Assembly (NCBI GenBank): GCA_950075905.1
Contig: CATMVR010000002.1
Location: 1 to 35,583 of the forward strand
DNA from: an uncultured Persicitalea sp.
GTDB taxonomy: Bacteria > Bacteroidota > Bacteroidia > Cytophagales > Spirosomataceae
Direction of reading: 5' to 3'
Length of the DNA: 35,583 bases
Every line of letters starts with the position of its first letter. The stretch's first letter is position 1. The notes below the pieces were generated by a model. The model was not told where the DNA came from, did not search any database, and saw nothing but the letters and a program-made list of their open reading frames with translations. Made by a program: the position numbers and the translations under genes. Shown one piece after another: positions 1-35,583 of this stretch.

Positions 1-2250
1 GAAATCCACCGCTACGTCTGCTCCAACTCCGGCGACCCGCTGCTGGTCCCCAGCCCTAACTCGAAAGGCCCGATCATCGATCACTTCGACTCCACGGCCA
101 CCCGGATGCACTTCATGTACTTCATCAACCAGCTGAAACCTGTACTGGGAGACTTCCGCAAAACGGCCTTAAAGAACCTGTACCTGGCCAGCTTTGAAGC
201 AAAAAATGCCCTTTGGACACCTTCACTAGCCACGGAGTTTGAGAAATTGAACGGCTACGATGTGGCGAAATTCCTTCCCTATATCTTCAATAAAACTGCT
301 TTTGACCCCACGACCACCGACCGGTTCCGGCAGGATCTGAACAAGACCATCTCCGAACTGATGATCAACAATCACTACCGGAAAGGAAGAGAAATTGCAA
401 ACAGCTACGGACTGAACCTGATATCGGAGTCGGGCGGGCCGGGACCGCCGCTGCACAACGTACCCGTGGAGGCCATCAAAGCGCTGGGTTCGCTGGACGT
501 ACCCCGCGGAGAGTTCTGGATCAACCACGAACGGCTCGACGAAACCAAAGACAGCGTTGATTTGCTGATGCTGGTTAAGGAGATTGCGGCCGCTTCGCAC
601 CTCTACCAGCGTAAGATCACGGAACTGGAAGCCTTCACCAGCTTCCAGAACTGGCAGGAAGGTCCCGGCGACATGCGCCCCATCGGGGACCGGGCTTTCT
701 GCGAGGGTATGAGCCGGGCCGTCATTCACGGCTTTACCCATAATCCCACCAGGGAAGGTTTTCCGGGCAATGTGTACGCCGCCGGTACCCACTTCAACGT
801 CAAAACCACCTGGTGGCCTAAGGTAAAACCCTTCAACGACTACCTGGCGCGGGTATCGTACATCCTGCAGGAAAGTGACTTTGTCGCCGATGTACTCTAC
901 TACTACGGCAACCGGGTACCTAATTTCGGCACGCCCAAGAACAGCCGATTTGCCGTCGGCTCCGGGTATGACTACGAGATTATCAATACCGAAAAACTTC
1001 TGAACGACCTTACCGTCAAAGACGGGCTGCTCACCCTGCCGTACGGGGCGCAGTTTAAAGTACTGTCGCTGGACGAAATCGTGGGCAATGATCCGGCGGT
1101 ACTTAAGAAGCTGGAAGAACTAGCTAAGGCAGGAGCCATCATTACCGGTACCAAACCTACGGACGTGTGGGGAGCCAGCCAACCCGTTGCCGACCGGCTG
1201 TGGGGTGGATCGGGGGCATTTTCGCAGAATGATCTAAAAAAAGGAAAAGTGTTTACAACTCCGGTTTTGCAAATCCTGCAAAAGATGAACGTAAAGCCCG
1301 ACTTCGACTATCCCGACAAAGGCTCGCAGCGGCTGGACTACATGAAAAAGAGTCAGCCGGTACTTGACTTTATCCACCATAAAAAAGGCGATATGGATTT
1401 TTACTTCGTCCGCAACACCAGCGACAAGGCCCTATCCCGGCTCGTATCCTTCCGGCAGCCGGGCAAATCACCCGAGCTCTGGAACCCGGTAACGGGCGAA
1501 ATTATCCCGATCAGTGTCTACAATCCGGCGGGCGACAAGGTACAGGTACCTCTCTCCTTCGGCCCCCACGGCTCATACTTTGTGGTCTTCACCAAAGGGA
1601 GTACCACGCCCCGCTACCAGGCCGTCACCTCTGCCTCCGCGCACCCGCCGCTGTTTGCGTATACCCCGCAGGGATTGCAGTTTATGGAAAATGGTTCTTT
1701 TGAATTGAAGGGTACGTCAAATTCAAAAAAAGTAGCGAATTCCATCCAGACTCAGCCTATCAAAGGGGCGTGGGACGTGCAATTCACCAAGGGCTGGGGC
1801 GCCCCCGAAACCGCTACTTTCCCGGAGCTTATCTCCTGGACAAAATCTCCCGACAAAGGCATAGCGCACTACGCCGGCTCCGGCATGTACACCAAAACCT
1901 TTACCTACAACAAACCGGAGAATCAGTCGGGTCGGGTGTATCTGGATCTGGGGAAGGTGGGCAAAGTGGCCGAAGTATGGCTGAACGGGAAATCATTGGG
2001 CATTACCTGGGCCGCTCCCTACCGCTACGACGTGACGGACGTCATCAAACCCGGCGAGAACGCTTTGCGGGTAGAAGTGATCAATACGTGGGCAAACCGG
2101 ATCATCGGGGATATTAACGAAAAGGAAAACTATACCCGGACGAATCTGAAAGTACGGGGCTCGCGGGAATTGCTGTGGTCGGAAACGCCCCTGGTAGAGT
2201 CCGGCCTGATGGGCCCGGTGACGATTCAGCATGTGCAACCCGTTCACTAG
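1..2250 (+). CDS. GH106-like glycoside hydrolase (alpha-L-rhamnosidase family), 5' end cut by window edge
   Basis: Open frame runs from base 1 (EIHRYVCSNSGDPLLVPSPNSKGPIIDHFDSTATRMH...) and is colinear with the downstream paralog. C-terminal GH2-like sugar-binding motif VAEVWLNGKSLGITWAAPYRYDVTD. Confidence 0.85.
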   Translation, partial: EIHRYVCSNSGDPLLVPSPNSKGPIIDHFDSTATRMHFMYFINQLKPVLGDFRKTALKNLYLASFEAKNALWTPSLATEFEKLNGYDVAKFLPYIFNKTAFDPTTTDRFRQDLNKTISELMINNHYRKGREIANSYGLNLISESGGPGPPLHNVPVEAIKALGSLDVPRGEFWINHERLDETKDSVDLLMLVKEIAAASHLYQRKITELEAFTSFQNWQEGPGDMRPIGDRAFCEGMSRAVIHGFTHNPTREGFPGNVYAAGTHFNVKTTWWPKVKPFNDYLARVSYILQESDFVADVLYYYGNRVPNFGTPKNSRFAVGSGYDYEIINTEKLLNDLTVKDGLLTLPYGAQFKVLSLDEIVGNDPAVLKKLEELAKAGAIITGTKPTDVWGASQPVADRLWGGSGAFSQNDLKKGKVFTTPVLQILQKMNVKPDFDYPDKGSQRLDYMKKSQPVLDFIHHKKGDMDFYFVRNTSDKALSRLVSFRQPGKSPELWNPVTGEIIPISVYNPAGDKVQVPLSFGPHGSYFVVFTKGSTTPRYQAVTSASAHPPLFAYTPQGLQFMENGSFELKGTSNSKKVANSIQTQPIKGAWDVQFTKGWGAPETATFPELISWTKSPDKGIAHYAGSGMYTKTFTYNKPENQSGRVYLDLGKVGKVAEVWLNGKSLGITWAAPYRYDVTDVIKPGENALRVEVINTWANRIIGDINEKENYTRTNLKVRGSRELLWSETPLVESGLMGPVTIQHVQPVH

Positions 2251-2296
2251 TTTTGGTATGAAAAGTTTTATTGGTACTATTTCAAAAAAGGAATAT

Positions 2297-5242
2297 ATGG
2301 CCCGTTGGAAGGTACTCGGCCTGCTGGCCGTGCTGGGGGCTATGGTACTTTTCTCATTCAGCACCACCCAAAAAGCCGACGCTGACCTCACCGCCCTGAA
2401 AGCCGGATTTAAGAGTCCGCCGATCCTGGCGCGCCCGAAGGTATACTGGTGGTGGCTCAATGGCTACGTGGATAAGGTGCGGCTCAAAGAAGAGCTGCTG
2501 GCTATCAAAAACGCCGGGCTAGGTGGCGTGGATATTTTTGAAATAGGGTTGCCACCCGCCAGCGACCCCAACGGCATTATCCCGGCGGGACCGGCCTACA
2601 TGGGTGACGAGTCGCTGGATGTGATTGAGATGGCCATCAAGGAAGCCGGCAAGCTGGACCTGGAAGTGGGCCTGAACCTGGCCAGTAGCTGGAACGCGGG
2701 CGGAAGCTGGGTAAAGCCCAAGTACGCGGCTAAAACGCTCTACTTTTCCAAAACCCCGGTGAATGGTACTACCGCCGCAAACGTGAAGCTACCCTTCCCA
2801 ACCATTTCGCCCGACCGCAACGGCAACCCACGCCCTATCGAGTACGACGAAACCGGTCGGCCCGTGTACCGGGAAGAGGTAGCCGTAATCGCCGTGCCAG
2901 CCGGTGCTAAGAACCTGGCCGATACTTCCAGGATCATCAACCTCACCAGGTACTTTGATCCTACGTCCGAAATGCTTGCCTGGAAAGCGCCCGCCGGTAA
3001 TTGGGACGTATACCGCTACGTTTGTTCCAATTCGGGTGAACAGCTGATCCGGCCTACCCCCAACTCGCTGGGGCCGATCATCGATCATTTTGATTCGACG
3101 GCTACCGAAATGCACCTGATGTACTTCATTGATCGCCTGAAGCCCCGCCTCGGTGATTTCAGCAAGAGCGCGCTGAAGTACCTGTATCTCGCCAGCTACG
3201 AAGCCAAGGAATTTACCTGGACCTCCTCGCTGCCCGCTACCTTCCGGCAGTTGCACGGCTACGATATTTATAAGTTCATCCCCGCCATCTACAATCCTGA
3301 GCTGTTTGACGCGAAAACGCAAGAGAACTTCCAATACGATTTCACGAAGACCTTCTCGGAATTGATGATCAACAACCACTACCGGAAGTCGAAGGAAATA
3401 TGCAACAAGCACGGGCTTAAAATCACGTCCGAAGCGGGTGGCCCGGGGCACATGCACCATATTCCGGTCGAGACGCTGAAAGCGCTGGGCTCGCTGGACA
3501 TTCCCCGCGGCGAGTTTTGGTACAAACGCCCCTATTATGACAAAGACAGCGTGGATATGGTGTGGCTCGTGAAGGAAATCGCCGCCGCTTCGCACATCTA
3601 TAAGCGGGGTATGGTAGAAGAAGAAGCCTTCACCAGCTACTGGGACTGGCAGGAGGGCCCGGCTGACTTAAAGGTTTTTGCCGATCGGGCCTTTTGCGAA
3701 GGGCTGAACCGGCTGGTGATCCACGGTTTTACCCATAATCCAACGAGCTTCGGGTACCCCGGCATCGCCTACTTTGCCGGGACCCACTACAACGACCGCC
3801 GCGCCTGGTGGCCCAAGATCAGGCCCTTTAACGAGTACCTGAGCCGGGTGTCGTACCTACTTCAAAATACCGATTTTGTGGCGGATGTCCTGTACTACTA
3901 CGGCGACAAGGTACCCAACCTGGTACCACCCAAAAATACGCGGTTCAGCGTCGGGCCGGGCTATGACTACGAGATGATCAACACCGAAATTCTCATAAAA
4001 AACCTGACCGTCGACAAGGGCGAGCTGGTACTTCCCGGCGTGGGTCGGTACAAGGTACTTACGGTGGGGAATGAATCAGAAATGCACCCGGAGGCGCTGG
4101 CGAAGCTTAGGGTACTGGCCCAACAGGGTGCTATTATCGTCGGGCAGAAGCCCGTGCGGGCAGCAGGTCTGAGCCACCAGCCCCAGGCTACTTCGGCGGT
4201 AGCCAGCCTGGCCAACACCTTATGGACAACAAAGGCTTTTTCGGCCAGTAACCGGGAAAAAGGAAAAATATACGCCAACACCGAACCCGCGCAGGTACTG
4301 GCGGCCTTACAGGTCGCCCCTGATTTCAGCTACCCCGATCAGCAGGCCGGTACCCTGGACTATATTCACTACGCCAAAAACGGCAACGATTTTTATCTGA
4401 TTCGCAATACCACCGATCAGTGGGTGTCGCGGAACGTCAGCTTCCGGCAGACCAACAAAGCTCCCCAGCTCTGGGACCCCGTTACGGGGGATATCGCTCC
4501 GGTTTCTATCTATGAACAGAGCGGCCCTCATACCGCTATGCCCCTGACCCTTCCGCCCTACGGCTCCTACTTTGTAGCGTTCACTAACGAGAAGCCCGGC
4601 GCCCGCTACCAGCCGGTCGCCAGCGCCGGGGGTAATCCGCTCAGGGTACACTACACCGCCAACGGTTTTTATTCACTGGATAACAAACCTATGGAGGTAA
4701 AAAAAGGCTCCGCCTCGCAGCGGGTAAAAGCGCTAACGCCCGTTACGACGCTGACGGGTGCGTGGAACCTTACCTTTCCCAAAAACTGGGGTGCTCCCGA
4801 AAAGGCTACCTTCCCCAAGCTGATCTCCTGGACGGAAGCCCCCGAAAAAGGGATCAGGTACTTTTCGGGTATAGCGGCCTATGATAAATCTTTTGAACTT
4901 AGTCCGCCGGCAAAGGGTGAACGCATTTATCTGGATCTGGGCAACATAGCCGAAGTAGCCGAGGTATGGGTGAATGGCAAGCCAATGGGAATTACCTGGT
5001 CAAAGCCGCACCGTTTTGACATCACCGACGCCGTCAAGGCAGGTACTAATCAGCTGAAAGTGGAGGTAGCCAACACCTGGTCCAACCGCATGACGGGTGA
5101 TGCGCTCACGGGCGAAAAATTTACCAATACCAACATTGTGAAAGCCAACAAAAACCTGACGCCCTGGGGGGAGGTACCTCTTAAAAAGTCGGGGCTACTG
5201 GGGCCGGTCACCCTATTAACCGTCAAACCTACTAAACCATGA
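2297..5242 (+). CDS. GH106-like glycoside hydrolase, secreted
   Basis: ORF 2231-5242. The start at 2297 gives a signal-like N-terminus (MARWKVLGLLAVLGAMVLFSFS). WWWLNGYVDKVRLKEELLAIKNAGLGGVDIFEIG and VAEVWVNGKPMGITW motifs; paralogous to the preceding CDS. Confidence 0.85.
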   Translation: MARWKVLGLLAVLGAMVLFSFSTTQKADADLTALKAGFKSPPILARPKVYWWWLNGYVDKVRLKEELLAIKNAGLGGVDIFEIGLPPASDPNGIIPAGPAYMGDESLDVIEMAIKEAGKLDLEVGLNLASSWNAGGSWVKPKYAAKTLYFSKTPVNGTTAANVKLPFPTISPDRNGNPRPIEYDETGRPVYREEVAVIAVPAGAKNLADTSRIINLTRYFDPTSEMLAWKAPAGNWDVYRYVCSNSGEQLIRPTPNSLGPIIDHFDSTATEMHLMYFIDRLKPRLGDFSKSALKYLYLASYEAKEFTWTSSLPATFRQLHGYDIYKFIPAIYNPELFDAKTQENFQYDFTKTFSELMINNHYRKSKEICNKHGLKITSEAGGPGHMHHIPVETLKALGSLDIPRGEFWYKRPYYDKDSVDMVWLVKEIAAASHIYKRGMVEEEAFTSYWDWQEGPADLKVFADRAFCEGLNRLVIHGFTHNPTSFGYPGIAYFAGTHYNDRRAWWPKIRPFNEYLSRVSYLLQNTDFVADVLYYYGDKVPNLVPPKNTRFSVGPGYDYEMINTEILIKNLTVDKGELVLPGVGRYKVLTVGNESEMHPEALAKLRVLAQQGAIIVGQKPVRAAGLSHQPQATSAVASLANTLWTTKAFSASNREKGKIYANTEPAQVLAALQVAPDFSYPDQQAGTLDYIHYAKNGNDFYLIRNTTDQWVSRNVSFRQTNKAPQLWDPVTGDIAPVSIYEQSGPHTAMPLTLPPYGSYFVAFTNEKPGARYQPVASAGGNPLRVHYTANGFYSLDNKPMEVKKGSASQRVKALTPVTTLTGAWNLTFPKNWGAPEKATFPKLISWTEAPEKGIRYFSGIAAYDKSFELSPPAKGERIYLDLGNIAEVAEVWVNGKPMGITWSKPHRFDITDAVKAGTNQLKVEVANTWSNRMTGDALTGEKFTNTNIVKANKNLTPWGEVPLKKSGLLGPVTLLTVKPTKP

Positions 5243-5958
5243 AATACGCTGGCTGGATACTAAGTACCCTATTCCTTTTTTCATTTCCCTTCGTTGGACA
5301 GTCGCAGGTGGCCGACCAAAAGGAGTACCTGGCCGAAGTAAAGAAAGAGCTAAACGCCGTCTGGCCCAAAAACCGGACGGTCAATATCGTCTTCCACGGG
5401 CACTCGGTGCCGGCTGGTTTCTGGCATAACCACGAAGTACATACGCTGGAATCGTACCCGCACCTGGTCCTGAAGAAGCTCAAAGAACAGTACCCCTACG
5501 CCGTAATCAACGTAATCATAACGGCCATCGGGGGCGAGAACTCGCAGAAAGGCAGTGCGCGGCTGGAAAAGGAAGTACTGGTACACCGGCCCGATGTACT
5601 GCTGATCGATTACGCCCTGAATGATCGGTTTATGGGACTGGAAAAATCAAAAGAAGCCTGGGGAGACATGATCAAAAAAGCGTTGGCCCAAAACATCAAA
5701 GTGATTCTGGTAACGCCCTCGCCCGACCAGCGGGTGGATTTGCTGGCGGCGGACAATCCGCTGGAACCGCATACCGAGCAGATTCGGCAACTGGCGGAGA
5801 AGTACCATATCGGGCTGGCGGATCCCTACGGTGAGTTTAAGAAAATAGCTACCGATGGAGAGCTGAAAGAGTACATGTCACACGTGAACCACCCCAATTT
5901 GGCGGGCCATCAGATCATAGCGAACACTATTGCAGAGTGGCTAACTGAGAAGAAATAA
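5239..5958 (+). CDS. SGNH/GDSL-type hydrolase, secreted
   Basis: Signal-like N-terminus; GHSVPAG and LIDYALNDR blocks, DPYGEF...SHVNHPNLAGH C-terminal block; ATGA overlap with the upstream GH gene. Confidence 0.75.
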   Translation: MKYAGWILSTLFLFSFPFVGQSQVADQKEYLAEVKKELNAVWPKNRTVNIVFHGHSVPAGFWHNHEVHTLESYPHLVLKKLKEQYPYAVINVIITAIGGENSQKGSARLEKEVLVHRPDVLLIDYALNDRFMGLEKSKEAWGDMIKKALAQNIKVILVTPSPDQRVDLLAADNPLEPHTEQIRQLAEKYHIGLADPYGEFKKIATDGELKEYMSHVNHPNLAGHQIIANTIAEWLTEKK

Positions 5959-5964
5959 GGGTAC

Positions 5965-6729
5965 CTAGCTTTCCGAAAGCCCATGATCGTTGTAGTCGGG
6001 GTTGGCAATGATGGCAAACTTGTACTTGTCGCCCCGGTAGTACGACCGTTCGATTTCGACTACCTTGCTTTCTGTGCATACGACCGCACTATCCAGAATG
6101 AACATTGCTGTTGCCCTGGGCAGTTCGAAGTTGTTGTCCGGGGAGTCCGGCTGGACGATGTCCGTACTTAATGTCTGCTTCACCTCCTCAATTTTAAGGT
6201 GGTAGCTTTTTTCGTACACTTTGAAGTAGGAAATTTCGGTAGGCAGCCGGTTGATGTTAGGGCATAGCGTAAGGGAGATATATTTCAGTTCGTCCTTGAT
6301 GATCTCCTCGTCGGCGTACCGCAGCTGGTGGATTTTCAGCACGGGCCCCTCAATGATAAAATGCCTCCCCCCGATTTCGGACGAAATCCCGTCCTGGAGG
6401 ATGGTTTTTTCCAGCACCAGGTTTCTGGGCTGAAACCCCTCGGCAATCAGGCTCTCGTGAAACCCCCGCCGAGTGGCATATATGGATCCGAGGGTCCGGA
6501 CCAGGTGATGGTCGGGGGTCCGGTTCAAGACATAGGTACCCTTGCCCTTGATCCTTTTGGCCCAACCCTTAGACTCAAGGTCCAACAGGCTCTTGCGAGC
6601 TGTAGTATTACTAACCCGGAAGTCGCGAATCAGCTCGTTTTCGGACGGTATCTGGTCACCCGGCTGCAGTTCACCGGATTTGATTTGCTCGACAATCGTC
6701 TCGCTTATGGAGATAAACTTGGGCTTCAT
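5965..6729 (-). CDS. GntR-family transcriptional regulator (HutC/UTRA type)
   Basis: N-terminal wHTH ISETIVEQIKSGELQPGDQIPSENELIRDFRVSNTTARKSLLDLESKGWAKRIKGKGTYV followed by a UTRA-like domain. Confidence 0.9.
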   Translation of the reverse strand: MKPKFISISETIVEQIKSGELQPGDQIPSENELIRDFRVSNTTARKSLLDLESKGWAKRIKGKGTYVLNRTPDHHLVRTLGSIYATRRGFHESLIAEGFQPRNLVLEKTILQDGISSEIGGRHFIIEGPVLKIHQLRYADEEIIKDELKYISLTLCPNINRLPTEISYFKVYEKSYHLKIEEVKQTLSTDIVQPDSPDNNFELPRATAMFILDSAVVCTESKVVEIERSYYRGDKYKFAIIANPDYNDHGLSES

Positions 6730-6816
6730 GACAGTTCAGCGGTATACATGAGACAAAGGGTGGGTACCTGCTTCCTGCGCGGTGACCTGGTTCAATGGTT
6801 CATTCTCCATAAATAG

Positions 6817-6830
6817 TATGTATATACATA
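6817..6830. promoter_or_regulatory. Perfect 14-bp palindrome TATGTATATACATA, candidate GntR operator
   Basis: Its core GTATATAC fits the HutC-subfamily operator pattern NyGTMTAKACNy; upstream of the GntR gene. Confidence 0.4.
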
Positions 6831-7167
6831 AGTATACAAATGTACATATTAATGTAAAAGTTAGAAATAGTGATTGTAATAGAAATAAAGGAAATGATAC
6901 TACTTACGGCTCACAAAGTGATGGCTTCTTGAATCAATATGTCAGGACTTTTCACAATGGAGAACGTATTTCATCAATGGGATATGCCATCGGTATTTAA
7001 ACAAGAAGTAGCTAGGAAAAAGTAATACGGCTTAGATTCAAGTACTTAGATTCAGTTCATAAATGCCTATACCCGGTTCAAATTAGGCGGCCTCAGGCCG
7101 GTTGGCTCGCCACCCAACGTTTGGACTACCTCTTATTACCGGCTCACAGGTGCATTTTAGATCAATT

Positions 7168-7234
7168 TGGCTAAAATACTTTAAGTTTTGGCTAAATATG
7201 GCGAATCTCCTCGAATCCATGGTCCCTACCTTTG
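7168..7234 (+). promoter_or_regulatory. Candidate AraC-type activated promoter of the SDR-MFS operon
   Basis: TGGCTAAAATACTTTAAGTTTTGGCTAA: direct repeats at 7168 and 7189 (21-bp spacing), then TACCTTTG (Bacteroidota -7 TAnnTTTG) at 7227. Confidence 0.55.
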
Positions 7235-7270
7235 TCAGGCAGATTAACCTGTATTATTTTAATATAGAAT

Positions 7271-8068
7271 ATGTCTTTACAATTATTCAGCCTGGCTGGC
7301 CGGACCGCGCTCATCACCGGGGCGAGCCAGGGTATCGGGCTGGCGCTGAGCCGGGGGCTGGGACTTGCCGGTGCACGGGTGGTCCTGAATGCCCGGCAGC
7401 CTGACAAACTTCAGGAGGCCGTTCAAAAGCTGCTTAGCGAGGGAATCGACGCACATGGGTATCCGTTTGATGTAACGAGCGAAGCCGGTGTCCAGCAGGC
7501 CGTAGAAAGGGTGGAAACCACGCTAGGGCCTATTGACATCCTGGTCAACAATGCGGGAATCATCCGCCGTCATCCGGCCGAAACCCTGGCGCTTCCGGAC
7601 TGGAATGCGGTCATACTGACAAACCTGACCGCTCCATTCATAATGGCCCAGGCCGTGGGAAAGCGGATGATCGGCCGACAAAGTGGTAAGATCATCAATA
7701 TCTGCTCGCTCATGAGTGAGCTGGGGCGTGATTCGGTGGCGGCCTATTCAGCCGCCAAAGGGGGCCTGAAGATGCTGACGAGGAATTTGGCCTCCGAGTG
7801 GGCCGAACACAACATACAGGTCAACGGCCTGGGCCCGGGTTACATTGCCACGCCCATCAACACCGACTACCGCGCGCCCGGCAACCCCTTGAACGACTAC
7901 ATCCTGAGCCGTACGCCGGCCGGCCGCTGGGGAACCCCCGACGATTTAGTCGGAACGGCGGTTTTTCTGGCCTCCGCAGCTTCGGATTTTGTCAATGGAC
8001 AATTGATCTATGTCGATGGCGGGTTGGTTACGACCTTCGGAAAACCATTTGATGCTACAAAAGGATGA
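7271..8068 (+). CDS. SDR-family oxidoreductase (gluconate 5-dehydrogenase-like)
   Basis: TGASQGIGLALSRGL cofactor motif, NNAGIIRR, YSAAKGGLKMLTRNLASEWA catalytic motif, C-terminal GQLIYVDGG. Confidence 0.9.
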   Translation: MSLQLFSLAGRTALITGASQGIGLALSRGLGLAGARVVLNARQPDKLQEAVQKLLSEGIDAHGYPFDVTSEAGVQQAVERVETTLGPIDILVNNAGIIRRHPAETLALPDWNAVILTNLTAPFIMAQAVGKRMIGRQSGKIINICSLMSELGRDSVAAYSAAKGGLKMLTRNLASEWAEHNIQVNGLGPGYIATPINTDYRAPGNPLNDYILSRTPAGRWGTPDDLVGTAVFLASAASDFVNGQLIYVDGGLVTTFGKPFDATKG

Positions 8069-9341
8069 TCTTGTCTTGAAGCCCTCGAACAACTACCGCT
8101 GGTGGATTGCCGCCCTCATTGGACTCGCCACGGCGATCAATTACCTTGATCGGCAGAACCTGCCCATTGCCATTGGCGAAATCAGGAAAACTATTGAAAT
8201 CAGCGATTTCGACTACGGACTCATCAACAGTCTGTTCCTCTTTGCCTACGGTACCATGTATGCGATTGGTGGGCGAATCATCGATATTCTTGGCTCCAAA
8301 ATGGGCTATGCCGTGATGATTGTGTGGTGGTCGGTAGCCAATATCCTGCATGGGCTCATTTCCAGTGTAACCGGACTAGGCATAGCCCGGTTTCTGCTCG
8401 GACTCGATGAGGGCGGAGGTTTTCCGGGTTCAGCCAAGGTGGTCTCGGAATGGTTTCCCCGCAAGGAACGCTCCATGGCTTTTGGCATTTTCAATACCGG
8501 TTCAAGCCTGGGGGCGGTACTTGCCCCACCGTTACTTGCCGTGATTATTTCGCTGGCCAACTGGCGCTGGACGTTCATCTTTTCGGGCTTGCTGGGCCTG
8601 GGGTGGGTGCTCCTGTGGTTCAATATGTACAGCCTACCATCCAAAAGCCGATTTTCGTCGGTGGCCGAAAAAGCCTACATCGCCAGCGGACAAGCGTCAG
8701 AAGTGGGCGCAAGGCCCAAAACTCCCTGGCTCGGCCTTTTCAGGAATCGAGACGTGTGGACGGTCATTCTGGTCAAGTTCTTCCCGGATTCGGCCTGGTA
8801 CTTCTACATTTTTTGGCTTCCCAAATACCTCAATGACGTGCGTGGACTGGACATAAAGGGCATTGGGCTTTACGCCTGGATACCCTATGCTTTTGCGGGA
8901 GTGGGCAGCTTGCTGGGGGGCTGGCTGAGTAGCTTCCTGCTGCGGAAGCACGTTTCTCTGGCCGTTGCCCGTAAAATCCCGCTGGGGCTGGCGGCGGCCC
9001 TTTTGCCCACTTCGCTGCTTATCACGAGTGTATCGCTTCCCCTGGCCATCGTGTTTTTCAGTATGGCCATGCTGGGGCACCAGCTGTACTCGACCATCGC
9101 CCAGACCCTGGTGACCGATTTGTTCCCATCCCCCGTGGTGGGCTCGGTCACCGGATTGATGGGATGCATGGTGACCTACGGGGCCATGTTGTTCAGTGTA
9201 TTGATCGGGTATGTCATCGGTGAGTTTGGGTATGGACCGGCTTTCCTGATTTCGGGCATGCTGCATCCACTGGGCTTTATCCTGGCACTCGTGTTGCTCA
9301 AAAAGGACAGGTTTGTTCGAAATGATCTAGCTATAATTTAA
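8052..9341 (+). CDS. MFS transporter (hexuronate/anion:cation symporter-like)
   Basis: Multi-TM protein with INYLDRQNLPIAIGEI, GLDEGGGFPGSAKVVSEWFPRKERSMAFGIFNTGSSLGAVLAPP. ATG at 8052 preferred over 8010; overlaps the SDR 3' end. Confidence 0.88.
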   Translation: MLQKDDLVLKPSNNYRWWIAALIGLATAINYLDRQNLPIAIGEIRKTIEISDFDYGLINSLFLFAYGTMYAIGGRIIDILGSKMGYAVMIVWWSVANILHGLISSVTGLGIARFLLGLDEGGGFPGSAKVVSEWFPRKERSMAFGIFNTGSSLGAVLAPPLLAVIISLANWRWTFIFSGLLGLGWVLLWFNMYSLPSKSRFSSVAEKAYIASGQASEVGARPKTPWLGLFRNRDVWTVILVKFFPDSAWYFYIFWLPKYLNDVRGLDIKGIGLYAWIPYAFAGVGSLLGGWLSSFLLRKHVSLAVARKIPLGLAAALLPTSLLITSVSLPLAIVFFSMAMLGHQLYSTIAQTLVTDLFPSPVVGSVTGLMGCMVTYGAMLFSVLIGYVIGEFGYGPAFLISGMLHPLGFILALVLLKKDRFVRNDLAII

Positions 9342-9352
9342 TCCCGAATGGA

Positions 9353-10225
9353 ATGAAACTATCAATTGCCATTGCCGACACCCATGCGCTGCCTTCCGCA
9401 TTTGTGGTATACCGCGGATTCGACTTGTGTATTCCCAAGGCCGCCTGTTTGGGCTTCAGCGGCGTGGAACTGGCCCTGAAGCGGGCCGATGAAATACATC
9501 CCGTGCGCATGCAAACCCTGCTGGACGAACATCGTATGGAAGTATCCTGTATTTCCACGGGACAGGTGTACGCCGACGACGGGCTGATGTTCACCGACCC
9601 CAAGGCCGATAAACGGCAACAGGTGCGCGCCGTCTTCAGGGAGCTCATCGACCTGGCGGAGAATTTCGGCGGACTGGTCAATATCGGGCGGGTGCGTGGG
9701 CAAATCGGGGACTCGCCCCGGGCCGAAGCAGAAAACCTCTTCATCGAACTGGCTCAAGAATTATGTGACTACGCCGCCCCGCGGCGGGTGACGCTGATTC
9801 TTGAACCCGTCAACCGCTACGAGATTGATTTTGTGAACAGCGTGGAAGAGGGCGTGGAGCTAATGCGGAAAGTGGATCGGCCCAACATGATGCTCATGCC
9901 CGACGTGTTTCACATGAACATCGAGGATCGTTCGCTCGGACCCGAACTGGCCCGGCACATCGCCTATGTCAAGTACATTCACCTGGCAGACTCCAACCGT
10001 CTGGCGCCCGGACAGGGGCATCTCGACTTTCCGGCCATCTTTGAGGCGCTGCTGGGGGCGGGGTACGACGGCTGGGTATCGGCCGAAATACTGCCGGTTC
10101 CGGACCCCGACCTGGCGGCCCGCCGGACCGCCGAGTACCTGCTGCCGATGATTGCCACCTACAACCAGAACACCAGCGAAAAACGGGTGTCCGGTGCCCT
10201 GAGCAAAACCGTGGGATACCGCTAG
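9353..10225 (+). CDS. Sugar phosphate isomerase/epimerase (xylose isomerase-like TIM barrel)
   Basis: LILEPVNRYEIDFVNSVEEGVELMRKVDRPNMMLMPDVFHMNIED, HLADSNRLAPGQGHLDF, GWVSAEILP motifs. Confidence 0.85.
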   Translation: MKLSIAIADTHALPSAFVVYRGFDLCIPKAACLGFSGVELALKRADEIHPVRMQTLLDEHRMEVSCISTGQVYADDGLMFTDPKADKRQQVRAVFRELIDLAENFGGLVNIGRVRGQIGDSPRAEAENLFIELAQELCDYAAPRRVTLILEPVNRYEIDFVNSVEEGVELMRKVDRPNMMLMPDVFHMNIEDRSLGPELARHIAYVKYIHLADSNRLAPGQGHLDFPAIFEALLGAGYDGWVSAEILPVPDPDLAARRTAEYLLPMIATYNQNTSEKRVSGALSKTVGYR

Positions 10226-10259
10226 TGGTACCCGCTAACCCTAAACCATTTTTCAAACC

Positions 10260-10769
10260 ATGGAAAAAGCAAAAATATACCTCGGCTGTGACCACGGGGG
10301 CTACGTTCTGAAAACCCAGCTTGTTGACTTTCTCACCGGGCAGGGCTATGCGGTGGAGGATTTCGGTTGCCATTCCGAAGACATTGTGCGCTACCCCCAC
10401 TACGCCGCGCGGGTGGCGAAGGCGGTGCGGAGCCAACCCGGCGCGCGCGGGATCCTGCTGTGCTCCACGGGCATCGGCATGAGCATCATCGCTAACAAGT
10501 ACCGGGGGATCAGGGCCGCCCTGTGCTCCACGAGCTACCAGGCCCGCATGACCGCCTCCCACAACAACTCCAATGTCCTGTGCCTGGGCGGTCGCTGTAT
10601 CGGGATTTTTGAGGCACAGGATATGCTGCATGCCTGGCTTACCACCCCCTACGAAGGCGGACGCCATGACATTTCCCTGGGGCTGATTGAGTCGGCGGAG
10701 AACGTAAATTTTTCGGGAAAGGATTGGGAGGGGGAGGAAAACGACAAAAATAGTCCTGGCCTGGTTTGA
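10260..10769 (+). CDS. RpiB/LacA/LacB-family sugar-phosphate isomerase
   Basis: IYLGCDHGGYVLKTQLVDFL, GILLCSTGIGMSIIANKYRGIRAALC, ASHNNSNVLCLGGRCIG. Confidence 0.9.
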   Translation: MEKAKIYLGCDHGGYVLKTQLVDFLTGQGYAVEDFGCHSEDIVRYPHYAARVAKAVRSQPGARGILLCSTGIGMSIIANKYRGIRAALCSTSYQARMTASHNNSNVLCLGGRCIGIFEAQDMLHAWLTTPYEGGRHDISLGLIESAENVNFSGKDWEGEENDKNSPGLV

Positions 10770-10835
10770 CCTCGGGCGTGAAAAATGTGCGCTCTGCCGT
10801 ATTTTAACATCACTTAGAGGATTTGCCCCAGCTTC

Positions 10836-10902
10836 TGGCTAAAATAGTTTAATTAATGGCTAATTCACTTCAATTTGCTCATACTATCGAAAGGTACCTT
10901 TG
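10836..10902 (+). promoter_or_regulatory. Candidate AraC-type activated promoter of the susCD operon
   Basis: TGGCTAAAATAGTTTAATTAATGGCTAA: direct repeats at 10836 and 10857 (21-bp spacing), then TACCTTTG at 10895; same spacings as 7168-7234. Confidence 0.55.
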
Positions 10903-11013
10903 CGCATACCGTCTGGAATAAAGACAAAAAGATTCACTTTAAGTACAAGTAAAACTATTCTTTTCAACAGGTTACAAATAACTATTCCTAAACCCAATAA
11001 AAGCTGTATTGAT

Positions 11014-14000
11014 ATGAAAAAATACCTGGTAACGAAAAACAGCGTGCTGCTGTGGTCACTCCTGCTGGCATCGCTCCTGGTGCTGCAGGTACCTCCGGCT
11101 TGGGCCGAAAAACGGCCCGTCTCCCTAAATTTGTCTCCGTGGGCAGTGCAGGTTTCAGGTCGGGTGATCGACGAAGACGGCAATGGGATTCCGGGAGTAA
11201 GCGTAACGGAGCGCGGCACCGCCAACGGCACCATCACGAACCCCAGTGGAGAATTCAGCCTCTCGGTGACCAGCGAGGCAAGCGTGGTCGTGTTCAGTTT
11301 TCTTGGGTATGTTTCCCAGGAAAGGGTGGTGGGCAGCAGCTCCCGCCTCGAAATCAGCCTGCAGCCGGATGTCAAGGCACTCTCAGAGGTGGTGGTGGTG
11401 GGGTATGGTACCCAGCGCAAGAGTGATGTGACGGGGGCTATATCCAAAATATCGGCCGAAAAGGTAAAAGCCGTGCCGGTAGTCTCCACCGAGCAGGTGC
11501 TGCAGGGGCAGGCGGCCGGTGTCGACGTGGTGGCGGCGGGCAATGCCCCCGGCTCGGGCATGACCGTGCGGGTGCGCGGCCAGCGGTCGATTCAGGCAGG
11601 CAACGATCCCCTCTACGTGGTGGACGGCATTCCGTTCGATGGCGGCTTGAACCAGATCAGCCCCAATGACATTCAGTCCATCGAGGTGTTGAAAGACGCC
11701 TCATCCGCCGCGATCTATGGGTCAAGGGCAGCCAACGGCGTGGTTTTGATCACCACCAAGCGGGGCAGCGCCGGCAGGACCACCGTCAGCATTGATTCCT
11801 ACTACGGGGTGCAGAATATCCTGAATCAGGTGAATGTGCTGGACGCCGAAGATTTTGTGAATTTTCGAAAAACGGCCCAGAACCGCACCGATCTGAATAC
11901 GATTCTGGCGCCAGAGGAAATCGCCAACTATCAGAATGGCCAGTCAGTGAACTGGCAGGACCTGCTGCTGGCAAAGAATGCCCCGCAGCAGAATCATCAG
12001 GTCAGTGTTTCGGGGGGAAGTGAAAAAACCAGGTTCCTTGTTTCGTTCAACTACCTGCAGCAGAAGGGGATCATTGCACCCTCCGACTTCACGAGGGGCT
12101 CGCTTCGCATCAATCTTGACCATGAGATCAACCGGCGGATCAAGGTGGGGGTGTCCTCACTGCTGACCCGGAACCTTACCAACCGGGTGGATGTGGGTAA
12201 TGCCCTCATCGCTGCCTCACAGATAAGCCCCCTGGGCGACGTCCGCGACGAGCAGGGCAACCTGCTGCTGTATCCCACCCAGAGCGAGCAACTGGTGGTG
12301 AATCCCCTGACCGATATTGCCAACAACATCAACAAGACCTGGGAAAACCGCATCTTCGCTAGTCTGTACGCCGAGTTTATGCTGGGCAAGGGGTTTACCT
12401 ATCGCTTCAATTTTGGCCCCGATTTGTCGTTCGACAACAACGGCGTGTACATCGGTTCGGAGACAAACGCCAAGAAGGGGGCTCTGGACGAAGGGCAGAG
12501 CAACCGGTCTGACTCGTACTCTTACACACTCGAGAACATCCTGCGCTACACCAAAACCCTGGGTGAGTCGCATAAGCTGGATGTGACGCTCGTGCACAGT
12601 ATCCAGAACCGGAAGTACACGTATACCCGTGTCAGTGCGCAGGGTTTTCCCACCAACCAGGTGGAGTGGAACAAGCTGTCTAGTGGTACCATCAAGGGCT
12701 TCGATACGGGCTTTGAGGACTGGAAGCTGCTTTCCTACATGGCCCGGGCCAACTACGGCTTCCGCGACAAGTACCTCTTCACGCTTGCCGCGCGTCTGGA
12801 TGGCTCCTCCCGCTTCGGCGATCGGAACAAGTTCGGATTTTTTCCCTCGGCGGCCTTTGCCTGGCGCGTCATCGAGGAAAACTGGATGCCCTCCGCCTCC
12901 TGGCTTTCGGACCTGAAGCTGCGGGTCAGCTACGGCACTGTGGGCAACACCGCCATCTCGCCCTACCAAACCATCGGCTCGCTCACCCGCTCGTCCTACC
13001 TGTTCGGGTCTAACCCGGCGCAGGGTTTCGGGCCAGGTACCCTGCCAAGCCCCGACCTGAAATGGGAAACAACCCGGCAGTTTAACGTGGGACTGGACTT
13101 CGGGTTGATCAATAACCGGATCTCGGGCGCTCTGGAGTACTACCGCACCAGCACCGACGACCTGCTCCTGAGCCAGTCGCTGCCCCCGACCTCGGGGTAC
13201 GCCACCATCATCTCCAACATCGGCGCCACCCGCAACCAGGGCCTGGAGCTGACGCTCCAAACGGTGAACCTGGATGTGCCCTCGGGCTTTAAGTGGACAA
13301 GTGACCTCAACTTCTCGGCCAACCGCAACGAGATCGTCCGGCTGCTGGGCGATAACAAGAACGACATCGGCAACCGCTGGTTTATCGGGCAGCCCATTCA
13401 GGTGTACTACGACAACCGCTACCTGGGCATCTGGCAGCAGGAGCAGGCTGATGAAGCCAAAGGCTATGGCCGCACGGTGGGGCAAATCCGGGTGGAAGAC
13501 CTCAACGAGGACGGCCGCATCAACGCCGACGATCGCTCGATCCTGGGGTCGCCGTTCCCGAAGTGGACGGGCGGCATGACCAACACATTCAGCTACAAGG
13601 GGTGGAATTTTTCGTTCTTTGTCTACACCCGCCAGAACTTCCTGATCAACAGTGCCATTTATGCCGGCAACCTGGGCGAGCTCAACTCCCGTTTCAATAT
13701 CCCGCAGTTTATCGACTACTGGACACCCGAAAATACCGGTGCCCGCTACCCCAAGCCCCTGCCGATCGGCACCAACAACCCCGACCTCAACACCCTGGGC
13801 TACGTAGATGGCTCGTATGTGCGGGTCAGGACGGTTACGCTTTCCCATGATTTTGGCAAAGTACTGGTCAACAAACTGGGCATGCAGTCGCTGCGGGTGT
13901 ACGCCACGCTCAACAACCCCCTGAATTTCACAAATTTCAAGGGGTGGGATACCGAGGCGGGCTCCTCTGTCAACTCCTACCCGTCCACCAAACTGGCTCT

Positions 14001-14025
14001 GCTGGGTGTGAACATTACATTCTAA
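11014..14025 (+). CDS. SusC/RagA-family TonB-linked outer membrane protein
   Basis: Carboxypeptidase-like domain (VSGRVIDEDGNGIPGVSVTERGT), plug domain (VVVVGYGTQRKSDVTGAISKI, DPLYVVDGIPFDGGLNQISPNDIQSIEVLKDASSAAIYGSRAANGVVLITTKRG). Start at 11014 (MKKYLVTK) preferred because the ORF start at 10900 lies inside the predicted promoter. Confidence 0.95.
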   Translation: MKKYLVTKNSVLLWSLLLASLLVLQVPPAWAEKRPVSLNLSPWAVQVSGRVIDEDGNGIPGVSVTERGTANGTITNPSGEFSLSVTSEASVVVFSFLGYVSQERVVGSSSRLEISLQPDVKALSEVVVVGYGTQRKSDVTGAISKISAEKVKAVPVVSTEQVLQGQAAGVDVVAAGNAPGSGMTVRVRGQRSIQAGNDPLYVVDGIPFDGGLNQISPNDIQSIEVLKDASSAAIYGSRAANGVVLITTKRGSAGRTTVSIDSYYGVQNILNQVNVLDAEDFVNFRKTAQNRTDLNTILAPEEIANYQNGQSVNWQDLLLAKNAPQQNHQVSVSGGSEKTRFLVSFNYLQQKGIIAPSDFTRGSLRINLDHEINRRIKVGVSSLLTRNLTNRVDVGNALIAASQISPLGDVRDEQGNLLLYPTQSEQLVVNPLTDIANNINKTWENRIFASLYAEFMLGKGFTYRFNFGPDLSFDNNGVYIGSETNAKKGALDEGQSNRSDSYSYTLENILRYTKTLGESHKLDVTLVHSIQNRKYTYTRVSAQGFPTNQVEWNKLSSGTIKGFDTGFEDWKLLSYMARANYGFRDKYLFTLAARLDGSSRFGDRNKFGFFPSAAFAWRVIEENWMPSASWLSDLKLRVSYGTVGNTAISPYQTIGSLTRSSYLFGSNPAQGFGPGTLPSPDLKWETTRQFNVGLDFGLINNRISGALEYYRTSTDDLLLSQSLPPTSGYATIISNIGATRNQGLELTLQTVNLDVPSGFKWTSDLNFSANRNEIVRLLGDNKNDIGNRWFIGQPIQVYYDNRYLGIWQQEQADEAKGYGRTVGQIRVEDLNEDGRINADDRSILGSPFPKWTGGMTNTFSYKGWNFSFFVYTRQNFLINSAIYAGNLGELNSRFNIPQFIDYWTPENTGARYPKPLPIGTNNPDLNTLGYVDGSYVRVRTVTLSHDFGKVLVNKLGMQSLRVYATLNNPLNFTNFKGWDTEAGSSVNSYPSTKLALLGVNITF

Positions 14026-14046
14026 TTCAAACCGACTGACTAAAAC

Positions 14047-15573
14047 ATGAAAACATATCTCAAGAAATGCCTAGTTCTGGCGGCCCTGGGTGCGGCGTCA
14101 CTTTCGTGCACCGAATCGTTTTTGGAGGAAAACCCGGTGTCGGTGCTTAATCCGGTGAGCTTTTACACTAACGAGGCCGGACTCACCCAGGGGGTGAACG
14201 CCCTGTACGCCAGCCTGCGGCCCATGTATGGTGAAAATCAAGGACCTCTCTTTTTAGCTTTAATGGGCACAGACGAGTTTCTTACTGGTAAGAATGTGGC
14301 CGGGGCACATATCGTGAAGTACGACGCCACGTTCAACTCCAGCATGGGGGAAGCGTCTTTTGTGTGGCGGAACCTGTACCAAACCATCAACACGGCCAAT
14401 ACGGTGCTTGCAAGCGAAGACAGGGTTTCCATGAATCTGGCGGCCAAGAACAGGCTGCTGGCCGAAGCCCGCTTCATTCGTGCGCACGCTTACTTCTACC
14501 TCGTCCAGTATTTCGGAGACATCAGTCTGCTCACCGAGCCGACCATCGGCCTGCAGACCGACTACCGCCGAAACACCAAAGAGGAGGTGTACGAGCAGAT
14601 TCTGGAAGATCTGACGTTTGCCGAAGCCAACCTGCCCGCTACCACTACTGATTTTGGGCGGGCTACCAAAGGGGTGGCGCAGCATCAGCTGGCAAAGGTG
14701 CACCTGGTACTGAAAAACTGGACCACCGCGGCCGATTATGCCAAACGGGTCATCGACTCGGGTCTGTATCGCCTGCAGGAGGACTATGTGGAAATATTTG
14801 ACGTGGACAATCAGATGAATTCAGAAATCATCTGGTCCATTCAGTACGAAAACGATCTGCTGAACTCCGGAGCGGGCAATCAGTCCCACACCTGGTTTAC
14901 CAATTCGTACAGCGACGTGCAGGGCATGCAGCGTACCCTGGAATGGGGGCGGCCGTTTACCCGGTTTTCGCCCACCACCTACCTCATGGAGCTGTTCGAC
15001 AAGGATAAGGATCAGCGCTGGCACGTCTGGCGGCGGTTCGACGATTATTCCTATAATAATCCCGCCTCTCTGCCGGCGGGCAAAAAGCTCGGCGATCCGG
15101 TGGATGAAAGCTGGCGGGGAAAAATGGAATTCCACTGGGCGCTCAAGAAATTTCAGGACCCCTCGCGGCTGTCACCCAACGAAACCCGCGGTAACAAGGA
15201 CTTCCTGGTGTTCCGCCTGGGGGAGACCTACCTGCTGGCCGCCGAGGCCCTGCTCATGGCCGGCAAACCCGACGAGGCCGTGGAGTACTTTAACGCGATC
15301 AGGCGTCGGGCCGCCAAACCCGGAGTTGATTTTCTGATCAACCCTTCCGAACTTACCCTCGATTTGATTCTGGACGAGCGCTCCCGTGAGCTCGCCGGGG
15401 AGGTGAGCCGCCGGGCCGACCTGGTCCGGACGGGCAAACTGCTCGAGCGTGTCCGGAAATACGGAAACCCGGCTGTGCTCACCAATCTGAAAGAACACCA
15501 CGTGCTGCTGCCCATTCCCCAGAACCAAATTGATCTGACCACCTCGGTCTACCCGCAAAACCAGGGATACTGA
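14047..15573 (+). CDS. SusD/RagB-family nutrient-binding lipoprotein
   Basis: Lipobox-like LAALGAASLSCTESFLEENP; RLLAEARFIRAHAYFYLVQYFGDISLLTEP; ETYLLAAEALLMAGKPDEAVEYFNAIRRRA. Confidence 0.95.
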   Translation: MKTYLKKCLVLAALGAASLSCTESFLEENPVSVLNPVSFYTNEAGLTQGVNALYASLRPMYGENQGPLFLALMGTDEFLTGKNVAGAHIVKYDATFNSSMGEASFVWRNLYQTINTANTVLASEDRVSMNLAAKNRLLAEARFIRAHAYFYLVQYFGDISLLTEPTIGLQTDYRRNTKEEVYEQILEDLTFAEANLPATTTDFGRATKGVAQHQLAKVHLVLKNWTTAADYAKRVIDSGLYRLQEDYVEIFDVDNQMNSEIIWSIQYENDLLNSGAGNQSHTWFTNSYSDVQGMQRTLEWGRPFTRFSPTTYLMELFDKDKDQRWHVWRRFDDYSYNNPASLPAGKKLGDPVDESWRGKMEFHWALKKFQDPSRLSPNETRGNKDFLVFRLGETYLLAAEALLMAGKPDEAVEYFNAIRRRAAKPGVDFLINPSELTLDLILDERSRELAGEVSRRADLVRTGKLLERVRKYGNPAVLTNLKEHHVLLPIPQNQIDLTTSVYPQNQGY

Positions 15574-15585
15574 TCCCCGCATCTC

Positions 15586-16575
15586 ATGAAAAAACTAGTA
15601 GTGCTTTTCCTCTGCATGGTACCTTGGCTCAGTCTTGCCCAGCGTCCGGTGAAAATTATTTTTGATACGGACATGGACTCCGACGTGGATGACGTTGGTG
15701 CCCTGTCCATGCTGCACAGCCTGGCCTCCTCGGGCGAAGCCGACATCCTGGCCGTGATGGTGTCGAGCCTGAATCCCTGGTCGGCTCCGACCGTGGACGT
15801 GCTCAACACCTACTTTGGCCGGCCCGACATTCCGATCGGCAACGTCAAGCGGTTTGGCGTTTACCATCCGTCAAGGTACGCCCGGATGCTCGCCGAGGAG
15901 TTTCCGCAGCGGGTGGGCTCCGGCGAGAAAGCCACGGAAGCTACCGTACTGTACCGGCAGATTCTTGCCCGGCAGCCCGACAACAGCGTGGTGATTGTTA
16001 CCGTGGGCGACCTGACCAACGTGTCGCGGCTGCTCGCGAGCGCGCCTGACACGATCAGTGCGCTGGGCGGAGAAGCGCTTGTGGCAAAAAAAGTAAAGCA
16101 CCTGGTGGCCATGGGCGGGCGGTACCCGGTCGAAACCGACGCCCGGCCCAATGGCAACTTCAAGCCAGATCCCGCCTCGAGCCGGCACGTGGCGAACCAC
16201 TGGCCCACCAAAATCATTTTTACCGGTGGAGGCGTTTTTGCCAATGCAATTCCGACTGGCAAAATCTACTTTGAACCCAGCCAGGCGAAAACCCCCATGC
16301 GCCGGGCCTACGAGACGTTCCTGGTGGGCTGGAACCGCAACTACCACCACAGTGCCGACATGATAGCGGTGTACGTGGCGGTGCGCGGGCCGGAGCCGTT
16401 TTTCAAGCTGCAGGAACAGGGAATGAACCATATCTTTGAGAATGGAACCACGGTATGGCGTAATGAGCCCGACGACCGGCGGCACGCGTTGGTCAATGAG
16501 TTTGCCGAAGGGGTGGACCCGCTGGTAGTGGCGAAGAAATTTGACGAGCTGCTTATCAAAAAGGCGGGGAAATAA
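15586..16575 (+). CDS. Secreted nucleoside hydrolase family protein
   Basis: Signal peptide MKKLVVLFLCMVPWLSLAQ; IIFDTDMDSDVDDVGALSMLHSL calcium-site motif. Confidence 0.85.
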   Translation: MKKLVVLFLCMVPWLSLAQRPVKIIFDTDMDSDVDDVGALSMLHSLASSGEADILAVMVSSLNPWSAPTVDVLNTYFGRPDIPIGNVKRFGVYHPSRYARMLAEEFPQRVGSGEKATEATVLYRQILARQPDNSVVIVTVGDLTNVSRLLASAPDTISALGGEALVAKKVKHLVAMGGRYPVETDARPNGNFKPDPASSRHVANHWPTKIIFTGGGVFANAIPTGKIYFEPSQAKTPMRRAYETFLVGWNRNYHHSADMIAVYVAVRGPEPFFKLQEQGMNHIFENGTTVWRNEPDDRRHALVNEFAEGVDPLVVAKKFDELLIKKAGK

Positions 16576-16593
16576 CCAAGCGCCATGTGAGCC

Positions 16594-17466
16594 ATGAAGC
16601 CAATTCTGAAGATCGTCAACACGCAGCAGAGCGAAGCCTTTCAGATCATGAAAGTACAGGATCCCTACTTCTTCCCAACCTGGCATTTTCATCCCGAGCT
16701 GGAAATCATGCTGGTGCAGGAAGGGGCGGGTATCCGCTTCGTGGGCAACAGCATGGAGCGTTTCCAGGCGGGCGACCTCATACTCCACGGCAGCAACATC
16801 CCGCACCTCTACCGCAGCGACAAGGAGTACTACCAGAAGGACACCAACCTGGTGTCGCGGGCGATCGTGGTGTACTTCAGGGAGAATTTTCTGGGAGAAA
16901 GCTTCTGGCAGCTGCCGGCCATCGCCCCCCTGAAAAAGCTGCTGGCATTATCCAGGCGCGGCATCAAGTTTCGGGGGGCCGCCAAAGTGGAGCTGAGGGA
17001 GCTTATACAGGGCCTGGAGGGGCAAAAAAACAGCATCGGCCGTATCATCGACCTGCTGGACATCCTCCGGATTATGGCCGAGACCAGGGAGTACGACCTG
17101 CTGCTGGCCAATGACTTCACCCGCCACGTCAGTGAGGACGACTGCGAGAGGATCAACCGGGTGTACCAGTTTATCATTGATCACTACACTGAAAATCCTA
17201 CCCTGGCCCAGGTGTCCGAAGTGGCGAACATGAGCACCACGGCCTTCTGCCGGTACTTCAAGTCCCACACCACCAAGACCTACACGCAGTTTCTGAACGA
17301 TATAAAGATCGACAATGCCTGTCGGCTGTTGTTGGATAACAGGCTCAACATTTCGCAGATCTGTTTTGAGACGGGTTTCAATAACTTTACCCATTTCAAC
17401 GATCAGTTTAAAAAAATCACGGGCCTCACGCCCAAACAGTACCAAACCGAGCATCTGAACCGCTGA
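16594..17466 (+). CDS. AraC-family transcriptional regulator (cupin sensor domain)
   Basis: FFPTWHFHPELEIMLVQEGAGIRFVG sensor domain; C-terminal double HTH AQVSEVANMSTTAFCRYFKSHTTKTYTQFLNDIKIDNACRLLLDNRLNISQICFETGFNNFTHFNDQFKKITGLTPKQYQ. Confidence 0.93.
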   Translation: MKPILKIVNTQQSEAFQIMKVQDPYFFPTWHFHPELEIMLVQEGAGIRFVGNSMERFQAGDLILHGSNIPHLYRSDKEYYQKDTNLVSRAIVVYFRENFLGESFWQLPAIAPLKKLLALSRRGIKFRGAAKVELRELIQGLEGQKNSIGRIIDLLDILRIMAETREYDLLLANDFTRHVSEDDCERINRVYQFIIDHYTENPTLAQVSEVANMSTTAFCRYFKSHTTKTYTQFLNDIKIDNACRLLLDNRLNISQICFETGFNNFTHFNDQFKKITGLTPKQYQTEHLNR

Positions 17467-17879
17467 ACATTCGAGCAACGTACTCCGGTCAATACAACAG
17501 ATGTGTATCACCAGGCTCCTGACAAGCCAGCCTGCACCCATTCTCCGGCTACCTGCAAACGCACCGACCGAGCTGAGCACTTGTTTTACAGTAGTCGCAT
17601 CGGCGCTCCCATCATTCGGTACCCGGATCACCAGTCGCGGCGGTACGATGGGCTTAACTACCCGAAGGTACAATTCTCCCCGCAGCCCTCGCACACGTCG
17701 GGCTTCTTTTAGTAAATGGACCGCAGCCGCGGACGACAAAGAATTACTCTAAGAAAAATCGATATTCATTTTACTTGATTATCAACAGTTTACAAAAACG
17801 AGGATTTACGGGTACAGTCTGTATAGACCAATAATTTAATGAAAATTGCGCTTAAATTTGCATCTAAAACTTATACCAT

Positions 17880-18234
17880 GGGGTAGCTAACACACCCTGG
17901 GTATATCCGCCACGGAAAAGCTATAATTGTCTAATATTTAGTTATTTACAAAGATTTAAGTAATCAGGTTTGGTACCACTACGCCGTTTTTACAAAATGG
18001 CTCAGAAAATGTATTGATTCCCCTTGGAAAGCCACCTTCCAGAATGAGCTTGCTTTTAAGGTGGATTTTTGCCCTTATAGCATCAAATTTATCCTCTTTT
18101 ACATGTACCTAAACAGCAATATTACTTGCTATTTAAAACGGACGTTAAAATCATAAATTTTTCGACAAATTACTGGTGAACAGAAGGTTTACTGCCTTTG
18201 ATGGCGGATATACCCCAAATGTGTCAGCTACCCC
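17880..18234. mobile_element. Non-coding MITE-like/IS-remnant element with ~33-bp imperfect terminal inverted repeats
   Basis: 17880-17912 GGGGTAGCTAACACACCCTGGGTATATCCGCCA versus reverse complement of 18202-18234 GGGGTAGCTGACACATTTGGGGTATATCCGCCA (28/33 identical). No convincing ORF inside. Confidence 0.5.
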
Positions 18235-18396
18235 GACTTTAAGAAAATTTACTATTGTTTCGAAGAAATAGCACCATTTTGTACCAAACTAATTCATTTG
18301 GCTGAAACCGAGAAAGACCTCCCCCGCCGGACGCTGGGGTATGGGTTGATCAACACGCTTAGGAGTAAGGTAGGGGAGTATGGGGTGTTATTTTGA
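18235..18396 (+). pseudogene. Possible C-terminal gene remnant abutting the 17880-18234 element
   Basis: Open frame without a start: ...DFKKIYYCFEEIAPFCTKLIHLAETEKDLPRRTLGYGLINTLRSKVGEYGVLF*, beginning at the element's right end. Confidence 0.25.
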
Positions 18397-19791
18397 CAAT
18401 GTGCTTTTTACATAATTTGAAAAGTGCTCCTTAAATGCCTCCTGCTGTCTGTAGCAGAAGTAGTCATGGTTTTTATGCAGGCTGGGACAGTAGGTGAAAT
18501 TTTTTTCCAAGCCCTGATGGGCGACTAGTTTCTTTAATCGGTTTACCTCACCATGCCAGTCTGCACCCAAAGTAGTAGCGTTGCGTTTGGCGGCGGAGGT
18601 AAACCACCGAATCACAGGGGCCACCTGCTTGGTGAGCATCTGGTCCTTCGGGTTGAAGCCGATGTAGAAGTGGTGGTTGGCGTTTTGGTTCTTGTCGAGC
18701 GGAAGGAAAGTGGTTCGTCCGGGTATGGCTGGAGCGTTTAGGAAAAGGGTGATTTTTTGCCTTGGTATCCCAATCTCAAACTCAGTTAGAAGGGATTGGT
18801 TGAATGGGCTATTTCTTTGTGATTTAGCGATCTTTCTAACCGGACTCAGTACTAGCCCGGTACTGATGACGGCACCAAACGAATGTGATACGACATTGAC
18901 CGAGAGTGCTGGATCCAACTCACGCAGGAGTGCGCGAAGGGAAAGGCTGGCCAGATACGCACGATTGGTAACGTAGTCATTCAAGAGGCCGCTACGGAGG
19001 CTCTTTTGATTCTTGATGTTGCACCGAGTTTTTCCAAAAACACTGTTCTTTTTGTTGTTGCTGGGCCAGAACACACGTACATACAGGATCTTCTTCTTAC
19101 TGTCGCTGTCTGTCACCAATCGGTCGATGTCCTCAAAGACGCGGTTTCCCTGCAAATGTGCCAGGCTGTAAGGTACATTGTAGCCAGGTATAAAAAAGTA
19201 CAATTGTTCTATGCCCTTATCCTGAATGTGTTTCCTGGTGGTCTGAATGAGTTCACCTAGAAAAAGCTGATTCCATGCCTGCCTGAATTTGAAAAAATTA
19301 GTAATGGTCAGGCTGTCAACCTTGGCAGGGTCCCCAGAAAAATTTCTGTTTGCGATTTTTTCGAGCCCTTTGAATTGCTTTGCCAACTCAGGACGAATGG
19401 TTGCCAATGCTCCCGGTCTTTTTCTTAGCAGCATATAGAAGCTACGAGAAGCCAGAGTTCTGTAGTCTACCCAATCTCTAAGGAAGAGTGCCCTTAATCG
19501 CGAATCATCCATAAAGGAGGGGTAAACGCACCCAAGTCCGTCAAAACGGATGCTGGTGACATCCGATGGTACCGATGCTGGAAATGGTTTTTCCAAGTTC
19601 TCTCCCTCGAAGTCGTTCCAGTTGTTGCGTATGATCTCTTTCTGCTGATCATTGAACCTTTGACCGATTTCTTCTTTGCAGAGGCACTGCGGCTCGCATG
19701 AGATACAATCAATGTCCTGTGCGTACACAGCCATACCATTGAATGCGCATAGGCAGAAGGTACATGTGAGCAGGTTGGCAATTGAAGTCAT
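18388..19791 (-). CDS. Secreted alpha/beta-hydrolase-like protein
   Basis: Signal-like N-terminus; LYFFIPGYNVPYSLAHLQGN; nucleophile-elbow-like NVVSHSFGAVISTG. Confidence 0.55.
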   Translation of the reverse strand: MTSIANLLTCTFCLCAFNGMAVYAQDIDCISCEPQCLCKEEIGQRFNDQQKEIIRNNWNDFEGENLEKPFPASVPSDVTSIRFDGLGCVYPSFMDDSRLRALFLRDWVDYRTLASRSFYMLLRKRPGALATIRPELAKQFKGLEKIANRNFSGDPAKVDSLTITNFFKFRQAWNQLFLGELIQTTRKHIQDKGIEQLYFFIPGYNVPYSLAHLQGNRVFEDIDRLVTDSDSKKKILYVRVFWPSNNKKNSVFGKTRCNIKNQKSLRSGLLNDYVTNRAYLASLSLRALLRELDPALSVNVVSHSFGAVISTGLVLSPVRKIAKSQRNSPFNQSLLTEFEIGIPRQKITLFLNAPAIPGRTTFLPLDKNQNANHHFYIGFNPKDQMLTKQVAPVIRWFTSAAKRNATTLGADWHGEVNRLKKLVAHQGLEKNFTYCPSLHKNHDYFCYRQQEAFKEHFSNYVKSTLSK

Positions 19792-19802
19792 GACATGAGA
19801 AT

Positions 19803-20603
19803 TTATCGCTGGGTGGGGTAGTAGGAGTAAAGCCGGTTCGACTTGAACCTTATCGTATCAAATCCACGCCCCACTTTTTTCCTCAGGAAATAGTAGGTGT
19901 TGTTGCAGAGTGTATCCACATGCACCGTGTTTCCGGGCAGGTCGAACTCCGGTGTTTCCTTTTTGCCTGGTGTGTAGGGTTTTTGAAAAACTAGTTTGTA
20001 TGCAGGAACTTTGTAGAAGGTAGGGATTAATTCCAACGAGGCCCTCGTGGTTTTTTCCTCGAAACCGTCCACCACTGCTACCTTTACCGATTCTACCGTA
20101 ATAATTCCAGGCTTGCCTTCATCCAGTTTCCAGATGTGCCTTTCCCGGGGTTTCACCATTCTCTGAAAGATCAACTCCGACTTGACAGGATCATAGAATC
20201 CAAACCGCATCTGGTTGATATACCAGATATTGACTCTCACAGAGTCGGATGAGAGAAGGGACATCTGCTGTTTTAGGTCCGGATTGACATAAAACTGCTG
20301 TTCACGATCCTTTATGTAATTGATGACAACTGCTTTGCCGGTCATTTTGGACAGAAACAGGTATTCGTTTTCGACCACCATTTCTTCAGAGTACGTATCC
20401 AGCTCTTTGCAGTTGCAGGGAACTAGCAGACCGTTGGAGTCCACCTTACACACGGACTTAATGTACAGCTCGTAGGTATTGTCAATTGTGATAGCCCGAA
20501 GGCTATTCTTATCAATGTTTACTTCCTTGGCATAGAAGAAAGAGGGAGCTGGAAAAATCCTAATCCAGGGTAAAAGCTGAAGCAGAATGATGAGAACGTT
20601 CAT
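19803..20603 (-). CDS. Hypothetical exported protein
   Basis: 266-aa ORF with hydrophobic N-terminus, between two same-strand genes; 4-bp overlap with the upstream gene. Confidence 0.6.
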   Translation of the reverse strand: MNVLIILLQLLPWIRIFPAPSFFYAKEVNIDKNSLRAITIDNTYELYIKSVCKVDSNGLLVPCNCKELDTYSEEMVVENEYLFLSKMTGKAVVINYIKDREQQFYVNPDLKQQMSLLSSDSVRVNIWYINQMRFGFYDPVKSELIFQRMVKPRERHIWKLDEGKPGIITVESVKVAVVDGFEEKTTRASLELIPTFYKVPAYKLVFQKPYTPGKKETPEFDLPGNTVHVDTLCNNTYYFLRKKVGRGFDTIRFKSNRLYSYYPTQR

Positions 20604-21598
20604 TGAAGTCCAATTTTGATTTGCTGGAAATAACCGATGGGACCTACGGCCAAAGCTTTTGGATATGGCACCAGGTGCAAGGGATAATACTTGTTGTTAT
20701 GAATGCGATGCTGAAGGTCAAGGCGGGGGAAGTTGTAGGCAATCATCGAAACGCCCCAGTTCGTGGCGGTATTACCGACGTTAAGGTAGATGTTCGATTT
20801 GTTGTAGAAGTTTTCAACTCTGTTTCGGTAAAACACATAGCTGCTTCCAAGTTTATTGCTCAGCTCGTAGGAGCTGGGACTGTAGCCGGTGAATTTATTG
20901 AAACCCACCTCTACAAGGTTGAGCGCCCATTGGTCATCCCCGTGAAAAGTACCAAAAATGCCTCCCGTGTGGTAGCGGTCTTTCATGTCGGCCAGGGGTG
21001 GAAAAAACGGTGGACCGTCGTTGATATACCCAACCTGAAAACGGTCCAGATGAAGGCCCAGAAAACCCACCTGCTGCTTTTTGTATTGTGGGCCTGTAAG
21101 GAAAATTATCGTATTGCTTCCAAGGGTTATAGACCAGCGGTAGGGGTTCTGCAGGGCTGGCAGGTTGCGGGTATTGAAATAATAGAGGGGATAATTGCGG
21201 ATGCCGGGGCGGGCAGGACTTGTCTCACGCAACCGGTTGGCCAGCCCCGCGGTTGCCGTGTAAGAGATTACGGTCTCCAGATCAAGCCATTTGCCGGTTT
21301 TTCGGCCGGGTCGGTTACTGCCGATACCACCCCTGTATAGAATAACGTCGGAATTGATCGCCTGATAAAACCAGTTCTTACCCACGAAACTGCCAATGCC
21401 ACCTGATACCCCCAGTGTGAATGTCAACCGCTCTGCATTGGAGTAGTCGAGGCGGGCTTTGAGACTGTATCCGTATTGTATGGCATTGGTACTCCTGTAA
21501 TATACGGCGTTATCCTGTGCTGAGGCAAAACCAGCAGAGCATAACGCCACCAATAGCAGGTTGACTCTTCCGATGAGTAAAGCGTGAGGAAAACCCAT
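20600..21598 (-). CDS. Hypothetical secreted/outer-membrane protein
   Basis: 332-aa ORF with signal-like N-terminus (LLLVALCSAGFASAQ) and aromatic/Gly-rich composition. Confidence 0.6.
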   Translation of the reverse strand: MGFPHALLIGRVNLLLVALCSAGFASAQDNAVYYRSTNAIQYGYSLKARLDYSNAERLTFTLGVSGGIGSFVGKNWFYQAINSDVILYRGGIGSNRPGRKTGKWLDLETVISYTATAGLANRLRETSPARPGIRNYPLYYFNTRNLPALQNPYRWSITLGSNTIIFLTGPQYKKQQVGFLGLHLDRFQVGYINDGPPFFPPLADMKDRYHTGGIFGTFHGDDQWALNLVEVGFNKFTGYSPSSYELSNKLGSSYVFYRNRVENFYNKSNIYLNVGNTATNWGVSMIAYNFPRLDLQHRIHNNKYYPLHLVPYPKALAVGPIGYFQQIKIGLQ

Positions 21599-21909
21599 AT
21601 GAACTGGTAAATGTATGTGCTATAAATGAACGGGGTATTTCAAGGGATGGGGAATCGATCCCTGCTACTGCGAACTTAAAGAGTTGTTAGGAAACAACTG
21701 ATGACAAATTATCAAACGGTCTGAAAAACTAAAAAAGGGGTGAAGCAGAGCAGAATGTTGACTGCTAAAATGGCTTTTTTACTGACCATGTCCGAAAAGT
21801 TAGGTTCGCGATTTAATGATGTGTTGCCGCTGGATAAAAAAATAGAATGCACAATTGATCTTTCGTTTACTTTCGACCTTCAAGTATGTCTCATGAAATC
21901 ATATTGTCG

Positions 21910-22746
21910 ATGAAAAATTATTTGTCTTTGCTGCTGGTCCTTGTCTGTTCAATGGCCTGGTCGCAGAACGAGGAAGCCTCGTTGATCGGCACGTACTTCT
22001 GGAAAGACGCAATCGTGCTCAGACCGTGTACGATTACCGGTCAGCCAGTGGCTGGAAGTGAAGAGATCACCTCATTACCCAACCAGTACTTCCGGGTCAT
22101 CCGCGAGTTGGAAAAGGACGCCCTGGTCATTGAGATTCTCAAATACTCCTCCGAGTTAAACTTTGTAAGGTACAACCTAAAAGGGGGTACGGCTACCTAC
22201 AACGCCATGGGAAAACCCAAGGATCTACAGAAGGGGATATATGAAAAATCTTACTTTTTAGTTAGCGAAAACGACGTACAAAAACATGCCGGGCAGTGGG
22301 TGCCCTTACGGTTTGCCTTCGGCATTATTAATTTCCCTTTCAAATACCGGATTCAGCCCGGTAGGGGCGACTTTTCGGGATCATTCAATTTTGGAGCTGG
22401 TTTGGGTGTGAAGCTTCCCCACAAGACCAATTCCAATACTACCTTTTCGATCCTCAATGGGTACAGCTTGTCAAATGTCGACCTTGACGCCACTTCCGTG
22501 CGAAGAAATGCCACTGAATTGAATCAGACCAATAACTTTTCGGCCCTTTCCATTTCATTTGGGTTGATGATGGAAAACAGGAGGATACAGGCGGGCGTAT
22601 TTACAGGATTTGATACGATCAATCATATCAATCAGAAACGGTTTGGGTGGTACTACCAGGGAAAACCCTGGATAAGCGTAGGCTTTGGTTATGCCATATT
22701 CTCGAATGAAGATCCTGGGGGGGCTAATATAAAAACAGAACAGTAG
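21910..22746 (+). CDS. Hypothetical secreted protein, possibly beta-barrel
   Basis: Signal peptide MKNYLSLLLVLVCSMAWSQ; Gly/aromatic alternation near the C-terminus (FGLMMENRRIQAGVFTGF...WISVGFGYAIF). Confidence 0.6.
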   Translation: MKNYLSLLLVLVCSMAWSQNEEASLIGTYFWKDAIVLRPCTITGQPVAGSEEITSLPNQYFRVIRELEKDALVIEILKYSSELNFVRYNLKGGTATYNAMGKPKDLQKGIYEKSYFLVSENDVQKHAGQWVPLRFAFGIINFPFKYRIQPGRGDFSGSFNFGAGLGVKLPHKTNSNTTFSILNGYSLSNVDLDATSVRRNATELNQTNNFSALSISFGLMMENRRIQAGVFTGFDTINHINQKRFGWYYQGKPWISVGFGYAIFSNEDPGGANIKTEQ

Positions 22747-22999
22747 GGCTTGCGAATCGGCACATGCAAAGCCTCCGACACCCGCAAGTCACTCCTGATC
22801 AAGGATGCCATGGGAAATGTGCTGCACCGGGTGACCATCGCAAAAGGCAAGGAGAGCTACAAGTGTAAATTTGATCTTCGGGAATGGGCGACGGCACTTA
22901 CTACTGGAGTGCATCAAGAAGTGTGGGAGATTCATGCCGCTTCCTGGACGAGATCAGGCTCCTTCACTAATTTGATCGGCCTGAAATCGGGATAGCGCT

Positions 23000-23403
23000 G
23001 GGTAGTTTCCAACATTCGGGGAAAATGTTTCATCAAATAGGATAACCTGTTTGATAATCAGCTATTTATTTAGAATCCGACCTCCCTCTTGCTACGAATG
23101 TTGATGGTCCGCCAGCGGCCACATTACTATTTTCATGGGATTTGTTCAGGTTAGCTGACTGATTAACCGAATATACTGAACCTTGATTGCTGAACAAGTT
23201 CGATTAACTAGTTTGAGCGCATAAGAACGAGTTTATTGATCCCAGTCCTGATTAGGGACTGGTACATTAATACGTTCGTTTTATTTTACTACCTCATGAC
23301 GCTCAGAGAAATCCTATCCGTCAATCGTCTCCTCTAACGTACTTAAATTCAGAGTAATACTTCTGGCTGATGAAACATTTTCCCGGAATGTTGGAAACCT
23401 CCC
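23000..23403. mobile_element. MITE-like non-coding element with ~31-36 bp terminal inverted repeats
   Basis: 23005-23035 GTTTCCAACATTCGGGGAAAATGTTTCATCA versus reverse complement of 23368-23398 GTTTCCAACATTCCGGGAAAATGTTTCATCA (30/31). The outer GGGnn may extend it to 36 bp. No ORF inside. Confidence 0.65.
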
Positions 23404-24875
23404 TGTGTAGGAAAAACGCAACACTAGCCACGCCACGCGACGATCGGTCCATCCCCACCTGTGTAGGGAAAACCAAATCCCGCCTTAGAGAAATGAATCA
23501 ACATGCGGTCCATCCCCACCTGTGTAGGGAAAACGATAGCTCCACCAGCCGGGACTCCACCTTAGCCGGTCCATCCCCACCTGTGTAGGGAAAACGTAAA
23601 CCTGAGCGTGACCGTGTGCATCATCAGCGGTCCATCCCCACCTGTGTAGGGAAAACGTCCCCTACCTGCTGGTGGCTACCCCTATACTCGGTCCATCCCC
23701 ACCTGTGTAGGGAAAACTGGATGTAGATCACGTAGATATTGAAGAATTTCGGTCCATCCCCACGCATGTAGGGAATACTCGGCCAGTGCCTCTTTGTGCG
23801 CCTTAATTACCGGTCCATCCCCACGCATGTAGGGAATACGAACCGTGGCCGCGCACGTGCTGACCTTTTCGCGGTCCATCCCCACGCATGTAGGGAATAC
23901 ATTGATGTACTCAATGACTTTTAGCGGTGAGCCGGTCCATCCCCACGCATGTAGGGAATACCGATACGGATTGTACCCAATATGCTCATTACCCGGTCCA
24001 TCCCCACGCATGTAGGGAATACCAGCGCATTATATCCGGGTTGGTATCGTAGTTCGGTCCATCCCCACGCATGTAGGGAATACCGGCCTGCCTGATATAC
24101 CTCCTGTCTCCGCTTCGGTCCATCCCCACGCATGTAGGGAATACTCAATAAACCGCTCGTCGGCGGTGTTCCAGTTCGGTCCATCCCCACGCATGTAGGG
24201 AATACTCACCCTGGTGTAGGGCAGCACCTCCTCATACGGTCCATCCCCACGCATGTAGGGAATACGCGTGACGCTTTCGGGGGCCGCGACCGGAACTCGG
24301 TCCATCCCCACGCATGTAGGGAATACCCCTCCCCTCCCTTCCGAATATCATCCTCCATCGGTCCATCCCCACGCATGTAGGGAATACCTCCTGACGGCCG
24401 ACGCATCGAAGGCCTTATTCGGTCCATCCCCACGCATGTAGGGAATACCGCATTCGCCCCGGCACAGACTCCTGTCGGGGCGGTCCATCCCCACGCATGT
24501 AGGGAATACGCTTTCAGCGACTCAACGTAGCGGTCAATGGCCGGTCCATCCCCACGCATGTAGGGAATACCATCGGCTTCGGTGGACCTCAGGTTCGGGT
24601 GTCGGTCCATCCCCACGCATGTAGGGAATACTTGGTAGCGTTACCCGTTACCATCGTCTTGTACGGTCCATCCCCACGCATGTAGGGAATACGGTATCTT
24701 TTGGAATGCCATTAAGAACATAAAAGGTCCATCCCCACGCATGTAGGGAATACTGTCAGGGGGCGGTTTGGGGTGGCGGCGTGTTCGGTCCATCCCCACG
24801 CATGTAGGGAATACGGTGGTGCCTACGGAGGAAGTGACACCGGAACCGGTCCATCCCCACGCATGTAGGGAATAC
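23389..24875 (-). CRISPR. Type I-E CRISPR array 1: 25 repeats (29 nt), 24 spacers (mostly 32 nt), two repeat types
   Basis: Plus-strand repeats: one degenerate at 23389; five CGGTCCATCCCCACCTGTGTAGGGAAAAC (23445-23717); nineteen CGGTCCATCCCCACGCATGTAGGGAATAC (23750-24875). 61-nt period except a 31-nt spacer at 24206-24236 and a 27-nt interval at 23418-23444. Minus orientation from I-E repeat polarity and the degenerate end at the left. Confidence 0.97.
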
Positions 24876-24947
24876 ACTAAAAATTTGCATGTGAACGCGG
24901 TTTTCGTACGTCAAAGAGCGTTTATGTGTTTTTAAGAAATTTTTTGT
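24876..24947 (-). promoter_or_regulatory. AT-rich leader of CRISPR array 1
   Basis: AT-rich non-coding DNA between the array's conserved end and the cas6e stop. Confidence 0.65.
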
Positions 24948-25628
24948 TCAGAATCTGGCGGGGGCCAACGAGAGCAATCCAAAACCAAAAGCCTTGGCAG
25001 GTCCAATGCCACTCTGCAGGGCGGCTTTGAAAAGTATGGGATCAGTCACGCGTAGCATTCCATCAAAGCGGACGCCGTAAAGCGGGATTGCTTGTCGCGA
25101 TTCGACCGTGCTCCCCTTGGCTGCTTCGTACCAGAAATCATCACTACCGGCCCATAGTATCTCGAAACCATGTTGCTGTCCTTTCCGGCTCAGCCATGCC
25201 TGGGCAGCGGTCGGAGCATCGGCTTCATCGTCCTGAGTCAGGTAATCGGCGAGGGCCACACGCCGGCCCTGTTTCCTGCCCTCACGCTTTTCCTTGCGTG
25301 TCGGATTGGCCACAAGACGGAACTGGAATGTCTGGCCTGACACAAAATCAGGGTCGGCTGCTGTATACTTGACGGAAGTAGTGTAATGTTCAGGCAAGCG
25401 ACTCCAGTCCGGCTCAGTGTGTGACTGCACCAAAATGGTCGGCTGTGCATCGCGGTAAGACAGTGGCTCCAGCCGAAACAGCACACCATGCTCGACCCGA
25501 TAGTCCCTGCCGGGCACCGTCTCGAAAGCATGGGCGAGTGTACGGTGCAGTTCATAGGGTGCAGCCGCATCGCGCCGTGCCTCGAACGATCGGGGGTTAA
25601 GAGTGATTTTAGACAAAAACATGTTCAA
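24948..25628 (-). CDS. cas6e: Type I-E crRNA endonuclease Cas6e
   Basis: MFLSKITLNPRS...YELHRTLAHAF; C-terminal G-rich loop SGIGPAKAFGFGLLSLAP; position in the operon. Confidence 0.93.
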   Translation of the reverse strand: MNMFLSKITLNPRSFEARRDAAAPYELHRTLAHAFETVPGRDYRVEHGVLFRLEPLSYRDAQPTILVQSHTEPDWSRLPEHYTTSVKYTAADPDFVSGQTFQFRLVANPTRKEKREGRKQGRRVALADYLTQDDEADAPTAAQAWLSRKGQQHGFEILWAGSDDFWYEAAKGSTVESRQAIPLYGVRFDGMLRVTDPILFKAALQSGIGPAKAFGFGLLSLAPARF

Positions 25629-26440
25629 TCGGGGACTAAGGTTGGACGGATATAGGTGACCACTTCGCGGGGGGCAAACCGGCGGGGGGCAAACGAAAGC
25701 GGCACATCGCTACGCTGTGCTCGGCTTGCCGGGATGTATTCGCCTGGTGCGTCGGGAGACTGGGCTTTGCCAGTCCCGGCATCCAGCACCAGCCGCACCG
25801 TCTGTGCCGACAGCTCTGCTGCCCCGCTCCAAATCTGCTCCCGATCACCAATGGATTCGGGCATCAACGCTGGGTCAAGGGCCGTTAGCAGCGCTGTTGT
25901 CAGGGGGGCACGCATGACGGAAGGCCCTGTGCCCTCACCAAGCTCGAACCGTACGGGCCAGGTAGGCACGAAGGATTTGCGACCAAGAAACAACGGCCAA
26001 TAGGGTTTGGCTAAGGCCGCGTCCAGGGCAGACAGCAGGTCTCCATCCTCGCTCTCGAACCCCACCAGGAAGTGGGCATCGCTGAGGTAGTACCGCTCCG
26101 ATAAGACGGTGGTCTGCAAGTCGCCGGGGTTGGCGGGCTTGCCGGGCTTCAGCTTGGCACTGGCCCGCAGCACGTTTTGCGCCGTGTGGTAGTCGCGGCG
26201 CAGGACGCCCTCCCGAATGACCCGCACCCCGAAGCACATAGCGGCCAGGTCGGCAAGAGTGCGTTCCTGCCCAGCGATAACGTGCGTGGCTTCGGCCCGG
26301 TCCCAGCCCAGAGCGGCGCAAAGCAAGCCAATCACACCGCTTTTCGAGGGTTCGGCCAGCGTTTCGCGGATGCCGAACCGACTGCTCACGCCCCAGGACT
26401 GCATCGGCCCGGCCAGTCGTAAAATCAGGGTGTGGCTCAT
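25625..26440 (-). CDS. cas5e: Type I-E Cascade subunit Cas5e
   Basis: MSHTLILRLAGPMQSWGVSSRFGIRETLAEPSKSGVIGLLCAALGWDR; overlaps the cas7 stop by 4 bp. Confidence 0.95.
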   Translation of the reverse strand: MSHTLILRLAGPMQSWGVSSRFGIRETLAEPSKSGVIGLLCAALGWDRAEATHVIAGQERTLADLAAMCFGVRVIREGVLRRDYHTAQNVLRASAKLKPGKPANPGDLQTTVLSERYYLSDAHFLVGFESEDGDLLSALDAALAKPYWPLFLGRKSFVPTWPVRFELGEGTGPSVMRAPLTTALLTALDPALMPESIGDREQIWSGAAELSAQTVRLVLDAGTGKAQSPDAPGEYIPASRAQRSDVPLSFAPRRFAPREVVTYIRPTLVPD

Positions 26441-27654
26441 GCGGGTTCGGGCTTGGCGGTGAGGAAGGTTTTCAAGGTTCCCAGCAAGTCGGGAACGCTG
26501 TCGAGCGTCTCGACGCCCGCCGCTTGCAACGATTGCGCCGCTTTCCCCCCGGCATCGAGCATCACGCACGCAGCCTGGCCGTTCAGCCCGTACATCTTTT
26601 GCAGCCTACCGTAGTGCGCACTCAGCGATTCGACGGCCCGGCTGGTCAGGCTTTCGTCCTGTCCGGGTTTTACGGGATTCTCAAAGGCATTGACCAGCGA
26701 AACCGGCTGCCCCGATTCCCGCATCACCACCATCACCAGCGCGGGCAGCGAGTGGGCCGCAAAGGTGTTCTGCTTGCCCGAAGGCCGCGCCTGCACGAAC
26801 GCCTCGGCGAAGGCAAGCACTCCTTCCCTGGCGGCTTTGGCATCGCCGCCCAGGTTGCGGGTCAGTTGGCTCGTATCGACACAGGCGAAGCGGTAGAAGC
26901 ACGACGAGGAGAAGCCGATGGTGCCGATCATGCCCGCCCCGGCGTTTTCGGCAGGCTGCAGGTCATCCACCGCCGTGAAGTAGTCGAACTCCATGTTCAT
27001 GCGGTTGACCGAAATGGCGTGGCTCACCTGACAGGCCGCATCCACGTTTTCGGCGGGGTTGTCGGCCAGCATCCGGCCAAACAGGGCCACATCCACTGCC
27101 CGCACGTGCTTGGGGTAGGTTTTCTTGTACTGATCGGCCAGGGCCGCGAAGGGCTTTGCGGCTTCGGAAATAGCCTTTTCGTGATCGGCCTTTTCCTTCT
27201 TCGAGACACCCTTGGCGGGCGGATTGCTCCGCAACTCGGCCAACTGCCCGGCGGCGGCTATCGTTCCGGGCTCGGCACCGTGCAGCAGGTCGGCGGCTCG
27301 CTGTAATTCCTCCGGCCCGACGTAGAGCAGGTACCTCGTCTTGCCGTCGTCGTCAATTTTGTACAAAGCCTCGTAGAACTCCGCCGCCAGGGCCTTGGCC
27401 TGAGTCTCCGAATGACCCAGCCCGACGAGCAGTCCGGCAACCGCCTCGGGCGCTCGCTTGGTGCGGATGCCCAGGCGGTCGGTCATCTGTTCGCGGAACA
27501 CGTCGGACTGCCTGACGGAACGTTTCAGGCATTGGGAAGAGATGCGCTGCCGACGGTAGCCGCCGAAGTCGCAGTCTTTGGGCGCACCGCTGTCGTCACG
27601 GTTGAGGTTGGAGGGGGGGAAGTTCTGCAGGATGTGAAATTCGATGGTTTTCAT
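26437..27654 (-). CDS. cas7e: Type I-E Cascade subunit Cas7e (Cse4/CasC)
   Basis: MKTIEFHILQNFPPSNLNRDDSGAPKDCDFGGYRRQRISSQCLKRSVR; ADVALFGRMLADNP-type block. Confidence 0.95.
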   Translation of the reverse strand: MKTIEFHILQNFPPSNLNRDDSGAPKDCDFGGYRRQRISSQCLKRSVRQSDVFREQMTDRLGIRTKRAPEAVAGLLVGLGHSETQAKALAAEFYEALYKIDDDGKTRYLLYVGPEELQRAADLLHGAEPGTIAAAGQLAELRSNPPAKGVSKKEKADHEKAISEAAKPFAALADQYKKTYPKHVRAVDVALFGRMLADNPAENVDAACQVSHAISVNRMNMEFDYFTAVDDLQPAENAGAGMIGTIGFSSSCFYRFACVDTSQLTRNLGGDAKAAREGVLAFAEAFVQARPSGKQNTFAAHSLPALVMVVMRESGQPVSLVNAFENPVKPGQDESLTSRAVESLSAHYGRLQKMYGLNGQAACVMLDAGGKAAQSLQAAGVETLDSVPDLLGTLKTFLTAKPEPA

Positions 27655-27683
27655 AGGGATTGGGTTTTTAAATAAAAAAAAGG

Positions 27684-28283
27684 TCAGTTGGTGGTTTCAA
27701 AAAGATCTTCGTCCTCTTGCTCGGCCCGGGCGGTCTTCCAATAGTCACGAGCCCACTGGCGTTTGGTGTGGTCGCCCTCCCAATGCAGCAGGTCCGTCAA
27801 AATCCGACCGTAGTCCACCGGGATGCGGGCTTCGGCGGCAGCTATTCGTTGAATGAAGCCCCGCAGCGGCACGGCGATGTCCTCGCGGTCGCTATCAAGC
27901 AAGGCGACGAATCGCTTATCCAGGCTATCTTGCCCCGCCCCAAGCTGGGTGCGCAGCCGTCGCAGCGACTCGCCGAACGACCGGGGTTGGTAGCTTGTGC
28001 TGTCGTCATCCTCACTAAATCCGGGTACTTTGTACCCGCCATCTGGGGTGGTGAACCGCTGGGCGTGGATGGCGTAGAGCGTCCCCACCAGGCGGTAGGC
28101 GTCGAAGGGCCAGCCGCTGGTTTCGGGCAGAAGCCCGCCCAGTATCCAGATGGAACGGGTGTCGCGCAGCGGGTCGGCGGCGGCGCGGCGGAGTTCGGCC
28201 AGTTTGGCGCGGCCCTCCGCATCGCGCTGCTTTTGCAGAAATCGCACCAGGTTGTTGATCGAGGCTTTGTCGTAAGGATTCAT
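27684..28283 (-). CDS. cse2: Type I-E Cascade subunit Cse2 (CasB)
   Basis: Start at MNPYDKASINNLVRFLQKQRDAEGRAKLAELRRA; ends overlap cse1; position between cse1 and cas7. Confidence 0.9.
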   Translation of the reverse strand: MNPYDKASINNLVRFLQKQRDAEGRAKLAELRRAAADPLRDTRSIWILGGLLPETSGWPFDAYRLVGTLYAIHAQRFTTPDGGYKVPGFSEDDDSTSYQPRSFGESLRRLRTQLGAGQDSLDKRFVALLDSDREDIAVPLRGFIQRIAAAEARIPVDYGRILTDLLHWEGDHTKRQWARDYWKTARAEQEDEDLFETTN

Positions 28284-29836
28284 ACGGGTTCGGTTTTTTT
28301 GGATTTGAGGTAAAGAGTTCCGGTGTTCAGCACCGTTTCGGCTTCGGCCAGGGCCTGCCAGGCGGAATCGCTGGGTTTGTAGTGATCCAGGACGCCATGC
28401 AGCGCGGCCTTGGCAACTTTTTTGATCATGGTCTGCCACTCTTTGCGCACGGCCCCCAGGTCGTCGGTGGGTACGGTGGCGATTCGGGCCAGAATGCGGT
28501 CGAACTGCTGCCCCAGCACGGGCCAGTAGCGGGCGTCGGTGTCGAGGGCTTGCACGAAGGCGTCGCGCTCGCCCCGCTCCACATCGCTCAGGCGAATGCC
28601 CCAGGGCTTGTTGAGCCGGGCACGGGTGGCGAAGGCGCGGGTGGCTTCGCGCAGCCGGAAGTCGCGGATTTTCCTTGCATCTTCAATTATGTCCCTTAAA
28701 GTGAGCCAGCGGCCTTCCTCGGTTATGATCTGGGGGTAAACCGTCACCCGTTCCTGCCGCCATAGTTCGACCTTGGCCTTGTCGTTGACCATGCCGAACA
28801 CATCCGCCGCAAAAGCCACCCGGCGGTCAAGGTCGAGTTCTTCAACATTGTTCGCCAGCCATTCAAAGGTCTTCGGCGCGTGACCGCCTTCGCCCTTTTT
28901 CTCAATGTTCATCATGTAAGCCGCACTGCCCTGCCAGAGCGCACGGGCCGTACTGAACCGCAAGGGGTAAAGCCCTTCGTTACCCGCCAGGTAGGCCAAG
29001 TGTGGGTCGTCGAAAAGTAGGTTCTCGACCTTGCTGCCCTGGTTGTAGCGGACGCCAGTCACCCCTTGCTCCTCGTTCAAGACCACCTGCAGGCGGCGGC
29101 TTTGAAACGTGAACAGTTCACGGATACCGCCAACGTCGCGTTTTTTGGGTAATGGCGGTTCATCCGCTTCCCAGGCAGGATGATCGCCCTCGGTGTTTCC
29201 CCAAACCCCGGAATCGGGGGCAAGGTTGAGCAGCAAGGCCCGAAACAACGAAGGTCTTTCGTCCGCCACGCCCCGCAGCCAGAAGTACGCCCCGCCCACC
29301 AGCGGTCCGTGGCATAGATTGAACGGCTTGGCCACCCCGCCGCCCAAAGCCGCCGCCTGAGTGCAAACCAGCGCACGGGCCGCTTGGGCCAGCGTCAGGG
29401 GCTGGTTTTCGGCATCAAGGTCATGACTGAACAGCGCGGCGTTATTTCCACTGGCCGCCGCGTGAAACAGGCGCGTTATGGGCGAAGGGTCTTTCGCTTC
29501 CGTGTCGGGGTGGCCGTAAAAAGGCCGCGTCGGCGACAGCAGGTCGAAGCGGTCGGTGTGTTGGGCAAAGTACGCTTCGCATCGCGCGGCGTCGAACGCC
29601 CCCTCCTGCCAGCGGTCAAACCAGTCCGATTCGTCGGTTAGTTCCGGGAATACAGAAGCGGTCAAAGCCGCCAGCAGCCGATTGAGGGCGATGGTTTCGA
29701 GCGGATTGTCGGTCGCCAGTTCCTCGATTTCGTGCGCCCTGGTCAGGGCCTCGTGTAGGCCCACGTCCGTCGGCGGGCCGCCCCCGCGCCACCGCATAGG
29801 TAGCCAGGGTTCTTGTAGTAGGTTGAAGGAATTCAT
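28280..29836 (-). CDS. cse1: Type I-E Cascade large subunit Cse1 (CasA/Cas8e)
   Basis: MNSFNLLQEPWLPMRW..., FDLLSPTRPFYGHPD, AAALGGGVAKPFNLCHGPLVGGAYFWLRG. Confidence 0.95.
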   Translation of the reverse strand: MNSFNLLQEPWLPMRWRGGGPPTDVGLHEALTRAHEIEELATDNPLETIALNRLLAALTASVFPELTDESDWFDRWQEGAFDAARCEAYFAQHTDRFDLLSPTRPFYGHPDTEAKDPSPITRLFHAAASGNNAALFSHDLDAENQPLTLAQAARALVCTQAAALGGGVAKPFNLCHGPLVGGAYFWLRGVADERPSLFRALLLNLAPDSGVWGNTEGDHPAWEADEPPLPKKRDVGGIRELFTFQSRRLQVVLNEEQGVTGVRYNQGSKVENLLFDDPHLAYLAGNEGLYPLRFSTARALWQGSAAYMMNIEKKGEGGHAPKTFEWLANNVEELDLDRRVAFAADVFGMVNDKAKVELWRQERVTVYPQIITEEGRWLTLRDIIEDARKIRDFRLREATRAFATRARLNKPWGIRLSDVERGERDAFVQALDTDARYWPVLGQQFDRILARIATVPTDDLGAVRKEWQTMIKKVAKAALHGVLDHYKPSDSAWQALAEAETVLNTGTLYLKSKKTEPV

Positions 29837-29838
29837 GA

Positions 29839-32646
29839 TTATTGTTTGGTGTAAATTAATCCTAATCTGTTATCCAGCGTGAGTTGCACATTCCCTACCG
29901 TGGCATTCCCATCAACCAGCTCCACCAGCTGAAAGCGTTTCAGCACCCGATGTTCCTCCTGCATGGCGAGCCATTCAGGGTTCTCTTCTTTCCATAGCGT
30001 GGAAACAATACCGGGATGGCTGATCCGCACGGCGGCACCGAAAAGGGTACGCAGCGTCTCGGGCTGTAGCCTCCGGTTTTTGGTCCGGCATAAAACCGTT
30101 TTATCGCCTGGCTCCACCGCCCAGCCCCCATCAGTTTCATATAGAAGCAGTACTTCGGCATTGATGCCGTCCGAACTGCGGGTCAGGGCTTTGAGGTGTT
30201 CGGGCAAATCGCCTTTCCCTTTTTCCCCGTCCTCTTCGGCCAATTCAGGTTTTTCAAACACAAACAGCTTCCGCAGTTTTCCCGGCTCCGGCACCAGCCG
30301 CTTTGCGGCATCGGCCATTTTGCTTCGGTCGGCTCTCAGCCACTCGGCCACTTTCTCAGGATATAGGGCTTGAAACTCTTCATCCAGTCCTGCAGGAACT
30401 GCAGCCAAGTCGCCATACACCGCCTCGATCAGAGCCCGGTAGCCCGGCCCGGCCCCATCGCCCAGCGGCAAGGTCCAGCCGCCCGCTTGCCGCAGCACGG
30501 CCCAGGTTTTCCAGAGCAGAGCCGTTTCGTATATTTTGCCGCCGCCCGAAATCCCGTCCACCTCGGGCAGTTTGCCCTCCTCGCTCTCCGCGCAGGCGAT
30601 GTACATCACGGGTTGGGAAAAACCAGCGGGCCGCTCGCGCTGGTGGCGGTGCAGCCGCCCGGCGCGTTGCAGCAGCAAATCGACCGGAGCCAGGTCGGTG
30701 ATGAGGGCGTCCACGTCCAGGTCGAGGCTTTGCTCGATGACCTGTGTTCCCACCAGCAGACCGGACTGCGCGGGGCGTTTGGGGCCGAAGCGGGCGCGGG
30801 CGTCTTTCTCACGCTCCTGCCGCCAGGCTTGGGGCATTCGGGCGTGGAGCAGCATCCGGTCGGCCTTGGGTAGTATTTCATCGGTGTCGAGTTTCTCAAA
30901 AACCTCCTGCGCTCGCTTGACGGTGTTGCAGACGATCATTACCGTGGCTCCCGCCGCCAGCAGTCGCCGGGCGGTGGCCACAACGGAGTCGATTCCGGCA
31001 TCACACCAGCGGAAGGCTAGTCTTTGGCCCCGTCCCGGTGCGGGGGCAAAGGGGTGGGCAGTAGTGGTGCCGTCAGCGGCATGCCACACCACCGGGTAAG
31101 GTGCCGGACGAGTACCGTCAGGCACTTCGGGGCTGCCCCAGGCAGCGAGCATCCGCTGGCGCGCTTCGGTGGGCAGCGTGGCCGACAGCACCACTACGTT
31201 GACATTCAGCGCGCGCAGCCAACGCAGCAATTGCCCAAAGACGGTATTCATGTAGGCATCGTAGGCGTGTACCTCGTCAAAAATGACCGTCTTGCCATTC
31301 AGCGCGAACAGCCGTAGGAAAAAATGCTTGGCGTAAAGGACGCCGAGGAAAAGCTGATCGACCGTCCCAACGCCGTACGGAACCAGCAGGGCCCGCTTCT
31401 TGGGCATGAACCAGCCCAGCACCCGGTCCTTGCCGGATTCTTCCCTGCCCTTCTTAGCATCATTGTCGTCTATTTCGGCGGTAGCTTCGGCGATGGTGAG
31501 CAGCGCTACGGCATCGTCGTGGAGCAAGTCGTTGCCATGTACCAGGCGTAGGGCGGCGGTATCGCCGACATGGGCTGCCACCAGACCATTCTCTACGTCA
31601 CCCGCCACAAATGTTTTCAGGCGCGGGTAGAGGCCGTCTGATGTAGATTGAGAGGGCATGGCTACGTACACCCCCCCGCCATTTCGGGCGGTGACATAGA
31701 ACCCGGCTTCGGTTTTGCCTTCGCCCGTCGGGGCTTCGGCGATAATCAGGTTGGGCTGGTCGGGATGCAGGGGCAGAGCGGCCACGATTTCCTGTAATGG
31801 GCGCGGAGGGTTGCCAAAGTGTTTTTCAAAATCCAAAGCCCGCAGACTGGCCCGCTGATTCAACCCGGCCTGACGATAGGCTGTGTACGCGCCCTCCCGG
31901 CTACTAACCAGGTAAGCCGCGAGGTCGTCCTCGGCCCGAATGTGCAGGTCGTAGCAGCTTTGCATCGATCCGAGCCAGTCGGCCAGCGTGGCCCAGCCCG
32001 CGAAGGCCAGCAGCCAGTCGGGCCAGGAATCTTTAAATGCATTGAGTGTGGGGAAGGCGTTGCTTGATGGAAGCGTAGCCCCCCATGCCATGAAAACCGC
32101 TTCGGTGAGGTCGTGCTGGGCTTGCCTCCAGGTTTCGTTACCCAGCACGGCTTCGGGGCGCGGGTCTAGGGCGACGCCCTCCCATGTTTCTTTCTGGCAA
32201 AGCTTGCCGTGATGAATGCCCACGAAAGCGGCCAGGGCATCCAGCAAGGTTTTGCCTGTAAACCCCTTGGCGCCCAGCCAACGCTGCGCGATGGCGATAG
32301 ACGCGTGACCGTGGTGCAGTCGGTTATGGTTTTCGTGAAAAAACAGCCCGGCCGCTTCCTGCCGCGCCTTAGCGGGTTCGTTCATTTCCTGAAAGCCCGG
32401 AATCCCCTTCCCCAGATCATGCAATCCAATCCAAATGCTGAGAAACCGACCGGCTTCGGCTTCGCTCATACCGAGAGCAGCGGCCATTTTCTGTTTCAGT
32501 GAATCTGGAAGGAACTCGTCCCACAGCAGTTGCGCGGCGCTGCCCACGTCGATGAGGTGTGCCCAGAGCGGGTGTGTCCAGTCGTCGGCTAAGCCTTCGA
32601 CTTTTTCGCGGTTGGTTTTGGCCCAAAAGAGCCGCCAGTTTTCCAT
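29839..32646 (-). CDS. cas3: Type I-E helicase-nuclease Cas3
   Basis: N-terminal HD domain (HPLWAHLIDVG, GLHDLGKGIPGFQ, HHGHASIA); helicase motifs EAPTGEGKTEA, FDEVHAYDAYM, LSATLP, GTQVIEQSLDLDVD, QRAGRLHRH. Confidence 0.97.
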   Translation of the reverse strand: MENWRLFWAKTNREKVEGLADDWTHPLWAHLIDVGSAAQLLWDEFLPDSLKQKMAAALGMSEAEAGRFLSIWIGLHDLGKGIPGFQEMNEPAKARQEAAGLFFHENHNRLHHGHASIAIAQRWLGAKGFTGKTLLDALAAFVGIHHGKLCQKETWEGVALDPRPEAVLGNETWRQAQHDLTEAVFMAWGATLPSSNAFPTLNAFKDSWPDWLLAFAGWATLADWLGSMQSCYDLHIRAEDDLAAYLVSSREGAYTAYRQAGLNQRASLRALDFEKHFGNPPRPLQEIVAALPLHPDQPNLIIAEAPTGEGKTEAGFYVTARNGGGVYVAMPSQSTSDGLYPRLKTFVAGDVENGLVAAHVGDTAALRLVHGNDLLHDDAVALLTIAEATAEIDDNDAKKGREESGKDRVLGWFMPKKRALLVPYGVGTVDQLFLGVLYAKHFFLRLFALNGKTVIFDEVHAYDAYMNTVFGQLLRWLRALNVNVVVLSATLPTEARQRMLAAWGSPEVPDGTRPAPYPVVWHAADGTTTAHPFAPAPGRGQRLAFRWCDAGIDSVVATARRLLAAGATVMIVCNTVKRAQEVFEKLDTDEILPKADRMLLHARMPQAWRQEREKDARARFGPKRPAQSGLLVGTQVIEQSLDLDVDALITDLAPVDLLLQRAGRLHRHQRERPAGFSQPVMYIACAESEEGKLPEVDGISGGGKIYETALLWKTWAVLRQAGGWTLPLGDGAGPGYRALIEAVYGDLAAVPAGLDEEFQALYPEKVAEWLRADRSKMADAAKRLVPEPGKLRKLFVFEKPELAEEDGEKGKGDLPEHLKALTRSSDGINAEVLLLYETDGGWAVEPGDKTVLCRTKNRRLQPETLRTLFGAAVRISHPGIVSTLWKEENPEWLAMQEEHRVLKRFQLVELVDGNATVGNVQLTLDNRLGLIYTKQ

Positions 32647-32696
32647 TGTTTTTTGATAAGGCGATGGGGATAAAGGTATAACAGCCTACCTCCTAC

Positions 32697-32722
32697 GCCG
32701 GACATTTCATGTCCGGAATGAG
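32697..32722 (-). promoter_or_regulatory. Palindromic candidate operator upstream of cas3
   Basis: Minus strand CTCATTCCGGACATGAAATGTCCGGC; 8-bp inverted arms CCGGACAT/ATGTCCGG with 3-nt centre, about 50 bp upstream of the cas3 ATG. Confidence 0.7.
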
Positions 32723-32738
32723 TATGACTACGTAACGT

Positions 32739-33737
32739 TCATTTGCAATAACGTCGGACCAGTTCCTCCGCCTCCTGCCCCAGCCGTTCGCGTAAAGCGC
32801 CGGGTTCGAGTACCGTGATGCCCACGCCCCAGCCCTGGCAGAAGGAACGCATTTCCTCGAATCCCTCCAGCTCGTAGGATACCACCAGCCGGCCGTCAGG
32901 CCGTTCCTCCTCCACAATCTGCGTGGGGTGGTACTTGCGCTCATGGAAATGGGTGGCCTTGTCAGGCTCCACCAGTAGCCTCAGCTCGAAGCACTGGTCG
33001 GAGGTGATCGAGCCCAGGGAGGCCCGGAAATACGTTTCCGGGTTGAAGCTCTCGTCTACGGTGAAAAAGGCACCCTCCACGGCATCGTCGCAGGGAGCCA
33101 CGCGACTGATCCGGGTAAGGGCAAAAGTCAGCAGCTTTTCACGCTTATGGCAGTAGGCAACCAGCATCCAGGCGCGGTTTCGCTTGGCGAAGATGTAGGG
33201 GTCGATTTTCCTGTCATTTGAGATCCGGCCCTCTCTTGCGGTGAAGTAGTCAATCCTGATCGAGCGATGCTCGTCCATAGCCGTTTCCAACCGGCTGAAT
33301 ATATCCATTTGGATGCGATCCGGATCATTGTCGTCAAAGTGCCACTCCTGGGTGGGTTCCTCTATGTCAAAAAGGTAGGTGACGGGACGGGCCCGCTCGA
33401 GTAGCTTGACAAAGGCACGGCTTAGAGCTGCGGCGTGCGGTGTGCCAACCAATACTGACCGGCTAGCCTTGGCGGCAATAGCAAGGGCGCGCAGTTCAGC
33501 GGAATCGAAGCGTAAGTCGGGAATGGTAACCTGCTGGCTTTCCGGAGCCAGAGAAAACACCTTGCGCCTCTCCTCCTGCCGCTGCAGGATCGGCAATCCC
33601 TGTTCCTTCAACTGACTGATGAAACGGCGGGCCTGCCGTTCCCCGACTTTCGTCAGCTTCTGGATGTCATCCAGTGTCAGTGCACGACCTGTGTCCAGGA
33701 CCTGACGTAACAACTCTTCGGGTCTTATTTTTTTCAT
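32739..33737 (-). CDS. HTH/WYL-domain transcriptional regulator
   Basis: N-terminal HTH (LDDIQKLTKVGERQARRFISQLKEQGLPILQRQ), WYL core (IRIDYFTAREG...KIDPYIFAKRNRAWMLVAYCHKREKLLTFALTRI), C-terminal WCX-like extension. ATG at 33737 preferred over the ORF start at 33842. Confidence 0.88.
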   Translation of the reverse strand: MKKIRPEELLRQVLDTGRALTLDDIQKLTKVGERQARRFISQLKEQGLPILQRQEERRKVFSLAPESQQVTIPDLRFDSAELRALAIAAKASRSVLVGTPHAAALSRAFVKLLERARPVTYLFDIEEPTQEWHFDDNDPDRIQMDIFSRLETAMDEHRSIRIDYFTAREGRISNDRKIDPYIFAKRNRAWMLVAYCHKREKLLTFALTRISRVAPCDDAVEGAFFTVDESFNPETYFRASLGSITSDQCFELRLLVEPDKATHFHERKYHPTQIVEEERPDGRLVVSYELEGFEEMRSFCQGWGVGITVLEPGALRERLGQEAEELVRRYCK

Positions 33738-33788
33738 TGAGGTAGGGGTGACAGTTAGTTGTGGATTGCAAGGTTGAAGGAGCATTGC

Positions 33789-33814
33789 CTCATGCCGGAC
33801 ATCGAATGTCCGGC
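33789..33814 (+). promoter_or_regulatory. Palindromic candidate operator in the WYL-cas1 divergent intergenic region
   Basis: CTCATGCCGGACATCGAATGTCCGGC; 9-bp arms GCCGGACAT/ATGTCCGGC; 50 bp before the cas1 ATG and 57 bp before the WYL ATG. 23/26 identical to the cas3 site. Confidence 0.75.
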
Positions 33815-33863
33815 TTGCCGCACATGTGGCTTTAAGTTGCAACGTAAATCAACAAATAAATCT

Positions 33864-34799
33864 ATGAAACACAAACATGCATTGCGGGATTTGCCCAAAG
33901 TTCGTGATTCTCTTTCATTCCTTTACGTGGAGTACGGGCACGTAGAGCAATCCAGGCTGGGGGTTGAGTTCGTCAACAGGCTGGGGCAGGTTCCTATTCC
34001 GGCGGCAAGCTTGTCCTCATTGTTGCTAGGGCCGGGCACCACGATCACCCATGGAGCGATCAGAACTCTGGCCGAAGCCGGATGCTCTTTGGTTTGGGTC
34101 GGGGAGGGTGGGGTCAGATGCTATGCCCAGGGTACCGGGGAGACAAACAAGGCCTATCGTCTCATGCGGCAGGCCGAACTTTCGGCAACGCCCGAGCTTC
34201 GACTGCAGGTGGTGGAGCGGATGTACCGGGCCAGGTTTCCGGAGCCACTGCCCCAGGGTCTCAAACTCGAACAAATTCGGGGCAGGGAGGGGATACGAGT
34301 GCGTGAGGCCTATGCCCAGGCCGCACGCAAATTCGGTGTGAGTTGGAACGGCAGGAATTACGACCGCAACAACTGGAACGATACGGATCCGGTAAACCGG
34401 GCTCTGTCATCAGCGAACGCCTGCCTGCACGGGCTGGTACATGCTGCGCTACTTTCGTCGGGTTATTCTCCGGCACTCGGCTTCGTGCACCAGGGCAAGC
34501 AATTGTCCTTTGTGTATGACATAGCCGATCTCTACAAAATGCAGCTGACAGTTCCTGTCGCTTTTTCGGTAGTGGCGGAAGGCCCGGATAAACTGGAAAC
34601 GAAGGTCCGCAAGCGGTGCCGTGATGCCTTCAACAACCTGAAACTGTTGCAGCGAATCGTCACCGACGTGGATCGCCTACTTTCCTTGGATAAGGAACCG
34701 GAGAATCCCGATGGTTTTGACCCTGACGAAGATCCAGCCCTGCCAACCCCCTGGTGGAGCAAATTGCCAGACAACCCAGCCAAATCCACCGAGCCATGA
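33864..34799 (+). CDS. cas1e: Type I-E integrase Cas1
   Basis: MKHKHALRDLPKVRDSLSFLYVEYGHVEQ, LLLGPGTTITHGAIRTLAEAGCSLVWVGEGGVRCYAQG, SSANACLHGLVHAALLSSGYSPALGFVHQGKQLSFVYDIADLYK. Confidence 0.97.
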   Translation: MKHKHALRDLPKVRDSLSFLYVEYGHVEQSRLGVEFVNRLGQVPIPAASLSSLLLGPGTTITHGAIRTLAEAGCSLVWVGEGGVRCYAQGTGETNKAYRLMRQAELSATPELRLQVVERMYRARFPEPLPQGLKLEQIRGREGIRVREAYAQAARKFGVSWNGRNYDRNNWNDTDPVNRALSSANACLHGLVHAALLSSGYSPALGFVHQGKQLSFVYDIADLYKMQLTVPVAFSVVAEGPDKLETKVRKRCRDAFNNLKLLQRIVTDVDRLLSLDKEPENPDGFDPDEDPALPTPWWSKLPDNPAKSTEP

Positions 34800-35080
34800 C
34801 CATACTGATCCTGGAAAGGGTCTCCCCCACGCTGCGGGGCGACCTCGGCCGCTGGCTGGTTGAAATACAAGCGGGGGTGTTCGTCGGTCGCGTAAACGAG
34901 CTTGTGCGCGAAGCACTGTGGGAACGGGCCACAGGCCGCGCCGATGATGGCACAGTATTGATGGTTTGGCGCACAAACAGCGAGCAAGGCTTTGATCTAC
35001 GGGCCTGGCAACCTAAAAGCTATATTCCCATCAATCTGGAAGGCATCTGGCTGACCCGCCGACCGGCTTCTAACACTTAG
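34796..35080 (+). CDS. cas2e: Type I-E Cas2
   Basis: MTILILERVSPTLRGDLGRWLVEIQAGVFVGRVNELVREALWERA; 4-bp ATGA overlap with cas1. Confidence 0.96.
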   Translation: MTILILERVSPTLRGDLGRWLVEIQAGVFVGRVNELVREALWERATGRADDGTVLMVWRTNSEQGFDLRAWQPKSYIPINLEGIWLTRRPASNT

Positions 35081-35126
35081 CGTTTCTCTTTGTCCAAAAA
35101 AGGCTGTTTCTTGTCATTTGATCAGG
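35081..35126 (+). promoter_or_regulatory. Short leader of CRISPR array 2
   Basis: 46 bp between the cas2 stop and the first repeat. Confidence 0.6.
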
Positions 35127-35583
35127 GTTTTCCCTACACAGGTGGGGATGGACCGACCGCTTCGAGTGAGCTATCCTCGTACTGATCGTTTTCCCTACAC
35201 AGGTGGGGATGGACCGAAGACCGCACTAGGCGACTGGAATCTACCCGAGTTTTCCCTACACAGGTGGGGATGGACCGTAAGAAGGAACTGGAAACCGCCG
35301 CCGTGCAACGTTTTCCCTACACAGGTGGGGATGGACCGGCTGAATATCGGGCTCGATGTCCAGCTCCATCGTTTTCCCTACACAGGTGGGGATGGACCGG
35401 ATGGTCTGCCTATTGTGTGGCCCCGTCCGACGTTTTCCCTACACAGGTGGGGATGGACCGGTGGCTGCAGGCCGGTCAAAACGTGGCCGTAGGTTTTCCC
35501 TACACAGGTGGGGATGGACCGGCCCGCCGCAAGCCCGTGCACCACGAGTCGAAGTTTTCCCTACACAGGTGGGGATGGACCGG
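35127..35583 (+). CRISPR. Type I-E CRISPR array 2, continuing past the window end
   Basis: Eight repeats GTTTTCCCTACACAGGTGGGGATGGACCG at 35127, 35188, 35249, 35310, 35371, 35432, 35493 and 35554; seven complete 32-nt spacers. Confidence 0.97.

Follow-up and report, generated by a model that had tools for sequence, protein, structure and literature searches.

Why should one CRISPR array be built from two repeat types, set end to end with nothing intermediate between them, and why should its oldest repeats be identical to those of a second array on the other side of the same cas genes? The locus that raises this question lies in an uncultured Persicitalea sp. (assembly GCA_950075905.1, contig CATMVR010000002.1). 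The window is the whole stretch of DNA analyzed, 35,583 nucleotides, and is an entire contig (C2 hereafter) whose end falls inside the second array. The two repeat types are referred to as ATGC-type (GTATTCCCTACATGCGTGGGGATGGACCG) and CAG-type (GTTTTCCCTACACAGGTGGGGATGGACCG), and the features of the locus are as follows, in window coordinates.

About 23399..23418, minus strand: terminal repeat of array 1, degenerate, truncated and CAG-type (GTTTTTCCTACACAGG...), adjoining an inverted-repeat element
23445-24875, minus strand: array 1 as a whole, 24 repeats with the degenerate terminal repeat beyond
23445..23717, minus strand: leader-distal block of array 1, five CAG-type repeats
23718..23749, minus strand: junction spacer, from the last ATGC-type to the first CAG-type repeat
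23750..24875, minus strand: leader-proximal block of array 1, 19 ATGC-type repeats
24876..24947, minus strand: leader of array 1 (leader 1), of the cas6e-side leader family, conserved in five relatives
24948..25628, minus strand: cas6e (TIGR01907)
25625..26569, minus strand: cas5e (TIGR01868), true start probably near 26431
26437..27654, minus strand: cas7e (TIGR01869)
27684..28439, minus strand: cse2 (TIGR02548), true start probably near 28235
28280..29836, minus strand: cse1/cas8e (TIGR02547)
29839..32646, minus strand: cas3 (TIGR01587, TIGR01596)
32739..33842, minus strand: WYL/WCX-domain regulator, within the cassette between cas3 and cas1
33888..34799, plus strand: cas1e (TIGR03638)
34796..35080, plus strand: cas2e (PF09707)
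35081..35126, plus strand: leader of array 2 (leader 2), of the cas2-side leader family
35127..35583, plus strand: visible part of array 2, eight CAG-type repeats, cut by the contig end; last visible spacer GCCCGCCGCAAGCCCGTGCACCACGAGTCGAA

The type I-E gene set is complete (Cas3, Cse1, Cse2, Cas7, Cas5, Cas6e, Cas1e, Cas2e), with NCBIfam models matched above cut-off for seven of the Cas proteins and Cas2 assigned via PF09707. The arrays carry the hallmarks of the type: a 29-nt hairpin repeat, spacers of ~32 nt (one spacer of array 1 has 31 nt), and an AT-rich leader. Array 1 on the minus strand and array 2 on the plus strand diverge from the cas genes that they flank, and both the gene set and the placement of arrays on either side match the pattern reported for two-array type I-E genomes (PMC12814883). 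The G+C content of the cas cassette (24948-35080) is about 60%, against 51-53% in the flanks.

The switch described from the sequence in a preliminary description is real in its main features. Counted from the leader, array 1 consists of 19 ATGC-type repeats and then five CAG-type repeats, with no intermediates; the two types differ at positions 3, 13, 14, and 15 and fold into an identical stem of 7 bp whose 4-nt loop occupies positions 12-15. All eight visible repeats of array 2 are CAG-type, as had been claimed when the leader-distal repeats of array 1 were equated with them. The nineteen leader-proximal repeats had also been called uniform; the number holds, but the uniformity does not, the copy at 24725-24753 ending in T rather than G (G29T). 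Past the five intact CAG-type repeats comes a terminal one, of CAG type as well, which is degenerate and truncated. It is cut short by an abutting element of 404 bp at 23000-23403, whose inverted ends span 36 bp and are 92% complementary; this element occurs once in the assembly.

The second occurrence of these repeats is on a different contig. A pattern search of the genome, with up to 3 mismatches allowed, recovered them on one contig besides C2—C99—among the 819 contigs of an assembly that is 82% complete. The C99 array (L021:1-1458) opens with 27 nt of spacer and comprises 23 ATGC-type repeats and a degenerate ATGC-type terminal repeat at 1430-1458; its first complete spacer is TATTGCCAGTACCGTAGGGCTGGACGCTTACG, and no leader is found on the contig. 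Each terminal repeat agrees in type with the block that it ends: the one at 23399-23418 is CAG-type and the one at C99:1430-1458 ATGC-type. Array 2 on C2 thus has no distal end and the C99 array no leader, and these complementary loose ends suggest a join, with C99 most likely the distal continuation of array 2. Were the two contigs joined, array 2 would run from leader 2 through a CAG block into an ATGC block and so mirror array 1. In tetranucleotide profile, the C99 flank correlates with the left flank of the window at r 0.85, the highest value seen. About 225 bp past the C99 terminal repeat, in an otherwise ordinary flank, lies a resolvase-family serine recombinase gene (L021, 1683-2237).

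The 52 complete spacers of array 1, array 2, and C99 are all distinct and have no 12-mers in common, which rules out C99 as a strain variant of array 1. One C99 repeat matches the region of the junction repeat over 36 nt (3 + 29 + 4 nt), the largest match among 1485 pairs; we treat it as chance, since a hand estimate gives roughly half a pair of that length at random.

Could the junction have been made by the assembler? The assembly is fragmented and incomplete, as given above, and 29-nt repeats are difficult for short reads; a chimeric junction, or the inclusion of C99 from another strain, would be an artefact of assembly or binning. However, any word of the junction spacer (23718-23749) found again in the window or in C99 is at most 11 nt long, and the window contains no Ns. 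An assembler collapse at the junction is therefore unlikely, because de Bruijn assemblers, at their usual word sizes, would need a longer shared word to link the blocks there. Had the error instead occurred at one of the repeats, a real unit bordered by both types, ATGC and CAG, would remain, and the distinct spacers of C99 show that array 1 has not simply been collapsed into a second version there. The switch thus appears to survive the join of two separate arrays at about 23718-23750 that the preliminary description had raised against it, and an artefact is, in our estimate, the remotest of the explanations considered here.

Comparison with related loci shows how arrays of this kind ordinarily vary. 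Five genomes of the same family have Cas1 proteins 82-83% identical to that of the present locus, one of them being Spirosoma panaciterrae (G285), and a Cas3 search of genome contigs returned one relative, S. panaciterrae, on the same contig. Order- and phylum-wide searches yielded no additional relative equally close, no congener was found among the relatives searched, the exact repeat is absent from the 198 relatives searched, and the more distant loci examined have at most one array near the cas1 gene. All five close relatives share the layout of the present locus, with the cassette between two divergent arrays of two different repeat types. The leaders form two families, cas6e-side and cas2-side, each conserved across the five. 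What sets the present locus apart is that two repeat types are combined within one array, and presumably within both, as is the case at none of the five relatives' loci.

Most of the relatives' arrays show single-base repeat drift, and array deletions are common; the leader-proximal repeat of array 1 might likewise have drifted stepwise, with the intermediate-bearing units lost later through spacer deletion. Yet the ten arrays of the five relatives contain no sustained multi-site repeat switch, nor any sustained step of more than one position. Among their 385 adjacent repeat pairs, steps of at least 3 positions are confined to terminal repeats and to isolated repeats whose change is undone in the next unit, which argues that the switch in array 1 is not a matter of chance. 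One such terminal step, in the cas6e-side array of G008, is a loop change confined to a single unit: the last repeat (L053:18628-18656) differs from its neighbor at positions 8 and 13-15. Drift would also leave unexplained why C99 has an ATGC block of 23 repeats complete with a terminal repeat, and why the older type is exactly that of array 2; we consider it very improbable. In the type I-E arrays of E. coli and Salmonella, degenerate terminal repeats are usual and old units may differ from new ones (PMC2886076), a likeness that extends to array 1; its four-position switch, in contrast, is sustained and exactly matches another array, so it is not drift of that sort.

To which leader, then, does each block belong? 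The CAG type differs from the cas2-side repeats of the five relatives at 5, 4, 2, 6, and 4 positions and from their cas6e-side repeats at 9, 8, 6, 7, and 6. The ATGC type is likewise nearer the cas2-side repeats (mean 4.2 versus 6.8 differences), so repeat type alone does not tie the ATGC block to leader 1; comparison with relatives assigns the CAG tail to the cas2 side but not the ATGC block to either. The existence of C99 suggests that the CAG tail of array 1 belongs with the cas2-side leader, that of array 2, and that the missing ATGC tail is the one on C99.

We therefore favor, with a probability of roughly 0.68, an exchange of array tails in which the two divergent arrays recombined and the ~10-kb cas cassette between them was inverted once. 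The cassette (leader 1, cas6e through cas3, the WYL regulator, cas1, cas2, leader 2; about 10 kb) would be bounded by arrays that act as an inverted-repeat pair. In the starting state, the array of leader 1 would have been ATGC-type throughout and that of leader 2 CAG-type throughout, terminal repeats included. If one repeat of each type took part in a single homologous crossover, the cassette would be inverted and the distal parts of the arrays swapped, leaving array 1 as leader 1, ATGC block, and CAG tail, and array 2 as leader 2, CAG block, and an ATGC tail, now on C99. A crossover within the 14 identical bases GTGGGGATGGACCG (positions 16-29) would leave both recombinant repeats looking parental, which would explain the lack of intermediates. 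After such an inversion each leader would remain beside its own cas-side neighbor, as fits the conserved leader families, and two once-homogeneous arrays would leave terminal repeats that match the type of their own distal block.

Several features of the locus are consistent with this inversion. The arrays have the opposite orientation around the cassette that it requires, and the distal part of array 1 is of the other array's type, its five CAG-type repeats being identical to those of array 2. A single event explains both loose ends, the distal end of array 2 and the leader of C99. The relatives' arrays also show tandem duplications of one- and two-spacer blocks, from which it follows that the repeats of such arrays recombine or slip; in the cas2-side array of S. 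panaciterrae (L051:16956-19972), for example, two-spacer blocks are tandemly duplicated, spacers 8-9 equaling 10-11 and spacers 26-27 equaling 28-29.

Other evidence counts against the inversion. The two repeat types share only a short homologous stretch, 14 nt if exact or 29 nt if 4 mismatches are allowed, and arrays are reported to recombine with each other rarely (PMC11472070). The cas2-side flanking genes and their orientation are kept between G043 and G008, and likewise between S. panaciterrae and G295; no cassette flip is seen among these relatives with shared flanks, and this, like the failure of the ATGC type to point to leader 1, weighs against the proposal. The C99 and left-flank genes have no informative neighbors in the relatives, so the ancestral order is not readable from synteny. 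A stronger version, in which the cassette flips repeatedly between its divergent arrays and moves old spacer archives from leader to leader as a memory-reshuffling switch maintained in the population, seems to us improbable.

The picture in array 1 alone would be the same if its leader end had been replaced: a third array, with C99 as its distal end, could have converted the repeat next to the leader of an originally CAG-type array 1 (and perhaps some of the leader too) to ATGC, and later acquisitions would have copied the new repeat. C99 shows that an ATGC-type array exists in the genome, and the resemblance of both repeat types to cas2-side repeats means that an earlier conversion between arrays may have occurred. 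This account nevertheless requires a third leader, which the assembly does not contain, and a separate loss of array 2's distal end. In each of the four relatives whose locus is closed, genome-wide repeat counts equal those of the two local arrays, which excludes a third array there, and leader 1 is the native cas6e-side leader. We judge a leader-end replacement unlikely. The preliminary description had itself proposed a one-step replacement rather than drift; a single recombination step is supported, whereas replacement of the leader-end repeat is not, C99 suggesting reciprocal exchange instead.

The same junction would also be expected if a deletion had fused tandem arrays (leader 1 with ATGC-type repeats, followed by CAG-type repeats), removing the first trailer and the second leader, or if the tail had come from another strain by homologous recombination. 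Fusion by deletion would have destroyed the ATGC tail, yet this tail persists on C99, and tandem arrays occur in none of the relatives examined; we rate these origins as very improbable, on a par with drift.

An inversion of the cassette between its own arrays would be an unusual but understandable rearrangement, and one that involves no new mechanism; repeat-mediated rearrangement at CRISPRs is already known. In PMC5637354, which cites DeBoy 2006, CRISPRs are credited with large chromosomal recombination events in Thermotoga, and the large-scale inversions of the Thermotogales (DeBoy et al. 2006, as cited in PMC5637354 and PMC1896005) resemble the present case in that CRISPR repeats are held responsible as sites of chromosomal recombination and inversion. 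The segment proposed to have inverted here differs in being just the cas cassette of ~10 kb, bounded by the two arrays that belong to it. No paper describing a cas cassette inverted between the arrays that flank it was found in the literature searched, which was partial in coverage.

The proposed exchange leaves a visible mark because the repeats of the two arrays differ. If confirmed, the locus would represent a clean, self-recording inversion of a cas cassette, in which the differing repeats write into the array an exchange that is normally invisible. It would follow that the order from leader to tail is not always a single chronology, as a tail may stem from acquisition under a different leader. 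Mirror-image repeat switches in paired arrays could then serve as a simple signature of such events in the many two-array I-E and I-F genomes.

The preliminary description had also pointed out that Cas6e must process both loop variants. Judging from the related loci, this is ordinary, the normal state in this family and not a novelty, because all five relatives pair one such cassette with two arrays of differing loops. The cas genes are intact. The spacers of array 1 have no match in the phage collection, and those of C99 have two weak matches only (E 0.04 and 0.4). Elsewhere in the window, an ORF at 20600-21598 resembles Ntox23 (Bacterial toxin 23) weakly, with a score below the cut-off, and a neighboring ORF matches DUF900.

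Follow-up and report, generated by a model that had tools for sequence, protein, structure and literature searches.

A DriD-like WYL regulator may act through paired, fixed-position palindromes at both cas promoters of a Spirosomaceae type I-E CRISPR-Cas locus

The WYL protein considered here has its nearest full-length relative in DriD, a WYL activator of Caulobacter crescentus (PMC12340889; PDB 8tp8, 9pfq). DriD recognizes the consensus ATACGAC-N7-GTCGTAT at a constant distance from the -10 element of promoters with a poor -35 element, and it activates a divergent operon, not itself (PMC12340889). Within defence loci, BrxR, encoded in BREX islands, is a repressor with two boxes in the island and a box placed between the -10 element and the ATG (PMC9122601), and CapW, from CBASS loci, is a repressor whose palindromes overlap the -10 element (PMC9122588). 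A WYL regulator of a CRISPR locus, Sll7009, has been reported to repress the type I-D locus of Synechocystis, according to its citation in PMC9122601, and a CARF and WYL survey (PMC4012209) already records that WYL genes are associated with cas loci. In the searched literature, no operator, promoter position or control direction was found for the CRISPR-associated WYL group, and no case of a DriD-like WYL regulator whose site keeps a fixed position at adaptation and interference promoters alike was met in the open-access papers searched.

The window, which is the whole stretch of 35,583 nucleotides analysed here, comes from a metagenome-assembled genome (MAG) of 5.38 Mb in 819 contigs, 82% complete. 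It contains a complete type I-E CRISPR-Cas system (PADLOC profiles and ORF list) with arrays flanking both sides, as judged from repeat-derived ORFs on either flank in the ORF list. The interference genes are ordered cas3e-cas8e-cse2-cas7e-cas5e-cas6e on the minus strand and the adaptation genes cas1e-cas2e on the plus strand, and a WYL/WCX gene separates the two modules (Table 1).

Table 1. Features of the type I-E locus and its candidate regulatory elements (window coordinates).
Feature	Position	Strand	Basis or remark
WYL-domain regulator gene	32739..33737	minus	332 aa; Pfam WYL 1.1e-15, WCX 2.6e-12; proposed binder of both sites
WYL protein parts			wHTH with recognition helix about 33-45, three-helix linker, WYL, WCX; structure model and DriD profile alignment
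cas3e	29839..32646	minus	PADLOC Cas3e 1.1e-170; heads interference operon downstream of site 1
cas8e (cse1)	28280..29836	minus	PADLOC
cse2 (cas11e) frame	27684..28439	minus	position between cas8e and cas7e
cas7e	26437..27654	minus	PADLOC
cas5e frame	25625-26569 (ORF)	minus	position
cas6e	24948..25628	minus	PADLOC
cas1e	33864..34799	plus	PADLOC Cas1e 5.2e-117; heads adaptation operon downstream of site 2
cas2e	34796..35080	plus	PADLOC Cas2e 1.5e-32 for ORF 34754-35080; start codon inferred
Palindromic site 1	32697..32722	minus	upstream of cas3; core GGACATGAAATGTCC at 32714-32700
Palindromic site 2	33789..33814	plus	between WYL and cas1; core GGACATCGAATGTCC at 33797-33811
cas3 -7 element TACCTTTA	32671..32678	minus	starts 21 nt after site-1 core
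cas1 -7-like element TAAGTTGC	33833..33840	plus	starts 21 nt after site-2 core

A preliminary description of this DNA had placed near-identical 26-bp palindromic sites upstream of both cas modules. A sequence check confirmed both 26-mers where Table 1 lists them, identical at 23 of 26 positions, with the identity taking in CTCAT outside the palindrome. The two sites are the sole matches of a joint pattern allowing up to three mismatches (shuffle mean 0.00). That no third copy had been seen in the window is borne out at genome scale: apart from sites 1 and 2, the exact 16-base palindrome pattern CCGGACAT-N3-ATGTCCGG has no further copy in the 5.38-Mb MAG. The distances first given needed partial correction: the 50 nt from site 1 to the cas3 ATG (32646) stands, site 2 lies 49 nt from the cas1 ATG (33864), and the WYL ATG (33737) is 51 nt from the edge of the site-2 26-mer, the earlier figure of 57 nt being correct only when the count starts at the CCGG palindrome. 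The -7-like element pointed out before cas3 is real; the equivalent cas1 box, which resembles a TAnnTTGY variant (PMC9723704) and has the identical 21-nt spacing, had been missed.

Relatives were sought in 221 genomes, the window's own genome belonging to the same GTDB family as Fibrella. Six other Spirosomaceae genomes encode WYL homologues with 56-64% identity, and five of the six keep the gene order, with cas1 divergent from WYL and cas3 following WYL. The palindrome, which the preliminary description had suggested looking for in related WYL-I-E loci, is present at both places in all five: GGACA-N5/6-TGTCC gives the top match in each of the two intergenic regions of these relatives and of the window, and the sites in the six WYL-I-E loci match 9 or 10 of the 10 arm bases. 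The window, L005, L006 and L073 have a five-base spacer (GGAC-N7-GTCC) and L074-L076 one of six bases (N8); in genomes with both sites, the spacer length is equal at both. In the sixth relative, L076 (G226), the WYL gene, whose product is 57% identical, precedes a type I-B operon (Cas6b, Cas8b, Cas7b, Cas5b), with a palindrome between WYL and cas6 and none in the region upstream of WYL. This arrangement suggests that the regulator-operator unit may have been exchanged between CRISPR types. This WYL gene adjoins every I-E cas1 found in Spirosomaceae, so that no negative control is possible within the family; five I-E loci from outside it that have no detectable relative of this WYL protein (L078, L080, L082-L084) served as a substitute, and TGTCC-N21-TAnnTT was found near the cas genes of none of the five.

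Other features of the family's loci were recorded alongside these. Fibrisoma and Fibrella (L005:9087-9470 and L006:9229-9591) encode, between cas3 and cas8e, a small HTH protein that is similar to the N-terminal part of WYL proteins and absent from the window and L073-L075. The cas1 promoter of L075 has an additional half-site, TTTGTCCACT, that overlaps the -7 box and is possibly a second or negative site. The WYL-I-E locus L073 (G235:C2) is found close to one end of a contig of 203,683 bp, the main contig of the same genome being of multi-megabase size, and may be carried on a plasmid.

The position of the palindromes within the promoters is invariant. TAnnTT starts exactly 21 nt after the proximal TGTCC in 13/13 cas1, cas3 and cas6 promoters, with at least three of four -7 positions matched in each and 49 of 52 overall; none of 200,000 shuffles reached this total (shuffle maximum 29), and no other offset was found in more than 3 of the 13 promoters. 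The distance from site to ATG ranges from 49 to 71 nt across promoters while the 21-nt spacing is constant, which indicates that the spacing is held as its surroundings change. On the WYL side, a -7 box at the 21-nt spacing was looked for and none was found. A scan for sigma-70 type promoters gave no matches, as expected of Bacteroidota promoters. The -7 element was calibrated on 800 kb from two of these genomes. In this sample TAnnTTTG is enriched upstream of genes (108, versus 16 to 40 for most one-letter variants and 79 for TAnnTTTT), and TTG is preferred 18 to 22 nt upstream of it. By inspection, 0/13 cas promoters have a TTG at the -33 spacing (N18-22), an element that is often missing in promoters of these genomes generally. 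In numbering borrowed from Flavobacterium, where the TAnnTTTG box occupies -12 to -5 (PMC9723704), the 15-base core extends from -48 to -34 with its centre at -41 (-41 or -41.5 across loci), and the proximal half-site covers the -33 region, over which the palindrome at cas3 had already been placed in the preliminary description. The palindrome without the -7 requirement has several matches per genome; the site followed by 21 nt and a -7 box occurs 11 times in seven whole genomes (about 50 Mb), and all 11 occurrences are at WYL-linked CRISPR loci.

The WYL protein itself points in the direction of DriD. A seven-protein WYL profile aligns with DriD over its full length (hmmsearch, positions 10-319, E about 1e-8), whereas its matches to PafBC, BrxR and CapW are confined to the WYL/WCX part. 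In an AlphaFold model that is weak (pLDDT 69, pTM 0.37), helices at 79-90, 102-115 and 138-155 lie between the wHTH and the WYL domain, and Foldseek with this weak model gave E values near 1e-13 for DriD and PafBC and near 1e-7 for BrxR and CapW. The Arg pair that serves ssDNA sensing in SiwR (R204/R207) and related WYL proteins, with residues matched by alignment, is not conserved: six of the seven proteins have A/S/G-x-x-R at the aligned motif, and both Arg are missing in L005. The signal of DriD therefore cannot be assumed here, and ssDNA sensing of the DriD kind is not claimed.

The locus resembles DriD in having wHTH, three-helix bundle, WYL and WCX in this order in one chain, a GAC-N7-GTC core (in the window, L005, L006 and L073), a fixed spacing to the -10/-7 box over a poor -35/-33 element, and a site in an intergenic region that serves a divergent operon. 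It differs in that its targets are the adjacent cas operons, the centre of its palindromes falls some 7 bp upstream of the -33 box whereas the DriD site is centred on -35, some loci have an N8 spacer, and the Arg pair is not conserved. With BrxR and CapW it shares a WYL regulator gene within a defence locus and inverted-repeat sites; unlike their operators, which lie over or after the -10 element, the core here lies upstream of it. Sll7009, as cited in PMC9122601, is likewise a WYL protein on a type I CRISPR locus and is reported there as a repressor, while SiwR of Mycobacterium smegmatis has a palindrome between -35 and -10 and unrelated target genes (PMC10693628).

The mechanism that we propose is one of joint induction. 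A WYL homodimer would read GGAC-N7(8)-GTCC through two winged HTH domains, and the operator at cas1 and cas3 would replace the -33 box, 21 nt from the -7 element. The bound protein would recruit RNA polymerase, as DriD does, and a signal sensed by the WYL/WCX part, for which we infer an inducing ligand, would induce the adaptation genes (cas1-cas2) jointly with those of interference (cas3-Cascade). A separate promoter probably serves the WYL gene. Binding of the WYL protein to both palindromes is very highly probable from the sequence comparisons. Activation rather than repression is quite probable, and it is fairly probable that the protein is a DriD-like activator co-inducing the two modules.

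The strongest competitor keeps the same protein at the same sites and reverses the sign of control. The preliminary description had proposed that the WYL protein autoregulates and co-represses both modules. Autoregulation is unsupported, there being no -7 box at the 21-nt spacing on the WYL side and no palindrome upstream of WYL in L076, and co-repression has become doubtful in view of sites near -41 at an invariant 21 nt and a nearest full-length relative that is an activator. As a BrxR/CapW-type repressor, the WYL protein would be relieved by a ligand during infection, derepressing both cas operons. Such a role has precedents in the defence-linked BrxR and CapW, which repress via inverted repeats (PMC9122601, PMC9122588), and in the reported repression of a type I-D locus by Sll7009 (cited in PMC9122601). 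Moreover, a dimer bound over the -33 region, which the site overlaps, could keep sigma out, so that position alone is not proof of activation. However, an exact 21-nt spacing at about -41 is a constraint that repression does not need, CapW and BrxR sites lie at or after the -10 element, and the full-length homology is to DriD, not to BrxR or CapW. About -41 is the position of class II activators. Full-length DriD homology together with DriD-like site traits, unlike the BrxR and CapW positions, means that the architecture favours activation, and we consider control by derepression unlikely.

Beyond Spirosomaceae, a plasmid search found four WYL proteins with 32-35% identity in Rhodothermota, and at all four loci the same palindrome flanks the WYL gene on both sides. 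Salinibacter ruber pSR66 has a type I-B system with three palindromes, placed before WYL, the cas6 operon and cas4-cas1-cas2. On S. ruber pSR116 the neighbourhood of the WYL gene is free of cas genes, a PD-(D/E)XK nuclease and a UvrD helicase lie beside the gene, and the downstream core is identical to that of site 2 in the window. Two Rhodothermus marinus plasmids have one divergent site and one just past the WYL stop codon. With the better direction taken, 9/9 Rhodothermota sites have a TA at a distance from the core of 20 or 21 nt and TAnnTT is present at 5/9, a weaker result than that in Spirosomaceae. The I-E loci L079 and L081, with WYL proteins 37-38% identical, have TGTCC-N21-TAGSTT before cas1, and a second TGTCCG 21 bp upstream makes a direct repeat and no palindrome. 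The palindrome is missing in 27/29 more distant WYL loci (2-4 kb scanned), and no WYL relatives were found on viral contigs.

Several of these loci have neighbours of their own interest. The pSR116 WYL gene bracketed by palindromes (L136:13889-15014) is possibly part of an uncharacterised defence locus, and in pSR66 the stretch from the full WYL gene to cas6 includes a WCX-only WYL fragment (L137:15421-15726). On the R. marinus plasmids, the genes next to and divergent from WYL (L138:12801-13754 and L139:12836-13786) encode proteins of about 317 aa that have no Pfam match and have the same kind of site in front. Between WYL and cas3, L079 and L081 encode a PD-(D/E)XK-like protein with a Cys cluster, Cas4-like by eye (L079:13555-14496, L081:6088-7008).

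In a tree, the motif-bearing WYL proteins separate from the more distant ones. Nearly all of them have the recognition helix [RK][QH]xRR (KQASR and KQVQR in three); this helix is absent from the compared WYL proteins without the motif, most of which have a STIEK-like one. Residue 37 is suggestive of a rule linking helix and operator base, with R37 accompanying TGTCCG in 12/14 half-sites and Q37 accompanying TGTCCA in 8/8 (Fisher p 1.4e-4), figures to be read with the two genomes that have Q37 being closely related and with the rule failing in part at the S. ruber I-B locus. The motif tracks the WYL clade through two NCBI phyla, two CRISPR types and one non-CRISPR locus, and this following of the gene across loci gives strong, if indirect, support to a common WYL-bound site. 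The earlier proposal of one WYL-bound element common to both modules is supported by the conserved pairs, the co-occurrence with the clade and the recognition helix, and the two palindromes in the window may accordingly be read as a single regulatory element.

The same distribution bears on whether a host regulator other than the WYL protein binds the palindromes, which we judge very improbable: the motif accompanies the WYL gene in different genera, NCBI phyla and operon settings, among them the non-CRISPR plasmid locus, and confinement of the full site with its -7 box to CRISPR loci in seven genomes speaks against a global regulator. Transcription terminators or RNA hairpins would suit the place of site 1 between the WYL stop codon and cas3, and stems of 8-9 bp with 3-nt loops can be drawn. 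However, no T-run follows the palindromes, site 2 lies in a divergent intergenic region, the palindrome is upstream of the predicted TSS, and the arms drift in relatives (GGACATTTAATGTCT, GGACACCAAAAGTCC) while the position relative to the -7 box is constant. This reading, extremely improbable, was rejected after terminator calling gave none at either site. A dispersed REP or MITE-like repeat or a chance match, which the extension of the 23/26 identity to CTCAT might recall, is of negligible probability and was likewise rejected, with two copies only in 5.38 Mb, none in shuffles, and the pair conserved in six genomes.

Activation through the paired palindromes may be one case of something wider. 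In a reading that we favour by a little, a DriD-like WYL activator and its palindromes would form a portable switch, conserved from Bacteroidota to Rhodothermota in I-E, I-B and non-CRISPR plasmid loci and acting as an on-switch for acquisition and interference in response to a signal other than ssDNA.

Little is known of how type I CRISPR systems outside enterobacteria are switched on, and for the most part WYL genes next to cas genes have been listed as accessories. This locus supplies an operator, two promoters and a regulator, in a geometry that predicts the direction of control. The motif and the 20-21-nt rule can be used for finding more loci under the putative switch, including non-CRISPR ones. 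If activation is true, the WYL family would include activators dedicated to immunity alongside its repressors, and if the portable-switch reading is true, CRISPR systems with a WYL regulator would have a dedicated on-switch.
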